Origin: Acidobacteriota bacterium
GTDB taxonomy: Bacteria > Acidobacteriota > Vicinamibacteria > Vicinamibacterales > CAVVIG01
Reading direction: 5' to 3'
Length of the DNA stretch: 39,063 nt
Assembly (NCBI GenBank): GCA_003222535.1
Contig: QHWJ01000240.1
Location: forward strand, 1 to 39,063
The notes beneath the pieces are model-generated. The model did not search any database, had not been told where the DNA came from, and saw only the letters and a program-made list of their open reading frames with translations. The position numbers and the translations under genes are program-made. Numbering within the stretch: position 1 is the first letter of the stretch; every line of letters starts with the position of its first letter. Positions 1 through 39,063 of the stretch are shown in pieces.

Positions 1-1
1 G

Positions 2-421
2 TTCATTGCCTGGAGCATTCGGCAGCGGCAGGCTGGATCGTACGTCTGTTTCGCTGTGACGATCGACAGCACGGACACGGCGATCGGGATCTTCCAGCTC
101 CGCGAGCTCGAGAGCGGTTTCGGCACCGCGGAATGGGGATTTGCGATCGGATCAGCGTATTGGGGGACTGGCGTATTCACGAAAGGAGCCAAGCTGGTGT
201 TGAAGTTCGCATTTGAAGAAGTCGGCGTTCATCGGCTGGAAGCCCGCGCTGTCGTTCAGAACGGCCGCGGCAACGGCGCTCTGAAGAAGATCGGCGCGGT
301 ACAGGAAGGCCTTCTCCGGAAGTCCTTCGAGAAAAACGGCGAGCGTCTCGATCAGGCGCTCTGGACGATTCTCGCAGAGGACTGGAAGGCAGTGAACACC
401 CCGGGAGTGATCCTTCACTAA
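2..421 (+). CDS. GNAT-family (RimJ/RimL-like) N-acetyltransferase, 5' end outside window
   Basis: The frame is open from the window edge, so the start codon lies upstream; the stop is at 419-421. The visible 139 residues look like the C-terminal two thirds of a GNAT fold. They include the beta-strand pair around TAEWGFAIG, the block YWGTGVFTKGAK that normally contacts acetyl-CoA, the segment VHRLEARAVVQNGRGNGAL, and the K-x-GA-V-x-EG turn typical of the RimJ/RimL branch (known family pattern). Such enzymes acetylate protein N-termini or small amines in the cytosol; the substrate cannot be read here. A GTG at 56 could be taken as a start, but homologous sequence continues upstream of it, so I treat the gene as truncated by the window. 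A hairpin follows 33 bp after the stop. Confidence 0.75.
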   Translation, partial: FIAWSIRQRQAGSYVCFAVTIDSTDTAIGIFQLRELESGFGTAEWGFAIGSAYWGTGVFTKGAKLVLKFAFEEVGVHRLEARAVVQNGRGNGALKKIGAVQEGLLRKSFEKNGERLDQALWTILAEDWKAVNTPGVILH

Positions 422-453
422 CACAACACAGATCTGACGGTCATGACAGGCGA

Positions 454-495
454 GGGCAGGATCGGCCGCAAGGCCGGCCCTGCCCTTCGTCTTTT
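454..495 (+). terminator. GC-rich hairpin with GCAA loop, likely terminator of the GNAT gene
   Basis: GGGCAGG (454-460) pairs with CCTGCCC (479-485), and an inner CGGCC/GGCCG stem closes a GCAA tetraloop at 468-471. A pyrimidine-rich TTCGTCTTTT run follows. This is a Rho-independent terminator layout 33 bp after the stop of the acetyltransferase gene. In the rest of 422-681 I see only short cacggagac/gagacacagag repeats and a small gcctgc/gcaggc hairpin, no gene. Confidence 0.55.
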
Positions 496-681
496 CCGGC
501 GAGCTGCGCGCGGCCTTAGTACAGAATTTCGTAATTACGCGGACGTATTGATTTGGACAAGCCACGGAGACGCTGAGACACAGAGGCGCTCGACGCGGGC
601 GGCCTGCACCGCAGGCCGAGCCTTGAGGCGCGCCGACCGCAAACGAACGACCGAGCCACGGTCCAGTGGTAGGATGCCGAC

Positions 682-2655
682 GTGCGTATGGCACCGAGAG
701 CGACGTCCGAGTCCCGCATCGTTTTACGGGTTCCACGTTCCGCGTACGTTGTGCCGCTGCTTCTCCTGTCTGCGGGCGTCGCCCGCGGCGAGGTCGCGCG
801 CGTCGAGATTGCCAGACGCGCCGACGTGGGCGCGTCAGGATACGAGAAGATTGTCGGGAGGATCCACTTCGCGGTCGATCCCCAAGATCCGCACAACCGG
901 ATCGTCGTGGATCTCGAGAAGGCGCCGGTCAATCGGTCAGGCCGCGTCGAGTTCTCATCAGATCTGTACATCCTGAGTCCGAAGGCGCCGCGCGGGAACG
1001 GCGCGGCGCTGGTGGAGGTGCTCAACCGCGGCCGCAAGCTCATGCTCGAAGGATTCAACCGCAGTGTGTCGCCCGATCCCGAGGCTGAATCGGAGCTGGG
1101 CGACGGGTTTCTCATGCGGTTTGGGTACACCCTGGTCTGGGTCGGTTGGGAATTCGATCTGGACGACCAGCCGCCGGCGATGCGGATCCAGGTGCCGATC
1201 GCGACCGATCGCGGCACGGCGATCACCGGAGTCGTGAGGGCGGCGTTCACGCCCAACGCGCGCGCGACCGAGTTCCCGGTCACCGATTTGTCGAAATACG
1301 ACGCCAGCGATCCGGATGGCCCCGAGAGCCAGCTGACCGTCCGTCCCAAAATGTTCGGCACGCGCGGCGAGCCGATTCCTCGAAGCCGCTGGCGTGTTCG
1401 CGGCCACACCGTCACGCTCGACAGCGGCTTCGAACCGGGGAAGACCTACGAGATCAGCTATCGCGCGTCGAACCCTCCGGTCGCCGGACTGGGATTGGTC
1501 GCCCTGCGCGACACCACGGCCTGGCTGAAGCATCAGCCCGAGGCCGCGGCGCCTGTCCGCTACGCCTACGGTTTTGGTGTGTCGCAGAGCGGACGGGTGC
1601 TCCGTGATTTCATGTACCAGGGGTTCAACACCGACGAGCACGATCGACAGGTGTTCGACGGCGTCCTCTCGCACATCGCCGGCGCGTCGCGCATCAGCCT
1701 CAACGAGCGCTGGGCGAAGCCGATCGCAGGCGGTGCGAGCGGCGCGGCCTCGTTCCCGTTCGCCGACGCCAGCGTGCGCGACCCGGTGAGCGGCGCGCGG
1801 GAGGGGCTTCTCGACAACAATCGCATGGGAGGGCATGCGCCGAAAGTGTTCTACACGAATACGCCCGTGGAGTACTGGGGCAGTCGTGCGGCAGCGCTCG
1901 TTCATACCACTCCGGCGGGCACCGCCGACTTACCGCTGCCCGAGAACGTACGCGTCTACTTCATTGCGGGAACCCAGCATGTCCCGAGCCGCTTCCCGCC
2001 GGTCGTGACGAACGGCCAGCAGACCGACAACGCGGTCGATTACTGGTGGACGATGCGGGCGCTGCTGCTCGCGATGCACAAGTGGGTGAAGGAGGGCGTC
2101 GCGCCACCCCCGAGTCTGTACCCGCGCCTGCAGGACCACACGCTCGTACCGGCAGCCGCGATCGCGTTTCCAGCGGTCCCCGGCGTCTCGTCGCCGCGCT
2201 CGCTGACGGCCGGCGAGCGTATCGCGAACCCGTTGCTGCCAGGCGGTGCCGGCGGGGGCGCGCCCTTGCCGCTGCTGGTTCCCCAGGTGGACGAGGATGG
2301 CAACGAGCGCGCAGGCATCCGTCTGCCCGACGTCGCGGTGCCGCTCGCCACCTACACCGGCTGGAATTTCCGCCAGCCGGCGATCGGCGCGCCGGGCGAG
2401 CTGGTGTCGCTGCTTGGGTCGTCGATCCCCTTTTCCGCGACGCGCGCGGCGCGCGAAGCGACGAAGGATCCGCGGAAATCAATCGAAGAGCGGTACCGCA
2501 CGCGCGACGAGTACCTCGCCCGCGTGGGAGAGGCGCTCGACGCGCTCGTCATGAAAGGCTACTTGATCTACGACGACGGACCGCGGATCCTGCAGCGCGC
2601 CACCGACCAGTGGGATTTGCTCGTTCCTGAGCGATCGCCTGCACCGAAACGCTGA
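682..2655 (+). CDS. Secreted alpha/beta hydrolase domain protein (Abhydrolase_10-like)
   Basis: A 657-residue protein. An N-terminal hydrophobic stretch (about residues 17-36, VPRSAYVVPLLLLSAGVARG) reads as a signal peptide, so it is probably exported. The body resembles the alpha/beta hydrolase domain family often called Abhydrolase_10: a long beta-rich N-terminal half, then YGFGVSQSGRVLRDFMYQG near residue 300, which holds the G-V-S-Q-S-G nucleophile-elbow-like motif, then FDGVLSHIAGASR. A late conserved-looking stretch, TYTGWNFR, also fits the family. The substrate is unknown; members are annotated only as esterase-like hydrolases. The start is GTG 682, with AGG at 671-673 upstream; ATG 688 is an equally reasonable start and changes nothing in the product. 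A hairpin separates it from the reductase gene, so the two may be separate transcripts. Confidence 0.8.
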   Translation: MRMAPRATSESRIVLRVPRSAYVVPLLLLSAGVARGEVARVEIARRADVGASGYEKIVGRIHFAVDPQDPHNRIVVDLEKAPVNRSGRVEFSSDLYILSPKAPRGNGAALVEVLNRGRKLMLEGFNRSVSPDPEAESELGDGFLMRFGYTLVWVGWEFDLDDQPPAMRIQVPIATDRGTAITGVVRAAFTPNARATEFPVTDLSKYDASDPDGPESQLTVRPKMFGTRGEPIPRSRWRVRGHTVTLDSGFEPGKTYEISYRASNPPVAGLGLVALRDTTAWLKHQPEAAAPVRYAYGFGVSQSGRVLRDFMYQGFNTDEHDRQVFDGVLSHIAGASRISLNERWAKPIAGGASGAASFPFADASVRDPVSGAREGLLDNNRMGGHAPKVFYTNTPVEYWGSRAAALVHTTPAGTADLPLPENVRVYFIAGTQHVPSRFPPVVTNGQQTDNAVDYWWTMRALLLAMHKWVKEGVAPPPSLYPRLQDHTLVPAAAIAFPAVPGVSSPRSLTAGERIANPLLPGGAGGGAPLPLLVPQVDEDGNERAGIRLPDVAVPLATYTGWNFRQPAIGAPGELVSLLGSSIPFSATRAAREATKDPRKSIEERYRTRDEYLARVGEALDALVMKGYLIYDDGPRILQRATDQWDLLVPERSPAPKR

Positions 2656-2670
2656 TGTCCAAGAACAGAT

Positions 2671-2702
2671 GCAACCACGAACGTGGTTGCCTTTGGTCTT
2701 TC
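2671..2702 (+). terminator. Perfect hairpin, likely terminator
   Basis: GCAACCAC (2671-2678) and GTGGTTGC (2683-2690) form a perfect stem around GAAC, followed by CTTTGGTCTTTC. It lies 16 bp after the hydrolase stop and 28 bp before the reductase start, which fits a Rho-independent terminator. Confidence 0.55.
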
Positions 2703-2718
2703 GTAGGATGACCGACCC

Positions 2719-3729
2719 ATGAACCGACAAATCCGCCTGAAGTCACGGCCGGCCGGCATGCCGGCCGCCGACAATTTCGAAGCCGTCGACAGCCCGATGC
2801 CCGCGCTGGAGGACGGCGACGTCCTGCGCCGCACGACCTACCTCTCGCTCGATCCCTACATGCGCGGCCGCATGAGCGACGCGGCGTCGTACGCCGCGTC
2901 GCTGAACCTGCACGACATCATGTGCGGCCACACGGTCAGCGAGGTCGTCGAATCGCGCAACCCGGCGTTCCGCGCGGGCGATATGGTGACCGGCTACGAC
3001 GGCTGGCAGGAGTTCGCGGTGTCAAAGGGCAAGGATCTGCGAAAGCTGGATCCACGCGCGGTCCCAGTGTCGACGGCGATCGGCGTGCTCGGCATGCCCG
3101 GCGCAACCGCCTACGTTGGTCTGCTCGATATCGGTCAGCCCAAACCGGGCGAGACCGTCGTCGTTTCGGCCGCTTCCGGCGCCGTGGGATCGATCGTCGG
3201 CCAGCTCGCGAAGGTGAAAGGGTGCCGCGCGGTGGGTATCGCCGGGTCGCCCGACAAGTGCCGCTACGTCGTCGAGGAGCTCGGGTTCGACGCCTGCATC
3301 AACTACAAGACCGACGATCTCGTGCCGGCGCTCGGTGCCGCATGCCCCGGCGGCGCCGACATCTATTTCGAAAACGTCGGCGGCAAGGTGTTCGCGGCGG
3401 TGCTGCGCGTCATCAATCGAGGCGCGCGGATTCCGTTGTGCGGGATGATCTCGCAATACAACACGACGACGGATCCTGGTGGTCCGAATCTGCGGGCGCT
3501 CCTGGTCCAGCGCGCGATGATGAAGGGCTTCATCGTCAGCGATCACGCCGATCGCTTCCCGGCGTTCCTGCAGGAGGTCACGCCGCTGGTGCGCGACGGC
3601 CGCATCAAGTACCGTGAGGACATCGTCGAGGGTCTTGACGCCGCGCCGTCCGCGCTCATCGGCCTCTTCGAAGGACGGAATTTCGGGAAGATGCTGGTGC
3701 GCGTCTCCGCGGATCCGACCAGGGGCTAG
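2719..3729 (+). CDS. curA: CurA-like NADPH-dependent oxidoreductase (MDR family)
   Basis: A 336-residue medium-chain dehydrogenase/reductase of the zinc-independent leukotriene B4 12-hydroxydehydrogenase/CurA branch, at the usual full length. Seen: the N-terminal block YLSLDPYMRGRMSD, the mid block GVLGMPGATAYVGLLDIGQP, the Rossmann nucleotide-binding turn AASGAVGSIVGQLAK near residues 153-167, the catalytic-region Tyr in FENVGGKVF, and the C-terminal GLFEGRNFGKMLVRV. These blocks match the CurA family as I know it. The family reduces carbon-carbon double bonds of enones with NADPH in the cytosol, in detoxification or ketone metabolism. The ATG at 2719 is preceded by AGGATG at 2706-2711. The enzyme class is secure; the physiological substrate is not. 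Confidence 0.88.
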   Translation: MNRQIRLKSRPAGMPAADNFEAVDSPMPALEDGDVLRRTTYLSLDPYMRGRMSDAASYAASLNLHDIMCGHTVSEVVESRNPAFRAGDMVTGYDGWQEFAVSKGKDLRKLDPRAVPVSTAIGVLGMPGATAYVGLLDIGQPKPGETVVVSAASGAVGSIVGQLAKVKGCRAVGIAGSPDKCRYVVEELGFDACINYKTDDLVPALGAACPGGADIYFENVGGKVFAAVLRVINRGARIPLCGMISQYNTTTDPGGPNLRALLVQRAMMKGFIVSDHADRFPAFLQEVTPLVRDGRIKYREDIVEGLDAAPSALIGLFEGRNFGKMLVRVSADPTRG

Positions 3730-3859
3730 AGACTGGGGACTGGGGACTGGGGACTGGGGACTGAGGGACTGAGGGACTGGGGACTAGCCGCCTCGAGTCC
3801 CGAGCCCCGAGTCCCCGAGTCCCCAAGTCCCCAAGTCCCCAGGTCCCCAGGTCCCCAGG
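3730..3859. repeat. Inverted array of a GGGGACT-type 7-mer between two genes
   Basis: The stop of the reductase is followed at once by tandem copies of GGGGACT (3730-3785), a short spacer AGCCGCCTC, then tandem copies of the complementary AGTCCCC unit with slight drift (3795-3859). The whole can fold into one long hairpin. A related but single-armed array recurs at 10055-10090, so it is a dispersed element. It could act as a terminator or transcript stabiliser; that role is inferred. Confidence 0.85.
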
Positions 3860-3878
3860 GATTCCAAGGACGCACCCG

Positions 3879-4688
3879 ATGGATGCGTTGCTCAGAGACC
3901 TGACCTACACCGCGCGCGGGCTGCGCAAGAACGTCGGGTTTACGACCGTCGCGACGATCACGATCGCGCTCGGCATCGGAGCCTGCACGGCGATTTTCAG
4001 TGTCGTGAATGCGGTTCTGCTTCGTCCGCTTCCGTACGCGGACGCGTCGCGTCTCGTCATCGTGTGGGGCGAGCTGCGCGCGCGGAACGTCAAGGATTGG
4101 ACGTTCTCGCCGCCGGACTTCCGCGACCTGCAGCTCCAGTCCACCGCGGCGTTCGATGATCTCGCCGCCACATTCGGTGCCGGGCGTACGCCGATTTCCG
4201 AACAGGGCGGCCAGCCCGAGCAGATCCGCGTCGCCGGCGCCACCACGAACTTCTTCAGGCTGCTGGGCGCGCGCGTCATCGTGGGCCGCGATTACATCGA
4301 CGCCGACGGAACGCCGGAAGCGCAGGCGCCGCCCGGTCAGACGCCGCCCCCGCCTCCATTGCCGCAGATTGCGATCCTGAGCTACGGCTTGTGGCAGCGC
4401 CGCTATGGCGGAGACCCGGCCATCGTCGGCACGGACGTCGATCTTGGAGGCGGCCCCGCGCGGATTGTCGGCGTGCTGGCGCCGGACTTCGAGCTGCTGT
4501 TTCCAACGCGGGCGAACATGGAGCGCGTGCCGGACATGTGGACCGCGCTGCGGATCGACTACGAGACCTTTCCGATCACCTTCGCCGCCATCGTCGTGCT
4601 GTTCGCGCTGATTGGCGTGACCGCGTCGTGGCTCCCCGCCCGCCGCGCGTCGCGGTTGGACCCGATGCACGCGATTCGCGAAGAATAG
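3879..4688 (+). pseudogene. ADOP/MacB-type ABC transporter permease with most of the middle missing
   Basis: 269 residues where family members run to about 800. Residues 1-225 read as the N-terminus of an acidobacterial ADOP (MacB-like) permease: MDALLRDLTYTARGLRK, the first membrane segment with ALGIGACTAIFSVVNAVLLRPLPY, then the periplasmic core with SYGLWQRRYGGDPAIVG. Directly after DMWTALRIDYET the sequence jumps to the last membrane segment and the family C-terminus, SWLPARRASRLDPMHAIREE. The second large domain and the inner membrane segments are absent although the frame stays open. The apparent junction is near 4562-4575. With only two membrane segments it should not work as a transporter permease. 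A polyproline stretch (GQTPPPPPLPQ) sits in the periplasmic part. No ATPase partner is adjacent, as is usual for ADOP genes. Confidence 0.82.
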
Positions 4689-4696
4689 CCCCAGAG

Positions 4697-4722
4697 GGTC
4701 CGGCTAAAGCCGGACACTACCG
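4697..4722 (+). repeat. Palindromic dispersed repeat with GTCCGGC/GCCGGAC arms
   Basis: A 26-bp unit with arms GTCCGGCT and AGCCGGAC around AA, followed by ACTACCG. An exact inverted copy occurs at 6840-6865, so the pair flanks the amidohydrolase gene in opposite orientation. Read on the minus strand, the second copy encodes VRLKPDTT at the end of a relic frame. It behaves like a REP/BIME-type dispersed palindrome. Confidence 0.85.
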
Positions 4723-4747
4723 CAGCGGGCGGCGTAGTGCGGCTTCA

Positions 4748-4784
4748 CAGGAGATCAAGAGATGAGGAGACTCCTGATCTCCTG
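4748..4784. terminator. Inverted repeat between convergent genes
   Basis: CAGGAGATCA (4748-4757) and TGATCTCCTG (4775-4784) are perfect complements. They lie between the end of the permease remnant (plus) and the end of the amidohydrolase (minus). The position suits a bidirectional terminator, but there is no clear T-run. Confidence 0.4.
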
Positions 4785-4826
4785 ACCTCTTGTTCAAATC
4801 TCTCGGGACTTCAGACTTGTATAGTC

Positions 4827-6710
4827 CTAGCGACGGCCCGCGACGAGCTCCACGTAGCCGTCGCTGATGGTGTCGTCCGGGCTGGTGCCGAACAGCGCGA
4901 GCAGATCGGTGATGACGGCCGCCTTGTCCTGCGCGTCGCGCTGCGACCACGTGCGCGACTTCACCTCGATGAAATAACCGTCGCCCGGCGGGCTCAGCAG
5001 CCGATCGAGATGCACGTAGAACTCGACGCCCCGGTAGACGAGCAGCCACCGGCGCCGCTCCTTCTCGACGACGTGCTCGGCGGCCGGACGGAAGTACTCG
5101 CGGTAGAAGCGAGGCGAGTGCGCGGCCGGCGCGAGATACCGCGAGCGGAACAGGAGCACGCCGCCCAGGTCGGCTTCGCGCGTCCGGCCTGTGAGCGTGA
5201 GGCGCGCGCGCGCCCCGGTGACGTTTCCGGCTTCGTCCAGAAACTCGTCTTCACGGTAGCGCAGCCATCCCTGATCGGGATCATGGAACGACCAGTACGT
5301 GTCGAACTGGTGATAGTGGCTGGACCGGACAATCGTCACTCTTTTCCCCGCGATGACCGCAAGGACCTGCTCAGCCGACGGGACGCGGGCCTTGACCTGC
5401 ACCTCGAAGCTCTCCAACTCCACGGCGCCGCCGACCGCGACGAGCTTCTGCAGCACGCTCACCTCGCGGCCGCTGAGGAACGCGTCGACACGTTTCGCCT
5501 GCCCCCGCGCAGCCTCCCGCAGCTCGGCCTCGTCCAGCGTGAGGAGCTTCCGATCGCGCATGAGCCATCGGCCGTTGCACATTACATCCATCACGTCGGT
5601 GGACTTCGACGCGTACACGATCTGCGCGTAGACGCCGTTGGGATCACGGCCGAACGCGGGCACGTTGTGCAGCGGATCGAGGTCGACGATGATGAGGTCG
5701 GCGCGCTTGCCGGGCTCGAGCGATCCTGTCAGGTGATTCAGCAGCGCCGCCAGGCGCGTCTCCTCGAACATGTCCAGGTCGTTGTTGGACGCCGCGCCGT
5801 CGGTGCCGATGCCGACGTTCAGCCCGAGCTCCAGCATCCGGGCGACCGGCGCGATCCCGGCGCCGAGCTTCAGGTTGCTCGTCGGGTTGTGGGCCACGCC
5901 CGCGCCGACGTTCTTGAGCGCCCGCATCTCCCCGTCGTCCACGTGCACGCAATGCGCGGCGAGGACCTTCGCGTCGAAGAGCCCGTGCTTTTTCACCCAG
6001 GGGACGACCGGCATTCCGTTGACCCGCCGCGAGTCCTCGACTTCCTGGACGCTCTCCGACATGTGGATGTGGAGTGGCACGTCGAACTCGACCGCCAGCT
6101 CGGCGCACGCGCGAAGGATCTCCGGCGTGCAGGTATAGGGCGCGTGCGGCGCCGGCGCCGGCACGATCAACGGGTGCCCGCGCCACCGCTCGATGAAGTC
6201 GCGCGCGCGGGCCAGCGAGCCCTCGTAGCTCGTCGCATCGGGTGTGGGAAAGCGGAGCACGGTCTGCGCGCAGAGCGCCCGCATCCCGGCCTCGGCGGTC
6301 GCCTCGGCGATCGTTTCCTCGAAGTAATACATGTCGGCGAAGCAGGTGACACCCGACCTGATCATCTCGGCGCACCCGAGCCGTGTGCCGAGCCGGACGA
6401 AATCGGGGCTCACGAACTCGCGCTCGACCGGCAGCATGTAGCCCATGAGCCACACGTCGAGCCGCAGATCGTCGGCGAGCCCCCGCAGCAGCGCCATCGG
6501 CACATGGGTATGCGCGTTGACGAGCCCGGGCATCACCACACGCCCGAGACAGTCGATCGTCGCGCCGGCATCGTACGCGTCCGCGTCAGGCCCGACCGCC
6601 ACGATGCGGTCGCCCGCGATCGCCACGCGGCCGGACCGATACATCGTGAACTTCTGATCCATCGTCAGGACGGTGGCATTGGCGAGCAGGAGATCGCAGG
6701 GAGCGCGCAT
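4827..6710 (-). CDS. Amidohydrolase (MtaD/SAH-deaminase-like) fused to a C-terminal CYTH-like domain
   Basis: 627 residues. Residues 1-415 are a metal-dependent amidohydrolase of the 5'-methylthioadenosine/S-adenosylhomocysteine deaminase-like branch. Metal ligands are visible: NAHTH (H67, H69), HIHMSE (H216, E219), HCVH (H253, H256) and GTDGAASNN (D304), and SLEPGKRADL closes the fold. Residues from about 434 to the end look like a CYTH/class IV adenylate cyclase-type domain: ESFEVQVKARV resembles the family ExExK start with the second Glu replaced by Gln, followed by basic strands and FIEVKSRTWS near the end. Between AALL (321-324) and NHLTGS (325-330) about 35-40 residues normally present in this family seem to be missing in frame; the metal site is not touched. 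Likely cytosolic. The ATG at 6710 has no clear Shine-Dalgarno. Deaminase activity is inferred; the role of the fused domain, perhaps triphosphate or nucleotide binding, is unknown. Confidence 0.78.
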   Translation of the reverse strand: MRAPCDLLLANATVLTMDQKFTMYRSGRVAIAGDRIVAVGPDADAYDAGATIDCLGRVVMPGLVNAHTHVPMALLRGLADDLRLDVWLMGYMLPVEREFVSPDFVRLGTRLGCAEMIRSGVTCFADMYYFEETIAEATAEAGMRALCAQTVLRFPTPDATSYEGSLARARDFIERWRGHPLIVPAPAPHAPYTCTPEILRACAELAVEFDVPLHIHMSESVQEVEDSRRVNGMPVVPWVKKHGLFDAKVLAAHCVHVDDGEMRALKNVGAGVAHNPTSNLKLGAGIAPVARMLELGLNVGIGTDGAASNNDLDMFEETRLAALLNHLTGSLEPGKRADLIIVDLDPLHNVPAFGRDPNGVYAQIVYASKSTDVMDVMCNGRWLMRDRKLLTLDEAELREAARGQAKRVDAFLSGREVSVLQKLVAVGGAVELESFEVQVKARVPSAEQVLAVIAGKRVTIVRSSHYHQFDTYWSFHDPDQGWLRYREDEFLDEAGNVTGARARLTLTGRTREADLGGVLLFRSRYLAPAAHSPRFYREYFRPAAEHVVEKERRRWLLVYRGVEFYVHLDRLLSPPGDGYFIEVKSRTWSQRDAQDKAAVITDLLALFGTSPDDTISDGYVELVAGRR

Positions 6711-6839
6711 GAACGAAAGTTATCACGTGGCCCGCCTGCCAGCCGAACCGTCGCCGGACGTGTCGGCTTTGGACGGGCTTCAGCCGGACCGTCCACGATC
6801 AACGCAGAGCCTGCAGAGTCCGCAGAGAACATTACTCGT

Positions 6840-6865
6840 CGGTAGTGTCCGGCTTTAGCCGGACC
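6840..6865 (-). repeat. Inverted copy of the 4697-4722 palindromic repeat
   Basis: Exact reverse complement of 4697-4722 over 26 bp. A partial relative (GGCTTCAGCCGGACCGTCC) lies just upstream at about 6774-6792. The two full copies bracket the amidohydrolase gene. Confidence 0.85.
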
Positions 6866-6903
6866 GGCCAACAAGGTCGCCGCTCCGCTAAACCAGTTCG
6901 ACT

Positions 6904-7158
6904 CCTCCGTAGCCTCAGATGCTGCTCGAACCGGCGATCCACTCGGGCTGACCCGACGGCCAGCACGCCGGCGATCTTGAGCGCCGCGCGAGCGGCGGCC
7001 AGCCCGCGATCGTCGTAGGGCCCGGCGTCGTCCGAGGCGGTGAATGCGGCCGGGCCGTTGTCCACGTCGAGCAGCATCGCGTCGAACCGCTCCGGACTCG
7101 AGACCAGCGTGGCGGCGGCGTCGCCCTCGTCTATCGTCGGGTGCTTATCCTCGAGCGG
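6904..7158 (-). pseudogene. Relic of a spermidine-synthase-like protein, C-terminal part
   Basis: In an open minus frame, the segment from TPLEDKHPTIDEGDAAATL through RFDAMLLDVDNGPAAF and GLAAARAALKIAGVLAV to DRRFEQHLRLRR reads like the C-terminal part of a spermidine synthase-like (polyamine aminopropyltransferase/spermine synthase fold) protein. PLED, LLDVDNGP and GVLAV are positions I associate with that family. The N-terminal SAM-binding half is absent. The frame upstream (7159-7353) has no recognised content, and downstream it runs into the palindromic repeat. I read it as a decayed fragment, not a working gene. Confidence 0.6.
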
Positions 7159-7357
7159 TGTCCCGCCAAATCGCGTCGCGGGCGAAGGCGTCAGCTGGAA
7201 TTCAACCTCGAGGTGCCAAGTGCTTGCGTGGAGAAACCTCATGCCGCGAAAGGCCAATCGACCGCGCTTGTGGGCGTCCGTTATTCCACCGGCGTCAGTC
7301 GACGTCGTTGACGTCGCCGCGTCAGTCGTTGAACTCTGGGCCTCTCGCCCCACGAGC

Positions 7358-8316
7358 TTAATCGTCGTCCGCGTCGTCCTGCGAAGCCAACATCCCCACG
7401 CGCTTCAACGGCAGCTCTGCGCGCAGGTCCTCGTCCAACTTTTCGTAATGCTCGAGCAGTTGGCCGATGAGCGCATCCTGGTCCCACAGCCGCACTCGAA
7501 AGAATTGTGTTGCGACCTCTCGATCGACGGACGTCTTGAAGCCGCCCCACGCGACGAGTAGTCCCTGATCGGCCTGAACGTTCTGCATCGAGCCGATCAG
7601 TTGGTTGAGCGTTGGTGAATCGACAGGCGAGTCTTGCGACTTCACCTGAATGCAGATTCTCGGCTTTCCGAACCCCAACGGGCCTGGGGCGGCAAGAATG
7701 TCGACGCCCTTGTCAGGACCAGGCGGGCTGACGAACGTCGTGTACCCCTGGGCCTTCAGGACGGCATCGACCAGCCGTGCCATCCCTCGTCTTCGGCCGC
7801 GGCCTGACTGGCTGTGGCCGCGTTCGATGGCTTGAACCCGCCTGCGAGCATAGCCCGTAGGCGTTTCTCGGCATCATGCCTCCTGATCGCACAGATCGTC
7901 ATGATCGCCCCGAAGGAGAAGAGCAGGTCTTTGTCAAACGCCGATCGCGGCACGTCGAGATTGAGCCACTGCACGTCTCTGGAATGCCTGTACGGAATCT
8001 CGGCCGTCCCGCCATAGACATAGGGCCCTGCGATTTTGCCGATCGCCATCGCAGACTTGCCCTTGCGCGGGATGACGACAAGATCGTCCGGCTTCATCTC
8101 CAGCAAGAACGCGGCGATTTGCCCTGTGTTGTTAGACAACTTCGCCGGCGTTGCCGCAGGGAAGTGTTCGGCCAGCCGTTTTCGAATCGCTGCCCTGTCG
8201 TTAAGGTCGTGCAGGTCTTCTCCCAGCTCCTTCCATGTGAGATAGACCTTGTTGTCCCCGAAGAACCGCGGTTCGTGCTCGCCATGCCTTCCGGCGCGGA
8301 CCATCCACAGGGCCAT
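7358..8316 (-). pseudogene. Mrr-type restriction endonuclease, disrupted by frameshift or deletion
   Basis: Two minus-strand frames add up to one known architecture. The first (8316 to 7756, 186 residues, MALWMVRAGRHGEHEPRFF at the start) is the N-terminal domain typical of a class of Mrr-like enzymes. The second (7783 to 7358, 141 residues) is the catalytic domain: MARLVDAVLKAQGY, GPDKGVDILAAPG with the catalytic Asp, RICIQVKSQ with the QxK form of the PD-(D/E)xK motif, then QADQGLLVAWGGF. The frames overlap by 28 nt in different phase, and the spacer helix I expect between them (about 25-30 residues) seems to be missing, so an out-of-frame deletion near 7775-7790 is likely. The family cuts modified or foreign DNA. 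The intact catalytic residues suggest recent loss. No methyltransferase partner is present. Confidence 0.75.
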
Positions 8317-8417
8317 GGAAACTCCAGAATCGGCGATACTGCCGGGAAAGTCTAGCAGAGGAAGGTCTGGCAGACTCGCCGTGACGGCGGAAAGCGGGGT
8401 ATCGTGGAGGTCATCGC

Positions 8418-8618
8418 ATGATCAGGAACGACGCCGAACTGAAGACGATGCGGGAACGAGTGACCACGCTGGAGGAGTTGATTTTGACGCTTCGATCAAC
8501 CGCCCGCCCCGAGGAGTGGCCTGCCCTCAGCTCCGGGTACCGGTTCGAGATCGAGCGCATGCAGAGCGAGATCCTGGACTACCTGGTCGAAGGCACACCG
8601 CCGGCGCTCTCGCGCTGA
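8418..8618 (+). CDS. Small 66-residue helical protein of unknown function
   Basis: A short charged protein. Residues 1-30 (MIRNDAELKTMRERVTTLEE and following) look like an amphipathic helix, and IERMQSEILDYLVEG suggests a second one. A good ribosome binding site GGAGG (8406-8410) lies 7 nt before the ATG, which is the best evidence for translation. It is divergent from the broken restriction gene, with a 101-bp gap. N-termini of the style M-I-x-N-x-x-E-x are common in small antitoxin-like or XRE-linked proteins, but there is no HTH here and no toxin-like neighbour, so I assign no function. Confidence 0.6.
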   Translation: MIRNDAELKTMRERVTTLEELILTLRSTARPEEWPALSSGYRFEIERMQSEILDYLVEGTPPALSR

Positions 8619-8854
8619 GATGATTCTGGACGGGACGCCGAGCGCTGGTTCAAACCCGCGAAGAACCAGTTCCAGATCAAGGGAAAGGCCGCCGAGGCGT
8701 GGTGCCGACATGCTTCCGCTCATGCGGCCACGTATGGCGGCAACCCTTGACGTTACGTTTTGCTGCCCCATGATGTCGTCGTTGAAAACAGAACACTGGC
8801 GGGGCTGACGCAGGCGCGTCAGGAATGTCTGACTCTGCGTGCAGCGTTTTTTCA

Positions 8855-8877
8855 GGTGAGGCTTTAGAAGCGGTCTT
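8855..8877 (-). repeat. Copy of a dispersed 23-bp repeat (second copy inside the ligase gene)
   Basis: On the minus strand this reads AAGACCG then CTTCTAAAGCCTCACC. The same 23 bases with one mismatch occur on the plus strand at 32024-32046, inside the coding sequence of the O-antigen ligase-like gene. The surrounding bases do not match. Confidence 0.7.
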
Positions 8878-8899
8878 AGCGGCCGCACGGCGGCCGCCT

Positions 8900-9034
8900 A
8901 GTAACGAAGATTCGCCGGTGCGCCCGCAGACGCGTGACTCGGCGGTTTGAGGTGTCCACCAGCGGAGCTGACGCCGTGCAACGAAACAGACGAGGTCGCG
9001 CGTGAAGTTTCGTTCCAGGCGAAGCTTCGTTACT
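8900..9034. mobile_element. MITE-like element with 17-bp terminal inverted repeats
   Basis: AGTAACGAAGATTCGCC (8900-8916) and GGCGAAGCTTCGTTACT (9018-9034) are inverted repeats matching at 16 of 17 positions. The 135-bp interior has no gene. No convincing target-site duplication is visible, and two GCGGCCGC palindromes lie just outside the left end (8879-8897). The element sits in a gene-free stretch (8619-9147) that otherwise holds only the 23-bp repeat at 8855 and the palindrome at 9046. Confidence 0.5.
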
Positions 9035-9045
9035 GTGCCTAGACA

Positions 9046-9107
9046 CGCTCGTGGTGAGCTTGTCGAGCCAGGAGCCATCTCGTCCTTCGACAAGTTCAGG
9101 ACGAGCG
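9046..9107. repeat. Imperfect palindrome built on GCTTGTCGA / TCGACAAG
   Basis: CGCTCGT (9046-9052) pairs with ACGAGCG (9101-9107), and GGTGAGCTTGTCGA pairs with TCGACAAGTTCAGG with three mismatches. The loop is about 20 bp. It resembles a REP-like dispersed palindrome that I associate with several soil-bacterial genomes; only one copy is in this window. It lies 40 bp upstream of the sigma-factor start, so it could influence that promoter. Confidence 0.6.
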
Positions 9108-9147
9108 ATGTACAAAAGTGTCAAGCGCACAAGACTACCCTTAGGCC

Positions 9148-10038
9148 ATGCGATCGCGGCGGCTGGATGACGCGCAGGTCGAACGGCTTTACCGCCAGGC
9201 GAACGCCGGACGCTGGCACGTGCCCGTTGTGCTCTTTGCCGACGCGCTCGATGCGAGCGTCGATCGCGCGCTCGGCGCCAAGGCGCCGACGAAGCGAGAG
9301 CTGGATCGGTGCCTGGCCTCGTTGCATCTGGAGGACCTCGCGCTCGCCTGTGCCTGCGCCGCGGGAGACGAGGCGGCATGGGAACACTTCATCCGCGAGC
9401 AGCGGCCGCGGCTCTACCGCGCGGCCGACGCGCTCGCCCCGGGAGGCTGTGCGCGCGAGCTCGCCGACTCGCTGTATGGCGAGCTCTACGGTCTCGACGA
9501 CCGAGGGAAGGGCCGGCAGTCTCTGTTTCGCTATTTTCACGGACGAAGCAGCCTCGCCACCTGGCTGCGCGCGGTGCTCGCGCAGCGGCACGTGGATCGT
9601 CTGCGTGCCGAGCGCCGTCTGGAGCCGCTGCCCGAAGAGGAGTCCACGGCCGCGATTGCGTCGCCGTCCACCGCACCCGACCCCGATCGGTCCCGCTACC
9701 TGACGGCGATTCGCCGTGCCTTGGGACAGGCGGTGGCCCGACTCGAGCCGCGCGACCGCCTGCGCCTGGGCTGCTACTATGCACAGGAGCTGACGCTGGC
9801 CGAGACGGGCCGTCTGCTTCTCGAGCACGAGGCCACGGTGTCGCGCCACCTCGCACGGACGCGGCGAGCCATTCGTGAAGACGTCCAGCGTCAGCTGCGC
9901 ACCGAGGCCGGTATGACCGAGCCGCAGATCGCCCAGTGCTTCCACTCGGTGATGGAGGATCCCGGCTCGCTCGATGTGGGCGAAATGCTCGATGCTGGTG
10001 GTGAACGCAAGGAATCCGAACAGGATCGTTCTCCGTGA
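9148..10038 (+). CDS. Sigma-70 family (ECF-like) RNA polymerase sigma factor
   Basis: 296 residues. Residues about 60-160 read as sigma region 2: a helical, acidic/basic segment with DEAAWEHFIREQRPRLYRAA, then LFRYFHGRSSLATWLRAVLAQRHVDRLRAERR, where the WLRAVLAQRHVDRLR helix matches the region 2.4-type DNA-contact helix. Residues about 195-260 read as region 4, with ALGQAVARLEPRDRLRLGCYYAQELTLAETGRLLLEHEATVSRHLARTRRAIR as a helix-turn-helix (quoted in parts: LTLAETGRLL, then ATVSRHLARTRR). The acidic Pro-rich spacer between them is usual for ECF factors. It is longer than minimal ECF proteins, with N- and C-terminal extensions. The next gene encodes a zinc-finger anti-sigma-like membrane protein, so the two likely form a regulatory pair. 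SD is weak (TTAGG before ATG 9148). Confidence 0.85.
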   Translation: MRSRRLDDAQVERLYRQANAGRWHVPVVLFADALDASVDRALGAKAPTKRELDRCLASLHLEDLALACACAAGDEAAWEHFIREQRPRLYRAADALAPGGCARELADSLYGELYGLDDRGKGRQSLFRYFHGRSSLATWLRAVLAQRHVDRLRAERRLEPLPEEESTAAIASPSTAPDPDRSRYLTAIRRALGQAVARLEPRDRLRLGCYYAQELTLAETGRLLLEHEATVSRHLARTRRAIREDVQRQLRTEAGMTEPQIAQCFHSVMEDPGSLDVGEMLDAGGERKESEQDRSP

Positions 10039-10054
10039 GAGTCAGTGACGTGCA

Positions 10055-10160
10055 ACTGGGGACTGGGGACTGGGGACTGAGGACTGAGGACAAGGGACGG
10101 GCCAAGGACCAAGAACGGACCAGGCACCAGGCACCAAGCACCAAGGACAAAGGACCAAGA
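10055..10160. repeat. GGGGACT array plus ACCAAG-type repeats
   Basis: Three GGGGACT units and two drifted copies (10055-10090) are followed by a run built from ggacca/gcaccaag units (10090-10160). The first part matches the start of the array at 3730. It fills the gap between the sigma and anti-sigma genes, which is unusual for a pair that should be co-transcribed. Confidence 0.8.
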
Positions 10161-10162
10161 GC

Positions 10163-11359
10163 TTGCAAAGCGACTCCGATCGCGATCGAACGGTCGAGCG
10201 CCTGCTCCGGCAGTCGCTGAAGGCGCGTGCGGGATCGGTGGCGCACGGCCCGTGCCTCGATGCCGAGACGATCGCCGCCTGGGCAGACGAAGCGCTCGCG
10301 GGGGAAGAGCTCGTGGCTGCCGAAGCGCATGCGTCCGACTGCTCGCGCTGCCAGGCCATGCTGGCGGCCATCGCGCGGACCACCGCTTCGGCCGCCGTTC
10401 ACAACGCGCGAGAGGATGGAGCGCCAGCTTTTCAGGCCAGAGGCCCCGCGAAAACGCGGTGGCGGAGCGGCTGGCGGATTGGTTGGCTCGTCCCGCTGAC
10501 CGCGGCGGCCGCGGCACTGGTGCTCTGGATCGTCGTTCCGCGCGACGAGGCTCGCCGGTCGGTGGAGCAGGCTCCGGCTCGCGCGCGAGCGGACGCCCCG
10601 TCCTCGCCGAAGGCCCGGGAGTCGCAGCGACCTGAGTCGCCGGCGTTGGGCGGCGGTAAACCCGCGTCGATTCTCGCCGCCGGAAAGGCGCAAGCGCCAG
10701 CCGACCAGGGTCGCGGGCAAACCCGAAACAAAGCAGAGGACGCGACGAGGGCTGAAGCTGCGCGGCCACTGGAGAAAGGCGTCGGCCTCGACGCGGATCG
10801 AGCGGCGTCGGACACAGCGCGACGGGAAACGGACGCCGTCACCAGTCCCGGTCAGGCACCGCTGGAGCGGCGCCCTACAGACGCCCTGGCCGAGCGCCGA
10901 GCGCAGGCGTTCGCCCCCGGGCCGCCGGCGGCCGTGACGCCGGTCATCGGCGGTGCGAACGCGGTGACGCCGGCTCGTGAGACGGCGACGATGGCCGCGA
11001 GTCGGGCGTCTCCCCTCGAGATTCTGTCGCCTGACCGCTCGAGCCGCTGGCGCCCCGGCGCCGGCGGGGCCGTTGAATACTCCAGCGACGGCGGAGCAAC
11101 GTGGCAGCCGCTCGCGACCGGTGTCTCGGCGGACCTGACGGCGGGCGCCTCGCCATCTGCGTCGGTCTGCTGGCTCGTCGGGCGCGCCGGCACGGTCGTG
11201 CTCTCGACTGACGGCCGCCGCTGGCAGCGCGTGACGTTCCCGGAGGCGGCGGATTTGACTGCCGTCAGCGCCACCGACGCCAGGACCGCCACCGTCACGA
11301 CGGCCGATGGCCGGCGCTTCAGCACGACTGACGGCGGACTCACCTGGCGTCAACCCTGA
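10163..11359 (+). CDS. Anti-sigma-factor-like membrane protein with C-terminal YCF48/BNR-like domain
   Basis: 398 residues. The N-terminus carries a zf-HC2-type zinc finger: C31 and H56-x3-C60-x2-C63 (EAHASDCSRCQ), as in ZAS anti-sigma factors that hold a cytoplasmic sigma factor. One membrane segment lies at about 106-126 (IGWLVPLTAAAAALVLWIVVP). A low-complexity Ala/Arg/Glu-rich periplasmic linker follows (about 130-280). Residues about 285-398 have BNR/YCF48-like blades: VEYSSDGGATWQPL, TVVLSTDGRRWQRV, RRFSTTDGGLTWRQP. It follows the sigma gene with a repeat-filled gap of 124 bp. The likely role is to sense an envelope signal and release the sigma factor; sensing by the propeller-like part is inferred. 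The start at TTG 10163 is the furthest upstream option and lacks a clear SD. Confidence 0.75.
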   Translation: MQSDSDRDRTVERLLRQSLKARAGSVAHGPCLDAETIAAWADEALAGEELVAAEAHASDCSRCQAMLAAIARTTASAAVHNAREDGAPAFQARGPAKTRWRSGWRIGWLVPLTAAAAALVLWIVVPRDEARRSVEQAPARARADAPSSPKARESQRPESPALGGGKPASILAAGKAQAPADQGRGQTRNKAEDATRAEAARPLEKGVGLDADRAASDTARRETDAVTSPGQAPLERRPTDALAERRAQAFAPGPPAAVTPVIGGANAVTPARETATMAASRASPLEILSPDRSSRWRPGAGGAVEYSSDGGATWQPLATGVSADLTAGASPSASVCWLVGRAGTVVLSTDGRRWQRVTFPEAADLTAVSATDARTATVTTADGRRFSTTDGGLTWRQP

Positions 11360-11381
11360 CCACCCGGCCGCAGAACCCGGA

Positions 11382-11494
11382 CCACGAAAGACACGAAGCT
11401 GAAGAAAACGAAAGACACGAAACTCCAGAAACGATGGAGACACGAAAACGAAATGATCGTTTCGTGTATTTCGTGTATTTCGTGCTTTTCGTGG
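11382..11494. repeat. Inverted CACGAAAGA / TTTCGTG repeat array
   Basis: CCACGAAAGACACGAAG and further cacgaaa units (11382-11452) face TTTCGTGTATTTCGTG and related units ending in CTTTTCGTGG (11458-11494). The two arms can pair into a long A/T-richer hairpin after the anti-sigma stop. It probably ends that transcript. Confidence 0.75.
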
Positions 11495-11644
11495 CGTGTT
11501 TTCAGCCGTTCCACTCGCCTGAAAGGCTTGCGCTCCGGGGGGCTGCAAGAAATCCCCGCCGCTCCGTTCTAAGGTCAGCAGCCTGAATCCCGCCGATCCG
11601 GCGCGGTGAGCTGCACATCCGAGCACACCGGAAGGAGCCGTTCC

Positions 11645-13105
11645 ATGCGCGCACGATTCTGTCTTGCGGCGGTGATCATTGCAGTCGCCGCGATCCTCTC
11701 TCGCGCCGGCGTCCCGGCCGTCACCGCGGCCAAAGGCCCGGAGCAGGGCTCGTCGACCCTCGACGATCAGTCGGAGCTCGCCGTCACCGTCTACAACTCG
11801 GACATCGCGCTGGTCCGCGACGTGCGGAACCTCCAGCTCGCGCGCGGCAGCTCGGACCTTCGCTTCATGGATATCGCGGCGACGGTGAATCCGGCGACGG
11901 TGCATTTCCGCTCGCTCAGCGAGCCGTCGCGTGTCAGCGTGCTCGAGCAGAACTACGAGTACGACCTGCTCGAGCCCGAGAAGCTGCTGCACAAGTACGT
12001 GGGCCGCGACGTCACGCTCGTGCGGCTGCTGCAGGACGGCGGCGCGACGCGGCAGGAGACCGTGAAGGCTCGGCTCCTCAGCTATAACGGCGCGCCGGTG
12101 TGGCAGATCGGCAACGAGATCGTCACGGGGATGCATGCCGATCACATCCGTTTTCCCGAGCTGCCCGAGAGTCTGTTCACCCGGCCCACGCTCATCTGGA
12201 CGATCGACAACAGCGGCGCGGCGCGCCACCGCGTCGAGGCCTCGTATCTGGCGGGGAAGCTCTCGTGGAGCGCCGATTACGTCCTGACGGTGGCGCGCGA
12301 CGACAAGGCGGCCGACGTCGACGGATGGGTGACGCTCACCAACGGAAGCGGGACGTCCTTCAGGAACGCGTCGGTGCAGTTCGTGGCCGGCGATCTCAAC
12401 CGCGTCCGTCAGGCGCTGGCACGCCGGGACCTCGACGCTGTGAAGAGCGAGATGAACCGCGCCGCGGCGCCGATGGCCCAGGAGGCATTCTCGGACTATC
12501 ACCTGTACACGCTCGGCCGAAAGACGACGATCAACAACAGCGAGACCAAGCAGGTCAGCATGCTCGGTGCCACCGGGTTTCCGATCCGCAAGCGTTACGT
12601 CGTGGAGGGGCAGGCGTTCTACTACCACAACGCGCCGCATCCCGGCGCGCCCATCAAGGACGTCGTGCAGGTGTACTACCAGTTCAAGAACGAAGAGCGC
12701 GCAGGGCTCGGCATGCCGATGCCCGCGGGCGTGCTGCGCGTCTACCAGGCCGACTCGAAAGGCGGCACGCAGTTGGTCGGCGAAGATCGCATCGACCACA
12801 CGCCGAAGGACGAGACGCTGAACATCAAGATCGGCAACGCCTTCGACGTGGTGTGCGAGCGCAAGCAGATTGATTTCGAGAAGATCGCGGCGAGCACGTA
12901 CGAGGTCGAGTACGAGGTGGCCTTGCGCAACCACAAATCCGTGCCGGCCATCGTCGAAGTGAACGAGCCGATCGGCGGAACGTGGAGGATGCTGCGGTCC
13001 TCCTTCGAGTGGACGAAGACGGCTGCGTGGGCCGCGCAATTCACCGTGCCGGTTCCAGCGGACGGAACGTCGGTGCTGAAGTACCGCGTGCGGGTCACAT
13101 ACTAA
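11645..13105 (+). CDS. Secreted DUF4139 domain protein
   Basis: 486 residues from the chosen ATG, which has AAGGAG at 11632-11637, 7 nt upstream; the frame is open from GTG 11606 but lacks such a site. Residues 1-28 are a signal peptide (MRARFCLAAVIIAVAAILSR then GVPAV). The body fits DUF4139: ELAVTVYNSDIALVRDVRNL near the start, then FRSLSEPSRVSVLEQNYEYD, the strand-rich core with YLAGKLSWSADYVLTVARDD and VTLTNGSGTSFRNA, and the C-terminal Ig-like strands with YEVEYEVALRNHKS and a final TVPVPADGTSVLKYRVRVTY. The family is exported and of unknown function, often in envelope gene sets. The hairpin at 13113 separates it from the convergent outer-membrane gene. Confidence 0.88.
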   Translation: MRARFCLAAVIIAVAAILSRAGVPAVTAAKGPEQGSSTLDDQSELAVTVYNSDIALVRDVRNLQLARGSSDLRFMDIAATVNPATVHFRSLSEPSRVSVLEQNYEYDLLEPEKLLHKYVGRDVTLVRLLQDGGATRQETVKARLLSYNGAPVWQIGNEIVTGMHADHIRFPELPESLFTRPTLIWTIDNSGAARHRVEASYLAGKLSWSADYVLTVARDDKAADVDGWVTLTNGSGTSFRNASVQFVAGDLNRVRQALARRDLDAVKSEMNRAAAPMAQEAFSDYHLYTLGRKTTINNSETKQVSMLGATGFPIRKRYVVEGQAFYYHNAPHPGAPIKDVVQVYYQFKNEERAGLGMPMPAGVLRVYQADSKGGTQLVGEDRIDHTPKDETLNIKIGNAFDVVCERKQIDFEKIAASTYEVEYEVALRNHKSVPAIVEVNEPIGGTWRMLRSSFEWTKTAAWAAQFTVPVPADGTSVLKYRVRVTY

Positions 13106-13112
13106 GAAGCTG

Positions 13113-13186
13113 AATTGGTAACTCGGTGACTTGGTGACTTGGTGACTTGAATTCACCAACTCACTAATTCACCAACTCACCAATTT
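13113..13186. terminator. Long inverted repeat of TTGGTGA units between convergent genes
   Basis: Tandem cTTGGTGA units (13113-13149) face TCACCAAc units (13153-13186). The arms can pair along most of their length, giving a bidirectional hairpin between the DUF4139 gene (stop 13105) and the outer-membrane gene (stop 13196). It is built from an 8-10 bp repeat, like the other intergenic arrays here. Confidence 0.7.
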
Positions 13187-13195
13187 CACGGTCTT

Positions 13196-13897
13196 TTACC
13201 ACAGCCAGCGAGCGGCGACGCCAGGCCGCAGGACGAAGCCGCCGAGGCCGCCGGCGTGCACGCGCAACTCCGGAACCACGGCGAAGTGACGTGACGCCTC
13301 AATCGCCGCCTCGGCGGCGAGCGTCGCGGTCAAGCCGTTGCCAATCGTCGTGGCCTCCGTCGTGAGGACGGATATCCTCGGCACCGCCGGTACCCGACCG
13401 AGCGACGTGAAAACGCTCGAGATGTTCGCAGTGGTAGAGACCCTTTCCGTGTGCATGAGGCTGATACCGCCGCGAAAGCCGGTGTGGATACGTCCACGGG
13501 CGGGCGGATGATAGCCGGCCAGGACAGACGTCGCGCTGAACCGGGCGCTCGTACGGGATTGATACTGTGGCGGGGGGAATGGAAAAAACAGCCCGGCCGG
13601 AAGGCGAACCGTCAGCGTCCGCGCGTCGCTGATGGTCCTGGCGAGATCCACGCCGAGCTCGAGGCTCCACTCGGGTGAGAAGAACGCGCCGACGCGTCCG
13701 CCGCCGCCGGCGGTCACGCCGTCCACGGGCCCGGTGATCGAGAGGCCGATCTCGTCGGGCGTCACCGTCGTCCGCGACATTCGCGTGATCTCCGCAAACA
13801 GATCGCCGCTGACGTAGATGCGCGTCTGGGCGCTTGCGGCTCGAGCGAGGTTAAGAGCGACAGAGAGAGCGACACAGACAACAAGCGTTCGTTTCAT
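13196..13897 (-). CDS. Small outer-membrane beta-barrel-like protein
   Basis: 233 residues. MKRTLVVCVALSVALNLARA then ASAQT is a signal peptide with likely cleavage after ASA. The rest alternates hydrophobic and polar residues with Gly-rich turns (GGGGRVGAFFSPEWSLELGVDL, quoted partly: VGAFFSPEWSLELGV) and ends VLRPGVAARWLW; a C-terminal aromatic residue is typical of outer-membrane barrels. It starts 11 bp after the stop of the beta-propeller gene, so both are probably on one transcript. A barrel of about 8-10 strands is inferred from length. The specific function is unknown. Confidence 0.7.
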   Translation of the reverse strand: MKRTLVVCVALSVALNLARAASAQTRIYVSGDLFAEITRMSRTTVTPDEIGLSITGPVDGVTAGGGGRVGAFFSPEWSLELGVDLARTISDARTLTVRLPAGLFFPFPPPQYQSRTSARFSATSVLAGYHPPARGRIHTGFRGGISLMHTERVSTTANISSVFTSLGRVPAVPRISVLTTEATTIGNGLTATLAAEAAIEASRHFAVVPELRVHAGGLGGFVLRPGVAARWLW

Positions 13898-13908
13898 CGT
13901 GTTTGGCC

Positions 13909-16900
13909 TTATTGCCGTTTCGGCGGCACAGTCATCGTTCGTGAGGGTATGTCCACGTCGCTTTGCAGCACCCGGTTCAATGCCTCGACTGTCTTCGACG
14001 CATCCTCGAACGCCCAATCGAGCTGGCGGCGCTGATCGGTCGTCGGCAATCCGGAATAGCCCTCGATCGCTCGCGACAAACCGTTGATGCTGTTGATCTC
14101 GGTGTTGATGTCGGCTTGCAGCAGCGACAGGCGGCTGCCGGCATCGGCGCCGGCGCTCCGGCCGTTCGTCCTTTTCGCGTCGATCTGCGAGGTGGCGGAC
14201 ACCACGGCGGCGCGGGCGGCGGCGAGCGATTTCTGGAGCTCGTAGAGGTTGAGCAGTGCCGTCTGACGTGTGCGCCGATCGGCTTCCGGAAAATTGACGC
14301 GAGGATCGCCGTCCACACGCAGCTCGCCTTTGAGCTGGCGTCCCGCCAGGTCCGGGGACGCGACCGTCACGGCGTAGACGCCCGGCAGCACCAGCGGGCC
14401 CTGCGATGTCGCGCCGAATCCGCCCGCGGCCGATAGGTCGCGGGGGCCGTCGGGCAACGGCGGCTCCAGCCTCAGATCCCACGAGACGCGGTTGAAACCT
14501 GCGCGCCCGCCGCCTTTCAGGCCGCGGATCGGATTGCCGCGCGCATCCGACACGGTCACCCGCACCTCGTCTTTCGAACCGTCCCGCAGGTAGTACTCGA
14601 TGGCCGCGCCGAAGTCCGGATTGGGCGCGAAGTACTGACCCGCTCCGTACCACGCCTGCGGGTTGTAGATGCTGAGAAGCCGCGCGTGTGCCGGCGGCAC
14701 GAGAAACGCCTCGGCCCTCATCGCGTCGGGCGTCAGCGCCTCCAGCGACGCAATGTTGTCGAGCACCCCGATGCCGCGCCCATGCGTGCCGACGATGAGG
14801 TCGTTGTCGCGCGGATGGATCAGTATGTCGTCCACGGGCACGTTCGGCATGTTCAGGTTCAACGACGACCAGCTCGTCCCTTCGTCTATCGAGAAGTGGA
14901 TGCCTCGCTCGTGGCCGACAAAGAGCAGCCGCGCGTGCCGCGGATGCTCGCGCAGGCGATGGACGGACGTCGCGGGAAGGCCGGCTGCAATCGACCGCCA
15001 CGTCCGGCCGTAGTCGTCGCTGAGGTACGCATAGGCGTGATAGTCGTCATTGTAGTGTCCGTCGAACGTGGCGTACACGCGGCTCGCCATGTGACGCGAC
15101 GGCAGCACGCTGCTGACGTAGGTGCCCGGCGGCGGCCCCGATCCCCCCGGCATCGCGTGCAGCCGCGCCGTCAGATTCGTCCAATTCTGCCCGCCGTCCC
15201 TCGTCACGTGGACCTGACCGTCGTCGCTGCCGGTGTAGAGCAGCTTCGCGTCGATCGGCGACTCGCCGATGGTCGTCAGCGTGGAGAACGACGCCTGGCC
15301 GTCGTGGCGCGAGAGCGCGCGCTCGGTGACGGGACCGCCCATCATCTGCAGCGAGGCGCGATCCGCGTTGGCCGTGAGGTCCGGGCTGATCGCTTTCCAC
15401 GTGACGCCGCGATCGCTCGAGCGGAACACGATGTTCGATCCGATGTAGAGCACCCTGGGATCCGCGCTCGACATCACGATCGGCGTGTTCCAGTTCCATC
15501 GCTCGCGCTCGCCCCTTTTCAGCCGCTCGGGCGGCAGCGGGGCGATCGGCTGGCGCTCGAGCGTCGTGAGGTTCACGCGGTTCGCGCGGCCGTCCTGCGC
15601 CTCGATGATCGCCGTGCGCGCGTCGTTCGGATCGAGGCGCGCGTAGAAGCCGTCGCCGCTGCCGATGTTGAAGCCGTCGCGGTTGGCGATCCCGTTGCGA
15701 TTGCGGGTCGCGCTCGGCACGCACCAGTGGCCGTTGTCCTGCAGCCCGCCGCAGATGGTGTACGGGTCCTGCATGTCGGCGCTGATCTCGTAGAACTGGC
15801 CGATGGGCAGGTTGTCGCGGAACAACCACGTCTGTCCGCGGTCCCACGAGATCGACACGCCGCCGTCGCCGCCGACGATCAGATGGTTCGTGTCGTCGGG
15901 GTCGATCCACAACGCGTGATCCTCGGAATGGACCGTGCTGAACACGTCGCGGAAACTCCTCCCGCCATCGTCGGAGATGTAGAAGCCACGGTTCGATCCG
16001 AGCAGGTAGACGCGATTGCGATCCTTCGGGTCGGCGCGAATCTGGCTGAAGTACATCGGCCGCGGGTTGAGCGACGACCACGCCTCCCACGTCTCGCCGC
16101 CGTCGCCGCTGCGGTAGACACCGCTCTCACGGCCAGTGGCTTCGACGACGGCGTAGACAATGCGGGAATCGGCGCGGAAGACATCGAGGCCGATGCGGCC
16201 CTTGTCGCCTTTCGGCAGGCCGTTGGCGAGCTGCGTCCAGGTGGCGCCGCCGTCGCGCGTGCGGTAGATCCCGCTGCCGGGCCCGCCGCCGTTGAAGCCC
16301 CACGCCTTGCGCTGGCGCTGATAGGTGGCGGCGAACAGCGTGTCCGGATCCTGCGGATCCATCACGAGGTCGGTCGCGCCGCTGTTGTCGTCGACGTACA
16401 GGACCTTCTTCCACGTCAGGCCGCCGTCGGCCGTTTTGAAGACACCGCGCTCGGCGTTCGAGCCCCACAAGTGTCCGACCGCGGCCACGTACACGACGTC
16501 GGGGTTCGCCGGGTGAATGACGACGCGGCCGATGTGGCGGGTGTCGCCGAGGCCCGCCGCCTTCCACGTACGCCCGCCGTCGAGCGACCGGTAGACGCCG
16601 TCGCCCCAGGACGAGCTCTGACGGTTGTTCGCTTCGCCGGTGCCGACCCAGACGACGTCGGGATTCGACGGCGCGACCGCGATGTCGCCGATCGACATCA
16701 TCGCGTCGACGCGATCGAAGACCGGCGTCCACGAGGTGCCCTGGTTGGTGCTCTTGAAGACGCCGCCGCTCGCGGTGGCGACGTAAATCGCGTCGGGCCG
16801 TCCCGGCACGCGCGCGACGGCGAAGTCGTCTATGCGGCCGCCGGTGTTCGCCGGGCCGATGCTGCGCCACGCGAGATTGCCGAGCAGCGCGGGGTCCACG

Positions 16901-16989
16901 GCCGCCGGGCCCTGCGCATCACCGCGCAGGAGCGCGCCGCCGGCGATCGAAAGAAGAAACGAAATGGCCAACAGAAGGCGGTTACGCAT
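13909..16989 (-). CDS. Large secreted sortilin/BNR-type beta-propeller protein (glycosyl hydrolase-like)
   Basis: 1026 residues from ATG 16989, which begins a clean signal peptide (MRNRLLLAISFLLSIAGGAL). The frame is open to 17025, but that extension falls in repeat DNA. The body contains many Asp-box (S-x-D-x-G-x-T-W) blades: STNQGTSWTPV, SLDGGRTWKAA, TADGGLTWKKV, TRDGGATWTQL, SGDGGETWEAW, SWDRGQTWLFR, SSDRGVTWKAI, TRDGGQNWTNL, SDDYGRTWRSI, SIDEGTSWSSL. Such VPS10/sortilin-like propellers in Acidobacteriota are often labelled glycosyl hydrolase without evidence of catalysis. After residue 780 an Ig/FlgD-like segment (DEVRVTVSDARGNPIRGL) and a helical C-terminal tail follow. It is probably periplasmic or surface-bound and may be co-expressed with the barrel protein downstream. 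Confidence 0.85.
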   Translation of the reverse strand: MRNRLLLAISFLLSIAGGALLRGDAQGPAAVDPALLGNLAWRSIGPANTGGRIDDFAVARVPGRPDAIYVATASGGVFKSTNQGTSWTPVFDRVDAMMSIGDIAVAPSNPDVVWVGTGEANNRQSSSWGDGVYRSLDGGRTWKAAGLGDTRHIGRVVIHPANPDVVYVAAVGHLWGSNAERGVFKTADGGLTWKKVLYVDDNSGATDLVMDPQDPDTLFAATYQRQRKAWGFNGGGPGSGIYRTRDGGATWTQLANGLPKGDKGRIGLDVFRADSRIVYAVVEATGRESGVYRSGDGGETWEAWSSLNPRPMYFSQIRADPKDRNRVYLLGSNRGFYISDDGGRSFRDVFSTVHSEDHALWIDPDDTNHLIVGGDGGVSISWDRGQTWLFRDNLPIGQFYEISADMQDPYTICGGLQDNGHWCVPSATRNRNGIANRDGFNIGSGDGFYARLDPNDARTAIIEAQDGRANRVNLTTLERQPIAPLPPERLKRGERERWNWNTPIVMSSADPRVLYIGSNIVFRSSDRGVTWKAISPDLTANADRASLQMMGGPVTERALSRHDGQASFSTLTTIGESPIDAKLLYTGSDDGQVHVTRDGGQNWTNLTARLHAMPGGSGPPPGTYVSSVLPSRHMASRVYATFDGHYNDDYHAYAYLSDDYGRTWRSIAAGLPATSVHRLREHPRHARLLFVGHERGIHFSIDEGTSWSSLNLNMPNVPVDDILIHPRDNDLIVGTHGRGIGVLDNIASLEALTPDAMRAEAFLVPPAHARLLSIYNPQAWYGAGQYFAPNPDFGAAIEYYLRDGSKDEVRVTVSDARGNPIRGLKGGGRAGFNRVSWDLRLEPPLPDGPRDLSAAGGFGATSQGPLVLPGVYAVTVASPDLAGRQLKGELRVDGDPRVNFPEADRRTRQTALLNLYELQKSLAAARAAVVSATSQIDAKRTNGRSAGADAGSRLSLLQADINTEINSINGLSRAIEGYSGLPTTDQRRQLDWAFEDASKTVEALNRVLQSDVDIPSRTMTVPPKRQ

Positions 16990-17004
16990 CAGGCCGAAGT
17001 ATAC

Positions 17005-17097
17005 GATCGCCCTCTCAACTCTCAAGTCTCACCTCTCAAGTCTCAACTCAAGTCTCAGCGCTAAGCGTTGACAGTTGAGTTGAGCGTTGAGTGTGAA
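17005..17097. repeat. CTCAAGTCTCA / GTTGAG inverted repeat cluster
   Basis: Tandem ctctcaa-gtctcac units (17012-17058) meet gttgacagttgagttgagcgttgag (17066-17093, written in parts: GTTGAC, then AGTTGAGTTGAGCGTTGAG), so the two halves are partly complementary. It lies at the 5' side of the beta-propeller gene, unlike the other arrays, which follow genes. Confidence 0.6.
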
Positions 17098-17448
17098 TTG
17101 CGGGTTATCGCGTCCCAAGCAGTCTTGCCGGGAGCTCGCGGCTGGAGCGGCGGTGCACGTGTGCAACGGGGCGCGTGGACTTCAGCTGAGATCCTGTCCG
17201 GCTGCGCCTGCTGGTAGCGTCCGCGTTCAGCTGGTGAGCGAGCTCCACGAAAGTCATCCGATTCGGCGAACAAAGGTCGCGCCCCCGAGGAGACTATTGT
17301 CGGCGAGCTCGAGTAATTGCCAGAAACACCTTGTTCTTGTCACATTGCGGGTGGCATGAGTCTGGCGCTACCGCCAGGTGACCGTGTGTGACGGTTGAAT
17401 CGCGATCGCGGAATACAACAAAACCGGTTGTGCATCTTTGAGGAGCTC
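17098..17448 (+). promoter_or_regulatory. Gene-free leader upstream of the PEP-CTERM gene
   Basis: About 350 bp without a supported gene, between the divergent beta-propeller and PEP-CTERM genes. Two small perfect hairpins stand out close to the start of the latter: CTGGCG-CTAC-CGCCAG at 17362-17377 and CCGT-GTGTG-ACGG just after it. I searched for a sigma-54 type TGGCAC-N5-TTGC box, found in some PEP-CTERM systems, and did not see one. A regulatory role is only suggested by position. Confidence 0.3.
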
Positions 17449-18111
17449 ATGAAGACACTCGTACCGACACTTGCAACACTCGCGTTCCTGGCAGGCCTGG
17501 CGCCCGCCTCTGCCATGCCCTTTTACGGGCCTTCCGGGCCCCAAACGAGCGTGCCGATTGCGATGGTGACGGCCAGGGGCTGGTCTGAATGTTTCAGCGG
17601 ACCGTACGGGGAATTCGGTCCGTCAATCGAGTCGGTGCTTGGTGGTTGCACCGGAGACCTCCTGATGATGGCCGGCGGCGCAACCAACAGCGGGGAGCTC
17701 GACGTCCTCGCGTGGGCGCCGACCTCCGACGTGACGTTCGACACTGGCGACAGCAATACGCCGCACGACGCCAACGGGACGGGCTGGTATTTCAATGACA
17801 ACTACTCGTGGGGCTTTGCGGAACAGGGTGGGGCGCTCTATCGCAACAGCTGCGACTACGGGGACGGGGACCTCTCCAACACTCCTGATCCGCTGCGGCT
17901 CTGCTGGCACACGTCCGGCGGCTATCTGGATGGCGGCTGGCGCGTCGGCACAGTCAACTTTCTCAATAATTCGTCGGAATATACCAGGTATCTGTTCACC
18001 GCCGACTCCTCGAGCGCGGCCGAAGCGCCCGAGCCGGCCAGCATCATTCTGACGCTGACGGGGATGGGATATCTCGTGCGCCGGTTCCGCTCGCGTGGGA
18101 AGAAGGCGTAA
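17449..18111 (+). CDS. PEP-CTERM sorting-domain protein
   Basis: 220 residues. ATG 17449 follows AGGAG (17441-17445) with a tight 3-nt gap; the frame is open upstream to 17395, but the signal peptide MKTLVPTLATLAFLAGLAPA starts here. Cleavage is likely after ASA. The mature part is Gly/Asn/Asp-rich and beta-like, with four Cys (SECFSGP, GGCTGDL, NSCDYGD, LRLCWHT) that could form two disulfides. The last 28 residues are a PEP-CTERM signal: PEPAS, a hydrophobic stretch IILTLTGMGYLV, then the basic tail RRFRSRGKKA. Known biology: exosortase cleaves this and anchors or releases the protein, often in genomes that make exopolysaccharide. No exosortase gene is in the window. Role of this protein unknown. 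Confidence 0.85.
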   Translation: MKTLVPTLATLAFLAGLAPASAMPFYGPSGPQTSVPIAMVTARGWSECFSGPYGEFGPSIESVLGGCTGDLLMMAGGATNSGELDVLAWAPTSDVTFDTGDSNTPHDANGTGWYFNDNYSWGFAEQGGALYRNSCDYGDGDLSNTPDPLRLCWHTSGGYLDGGWRVGTVNFLNNSSEYTRYLFTADSSSAAEAPEPASIILTLTGMGYLVRRFRSRGKKA

Positions 18112-18158
18112 GCCGCCACTCTCGTAGCGCCGCCTTCGCTCCAAAGGCCAGAAGATCG

Positions 18159-18207
18159 GCCGAGCGAGGTGCGATTCGATCATCCATCGAATCGTGTCCC
18201 GCTCGGC
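18159..18207. terminator. Strong hairpin between convergent genes
   Basis: GCCGAGCG (18159-18166) pairs with CGCTCGGC (18200-18207) and CGATTCGAT (18172-18180) pairs with ATCGAATCG (18186-18194), leaving a 5-nt internal loop and a CATCC apex. It lies between the PEP-CTERM stop (18111) and the PQQ dehydrogenase stop (18236), suiting a bidirectional terminator. Confidence 0.6.
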
Positions 18208-18235
18208 TCCCGCTGTTCGGCGAAATATCTTCCTG

Positions 18236-20404
18236 TCATCGTTTGTCCGGGAGCACGAACACGTACAGCGCATTCCCCGTCGCCGGTGGATGCAGATCGG
18301 GAGCGATGGTCGCGGGCACGAGCCGCGGGCTGCCGCCACCGTTTCCGCTCGTGACGCCGACGTACTGTTTCCCGTCGATGCTGAATGTCACCGGGAACCC
18401 CTGAACGGATGTGGCCAGCCGCGTTTCCCACAACACCTTGCCGGTCTTGACGTCGAACGCCCTGAACCTGCGATCGAGATCGCCCGCGAACGCGACGCCG
18501 CCGGCCGTCGAGATTGCGGCAGTCATGAAGGGCGCTCGCTGCGTGTAGGACCACATTTCCTTCATCGTCCTCACGTCGAAAGCCGCCAGCTTGCCGATGT
18601 TGCCGTCCGAGCCTGGCATTTCATAAAATCGGCGGCCTGCTCCACCTCCGCTGCCGCCGCCTTCCTTCTGCTCGACCCGCTGCGCGCTGATCTCGAGGCA
18701 GCTCTGGCTGAGCGGGATGATGAGCTGATTCGTTCCCGGGTGATAACTCGACGCCGGCCAGTTGTGGCCGCCTTCCGTGCTCGGGCATCCTGGTATCCAC
18801 TGTCCGTACTTCTGCTCCAGGATATCGGCGCGGTATGTCGGCCTGCCGGTCCGCGGATCGAACGACTTCCACACGTTTTGAAACACGGTTTCCTTGTGGC
18901 CGAGGTACTGGCCGGTCTTCCGATCGAGCTTCCAGAGGATGCCGTCCTTCCCGACCGTGAACAACAAGTTCTGGTTGTTGTCGTCGACGAGCACACGCTC
19001 GAACACGACATCGAGATCCAGTGTCTCTGCCGGCGCATGCTGGAAGTGCCAGGCGAGCTTGCCTGTGTCGACATCCAACGCGAGCGTCGAGCTGGTGAAG
19101 AGCGCGTCGTCTTTGCTGGACATGCCGCGGCTGATCGGCATCCAGGGCTTGGCCTGCGCGGTACCCCAAAAGGTGAGATTCAGAGCCGGATCGTAGCTGC
19201 CGGTAATCCACGTCTCGCCGCCGGCGCGGAACAGATTCGGCAGCGCGCCCCAGGTGTCGCCTCCGGGCTCACCTTGCCGGCCAACGGTGTAGAACCTCCA
19301 AACCTCCTTACCGGTGGCGGTGTCGTACGCGCTGATGAAGCATTTCTCTTCCCGGTAGATCGAGCACCCGCCAAGCCCTTGAATCAGCTTACCCTTGGCC
19401 ACGATCGGGCCGCTGCTGGTGCCGTAGCTGCCCTTGGATCGATCGCCGATCGTCGTTTGCCATACGGTCTTGCCGGTTCTCGCGTCGAGCGCGATCAGGT
19501 GCGCCTCGCTGGTCGCCGCAAACAGTTTGTCGCCATGAATCGCAATGCCACGCATGGCGGCGGCGTTCGCGTTCGAGCCATACCGGTTTTCCCAGATCAG
19601 ATCGCCCGTGCGGCCATCGAGCGCCTGCATGACGTTCCCGGCGTTGTTCAGATAGATGATCCCGTTGTGCACGAGCGGCGCGGGTTGATTCCCTCCGCCC
19701 TCGTTCATCGCCCACATCCACTGAAGACGCAGGTCCTTGACGTTGTCGGGTGTGATCTGGCTCAGCGGACTGTAGTTGGATGCGCGGTAGTCGCGTCGGA
19801 TCATGAGCCAGTCGCCAGGATCGGCACTGCGTAGCATGGCGTCGGTGACGGGGACATAGTTTTTGACTTCTCCCTCCACCGTGATGCCGACGGGCGGTGC
19901 GGCCGCTCCTCGCCCTCGCCCTCCTCCAGCCGCCGCCGGAGCGCCCCCGCGTTGTCCCTGTGCCGGCGGCGCCGTGGTGGGTGCCTGGCCTGTCGCCACA
20001 GTGTTGATCGCGACTTCTGTGGCCGCCGTCAGCGCTTGATTTCCGGCGGGCGCCCCGTTGGACTGAAGGATGAACGCGGTGATGTTGACGTATTCCTCCT
20101 CTGAGAGCCCACCCGGCCTCGCCGGAGGCATGGTCAATTGCATGAATGCCAACAACTCACGCGGCGAGCGCCTGCCCCAGGCTTCGATGAATTCGGAGCC
20201 GGCGAGCGGTGGCGCTTCACCCTGGCCCTTGAGATCCGGCTGGTGGCAGCTTGAACACTGCATTTGATAGACGGTGCGTCCGGCGGCAGCCTGTGCCCCG
20301 GTATAGCGACCAGCCGCTGGCGTCTGTTGACCGGCGAGCATCACGAGGCTGGACGAGGCGAGTGCCATCACTGCCACCAGGAGTTGATTTCGAAATCCGT
20401 GCAT
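18236..20404 (-). CDS. PQQ-dependent dehydrogenase with N-terminal cytochrome c domain
   Basis: 722 residues from ATG 20404. Signal peptide at 1-25 ([18 protein letters not shown]). A cytochrome c domain follows: CSSCH at 50-54 for heme, MPPA as likely distal Met ligand, and [10 protein letters not shown] at its end. A Pro/Ala/Gly-rich linker ([13 protein letters not shown]) leads to a quinoprotein propeller with W-motif blades: [117 protein letters not shown] and TLDLDVVFE fit the active-site strands of alcohol dehydrogenase-type quinoproteins. It would oxidise an alcohol or sugar in the periplasm and pass electrons to its own heme. In the classical enzymes the heme domain is C-terminal; here it is at the N-terminus. 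Substrate unknown. Confidence 0.85.
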
Positions 20405-20418
20405 TGGTCTCTCGACTC

Positions 20419-20460
20419 CTAGATCTATGACGCAGCATTCTAGATCTATGACGCAGCATT
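20419..20460. repeat. Two perfect tandem copies of a 21-bp unit upstream of the PQQ gene
   Basis: The unit CTAGATCTATGACGCAGCAT plus a T occurs at 20419-20439 and again at 20440-20460, followed by CTAG. It starts 15 bp upstream of the dehydrogenase start codon. The 21-bp period is two helical turns, which would suit two sites for a DNA-binding regulator, but a dispersed genomic repeat is as likely. Confidence 0.75.
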
Positions 20461-20629
20461 CTAGTCCCGTCCGGCCCGTCCGCTGCACCCGCTTCAACGT
20501 TTTTAGCGTGCTTTTCAAAACGCCGATCTTCACGCCCGCTGCACTCACCCATCCCTCACAGACCGGCCGCCTCCGCGACATCCGTCCGCCGCCTGCCGTT
20601 GCGGCACCGGCCACCATGGCATAGAAGAG

Positions 20630-20683
20630 CATCAGGGTGAAGATCGCGGTGTTGGCGCCAATGCCAACGCGCGCTGAAGCCAA
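20630..20683 (-). pseudogene. Short relic of an ADOP/MacB-type permease N-terminus
   Basis: On the minus strand [14 protein letters not shown] matches the hallmark first membrane segment of ADOP permeases (family pattern GIGANTAIF). No permease sequence continues on either side. It lies upstream of the PQQ gene in the same frame, joined by chance. The piece is very short, so the call rests on one motif. Confidence 0.35.
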
Positions 20684-20820
20684 GGCCGCGAGACGTCTGT
20701 TATCATGAGTACTGCAGCCGCAACCGAGGCTGGCCCTACAGCATCATGAGTTCTCAGCCATCTGTCGTGCCGAATCGAGATCGGCTGACACGGGCGACGA
20801 GCTGCTCGCGAAGGGCGAGA

Positions 20821-21000
20821 TCCAACCGTGAGTATTTCGAGATAGGCGTGGACTCCGTGTGGATCGTCGAGCCCGAGAACACCGCTGTGCTTGTCTATCA
20901 ATCCGCCACCGATTTCGCGCGCCTGGGCAACGACGACGTGCTGAAGGGCGACGGAACGCTGGCTGGGTTCGCGCTGCGCGTAGGCGACTTGTTCGAGTAG
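20821..21000 (+). pseudogene. C-terminal relic of a Uma2-family (DUF820) nuclease-like protein
   Basis: REYFEIGVDSVWIVEPENTA, then VLVYQSATDFARLGNDDVL and GTLAGFALRVGDLFE, reproduces the C-terminal half of the Uma2/DUF820 family (known pattern: K-x-x-x-Y-x-x-x-G-V-x-x-x-W-x-V-x-P, then L-x-G-F-x-L-x-V-x-x-L-F). The N-terminal half with the catalytic PD-(D/E)xK start is absent. A possible piece of the preceding segment (ELLAKGEIQP) sits in another frame just upstream and ends in a stop, so the gene is decayed. Uma2 proteins are common, often degenerate, in such genomes. Confidence 0.6.
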
Positions 21001-21243
21001 GCTGCATTCTCCTCGTCTACATCGAGCTTCCCGCGTCCACCTGAACTGCGCTACGCCTTTCGCGATCCTGACTCTCACTTCTTCGGATCACAATCGCCGG
21101 TTGTCCGGCCGCGGTTCGAGCCGAGCAGTACACGTCAGGCAGGGCGTCAGCCGTGCAATCGCGGCGCGGGCAGATCCAACGACGTGCGCAACATTCCACT
21201 CGAGCGACCTCCGGAATAGAATGCGATCAGGGGAGGCAGTCCG
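21001..21243. other. Intergenic stretch with no recognised feature
   Basis: Between the Uma2 relic and the MNT gene I see no gene, repeat or clear hairpin. The only functional signal is GGGAGG at 21231-21236, the ribosome binding site of the MNT gene. Confidence 0.4.
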
Positions 21244-21582
21244 GTGGCCGTGGGACTTCCGACGGTAGTCGAAACTACTCTTCACGCGTTTCTCGCCGGA
21301 GTCCGCGAGCGGTTCGGGCTGAGAGTCGCTGAGATCCGCCTCTTTGGTTCGTACGCTCGCGGCGATGCAACCGAAGACTCCGATGTTGACTGCCTCATCT
21401 TGCTCGATCGCGTGGACCAAAACGACGACCGGGCTATCACCAGCCTGGCCGCCGACCTCACGTGGCAGATCGCCGGGGTTGTCGTGTCGCCCATGACCAT
21501 GTCGGTCGCGGAGTTCGAGGCCTGGAAAGCCTTGGAACGCCGCACGCCACTGGAGATCGAGCGCGAGGGGATTCCGCTGTGA
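21244..21582 (+). CDS. MNT-type minimal nucleotidyltransferase, antitoxin of a MNT-HEPN pair
   Basis: 112 residues. The nucleotidyltransferase beta signature is clear: FGSYARGDATEDSDVD at 34-49, with G35-S36 and the acidic pair D47/D49. A third catalytic Asp is not obvious; the strand where it usually lies reads GVVVSPMTMS. GTG 21244 has a strong GGGAGG seven nt upstream. It overlaps the next gene, a HEPN protein, by 4 nt, so the two are translationally coupled. Known biology: in MntA-HepT pairs the MNT antitoxin adds AMP to the HEPN RNase toxin. Whether this subgroup does so, or simply binds, is not shown by the sequence. Confidence 0.85.
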   Translation: MAVGLPTVVETTLHAFLAGVRERFGLRVAEIRLFGSYARGDATEDSDVDCLILLDRVDQNDDRAITSLAADLTWQIAGVVVSPMTMSVAEFEAWKALERRTPLEIEREGIPL

Positions 21583-21986
21583 CCGACGCGAACAAACGCG
21601 CCAACGTCGCGTCGGAGCTCGCTCGCGCCGACGAGTCCATGCGCGCCGCCCGCGTACTGGTCGACGCGGCGCTCCTCCACGATGCCGAAAGCCGCCTCTA
21701 CTACGCGATCTATCACGCTGCCGTCGCGCTCCTGCTCACCGAGGGCCTCGAGCCGCGGTCGCACGCGGGCACCGCAAGCATGTTGGGGCTCCACTTCGTC
21801 AAGACCGGCCGGATGGATCCAGAAGACGCCCGGCTGTTTGCCCGGATCCAGAAATACCGCCTCGAGGCCGACTATGGCCGCGACTTCGTGCTGACGGAAG
21901 CGGCGCTCCGGGAAGATCTGGCCTCCTGCCAGACATTCCTCGATCGCGCGCGCGGCACCATCGGCGGTTTCCTCCGGGGAGCCTGA
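21579..21986 (+). CDS. HEPN-domain protein, putative toxin of the MNT-HEPN pair
   Basis: 135 residues. The start is GTG 21579, overlapping the TGA of the MNT gene (GTGA), with GAGGGG upstream; the frame extends further up but only inside the MNT gene. An all-helical protein. SRLYYAIYHAAVALL contains R39-x6-H46, the HEPN active-site pattern (RX4-6H), so the RNase site appears intact. The Tyr of the HepT-type RX4HXY motif is absent, so it belongs to the PF05168-like branch, not the DUF86 branch. The middle carries GLHFVKTGRMDPEDARLF and YRLEADYGRDF, typical of that branch. Likely a growth-inhibiting RNase held in check by its partner; plausible roles are stress response or phage defence. Confidence 0.85.
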   Translation: MTDANKRANVASELARADESMRAARVLVDAALLHDAESRLYYAIYHAAVALLLTEGLEPRSHAGTASMLGLHFVKTGRMDPEDARLFARIQKYRLEADYGRDFVLTEAALREDLASCQTFLDRARGTIGGFLRGA

Positions 21987-22074
21987 GAAGGGCGAAGAAT
22001 CATATTGTGGTGCCGGTGCTCAAGTTGCGATATAAGGGGACCACTCCGGCGTGGACGCGTCACAGGGGGCCGCT

Positions 22075-25044
22075 ATGTGCTTGAGAGTCCTGCTCAAATC
22101 GGCCATGACCGCGGTCGCGTCGCTGGCGCTGTTGCCGGCTGTCGCGTTGGCCCAGGCCACTGGTCTCGCTGGAGTTGTCAAAGACGCCACCGGGGGTGTG
22201 CTGCCCGGCGTGACCGTCGAAGCGGCCAGTTCAGCGCTGATCGAAAAAGTTCGTGCGGTGACGACCGACGAGCAGGGGCAGTACAAGGTCATCGATCTAC
22301 GGCCTGGTCAGTACGCGATCACTTTTACCCTGACTGGATTCGCGACCGTCGTTCGGGAAGGCATCGATCTTCCCGCCGGGTTCACGGCGACGGTCAACGC
22401 CGAACTGCGCGTCGGCGCCGTCGCGGAAACGATCACGGTCTCGGGGTCAAGCCCCACGGTCGATGTCCAGAGCGTCAGAGCGCAGACCGTGCTGTCCAAC
22501 AGCGTGCTCGACAGTCTTCCGAGTCAGCGGTCTCCACAAAGCTTTGTCCCGTATATTCCGGGCGTCGTCGGTGGTCTGGGGGACATTGGCCGCGACACCG
22601 CATCTGTCGCCATTCATGGAGGGCGCGCGGGCGAGGCGAATGTGGCCATCGATGGCGCCAACGACCACACTTTCGAGGGAACGGGCGGGGGCGCCGGCTT
22701 CACGTACTACATCAATCAGGGGAGCGTGCAGGAGGTGACCGTCACGACCGGCGGGCAATCCGCGGAACAGGCGGTCTCCGGCATCACGACAAACCTCGTG
22801 CCCAAGGAGGGTGGCAACTCGCTTTCCGGCAATTTCGTCGTCGCATATTCGGATGAACGCGTGCAGGCGCGCAATTTGACGGACGCGCTGCGGGACCGTG
22901 GCCTGACGGCGACCAACCGCCTGAAGAAGATCTGGGACGTCAATCCGTCCTGGGGCGGCCGGCTGGTACGCGACAAGCTCTGGTTCTACAATTCGTTCCG
23001 CTATTGGGGGACCGACACGTATCTCGCCGGACTCTATCGAAATGCGACGCCCCTCGCGTATTCCTACACGCCCGATCTGAACAATCAGGCCGACGCGCTG
23101 GTCGTGGACGGAAGCGCGAACATCCGACTCACGTGGCAGGCGACCGAGAAAAACAAGATCAGCTTTTTCTGGGACGAACAGCCGCACTGCACCTGTAACT
23201 ACCCGGGCTTTGACGCGACCGCCTCACCCGAAGCGACCGGGCACGGAAGGTGGAATCCCAACGGCTTCAGGCAGATCACGTGGAAGTCGCCCCTGAGCAG
23301 CCGGCTTCTGCTCGACGCCGGCGTGTCGCAGGTGATGACGAACTGGTACGTGCACCTGCAGACCGCTCCGTTCGTGGCCGCCGACACGATCCCGATGACG
23401 GCCCAGACCGGAGTGGTCCGCTCGTTCCGGTCCGGTCCCATCGCCCAACTGGGGCAGCACAAGAGCGATCCCATTACCGCCAGAATCGCACTGAACTACG
23501 TGACGGGCTCGCACGCCCTGAAGGTCGGGTTCAGCAATCTGTGGGGACGCCGCGACACAACGCAGGAGATACCGCAAGCCGTGTCCTACCGCGTCTCGAC
23601 CGCGACCAACGGGACGCCGAATCAGATCACCGAGTACGCGAATGCCAGGTGGATCGAGAAGATCAACGCGAGCATGGGCCTGTTTGCTCAGGACCAGTGG
23701 ACGATTCAGCATGTGACGCTCAACGCTGGTCTGCGGTTCGACTATTTCAAGTCAAGCGTTCCCGAACAGTCCCTGCCGGCCACGCGATTCCTCCCCGCGC
23801 GCAGCTACGCAGCCGTAGATCAGGTCATCGGCTGGAAAGACATCAACCCGCGCCTCGGCGTCGCTTACGACCTCTTCGGCAATGGCAAGACCGCGCTCAA
23901 GGCCACTGTCGGGCGCTACATCGCCGGCGAGACCGCCGCGACGACGCGGGCGAATAATCCAGTGCAGCAGTCCATTACGTCCACGACACGTGTCTGGACT
24001 GACACCAATCGCAATTTCATTCCGGATTGCAATCTGAGCAATCCGCTTGCGAACGACGAGTGCGCACAACTCGCCGACTTGAGCTTTGGCCAGCCCAACG
24101 TTCTGGCCACCAAGTACGATCCGAACGTCCTCAACGGGTGGGGGAAGCGCGGCTACAACTGGGAGATTGCATCCTCGATCCAGCACGAATTACAGTCCGG
24201 CGTGTCGTTCAACGCCGAGTATGACCGGCGATGGTTCGGGAATCAGACGGTCACCAACAACCTGGCGCGGACACCGGGCGACTGGGATCCGTACTGCATC
24301 ACCGCACCGGTCGATTCGCGACTGCCCGACGGGGGCGGATATCGGATCTGCGACGGCCTCTTCGATCTCAACCCCTTGAAATTTGGCTTGAACAACAACC
24401 TGGTCACCTTCGCGAAGAACTTTGGTACGGGCTTCAGCGAGGTTTACAACGGCGTGGACTTCACGACTCGCGTCAGGCTCCCGGGGGGCTTGCAAGTCAA
24501 CGCCGGCACCAGCACGGGCCGGGTCGTCATCGACCAGTGCATCGCGGTCGATGCGCCGGTCGGGCAGTCTGGAACGTCCGCCGATCGGGGCGCGGTCAGT
24601 TTCAACACGTCTCGCCAATTCTGCCGCAGCGAACCGCCGTTCCGAACACAGGTCAAAGGGTTCCTGATCGTCCCGCTGCCGTGGGGTATCCAAACGAGCT
24701 CGGGGTTTCAAATCGTGCCTGGTCCACAGATTACGGCGGAATACACGCCGTCTGCCGCGGAGATCAGGGCGGCACTCAACCGCAATCCTTCAGGGAGCAT
24801 CGCTTCGATTGCGCTCATCGAGCCAGGTACGCAGTTCTCCCCGTCTCTGAAAAGCGTCGACTTCCGAGCCTCGCGCAGAATGAGATTCGGTCGCACGACC
24901 GTGACGGGCAGCGTTGACGTGTTCAACATTCTGAATAAATCGGACATCAACACCCTGAGCACGTCGTACACCAGCACGTGGTTGCAGCCGACGCAGATTC
25001 TGGTGCCGCGGTACGCCAAGTTCAACGCCCAGATCGATTTCTGA
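22075..25044 (+). CDS. TonB-dependent receptor-like (Oar-type) outer-membrane protein
   Basis: 989 residues. ATG 22075 has AGGGGG 5 nt upstream; the GTG at 22051 lacks this. Signal peptide at 1-28 (LKSAMTAVASLALLPAVALA). Residues about 30-115 are a carboxypeptidase-regulatory-like beta-sandwich (GLAGVVKDATGGVLPGVTVE, then TTDEQGQYKVIDLRPGQYAI). A plug-like region follows (VSGSSPTVDVQS, SVAIHGGRAGEANVAIDGAN), then a long barrel ending QILVPRYAKFNAQIDF with terminal Phe. This is the Oar-like type abundant in Acidobacteriota. The ligand is unknown; several Cys in the barrel loops (HCTCNYPGF, DCNLSNPLANDEC) may form disulfides. The downstream secreted genes suggest a shared uptake or degradation task. 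Confidence 0.88.
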   Translation: MCLRVLLKSAMTAVASLALLPAVALAQATGLAGVVKDATGGVLPGVTVEAASSALIEKVRAVTTDEQGQYKVIDLRPGQYAITFTLTGFATVVREGIDLPAGFTATVNAELRVGAVAETITVSGSSPTVDVQSVRAQTVLSNSVLDSLPSQRSPQSFVPYIPGVVGGLGDIGRDTASVAIHGGRAGEANVAIDGANDHTFEGTGGGAGFTYYINQGSVQEVTVTTGGQSAEQAVSGITTNLVPKEGGNSLSGNFVVAYSDERVQARNLTDALRDRGLTATNRLKKIWDVNPSWGGRLVRDKLWFYNSFRYWGTDTYLAGLYRNATPLAYSYTPDLNNQADALVVDGSANIRLTWQATEKNKISFFWDEQPHCTCNYPGFDATASPEATGHGRWNPNGFRQITWKSPLSSRLLLDAGVSQVMTNWYVHLQTAPFVAADTIPMTAQTGVVRSFRSGPIAQLGQHKSDPITARIALNYVTGSHALKVGFSNLWGRRDTTQEIPQAVSYRVSTATNGTPNQITEYANARWIEKINASMGLFAQDQWTIQHVTLNAGLRFDYFKSSVPEQSLPATRFLPARSYAAVDQVIGWKDINPRLGVAYDLFGNGKTALKATVGRYIAGETAATTRANNPVQQSITSTTRVWTDTNRNFIPDCNLSNPLANDECAQLADLSFGQPNVLATKYDPNVLNGWGKRGYNWEIASSIQHELQSGVSFNAEYDRRWFGNQTVTNNLARTPGDWDPYCITAPVDSRLPDGGGYRICDGLFDLNPLKFGLNNNLVTFAKNFGTGFSEVYNGVDFTTRVRLPGGLQVNAGTSTGRVVIDQCIAVDAPVGQSGTSADRGAVSFNTSRQFCRSEPPFRTQVKGFLIVPLPWGIQTSSGFQIVPGPQITAEYTPSAAEIRAALNRNPSGSIASIALIEPGTQFSPSLKSVDFRASRRMRFGRTTVTGSVDVFNILNKSDINTLSTSYTSTWLQPTQILVPRYAKFNAQIDF

Positions 25045-25170
25045 ACGGCAGTCGCGGGCAGGAGACAACAGCATGATCCGCACGTCCCGCCAGGCGGGTT
25101 GCTCGCGCGGCTTTGACGTTGTTGGTCCAGGTGTCGCCGACGTGCAGCAACGTGTCATCCAGAGGTCCTT

Positions 25171-25623
25171 ATGCTGAAGTGGAAGATTGCGGCGGTCATC
25201 GGTTTTGTCTGCGGCGTTGCGGGAGTCGGGTGGGGCTATTCGCAAGACACGAAGGCGACCGGATTCTACGAGCTTCGAGTGTACACGGCCAAACCAGGCA
25301 AGAGAGATGCGCTTGCCGCCCGATTCGCGAGCCGCACCGCCGCCATCTACGCAAGGCACGGCATCACGAACGTCGGTTACTGGATCCCGCAGGAAAGCGA
25401 TGCCGCCCTGGGCATCAGCGCCGCGAACACGTTCATCTACATGCGGGGTTACCCCTCGCGCGAGGAGCGCGACAAGCGGCTCAAAGCCGCGCACGACGAT
25501 CCGGAATTTGCCGAGGTCGTGACCAAGCAGGAGCGAAACCCCGACACGAAGCTGATTGAAAACGTCCACAACATCGATATGGTGCCGAGCGGTGCCTATG
25601 CATCCATAAGAATCACGCAGTAG
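25171..25623 (+). CDS. Secreted NIPSNAP-family protein
   Basis: 150 residues. N-terminal membrane or signal segment (WKIAAVIGFVCGVAGVGWGY) followed by one NIPSNAP (dimeric alpha/beta barrel) domain: FYELRVYTAKPGKRDALAAR, the helix with RHGITNVGYWIPQ, TFIYMRGYPSREERDKR and DPEFAEVVTKQER. The family fold is well recognised; its biochemical role in bacteria is largely unknown. ATG 25171 has AGAGGTCC upstream. It follows the receptor gene by 126 bp on the same strand. Confidence 0.85.
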   Translation: MLKWKIAAVIGFVCGVAGVGWGYSQDTKATGFYELRVYTAKPGKRDALAARFASRTAAIYARHGITNVGYWIPQESDAALGISAANTFIYMRGYPSREERDKRLKAAHDDPEFAEVVTKQERNPDTKLIENVHNIDMVPSGAYASIRITQ

Positions 25624-25740
25624 CTACCTTCGAGACGCCGCGTCAACGGCAGTCCTGCCGCGCACATGTCCTGGTTGGGATATGAGCAAGAAGTAGCCGG
25701 CGCTCGCTCGCGATGTTTTCAGTGATGAGAGGAGCATGAG

Positions 25741-26727
25741 ATGGTGAGCAATCGCGCGCGGTGCCACACGATCGTGGGCGGCATGGTTGTCGTGGGTGCA
25801 CTTGTGCTGCCTCGTGTCGTCGGCACCCAACAGTCAGTCATTACGGAGAAGATGGGAGTTCGGCACTGGTCGGGCCAGGGTATCTCGCCGGTGTACGAAG
25901 GCTTCGATCTCAACCCTGACGGCACGTACAACATGTGGTTCGGTTACATGAACCTGAATTGGGAGGAGGAGCTGGAGATTCCTGTCGGCACCGATAACGG
26001 TTTTGAAGGCGTGGCGGACCGTGGCCAGCCCACTCACTTTGCCACCAGAAGGCACAAGGACGTGTTCAGGGTCATCGTGCCGAAAGACTTCGGAACTCAA
26101 AAGCTCGTGTGGAAGCTCACCGTGCGGGGCAAGACCGAATCGATCGGGGGGACGTTGAACCCGGTCTGGCAGATCGATCGCCGGCGCACCACCCGAGGTG
26201 GAAACGACGACGCAATCGATTCGAACACGCCGCCTGTCGCCAGTATTCAGCCGCCTGAGCAGTCCATCGCTTTCGGTGCCAAGGCCACCTTGGCGATTGC
26301 AGCTACTGACGACGGGCTGCCAAAACGCATGAGGACGTCGTTCCCGGCGCCGAACGGCGCGGGCATCCCTCCCCAGTTGTATGCCGTCCCGCCGTCCACC
26401 GCCCCCCAGCGAGGCGGCGCTGGTGGAAGGGCTGGCGGTGCTGGAGGTCGGGGCGAGGCTGGCGGCGCTGAGGCGGGGAGTCTCAGCTACGAATGGTTCA
26501 AGTATCGAGGTCCCGGCAAGGTCACCTTCATCGAGCCGCGGGGAATACTTGCCAACGGCAAGGCAACCTCCATAGCGAGTTTCAGCGAGCCGGGCGACTA
26601 CGTGCTCCAGATGATTGTCGACGACGGCTCGGGCGAATCGGCGGGCAATTTCGGCTATCACTGTTGCTGGACCAACGTCGAGGTGAAGGTCCACGTAACC
26701 GGCGGCGCGCCAGCCACGCGGCGCTGA
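25741..26727 (+). CDS. Secreted protein of unknown function with Ig/PKD-like C-terminus
   Basis: 328 residues. ATG 25741 is preceded by GAGAGGAG at 25728-25735. A signal segment (HTIVGGMVVVGALVLPRVVG) is followed by SPVYEGFDLNPDGTYNMWFGYMNLNWEEEL (quoted in parts: YEGFDLNPDGTYNMWFGYMN), RGQPTHFATRRHKDVFRVIVP and KLVWKLTVRGKT. I have seen this block in uncharacterised exported proteins of Acidobacteriota and relatives, but I know no function. A Gly-rich repeat (GGAGGRAGGAGGRGEAGGAE) sits before the C-terminal part, where SYEWFKYRGPGKVTF and FSEPGDYVLQMIVDDGSG look like an Ig/PKD-like sandwich. Two adjacent Cys (HCCW) near the end. Context suggests an exported partner of the neighbouring cytochrome/monooxygenase-like protein. 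Confidence 0.7.
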   Translation: MVSNRARCHTIVGGMVVVGALVLPRVVGTQQSVITEKMGVRHWSGQGISPVYEGFDLNPDGTYNMWFGYMNLNWEEELEIPVGTDNGFEGVADRGQPTHFATRRHKDVFRVIVPKDFGTQKLVWKLTVRGKTESIGGTLNPVWQIDRRRTTRGGNDDAIDSNTPPVASIQPPEQSIAFGAKATLAIAATDDGLPKRMRTSFPAPNGAGIPPQLYAVPPSTAPQRGGAGGRAGGAGGRGEAGGAEAGSLSYEWFKYRGPGKVTFIEPRGILANGKATSIASFSEPGDYVLQMIVDDGSGESAGNFGYHCCWTNVEVKVHVTGGAPATRR

Positions 26728-26801
26728 TTCGAGGATTGACCTGTCGCGCACGCCCCCGCTAGACTGAGCCGATTCTTGTGCACAGCTTGAGGGAGAGTTC
26801 C

Positions 26802-28160
26802 ATGACACGCATTGAAAAAATGCCGAAGCGGTTTTGCTGGTTGCGTGCGGCGACGCTGACGGGGCTCGCTGCGACAGTGGCGGCAGTCGCGACCCTGATG
26901 ACCGCGCTCGCAGCAACGGCGCCAGATGCGCCAAACAGCGTGACGTTCACCAGGGACGTGGCGCCGATCTTCCAGAAAGCGTGCCAGACGTGCCATCACC
27001 CGGGAACGGCAGCGCCGATGTCTCTCCTCACCTTCCAGGATGTGCGGCCGTGGGCGAGGTCCATCAAGGCGCGCGTGATGGCGCGCGAGATGCCGCCGTG
27101 GCACCTCGACAAGTCCGTGGGTATTCGCGAGTTCAAAAACGACATTTCGCTGAGCGACGCGGACATCAACACGATCGTTCGCTGGGTGGACGGCGGGACG
27201 CCGCAGGGCGACCCGAAGGACATGCCGCCGCCGCTCACATTCCGTCCGGAGACCGACTGGTTCATTGGCAAGCCGGATCTGACCATCACGTTCGATAAAG
27301 AGATGACCATGTACGCCAATGGTCCTGATTGGTGGATCAACAAATACGCAGACACAGGCCTGACGGAAGATCGCTGGGTCAAGGCGATGCAGATCAAACC
27401 GAGCAACGCCAGGATCGTGCATCACGCCGTCACATCGGTGATTCCGCCGGCCGGCACGGATCTGACGGACTCGGGCTTTGTCGGAGGGGAGTTCGAAGAA
27501 TACGCCGTCGGGAAATACGGAACCACTTTCCCGGAGAACACGGGCCGCCTGCTGCCGGCCGGGTCCCGGATTCAATTCGACATGCATTACTTTGCGATTG
27601 GCGAGGAAGCCAAAGATCGCACGACGCTGGGCATCGTCTTCTATCCGAAAGGTTACGTCCCGAAGTACAAGATCACGATGGTGAACTTCCGGAACCTCCC
27701 GAACGACGATCTGGAGATCCCGCCCAATTCGATCGTCCGTCACGACGGGTATTTCCGCCTGCCCAGGCCTGCCCGAATCGTGAGCTTCCAGCCGCACATG
27801 CATATGCGCGGCAAGGGCATGACCCTGGAGGCCATCAATCTCGATAACTCGGTTACCACGATCAGCTCGACGGATCACTTCGATTTCAACTGGCACATTG
27901 CCTACGTGTACAGGGACGATGTGGCCCCACTACTGCCCGCGGGCACGGTGCTGCACGCCATCGGCGTTCACGACAACACCTCCGCGAACCGCCGCAACCC
28001 CGATCCCTCGATGTGGGCTGGTTACGGTGAGCGAAGCGTCGACGATATGCTCCAACTGCGGCTGGCCGTGGTTTACCTGGACGACGCCGAGTATCAAGCA
28101 CAGGTGGCTGAGCGAAAGACGAAGGTCACGCAGCTGCTGACCGGCGGAAATCAGCGGTAG
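26802..28160 (+). CDS. Exported cytochrome c domain fused to a PHM/DBM-like copper monooxygenase domain
   Basis: 452 residues. ATG 26802 follows GAGGGAGAG; the GTG at 26778 has no such site. Signal segment at about 17-40. A cytochrome c-type domain carries CQTCH at 61-65 and ends with VMAREMPPWH, where Met may be the axial ligand. The rest resembles the copper type II ascorbate-dependent monooxygenase fold: IVHHAVTSVIPP (His-His pair), RLLPAGSRIQFDMHYF, FQPHMHMRGKGMTLEAI (H-x-H site) and VAPLLPAGTVLHAIGVHDN. This two-domain layout is frequent in Acidobacteriota. Hydroxylation activity fed by electrons from the heme domain is an inference from fold. A periplasmic location is likely. Confidence 0.82.
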   Translation: MTRIEKMPKRFCWLRAATLTGLAATVAAVATLMTALAATAPDAPNSVTFTRDVAPIFQKACQTCHHPGTAAPMSLLTFQDVRPWARSIKARVMAREMPPWHLDKSVGIREFKNDISLSDADINTIVRWVDGGTPQGDPKDMPPPLTFRPETDWFIGKPDLTITFDKEMTMYANGPDWWINKYADTGLTEDRWVKAMQIKPSNARIVHHAVTSVIPPAGTDLTDSGFVGGEFEEYAVGKYGTTFPENTGRLLPAGSRIQFDMHYFAIGEEAKDRTTLGIVFYPKGYVPKYKITMVNFRNLPNDDLEIPPNSIVRHDGYFRLPRPARIVSFQPHMHMRGKGMTLEAINLDNSVTTISSTDHFDFNWHIAYVYRDDVAPLLPAGTVLHAIGVHDNTSANRRNPDPSMWAGYGERSVDDMLQLRLAVVYLDDAEYQAQVAERKTKVTQLLTGGNQR

Positions 28161-28187
28161 CGGCAAAGAAGGAATCGGAGGTGGGCT

Positions 28188-28694
28188 TCACCTGCCGGCC
28201 GATACCTTGGCTTCGTAGGTCGGACCATGTACCGTCCGGTGCGAAACATACTGCCAACGGCCGTCACGAAACGCATACACGCGCTCGAACCACACCGTAA
28301 AGGCACCGCGGTCAGGCGCCGCTGATTTGTTTCGCGCGCGGTACTGTCCGTAGGTGATGGCGATGTCCCCATGCATATCGACCTGCACTGAATCGAGGTC
28401 CCGCGAGAGGTAAGGCGCCTTCGACACGGACGCCAGCCACTGCGCTTTGTTCTCGACTCGCAGCGGGCGTCCACCGGTGGTCCACCCGTCTCCGTGGGTG
28501 AAGCTGAAATCGGGGGCACAGATGCCATCCAGGAATCCGACATCTCCGCGCACCACTGCCGCCTCCATGGTTTTTTCAAATGCCAGCACGTCCGCCGCCG
28601 CGGTGCCGGATGCGGTCGATGACGGCTTCGCCTGCCGCCCGGAGACAGCGGCGACGACAACGAACACGAGGACGCATGCGATTCGAGCGCGCAT
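28188..28694 (-). CDS. Secreted NTF2-like (SnoaL/DUF4440) protein
   Basis: 168 residues. ATG 28694 is preceded on the minus strand by AGGAGG, 4 nt away, which fixes the start. Signal peptide MRARIACVLVFVVVAAVSG. The body is a cystatin-like NTF2 fold: LAFEKTMEAAVVRGDVGFLD, APDFSFTHGDG, WFERVYAFRDGRWQYVSHRT. The family includes small-molecule binding and isomerase-like proteins; activity cannot be read here. It is convergent with the copper-monooxygenase-like gene (27-bp gap) and downstream of the nucleotidyltransferase on the same strand (44-bp gap). Confidence 0.8.
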   Translation of the reverse strand: MRARIACVLVFVVVAAVSGRQAKPSSTASGTAAADVLAFEKTMEAAVVRGDVGFLDGICAPDFSFTHGDGWTTGGRPLRVENKAQWLASVSKAPYLSRDLDSVQVDMHGDIAITYGQYRARNKSAAPDRGAFTVWFERVYAFRDGRWQYVSHRTVHGPTYEAKVSAGR

Positions 28695-28738
28695 CGAGCC
28701 TCCTAGCTTGTCAGCATCCAGTTGAGGGCTGACAGGTG

Positions 28739-29686
28739 TCACCCACGTGCGCCGGCCGTCACACGCGGGACGGCGTCAGGGCCTGTCTGGTAAAAGGCGT
28801 ATTCTACAGCCGCGTCAAACCGGTCGAGCACCGAGTGCCGGTGGCTTCGGGTGTGGAGCTTCAGGTAATCGGGCTGCAGGCTCACCTGATCCGGCGAACA
28901 CCAGGATCCCGCCTTTCGCCGGAGATGCCACGTATAGAGCCGCCGGCACGCCGCCTCGACGAGCGGCGAGGGAACGCGAAGCACAATCTCCAGCAGCCGC
29001 TTGGCTCGGGCGAGACCGTGGCCCTGCGGCTCCGCGAGCGATGCGGGAGGCACGTCGGGCAGCCGCGTGATGCCGTTCGGATAGTACCGGATCACGAACG
29101 GATTGGCGGCGAGGAAGGCGTCGAGCAGGTCGTCGCCGATGAGCGGCTTCAGGTGAATCGCCTGGTTGGCGGTGAAGAGATCCTGCTCGTCGAGGGCGAG
29201 ATGGGAATCGGCCACGACAAAGTTGGCACACACAGTAAGCCGGCGCCGGAGGAGCTTCGTCAACACCAGCACTGCGACCGTCACCGTCCACACCCGCCGG
29301 CCCCGCGTCACGATGAAGAGATCGAGGTCGCCGTCGGCTTCCAGGTTCAGATGCGCGATGCTGCCCGACACCGCGACGAGGCGCGTGAACGGCAGCGCGC
29401 AGATCAGCCGCAGCGCCCGCCGGTGCCGCCGAAGGAACGCGCGGCTGTGCGCTTCGCGCCGGCGGCGCTCGGCGATCAGGTCCGCGCGGCCCTTGGGGAA
29501 AAAGAATCCGTCGCGGAACTCGACCATGCCGTGCAGCAGCTCGCTGCCGTCGTAGACGGCAAGGATCTCGGATCGCGTCTGATCGGATTCGATCAGGGCG
29601 TGGTGCAGCTGTTCGAGCGTGAGCGGATAGTCGAACAGCGAGGCGTAGATGACGCTGCGCGCGATGGCGAGCTCCCGCGACGTCAT
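28739..29686 (-). CDS. Nucleotidyltransferase-domain protein of the glycan locus
   Basis: 315 residues from ATG 29686 (MTSRELAIARSVIYASLFDY); an ATG at 29707 in the same frame lies in repeat DNA and is less likely. N-terminal winged-helix-like part (residues 1-60: DYPLTLEQLHHALIESDQ), then a nucleotidyltransferase core: VAVSGSIAHLNLEADGDLDL with G-S and the D-x-D pair. A hydrophobic helix follows (WTVTVAVLVLTKLL). The C-terminal half is helical. Proteins of this type recur beside polysaccharide genes, but their substrate is not established to my knowledge. It lies after the flippase on the same strand, separated by a 75-bp repeat. Confidence 0.7.
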   Translation of the reverse strand: MTSRELAIARSVIYASLFDYPLTLEQLHHALIESDQTRSEILAVYDGSELLHGMVEFRDGFFFPKGRADLIAERRRREAHSRAFLRRHRRALRLICALPFTRLVAVSGSIAHLNLEADGDLDLFIVTRGRRVWTVTVAVLVLTKLLRRRLTVCANFVVADSHLALDEQDLFTANQAIHLKPLIGDDLLDAFLAANPFVIRYYPNGITRLPDVPPASLAEPQGHGLARAKRLLEIVLRVPSPLVEAACRRLYTWHLRRKAGSWCSPDQVSLQPDYLKLHTRSHRHSVLDRFDAAVEYAFYQTGPDAVPRVTAGARG

Positions 29687-29695
29687 CCTGTCATC

Positions 29696-29770
29696 TCGCA
29701 CGTGCACCCTTGCACCTCACACCCCCGCACTTCCGCACCTCGTACCCCTGCACCTCGCACCTCGCACCAC
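29696..29770. repeat. Tandem GCACCTC-type repeats between flippase and nucleotidyltransferase genes
   Basis: Seven or so drifted copies of a 7-10 bp unit (gcacctcac, gcacttcc, gcacctcg, tacccct) fill the entire space between the flippase stop (29772) and the next start. It has only one arm, so it should not fold into a hairpin like the arrays at 3730 or 13113. Confidence 0.75.
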
Positions 29771-29771
29771 A

Positions 29772-31166
29772 TCAAACCATCACGCCATCACCGTGTTGCA
29801 CGTCACGAGCCTCGTGCGCGTACCCCCTGGCCCGGAGGGTCCACGCGCATCCGGCGGTCAGGAACACCTCGGTGCCGAGCGTGGCCCAGGCGGCGCCGCC
29901 GATGGACCAGGCGGGGATGAGGCGTGCATTCAACGCCACGTTGACGACCAGGGCGAGCGCGCAGACCGCTGCGTACGCCCGCTGGCCGTTCCATCCGACG
30001 AGCTGATGCGTCAGCGCCAGGTTGAGCGACAACAGCGGGAACGAAAGCAGCAGGATGCGGAATGCCGGGACGGCGGCCTCGTACCGCGCGCCATAGAGCA
30101 GCGGAATCAGCCAGCCGGCCGCGCTCCACGCGGCCGCCGCGGCCGCGATTGCAAAGCCGGTGATCGGCAGCGCCACGCGCGCGAGCGGCCTGAGATCGCT
30201 CGCGCGACAGAGCGACGGCAACGCGACCGCAACGACCGCCGCCGGAAACAGCCGCAGCGCATCGACCAGCCGGAACACGGCATTGTAGAGCGCCACCGAC
30301 TCGGTGCCGGACCATAGCTGGACGAGGAAAACGTCGACGCGGAAATACAGCGCCGACAGGACGATTCCCGCGCCGATCGGCCACACGTCGCGGCGGAACG
30401 CCTGCCACGGAACGAAGGGCGGGCCTTCAGGCCTGGCGACCTCGCGCAATCCGGGCGCGGCACCGCTGAAGCGATGCGCGGCACCGCTGAAGCGGGGCCT
30501 TACGCGGTGCCCTACGCTGTCTGACCGGAGCGCGAAGGCTTCAGCCGAGCGTTCGCGGCCGCCGAGCCGCACGGCGATCCGCAGGCTGACGATGAGGGTG
30601 ACGACCGCCGGCAGCAGCATCGCAACGCCCAGCAGGGTGACGTCGGGCCGCCACGCGAGCGCGAGCAGCCCGCATCCGAGCGTCGCCGTGCGGTGCCACA
30701 CGGTGACGGACGACTCCACGTCGCTGCGCGACAAGCCTCGATAGAAGTGGTGGAGGAGCTCAATCAGGCCGCTGCACGCGTAGACGAGCGCGAGCACGGC
30801 GATCGGCGTGGAGAACGCCGCGCTCCAGCCGGACACGAGCAAGCCGATCGCGACGAGGACCATTGCGCCGGCGGCAGTCCAGAGGCGGACGCGCAGCCAC
30901 CCGCCGAGCAGACGCGCCGCCTCCTCCGGCTGCCGCGCCACCGCGCGCGCGAGGTGAAGCTGTATGCCGAAATCGGTGACGACCGCGACCATCCATCCGA
31001 GCGTCGAGCCGAGCGCGAAGATTCCGAACGACTGGGCCGACAGCCGGCGCGCCGCGACGACGGTGATCGCGAACAGCGAGCCCTTGCCCGCCAGATCGGC
31101 GAACGCCTTGTAGGCGATCAGGAACGCGTCGGGCAGTTTCGCGTTTGGAAACGATCTTTCGTCCAC
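29772..31166 (-). CDS. Wzx-like oligosaccharide flippase (MATE/MOP superfamily)
   Basis: 464 residues with hydrophobic segments throughout, about 12-14 membrane helices by eye. The N-terminus AYKAFADLAGKGSLFAITVVAARRLSAQSFGIFALG matches the polysaccharide-flippase start (quoted in parts: DLAGKGSLFAITVVAARRLS). The mid part has YFRVDVFLVQLWSGTESVALYNAVFR, the usual R-x-D-x-x-x-x-x helix at the start of the second half (shortened: YFRVDVFLVQLWSGTESVAL). It would move lipid-linked sugar units across the inner membrane. An unusual cytoplasmic-loop insert (about residues 205-250) includes a duplicated heptad RFSGAAH/RFSGAAP from a 21-bp DNA duplication. Start is GTG 31166. It is divergent from the ligase gene. 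Confidence 0.85.
   Translation of the reverse strand: MDERSFPNAKLPDAFLIAYKAFADLAGKGSLFAITVVAARRLSAQSFGIFALGSTLGWMVAVVTDFGIQLHLARAVARQPEEAARLLGGWLRVRLWTAAGAMVLVAIGLLVSGWSAAFSTPIAVLALVYACSGLIELLHHFYRGLSRSDVESSVTVWHRTATLGCGLLALAWRPDVTLLGVAMLLPAVVTLIVSLRIAVRLGGRERSAEAFALRSDSVGHRVRPRFSGAAHRFSGAAPGLREVARPEGPPFVPWQAFRRDVWPIGAGIVLSALYFRVDVFLVQLWSGTESVALYNAVFRLVDALRLFPAAVVAVALPSLCRASDLRPLARVALPITGFAIAAAAAAWSAAGWLIPLLYGARYEAAVPAFRILLLSFPLLSLNLALTHQLVGWNGQRAYAAVCALALVVNVALNARLIPAWSIGGAAWATLGTEVFLTAGCAWTLRARGYAHEARDVQHGDGVMV
30455..30496 (-). repeat. Two tandem 21-bp units inside the flippase gene
   Basis: GCGCGGCACCGCTGAAGCG begins each 21-bp copy (30455-30475, 30476-30496); the copies differ only in the last two bases. 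Each encodes RFSGAA plus one residue. The repeat and flanks (30420-30540) form an in-frame insert between two membrane-helix blocks. Confidence 0.75.
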
Positions 31167-31300
31167 CGTAAGCGGCTCCGCCCTTTTAAGGCTGGTACAG
31201 CGTTGCGTTCTGAACGTATGCAGCAGGCGTGCCTTGCTTTCGCGCGTATTGGCCGCGTGGCAAGGATCTTGGAAGGCGCACCGCCACTCGGGCTCACAAT

Positions 31301-33202
31301 ATGGCCGGCAATACCCTTACAGACGCAGCGGCAGCCGTCGCGTCCGGCAGCGCACGCGGACCTGTGGTCCCCGAGCCTCACACCTCCCCCGCGGGGAGGA
31401 CCGCCTTCGCCGGCGTGGCGCTGCTGACACTCGCCGCGCCGTTCGAGCTCACCGAGCCTCTCCTCCGCCTGCCGCGTCAATCGGTGAGCTCACTTGAAAT
31501 GGCCCTGTTGCTCGCGTTCGCCGGATGGGGCGCGGCCCTCGTCTTCAGTGGATTTGTAGCGGAGTGGCGCACGCCGCTCACTCCGCCGTGGATCGCGCTG
31601 CTGCTCGCGATGCTCGTCGCGTCGGCCGCCTCGCCAGTCTCGCGGGTCAACGCGCTCCACATGACGGGCCGTCTCGGCGCGGCGTTCGGCGTGTACCTTC
31701 TGACGCTGAACGGCGTCTCCACGCGCGCGCGCCTGCGGACGATGCTGGCCCTCGCCCTGGCCGTCGGCGTCGTCGTCAGCGGGCTGATGATCCTCGAATA
31801 CATCGGCGTGCGGCCAGTGCTCGCCTGGCTCAGGCTGTTTCGACGCGACGTCGCCACGGTGGGCGCACAGGTTCGCGCGGGCGGCCCGCTCCAATACCCG
31901 ACGATCGCGTCGATGTATCTCGAGGTCGTCTTCGCGTTGGGCCTGGGCGTGCTGCTTGGCGAGCTCGATCGGTCGGCGCAGCCCGAGGTGAGAACTGAAA
32001 AGCCAGAAGGAACAACTCCCTTCAAGACAGCTTCTAAAGCCTCACCGGCAAGAACTTGCTTCATTTCGTCAGAACGCGGCTTCAGAAGATGTGCAGGCGT
32101 GGCGGCCGTGTTCGTCGCGCTGGTCGTCATCGGCGAGGCGATCACGCTGACGTTCACGCGCGCCGGGCTGGTCACGATGGCGCTGAGCCTGGCGCTCGTT
32201 GGCGCGATCCGCCGCACCCGGCGGGGGACCGAGAGCGGCGGGGCCCTGATCGCGTGTCTGGCGCTCGTGATCGCGGCATTGTTTCTGGTCTCGCGATCCC
32301 CGCGGTCGATGTGGCTGCGGTTCACGAGCGAAGGTCAGGAATCATGGTACCGCGCGAAGGTCGGCGCGCCGCCCGACCTCGACCTTCCCACCGGACGGAC
32401 CACGGCGGTTCCAGTGAAGGTGACCAATACCGGCCGGCTGCTCTGGGATTCCCGCGCCGATCCGCCGGTCCTGCTTTCGTACCACTGGCTGCCGGCCGAG
32501 GGCGATCACTTCGTGTCGTTCGAAGGCGTGAGGACGCCGTTTGCGTCGCCGGTCGCGCCCGACACGACGGTCTCGATGCGCGCAGTCGTCGGTGCCCCTC
32601 TGCGGCCGGGACGGTACCGCCTCGAGTGGGACATCGTGCAGGAAGGACGCCTCTGGTTCAGCACGGAACCGGGCGCGATTCGCTCGATATCACGCGCGAC
32701 GGTCACGGCCAACGCGCCGTGGAGCGGCGTCGAGCCGGCGATCATTCCGCCGCCTCATCCGACGGTGCGGCCGGGACGCTTCGTGTTGTGGCGCGCCGCC
32801 GGACGGATGATTGCGGCGCACCCACTCCTCGGCGTGGGCCCGGACAACTTCCGCTTGTCGTACGGCGCGTATGCCGGTCTCGCGACCGCCGATCCTCGGA
32901 CGCACAGCAACAACATGTATCTCGAGGTGCTCGCCGGTGGGGGGCTGCTCGCGGGCGCCGCATTCGTCTGGCTGCTGTGGCGCGCGGCCGGCAGTTTCGC
33001 CGCCGTCATGCGCCTCGCGCCGGATGCGGCCGGCGGGGCCGCGCTCGGGCTCGGCGCGGCGGGCCTCGCGATCGGCCTGCACGCCGCCGTCGATTCGTTT
33101 CTGAGCTTTGCTCCGACCTACGTGCTGTTCTCGCTGACCCTCGGATGCGCGTCCGCGTGCGTGCGCGACGCGGAGGCCCGGCCGGATGCGAATCGCGTTT
33201 GA
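31301..33202 (+). CDS. O-antigen ligase-like membrane protein (Wzy_C) with Ig-like domain in the periplasmic loop
   Basis: 633 residues from ATG 31301; the frame opens at 31229 without better signals. Many membrane helices. Wzy_C signatures: TLTFTRAGLVTMALSLAL (the T-x-S/T-R-x-G helix) and, much later, AAHPLLGVGPDNFRL with THSNNMYLEVLAGGGLLAG. These two blocks are normally separated by a modest loop. Here about 120 residues lie between them (346-466) with a beta-sandwich look: TTAVPVKVTNTGRLLWDS, VLLSYHWLPAEGDH, VSMRAVVGAPLRPGRYRLEW, IVQEGRLWFS. That suits an Ig/FN3-like domain in the periplasm. A second insert at about 230-262 (EVRTEKPEGTTPFKTASKAS and on) contains a dispersed repeat. The protein would polymerise or transfer a lipid-linked glycan. 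Its end overlaps the next gene by 17 nt. Confidence 0.8.
   Translation: MAGNTLTDAAAAVASGSARGPVVPEPHTSPAGRTAFAGVALLTLAAPFELTEPLLRLPRQSVSSLEMALLLAFAGWGAALVFSGFVAEWRTPLTPPWIALLLAMLVASAASPVSRVNALHMTGRLGAAFGVYLLTLNGVSTRARLRTMLALALAVGVVVSGLMILEYIGVRPVLAWLRLFRRDVATVGAQVRAGGPLQYPTIASMYLEVVFALGLGVLLGELDRSAQPEVRTEKPEGTTPFKTASKASPARTCFISSERGFRRCAGVAAVFVALVVIGEAITLTFTRAGLVTMALSLALVGAIRRTRRGTESGGALIACLALVIAALFLVSRSPRSMWLRFTSEGQESWYRAKVGAPPDLDLPTGRTTAVPVKVTNTGRLLWDSRADPPVLLSYHWLPAEGDHFVSFEGVRTPFASPVAPDTTVSMRAVVGAPLRPGRYRLEWDIVQEGRLWFSTEPGAIRSISRATVTANAPWSGVEPAIIPPPHPTVRPGRFVLWRAAGRMIAAHPLLGVGPDNFRLSYGAYAGLATADPRTHSNNMYLEVLAGGGLLAGAAFVWLLWRAAGSFAAVMRLAPDAAGGAALGLGAAGLAIGLHAAVDSFLSFAPTYVLFSLTLGCASACVRDAEARPDANRV
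32024..32046 (+). repeat. Copy of the 23-bp dispersed repeat, inside the ligase gene
   Basis: Matches 8855-8877 in reverse orientation with one mismatch, including the exact core CTTCTAAAGCCTCACC. It encodes part of the insert FKTASKASP within the ligase-like protein and keeps the frame. Confidence 0.7.
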
Positions 33203-36161
33203 CGGGACGGCGCTTCGGCCCGGGCGGACAGGTGTCGGTTATTACACCGAGCATCTGCTCCACCATCTCGCGCAGGTCGTGTCGAACGACGAGCTGATCG
33301 TGATCTCGAACCGCGCGATCGACACGACGTCGCCGCTGCCGCCCGGCGTACGGATTGCGACGCCGTCGCGGCGGGCGCCGCGGCTGGTCTGGATGCAGAC
33401 GCTCGCCGTCACCGCGATCCGAGAAGTCGAGGCGGACGTCGCGCACTTCACCAACGGCATGATCCCGCTCATGTCGCGCGTGCCGGCGGTGGTGACCATC
33501 CACGACATGAGCCTGCGGCTCTATCCCCGCCACCACCCGACGCGTCGCGTCCTGCTGAATCGTCCGCTGGTCGATCTCGCGGCACGCCGCGCCAACGCCA
33601 TCATCACCGTCTCCCAGAGCGCGAAGCGTGACATCGTCGGCGTCTACGGCCTCGATCCGGGTCGCGTGCACGTCGTGTATGAAGCGGCGGCGCCGTCGTT
33701 CAAGCGCGTCCTGGATCCCGCGGAGCTCGAGCGTGTTCGGCGCCGCTACGGGATCGACGACCGCGTGATTCTCTATGTCGGGACGATCGAGCCGCGGAAG
33801 AACCTGCCCCGGCTGGTCGAGGCGTTCGCGTCTCGACGGGGCACTGGCGAGTTGAGCCACCAACTCGTGTGCGTCGGCCCGTACGGGTGGCTGTCGCGCG
33901 GCCTCGAGGATCGCATCGCCCGCTTGAACGTCGCGCACGCGATCAACTTCACCGGCTACGTGCCGTTCGAAGACCTGCCTGCGCTCTACAGCCTCGCCGA
34001 GATGTTCGTGTACCCGTCGATGTACGAAGGCTTCGGCCTGCCGGTGATCGAAGCGATGGCGTGCGGAGCGCCCGTGATCACCGGACGCACGCCGGCGCTG
34101 GCCGAAATTGGCGGCGGTGCCATCCAGCACGTGGACCGCATCGAGTCCGACGAACTGGGCCGGGCGATGGTGGCGCTCGCGCGGAGCCGCGACCGGCGCG
34201 ACGAGCTGTCGGCGGCGGGTCTGGCTCGCGCGAGCACGTTTTCGTGGCGACGCGCCGCGAGCGAGAGCCTGGAGATCTATCGGGATGTGGCCACCGCACG
34301 GAGCCGCGTAAGAGCCGAGCCTGGTAGGCCCGTGCAGATGGCGACGCCGGGTGGGCCAGGCAGGTCAAGCGGGTTGGCCAGGCCGGATGGGGCAGGTAGG
34401 TCAGGTAGGTCGGGTGGGCCAGGCGGGTCGGTCAGGTCAGGTGGGTCAGGTAAGTGGGGTAGGGCAGGTGGGTCGGGCAGGTGGGGTACGTGGGGTAGGA
34501 CGGGTGGGTCAGGTGGAACCGGTGCGGCGCAACCGTCGGTCGGTGTGGCGCACACGTCCACCGATGTGTTGTTCGGACAGGCGTACTTCCTCCGGTTCGA
34601 TCCCAAGCTGTGGGAAGCGCGCCAGCCGTACGCGCCCCTTGGCGCTCTGTACGCCGCAGCCTGCGTGCGCGCGCGGGGTTACTCCGTGGCCTTGTTCGAT
34701 GCCATGCTCGCGGCCTCCGAAAGCGAATGGGCCGCCGCCCTCGATCGCCATCGTCCGCGCTTCGCCGTGATCTACGAGGACAATTTCAACTACTTGAGCA
34801 AGATGTGCCTGCTGCGCATGCGGCAGGCGGCGCTGACGATGATCGATGCCGCGCGCGCGCGGGGGATCACGACGATCGTCGCCGGCGCCGATGCGACCGA
34901 CCATCCCGCCACCTATCTCGAGCGCGGCGCGGACGTCGTCGTCGCGGGCGAAGGCGAAGTGACGCTGGTGGAACTGCTCGACACGATGTCCGGGGCAAGT
35001 GGGCGGGGTGGGTCGGGTGGGGCAGGTAGATCCACGGCGGAGGGGACGGGAGATCGGACCGGCGGGTTGAAGTCGGTTGCCGGCCTCTGGATTCGAGACG
35101 ACGACGGCCGGGCCGTACGAACGGGGACGCGGCCCATCATCGGCGACGCCGACGCGCTGCCGTTGGCCGCGTGGGATCTCGTCGACGTCGAGCGCTACCG
35201 GTCGATCTGGCGAGCGCGGCACGGCTACTTCTCGATGAACGTCGTGACGACGCGCGGGTGTCCGTATCACTGCAACTGGTGCGCGAAGCCGATCTACGGC
35301 CAGCGCTACACGGCGCGGTCACCAGAAAAAGTAGTCGACGAGATGGCGTGGCTGAAAGCGACGTATCAGCCGGACCATCTGTGGATCGCCGACGACATCT
35401 TCGGCCTCAAGCCCGGCTGGATCGAGCGGTTCGCGGCGCTGGTGCAGTCACGGGGCGCGGCCATTCCGTTCAAGTGCCTCCTCCGCGCCGATCAAGTGAC
35501 GGACAGCGTGGCGCGCGCGCTTCGGGCGGCCGAATGCCGCACGGCCTGGATTGGCGCCGAGTCGGGCTCGCAGAGGATTCTCGACGCGATGGAGAAAGGC
35601 ACGCGCGTCGATCAGATCGCCACGGCGACGCGGCTGCTGCACGAGGCGGGCGTCGAGGTCGGCTTCTTCCTGCAGTTCGGCTATCCCGGCGAGATACGCG
35701 AGGATATCGACCGGACGCTCGCGATGGTGCGCACCTGCGCGCCCGATGACATCGGCGTGTCGGTCTCGTATCCGCTGCCGGGGACGACGTTCTACCAGCG
35801 CGTGCAGGCGCAGCTCGGGCAGAAACGGAACTGGGTCGATTCGAACGACCTCGAGGTGATGTACCACGCGACTTACGTGCCGGACTTCTATCGCGCGCTG
35901 CACGCCCTCGTGCACTCGGAGTTCCGCGCGCGGAGGGCCGCTGACGCCTTGGCCCAGGTCGTCGCGCGGCCGTGGACGTTCACCCGGCGGCATGCGCGCG
36001 CGGCCGTTCACGTCGCGTATCACCGCGTGCAGGTGTCGCTGCTGCGGCGCCGGCTGAGCCGTCTCGCGGGGCTTACCGCGGCGGCGCCGCCGACGGGGCT
36101 CATCCCGCTGCTCACGCCGGATGCCGCGGCCGTGCCCACGGATCAGTCGTCGCTGAAGTGA
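33186..36161 (+). CDS. GT4 glycosyltransferase joined in one frame to a B12-binding radical SAM enzyme
   Basis: 991 residues without a stop. Residues 1-375 are a complete GT-B family 4 glycosyltransferase: MRIAFDGTALRPGRTGVGYY, VVTIHDMS, VSQSAKRDIVGVYG, LYVGTIEPRKNLPRLVEAF and YEGFGLPVIEAMACGAPVI with the E-x7-E motif. Residues about 386-448 are Gly/Arg/Ser-rich and encoded by a short-period repeat. From about 457 (TDVLFGQAYFLRFDPKLWEA) a B12-binding-domain radical SAM enzyme follows: AGADATDHPATYLERGADVV, GEGE, then TTRGCPYHCNWCAKPIYG (CxxxCxxC for the 4Fe-4S cluster) and AWIGAESGSQRILDAMEKGT. A GTG in frame at 34545 could start the second part alone, though with no clear SD. The first ATG overlaps the ligase gene. 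The natural reading is two ancestral genes whose spacer became coding. It is unknown whether one protein or two are made. Confidence 0.78.
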   Translation: MRIAFDGTALRPGRTGVGYYTEHLLHHLAQVVSNDELIVISNRAIDTTSPLPPGVRIATPSRRAPRLVWMQTLAVTAIREVEADVAHFTNGMIPLMSRVPAVVTIHDMSLRLYPRHHPTRRVLLNRPLVDLAARRANAIITVSQSAKRDIVGVYGLDPGRVHVVYEAAAPSFKRVLDPAELERVRRRYGIDDRVILYVGTIEPRKNLPRLVEAFASRRGTGELSHQLVCVGPYGWLSRGLEDRIARLNVAHAINFTGYVPFEDLPALYSLAEMFVYPSMYEGFGLPVIEAMACGAPVITGRTPALAEIGGGAIQHVDRIESDELGRAMVALARSRDRRDELSAAGLARASTFSWRRAASESLEIYRDVATARSRVRAEPGRPVQMATPGGPGRSSGLARPDGAGRSGRSGGPGGSVRSGGSGKWGRAGGSGRWGTWGRTGGSGGTGAAQPSVGVAHTSTDVLFGQAYFLRFDPKLWEARQPYAPLGALYAAACVRARGYSVALFDAMLAASESEWAAALDRHRPRFAVIYEDNFNYLSKMCLLRMRQAALTMIDAARARGITTIVAGADATDHPATYLERGADVVVAGEGEVTLVELLDTMSGASGRGGSGGAGRSTAEGTGDRTGGLKSVAGLWIRDDDGRAVRTGTRPIIGDADALPLAAWDLVDVERYRSIWRARHGYFSMNVVTTRGCPYHCNWCAKPIYGQRYTARSPEKVVDEMAWLKATYQPDHLWIADDIFGLKPGWIERFAALVQSRGAAIPFKCLLRADQVTDSVARALRAAECRTAWIGAESGSQRILDAMEKGTRVDQIATATRLLHEAGVEVGFFLQFGYPGEIREDIDRTLAMVRTCAPDDIGVSVSYPLPGTTFYQRVQAQLGQKRNWVDSNDLEVMYHATYVPDFYRALHALVHSEFRARRAADALAQVVARPWTFTRRHARAAVHVAYHRVQVSLLRRRLSRLAGLTAAAPPTGLIPLLTPDAAAVPTDQSSLK
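34351..34520 (+). repeat. Minisatellite encoding the glycosyltransferase-radical SAM linker
   Basis: About 170 bp of drifted 9-10 bp units (ggtgggtca, ggcaggtcg, ggtaggtcg, ggtggggta) with no C-run and no stop in the used frame. It encodes strings such as GRSGRSGGPGGSVRSGGSGK. It resembles the intergenic arrays of the window in period and base bias. Confidence 0.85.
34990..35031 (+). repeat. Short minisatellite block inside the first radical SAM module
   Basis: Units of ggtgggtcg/ggtggggca type encode GASGRGGSGGAGRS directly after the B12-binding half and before the radical SAM barrel. Same unit style as 34351-34520. Confidence 0.75.
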
Positions 36162-36166
36162 GAAGC

Positions 36167-37588
36167 ATGCGCAAACACCACATCGTCCTGTACAACCCGC
36201 GGGCGCCGTTCTTCACGATGCCGCTTGCGCTCATTGCGGTGGGGTCCGCGCTCGATCGATCGCGGTACGAGGTCACCCTCGTCGACGGACGGCTCGAACC
36301 GGATCCGGTCGCGCGCGTCCTCGATGCGACGGACGGGGCGTTGTGTCTCGGCGTCAGCGTGCTGACCGGCATCCCGATTCGCGACGCGCTGGGGGTGACG
36401 CGAGCCGTACGCGCGCGGCATCCGCGATGCCGGATTGTCTGGGGGGGCTGGCATCCGTCGCTGTTTCCACGCGAGACGCTGAACGAGGCCGGTGTGGACG
36501 CGGTTGTCGTCGGCCAGGGCGAGGAGGCCTTCGCGGATCTCGTCGAGCGGTTCGCGGCCGGCCGCACAGGACAAGACGGGCGGGACGGACAGGAGGGCGA
36601 GGACGGGGAGAACGGGCGGGACGCGACGGGCGCCATTGCACGGCGGCCGGCGCGCGACATCAACGACTTTCCCGAGCACGACTACGGCTTGATCGCGGTC
36701 GAGCGCTACTTCGCGCTCAAGCGCGAGCGGCAGCTCGATTACACCACGTCGCAAGGGTGCCGCTTCCGCTGCACGTTCTGCGCCGATCCGACCGTCTACG
36801 GACGCGCGTGGTCCGGCCTCGAGCCCGCTCGCGTGGCCACCGAGCTCGATCGCCTCTGGCATCGCCACCACTTCACCGACGTCGGCTTTCAGGACGAAAC
36901 GTTTTTCACCCACGCGAACCGTGTAGGCGCAATCGCCGAGGAGATTCTCGGTCGCGATCTCCACTTCACCTGGATGGCGACGATGCGCGGCGATCAGGGA
37001 GCGCGCCTGGACGAGCACGTGCTGCTGGCGTGCCGGCACGCGGGGCTGCGTCGCGTGATGATCGGGCTCGAATCGGGCTCGCAGCAGATGCTCGACTGGA
37101 TGAAGAAGGACCTGAAAGTGGAGCAGGTCTTCGTCACGGCGGAGAAGTGCCGCCGGCACGGCATCGCCGTACTCTGCAATCTCATCGTCGGGTTTCCGGA
37201 CGAACCGCCCGAGAGCGTGGCGGCGACGCTCGATGCGGCGAAGGCGCTTCGTGCGCTCGGCCCCGACTTTCAGGTCGCGCTGTTTTATTACCGGCCGTAT
37301 CCCGGGACTCCGATCACCGACGCGCTCGCGCGGCGAGGGCATCCGCTGCCGCGAAGCCTGGACGAGTGGGCCGCCATCGAAGAGAGCACGTCGCACAGCC
37401 CGTGGGTGGACGCCGGGAAGCGGGCGCTCATCGATCGGTTCAGCTTCTACCAGCGGATCGGCTGGGCGCGGCCGGACGCGTGGCGCGTGCCGCTGCAGGC
37501 GATTGCCCGGTGGCGCTGTCGCCGGGACGTGTACGCCTTCCCCATCGAGAAGACGATTGTCGAGTGGGTGCGACAGGTGCGCGCATGA
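36167..37588 (+). CDS. B12-binding-domain radical SAM protein
   Basis: 473 residues. ATG 36167 lies 5 nt after the previous stop; upstream sequence in this frame is only shadow. Residues 1-135 are a Rossmann-like cobalamin-binding region: HIVLYNPRAPFFTMPLALIA, VTLVDGRLEP, CRIVWGGWHPSLFPRETL, AVVVGQGEEAFADL. The classic D-x-H-x-x-G cobalamin His is not seen, as is common in this superfamily. A collagen-like insert GQDGRDGQEGEDGENGRD follows. The radical SAM core begins at about 185: TTSQGCRFRCTFCADPTVYG (CxxxCxxC), DVGFQDETFFTH, VMIGLESGSQQMLDWMKK, NLIVGFPDEPPES, VALFYYRPYPGTPIT. Relatives carry out radical methylations, ring formations and similar steps. It is a distant paralogue of the radical SAM part of the preceding gene. 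Its stop overlaps the next start (ATGA). Confidence 0.85.
   Translation: MRKHHIVLYNPRAPFFTMPLALIAVGSALDRSRYEVTLVDGRLEPDPVARVLDATDGALCLGVSVLTGIPIRDALGVTRAVRARHPRCRIVWGGWHPSLFPRETLNEAGVDAVVVGQGEEAFADLVERFAAGRTGQDGRDGQEGEDGENGRDATGAIARRPARDINDFPEHDYGLIAVERYFALKRERQLDYTTSQGCRFRCTFCADPTVYGRAWSGLEPARVATELDRLWHRHHFTDVGFQDETFFTHANRVGAIAEEILGRDLHFTWMATMRGDQGARLDEHVLLACRHAGLRRVMIGLESGSQQMLDWMKKDLKVEQVFVTAEKCRRHGIAVLCNLIVGFPDEPPESVAATLDAAKALRALGPDFQVALFYYRPYPGTPITDALARRGHPLPRSLDEWAAIEESTSHSPWVDAGKRALIDRFSFYQRIGWARPDAWRVPLQAIARWRCRRDVYAFPIEKTIVEWVRQVRA
36569..36622 (+). repeat. Six 9-bp units encoding collagen-like Gly-x-x triplets
   Basis: Six consecutive codon triplets, GQD GRD GQE GED GEN GRD, come from a 9-bp DNA period (ggN-cNN-gac style). 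They sit between the B12-binding region and the radical SAM core, the same place as the insert in the upstream paralogue. Confidence 0.8.
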
Positions 37589-38634
37589 CTCTGTCCGTCC
37601 TGGCCACGTCGGCGCTCGTGCGGCTCGGACAGGTGACGAACCGCACGTTCGTGCTGCCGCTGCTCATCTTCTATCCCACCGGGCGCTGCAACAGCCGGTG
37701 CCTGTCGTGCGACTGGTGGAAACAGAGCGGCGGCGACGATCTGACGCTCGACGAGATCCGGATCGTCGCCGCGTCCCTGCCGGCGCTCGGCACGCGCGTG
37801 GTCGCGTTCTCGGGCGGCGAGCCGCTGCTGCGTCCCGAGGTGTTCGAAGCGGCGGAGATCTTTCGCGCGCGCGGCCTGACGCTGCACCTGCTGACGAGCG
37901 GGGTGCTGCTGGAGCGGTTCGCGGAGCGCGTCGCGCGACACTTCGCGCGCGTCTCGGTCTCGCTCGATGCGACCACCGAGCCGCTGTACGAGCGGATTCG
38001 CGGGGTGGACGCGCTGGCGACCGTCCGGCGGGGCATCGCCCGGCTGCGGCGGTTGGCGCCTGAGGTGCCGCTGTCGGCCCGCGCCACGCTGCACCGCGCG
38101 AACTTCCGCGAGCTGCCGCGGCTGATCGACTACGCGAAGTCGCTGGGCCTCGACGGGATTTCGTTTCTGCCGGCTGACGTGTCCTCGCTCGGCTTCGGGC
38201 GCGACGCGCCGCCGAGCGCGGCCGCGCTCGCAAGGCTCGCGCTCGAACGGGCCGACATCGTGGACTTCGAGGCGATCATCGAGCGGACAATCGCGTTGTA
38301 CGCCGGCGATTTCGATTCGGGGTTCGTCGCGGAATCACCGGACAAGCTGCGCCGGCTGCCGCGGTACTACGCGGCGGTCGTCGGCGACGAGCCGTTTCCG
38401 CAGGTCTCGTGCAACGCGCCGTGGGTCTCGGTCGTGATCGAAGCGAACGGATCGGTGCGGCCGTGCTTCTTCCACGGGTCGATCGGCAATATCCGGAAGG
38501 CGCCGATCGCCACGATCGTGGCCGAGAACCTTCGTGTGTTCCGGCAGACGTTGGACGTCGGCGCCGACCCGGTGTGCGTGCGCTGCGTGTGCTCGCTGAA
38601 AACCACCTGGAGGAGCGCCCCATGGCTGATGTAG
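37585..38634 (+). CDS. Radical SAM protein with SPASM-like C-terminus
   Basis: 349 residues, MoaA/PqqE-like layout. Start ATG 37585 overlaps the previous stop as ATGA. Radical SAM cluster motif near the N-terminus: FYPTGRCNSRCLSCDWWKQ (CxxxCxxC), then VVAFSGGEPLLRPEVFEAAE (GGEP, SAM-binding) and VSVSLDATTEPLYERIRG. The C-terminus holds further Cys: VSCNAPWVSVVIEANGSVRPCFF and VCVRCVCS, consistent with an auxiliary 4Fe-4S cluster in a SPASM or twitch domain. Such enzymes modify peptides, sugars or cofactors. Position and tight coupling put it in the glycan locus, downstream of the two B12 enzymes. The substrate cannot be told. Confidence 0.85.
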   Translation: MTLSVLATSALVRLGQVTNRTFVLPLLIFYPTGRCNSRCLSCDWWKQSGGDDLTLDEIRIVAASLPALGTRVVAFSGGEPLLRPEVFEAAEIFRARGLTLHLLTSGVLLERFAERVARHFARVSVSLDATTEPLYERIRGVDALATVRRGIARLRRLAPEVPLSARATLHRANFRELPRLIDYAKSLGLDGISFLPADVSSLGFGRDAPPSAAALARLALERADIVDFEAIIERTIALYAGDFDSGFVAESPDKLRRLPRYYAAVVGDEPFPQVSCNAPWVSVVIEANGSVRPCFFHGSIGNIRKAPIATIVAENLRVFRQTLDVGADPVCVRCVCSLKTTWRSAPWLM

Positions 38635-39063
38635 GGCGGGCGTTTCAGGCTCGCCTCGGCGACCTTGAAAGAGCCGCCCTGCGCCGCGCCGAACGGGATA
38701 CCCAGCGCGCCTTCGACGGCGTTGCGGCGGGCTACGCCCGATCGAATGAAGGCAACCGCCTGCTGCGCCACATGCGTGCGCGCGCGTGGGAGGCGGTCGA
38801 AGCCTTCGTCCCCCGCGGATCGCACATCCTCGATCTCGGGTGCGGTCCCGGCTGCGACGAGGACCATCTGGCCCGACGGGGCTACCGCGTGACGGCGATC
38901 GACTGGTCCCCGGCGATGGTGGACGAGGCGCGCCGGCGCGTGCTGGCCGCCGGGCTCGCCGATCGCGTCGACGTCCTGCACGCCGGCATCCAGGAGATCG
39001 ATCAGCTCGCGCCCGTGCAGTTCGACGCCGCCTACTCGAACTTCGGCCCGCTCAACTGCCTCG
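38622..39063 (+). CDS. Class I SAM-dependent methyltransferase, 3' end outside window
   Basis: 147 residues before the window ends. ATG 38622 follows GGAGGAG (about 7 nt away) and overlaps the end of the radical SAM gene by 13 nt in another frame, which argues for translational coupling. A helical N-terminus with FDGVAAGYARSNEGNRLL leads to motif I, ILDLGCGPGCDEDHLARRGY, then VTAIDWSPAMVDEARRRV (motif II) and FDAAYSNFGPLNCL (motif post-I/IV region). The family methylates small molecules or lipids with SAM. It is the last visible gene of the glycan/radical SAM run, so the operon probably continues beyond the window. Confidence 0.85.
   Translation, partial: MADVGRAFQARLGDLERAALRRAERDTQRAFDGVAAGYARSNEGNRLLRHMRARAWEAVEAFVPRGSHILDLGCGPGCDEDHLARRGYRVTAIDWSPAMVDEARRRVLAAGLADRVDVLHAGIQEIDQLAPVQFDAAYSNFGPLNCL

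Follow-up and report, generated by a model that had tools for sequence, protein, structure and literature searches.

A coupled run of glycan-type, radical SAM and methyltransferase genes in an Acidobacteriota contig, probably the leading half of a conserved cassette that tailors a glycoconjugate

Analysis of a 39,063-base window of Acidobacteriota DNA, the entire contig C375, revealed a plus-strand run of coupled genes that we interpret, with a probability of about 0.6, as the leading half of a conserved cassette that tailors a glycoconjugate. Through radical chemistry, the cassette probably alters a sugar-bearing molecule bound for the cell surface, and its target may be a surface glycan or a lipid carrier. 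The enzyme set is common to bacteria of several phyla and apparently undescribed; no description of the cassette was found in the open-licence PMC literature. In the lineage of the window, the cassette is joined to an export set of the Wzx/Wzy type, made up of a flippase, a Wzy_C protein, a GT4 glycosyltransferase and the nucleotidyltransferase-like protein NT. The locus has the following features (Pfam scores in bits):

28739-29707, minus strand: NT, winged helix plus pol-beta-type nucleotidyltransferase-like protein (AlphaFold model and weak structural matches)
29772-31166, minus strand: FLIP, Wzx-type flippase (Polysacc_synt PF01943, 64.1; cut-off 28.2)
31301-33202, plus strand, open frame listed from 31229: WZY, Wzy_C (O-antigen ligase/polymerase-type) membrane protein (PF04932, 44.4; cut-off 31.7)
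33186-34300, plus strand: GT4 glycosyltransferase domain of the fusion (Glycos_transf_1 PF00534, 93.8)
34301-34541, plus strand: Gly/Ser/Arg-rich linker between the two fused domains, encoded by low-complexity G-rich DNA (read from the sequence)
34542-36161, plus strand: RS1, predicted B12-binding radical SAM domain of the fusion (PF04055, 65.1, cut-off 29.5; PF02310, 47.0, cut-off 32.1)
36167-37588, plus strand: RS2, second B12-binding radical SAM protein, a variable member (PF04055, 64.7, cut-off 29.5; PF02310, 58.5, cut-off 32.1)
37585-38634, plus strand: SPASM, radical SAM/SPASM protein (PF04055, 70.5, cut-off 29.5; PF13186, 35.8, cut-off 21.5)
38622-39063, plus strand: MT1, class I methyltransferase truncated where the contig ends (Methyltransf_25 PF13649, 53.9)

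The first-pass annotation had described six enzyme modules in a row with overlaps of 17, 4 and 13 nt and one 5-nt gap, and the sequence, the open reading frames and the Pfam matches bear this out. The WZY stop at 33202 overlaps the ATG of GT4::RS1 at 33186 by 17 nt, 5 nt separate the GT4::RS1 stop at 36161 from the RS2 ATG at 36167, the RS2 stop at 37588 overlaps the SPASM ATG at 37585 by 4 nt, and the SPASM stop at 38634 overlaps the MT1 ATG at 38622 by 13 nt. The six modules are encoded by five genes (the Wzy_C protein, a GT4::B12-radical-SAM fusion, a second B12-radical-SAM protein, a SPASM radical SAM protein and a methyltransferase), GT4 and RS1 lying in a single open frame (33186-36161, 991 aa). 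The same fusion is found in seven of the nine family f1 genomes that have RS1; its linker is shorter in six relatives than in the window, and a 37-aa insertion in the WZY of the window is missing from six relatives. The divergent pair that had been placed next to the run is also present, the flippase being identified by Pfam and its neighbor being nucleotidyltransferase-like without a Pfam match.

The window covers the full contig, and thus MT1 is truncated at its end. In relatives, the unit runs on past MT1 with a second methyltransferase MT2, a further B12-radical-SAM protein RS3, a third methyltransferase MT3 and the amidohydrolase AMH. In the genome of the window, MT2 (cut)-RS3-MT3-AMH stands at the end of another contig, C125. 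The order found by tblastn in family f1, either whole or as pieces over several contigs, is (NT)(FLIP)-WZY-GT4-RS1-(RS2)-SPASM-MT1-(MT2)-RS3-MT3-AMH-(WZX2)-GTb. The usual core is formed by RS1, MT1, RS3, MT3, AMH and SPASM; the variable members are MT2, RS1b and RS2. A second fusion, of MT3 with AMH in a single frame, occurs in all four long-form loci of family f23 that were read (L195, L196, L197 and L217), and a reduced form in the same family (L215) consists of MT1-RS1-MT2-AMH followed by a UDPGT-type GT1 and a GT87. The pathway proposed from the first reading is supported in that its radical SAM genes are part of a conserved unit, only about half of which was visible to that reading.

The proteins of the unit carry conserved motifs. 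The CxxxCxxC motif is invariant in RS1 (25 of 25), RS3 (14 of 14) and SPASM (11 of 11, together with five C-terminal cysteines) and was read in the window sequence of RS2. RS2 has orthologues (51-61%) in five genomes that belong to other families of the order; in G010 the orthologue is truncated. RS3 of L046 matches both PF04055 (33.2, cut-off 29.5) and PF02310 (43.8, cut-off 32.1); PF02310 was not detected at E 0.001 in the sole RS1 scanned of the genus of Mucilaginibacter dorajii (L255). AMH is a deaminase-type amidohydrolase whose ligand pattern (HxH, HxxE, H and D) is kept in all nine sequences; AMH of L044 scores below the cut-offs of the named 5'-deoxyadenosine/SAH/MTA deaminases (NF005557, 40.9 of 522; NF012037, 34.6 of 779).

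Most of the B12-radical-SAM chemistry known to date concerns antibiotics, cofactors and membrane lipids. None of the scanned radical SAM proteins, RS1, RS2 and SPASM of the window and RS3 of L046, reached any NCBIfam cut-off among the best 25 of 57, 25 of 28 and 25 of 49 matches and all 16 matches, respectively. Thus, the following identities were dropped (bits for RS1, RS2 and RS3): (i) HpnJ (TIGR03471, cut-off 577.6; 121.9, 107.3 and 90.7), the best NCBIfam match of RS1; (ii) BchE (TIGR02026, cut-off 481.35; 106.0, 106.5 and 109.7); (iii) the ladderane-type rSAM_ladder_B12 (TIGR04072, cut-off 360; 111.0, 107.4 and 39.5); (iv) AprD4 (NF033070, cut-off 500; 74.5, 64.8 and 48.9); (v) B12_rSAM_oligo (TIGR04295, cut-off 400; 72.7, 39.3 and 35.5); and (vi) an MgmA-type enzyme, no cut-off being reached among the matches listed. 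The best match of SPASM, AhbD, scored 65.3 of 500, and hence SPASM has no named member among its best 25 of 49 matches. A tree was built from hand-chosen loci among those fetched; it left out pieces of up to 330 aa and one L199 entry and included 18 of 20 control loci (L235 and L248 were not entered). In it, RS1, RS1b, RS2 and RS3 form separate clades that span phyla.

Among the 199 genomes of the phylum, RS1 is present in 16 of the 17 genomes with RS3, and the associations are strong by the Fisher test (RS1-RS3, 1.7e-20; RS3-SPASM, 6e-19; RS1-AMH, 6e-12), the genomes not being independent. In the genus of M. dorajii, RS1 was found in 51 of the 80 sampled genomes: 49 have both RS1 and RS3, two have RS1 alone, none has RS3 alone and 29 have neither (p 9e-20, again for non-independent genomes); in 46 of the 49 pairs the two genes share a contig and lie within 5.0 kb. 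An RS3 match was found in 29 of 50 RS1 genomes and was missing in 21, whose assemblies may be incomplete, and in the five Chloroflexota genomes examined RS3 lies apart from the cassette. The notion that RS3 stands beside RS1 everywhere was dropped on these two counts.

To compare neighborhoods, we counted the 38 RS1 loci with full flanks, of 76 (L072-L147, mostly Chloroflexota), against other B12-radical-SAM loci from the order of the window (18 of 20, those with full flanks). Wzy_C was detected by HMM within 6 kb at 10 of the 38 RS1 loci and at none of the 18 controls; NT (29 of 38) and MT1 (28 of 38) were likewise seen at no control. GT4 alone is marginally enriched (21/38 vs 5/18, p 0.049), flippases are weakly enriched (13/38 vs 2/18, p 0.063) and GT2 is not enriched (8/38 vs 8/18). 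Differences within 6 kb of RS1 were not significant for RS3 (6/38 vs 1/18), SPASM (5 vs 1), MT3 (3 vs 0) and AMH (6 vs 0). Any glycosyltransferase or Wzy_C is found near 24 of the 38 RS1 loci and 11 of the 18 controls, which is no difference, in a comparison that sets controls from the order of the window against RS1 loci belonging mostly to other phyla. Since the control loci are equally rich in glycosyltransferases, we dropped the argument that such neighbors prove a glycan.

The neighbors expected from the first-pass annotation do recur in separate phyla: Wzy_C, glycosyltransferases and the NT gene stand next to the core in three phyla, although some cores lack Wzy_C, and flippases recur as well. 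In Chloroflexota, whose Wzy_C family was picked out by all-against-all clustering, Wzy_C was found in L099 and the order FLIP-WZY-GT4-NT-RS1 in L089 and L098. Eleven loci of the M. dorajii genus contain GT4 (11), GT2 (7), NT (7), a Wzy_C-family gene (7, one copy scanned by Pfam), an ABC exporter (5) and a polysaccharide-deacetylase family gene (4). The core at the f23 loci, like that of M. dorajii, gave no match to the Wzy and flippase reference sequences; these genes were therefore dropped as core members, and Wzy-type export is not intrinsic to the cassette.

The NT family adjoins RS1 in 54 of 80 loci. NT (322 aa) has no match in Pfam or NCBIfam. In its AlphaFold model (pLDDT 90.6), VIA gave weak matches, with residues ~84-205 resembling ANT(4'') (Z 7.9) and MNT (Z 7.0), where Z below 8 may mean a common arrangement only, and residues 1-75 resembling winged helices. 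Foldseek gave no match at E <= 0.001, and a third catalytic acid was not identified in NT.

In one of the closest known systems, described in PMC12583986, three enzymes act in turn on one lipid-linked sugar: the glycosyltransferase HpnI, the deacetylase HpnK and the radical SAM protein HpnJ. This route to bacteriohopanetetrol cyclitol ether resembles the cassette in the best match of RS1 and in the deacetylase family of the M. dorajii genus, but RS1 is far under the HpnJ cut-off and the cassette adds up to four radical SAM proteins, three methyltransferases, AMH and Wzy_C. AprD4, the radical SAM diol dehydratase of apramycin biosynthesis, whose substrate paromamine is an amino-sugar compound, is the nearest solved fold to the RS1 model by VIA (Z 26.2, rmsd 3.3, 426 aligned); in Foldseek both MgmA and TsrM rank higher; sequence identity is 20%, the score is well below the model cut-off, and AprD4 has an antibiotic gene context whereas that of RS1 is envelope-type. 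We read the name of TIGR04295, a family of B12-binding radical SAM proteins, as pointing to an oligosaccharide. As in Wzx/Wzy-dependent surface polysaccharide loci, the window has a flippase, a Wzy_C protein and a glycosyltransferase together by Pfam. Unlike such loci, the cassette consists mostly of radical SAM and methyltransferase genes, and its core is also found without Wzy_C. No initiating phosphoglycosyltransferase or sugar-nucleotide genes were detected by Pfam and NCBIfam among the seven window proteins scanned.

By analogy with these systems, GT4 would add a sugar to a lipid-linked acceptor, and the fused RS1 would then remodel the added sugar by C-methylation, deoxygenation or rearrangement, as HpnJ acts after HpnI and HpnK and AprD4 on paromamine. 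RS2, RS3, SPASM and the methyltransferases may introduce further changes, AMH may act as a deaminase on an intermediate or on the by-products of SAM, 5'-deoxyadenosine and SAH, and the flippase and Wzy_C protein would export the product and then polymerise or ligate it. A bolder and rather unlikely extension is a new multi-phylum pathway class, in which up to four paralogous B12-radical-SAM proteins (the pairs RS1/RS1b and RS2/RS3), SPASM and up to three methyltransferases would turn a lipid-linked sugar into a hypermodified residue by rebuilding its carbon skeleton, with a dedicated deaminase clearing or editing adenosyl by-products on site.

The best surviving alternative, which we consider possible but not favored, is that the product of the core is a small specialised metabolite or a glycolipid, a radical-tailored and multiply methylated aglycone decorated by glycosyltransferases, with Wzy_C and the flippase as lineage-specific company. 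The cores without Wzy or flippase matches, the L215 form with its two following glycosyltransferases and the lack of sugar-nucleotide genes among the scanned proteins agree with it, but the recurrence of Wzy_C next to the core in three phyla, against its absence near the controls, and the fusion of GT4 to RS1 count against it. Modification of a peptide in a RiPP-type pathway is improbable: SPASM and B12-radical-SAM enzymes are often peptide modifiers and RS1 has weak matches to RiPP radical SAM models (ApyD, 94 of 750 bits; rSAM_ocin_1, 56 of 282), but these scores are all far under cut-off, no leader-recognition or peptidase gene was seen among the proteins scanned, and the recurring partners are glycosyltransferases. 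Least credible is SAM-by-product housekeeping by AMH and the methyltransferases around unrelated radical SAM genes loosely sharing a locus, for which the invariant deaminase-type residues and the glycosyltransferases near control loci speak, but against which stand the near-strict RS1-RS3 co-occurrence in the M. dorajii genus, the collinearity and the two separate gene fusions.

This interpretation is testable, because the cassette is present in a named strain, M. dorajii CECT 7660, and in 51 of the 80 sampled genomes of its genus. If our interpretation is true, a multi-radical-SAM cassette beside surface-glycan export genes would represent a new type of envelope chemistry, and substrates would be assigned to several unnamed radical SAM subfamilies.

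The locus lies in a run of six modules on the plus strand (31301-39063) described in the first-pass annotation, whose junctions, domains and strands were all confirmed by sequence, ORF and Pfam analysis. The glycosyltransferase GT4 and the B12-binding radical SAM protein RS1 form a single 991-aa reading frame composed of a GT4 domain, a Gly/Ser/Arg-rich linker and a B12-radical-SAM part. The window is contig C375 of a genome of 8.06 Mb in 450 contigs, and the end of the contig interrupts the methyltransferase gene MT1. Relatives from the same family (f1) extend the run: (i) the nucleotidyltransferase-like gene NT and the flippase gene FLIP are reversed, (ii) WZY (Wzy_C), GT4-RS1, (RS2), SPASM, MT1, (MT2), the additional B12-radical-SAM gene RS3, MT3, the amidohydrolase gene AMH and (WZX2), a flippase gene, follow in forward orientation, and (iii) the glycosyltransferase gene GTb is reversed. 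The full unit is unbroken in three loci (L044, L046, and L047) and occurs in pieces in L048/L049, L052/L053, L054/L055, L045, and L051. In the window genome, MT2 (cut), RS3, MT3, AMH and GTb are located at the end of contig C125 (locus L066); from the gene order of relatives, we infer that C375 and C125 are adjacent. RS2 is a variable component: in a sample of 120 genomes, close orthologs (51-61%) were found in five genomes of the order's other families, and a truncated ortholog (69%) in the f1 genome G010.

Several other sequence features were noted in the window:

4827-6710, minus strand: amidohydrolase of 627 aa sharing 24% identity with AMH over 201 columns; by eye, it resembles an MTA/SAH deaminase extended by an additional C-terminal domain
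30470-30640, inside FLIP: second repeat type, with short matches at 50 or more further places in the genome, of which some lie close to one another (40 of 428 candidates scored)
32024-32092, inside WZY: dispersed repeat of ~68 bp, with at least 38 other places in the genome (40 of 296 candidates scored), a few of the listed places matching other parts of the query
34340-34520, 35000-35050, and 36560-36620: G-rich degenerate short repeats encoding Gly/Ser/Arg/Asp tracts, also found in RS3 of L066

WZY carries an in-frame insertion of 37 aa, missing from six relatives, that consists mostly of the ~68-bp repeat and is reminiscent of the Rickettsia palindromic elements. Alignment with three relatives revealed extra residues in FLIP at the second repeat. 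In RS1, RS2, and RS3, the G-rich tracts sit either ahead of the B12-binding and radical SAM domains or between these two; a tract occupies the same position in RS1 of L053 and L055, and in none of the other aligned RS1 rows.

Gene fusions connect components of the unit. Of the f1 genomes in the 120-genome sample, nine gave an RS1 match; the RS1 frame is 926-1007 aa long in seven of these, and only 592 and 587 aa long in G021 and G022. GT4 and RS1 are joined without an intervening stop in six translated relatives (the L047 linker contains unread bases). In all four long-form loci read from another family, f23 (L195, L196, L197, and L217), a single frame encodes both an MT3-type methyltransferase and AMH, and the reduced f23 loci L215 and L216 have AMH without MT3. 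Both fusions suggest that the two halves of each pair serve one pathway.

In a tree of 131 sequences, whose groups were labeled by best-matching reference so that monophyly tests those labels, RS1 (43/43), RS1b (28/28), and RS3 (25/25) formed clades with support of 0.99-1.0, and RS2 (17/17) with 0.63. RS1 pairs with RS1b (0.999) and RS2 with RS3 (0.998), and 18 other B12-radical-SAM proteins of the window's order fall outside all these clades. Among the matches listed, the best NCBIfam scores were far under the cut-off for RS1 (HpnJ, 121.9 of 577.6), RS2 (ladderane-type, 107.4 of 360), SPASM (AhbD, 65.3 of 500), and RS3 of L046 (BchE, 109.7 of 481). By VIA structure comparison, the RS1 model (pLDDT 80.5) is nearest to AprD4 (Z 26.2, rmsd 3.3, 426 aligned), followed by OxsB (Z 24.0), MgmA (23.7), CysS (22.6), and TsrM (22.2), whereas Foldseek orders them MgmA, TsrM, AprD4. 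The NT model (pLDDT 90.6) combines a winged helix with a pol-beta-like nucleotidyltransferase fold and by VIA weakly resembles ANT(4'') (Z 7.9) and MNT (Z 7.0). PDB matches of AMH are amidohydrolases, deaminases among them; residues H59, H61, H184, E187, H214, and D267 are kept in 9/9 sequences, a pattern of adenosine/SAH-type deaminases.

RS1 is present in 14 of 120 genomes of the window's order. An RS1-alignment scan of genome contigs gave at least 529 confirmed places; for the 80 best of these, record titles were Chloroflexota-type (43), Bacteroidota (11), Ignavibacteria/Chlorobi (9), Acidobacteria (8), Myxococcales (2), Actinomycetota/Acidimicrobiales (2), Schekmanbacteria (1), and Rhodobacteraceae (1). 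One record titled Bifidobacterium breve (L071, CALQBJ020000070.1) carries an Acidobacteriota f1-type locus, and its title is probably wrong. Partners at these best 80 loci, many of them short or cut, were NT (54), MT1 (51), GT4 (21), MT2 (19), RS3 (15), WZX2 (15), GTb (13), AMH (12), SPASM (11), FLIP (9), WZY (8), MT3 (6), and RS2 (5); NT lies directly upstream of RS1 on the same strand, within 700 nt, in 42.

Across 199 genomes of the phylum, RS1 was found in 18 (two more have only weaker, RS1b-range matches), RS3 in 17, SPASM in 14, and AMH in 13. The line between RS1 and its paralog RS1b was drawn by eye (RS1 rows down to 440 bits, RS1b-range rows from 410), and a G244 row at 376 bits was taken as the other half of a split RS1. 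RS1 and RS3 occur together in 16 genomes, and RS3 accompanies SPASM in 14/14 and AMH in 10/13. G215 and G290 have AMH without an RS3 match, but one gene from RS1; in G231, AMH is accompanied by neither RS3 nor an adjacent RS1. Fisher p values, only indicative since genomes share ancestry, were 1.7e-20 (RS1-RS3), 6e-19 (RS3-SPASM), 2e-10 (RS3-AMH), and 6e-12 (RS1-AMH). Among 80 genomes of the genus of Mucilaginibacter dorajii, 49 have both RS1 and RS3, two RS1 alone (G370 and G375), none RS3 alone, and 29 neither; 46 of the 49 pairs are on one contig, 1.5-5.0 kb start to start. RS3 was found in 29 of 50 genomes reached via RS1 loci, seven further handles being outside this count. In five Chloroflexota loci (L206, L207, L208, L213, and L214) RS3 stands apart from the cassette. 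In L206, L207, L208, and L214, a MiaB-like ORF, named by eye, is in the same neighborhood, which suggests that RS3 can act outside the cassette.

The glycan context was analyzed at 38 RS1 loci with full 6-kb flanks, against 18 other B12-radical-SAM loci of the window's order; the comparison is biased by a mismatch, as test loci are mostly from Chloroflexota or Bacteroidota, and by Wzy_C and GT HMM seeds drawn from RS1-type loci. In favor of such a context, NT (29/38 vs 0/18) and Wzy_C (10/38 vs 0/18, p 0.013) were enriched; MT1 (28/38) and MT2 (11/38) were also absent from controls. Against it, any GT or Wzy_C did not differ (24/38 vs 11/18), GT4 was only marginally enriched (21/38 vs 5/18, p 0.049) and GT2 not (8/38 vs 8/18), flippases were not clearly in excess (13/38 vs 2/18, p 0.063), and RS3, SPASM, MT3, and AMH showed no significant excess.

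The genus of M. dorajii is distant from Acidobacteriota, and there too the core lies beside glycan genes, which counts for a glycan context. RS1, RS3, MT1, AMH, an MT3-like gene and GT4 are each present in 11/11 loci (ten chosen for their long contigs, plus L138; Pfam names from one or two copies each). SPASM is in 9 of these loci and MT2 in 4; NT, GT2, another GT4 and a gene of the Wzy_C family each occur in 7, an ABC exporter gene in 5, and polysaccharide-deacetylase and GNAT families in 4 each. L138, from M. dorajii, has the core and GT4, but no Wzy_C, GT2, exporter or NT family members. The Chloroflexota loci L089 and L098 have the order FLIP-WZY-GT4-NT-RS1, and L099 an additional, Pfam-confirmed Wzy_C. 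Counting against a glycan context, the f23 loci gave no match to WZY or flippase reference sequences; GT87 nonetheless adjoins the core in L195, GT1 and GT87 in L215 (Pfam), similar genes by eye in L197 and L216, and none was seen in L217.

We regard the locus as a probable glycoconjugate tailoring system. A precedent is the route described in PMC12583986, in which HpnI attaches GlcNAc to bacteriohopanetetrol, HpnK removes the acetyl group, and the radical SAM enzyme HpnJ forms the cyclitol ether; PMC5462960 surveys this gene set in Acidobacteria. The GT4-RS1 fusion suggests that RS1 acts on the product of GT4. Together with the HpnI-HpnK-HpnJ precedent and the amino-sugar substrate of AprD4 (from its PDB title), it leads us to propose tentatively, with a probability of roughly 0.4, that RS1 remodels a sugar. 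RS2, RS3, and SPASM could introduce further radical changes, MT1-MT3 could perform O-, N- or C-methylation, and AMH might deaminate an intermediate or 5'-deoxyadenosine/SAH; the MT3-AMH fusion fits removal of by-products, and proves nothing. From their protein families, the flippase and Wzy_C would export the product.

Full-text searches of the open-licence literature listed no description of the cassette. Every part belongs to a known superfamily; what is new, to our knowledge, is the way the parts are combined, how far the unit spreads, and the subfamilies themselves. In the reduced loci L215 and L216, GT1 and GT87 (Pfam in L215, by eye in L216) come after MT1-RS1-MT2-AMH, and neither locus has a match to the RS3, SPASM, MT3 or RS1b references; they offer a natural minimal version for dissection of the pathway.
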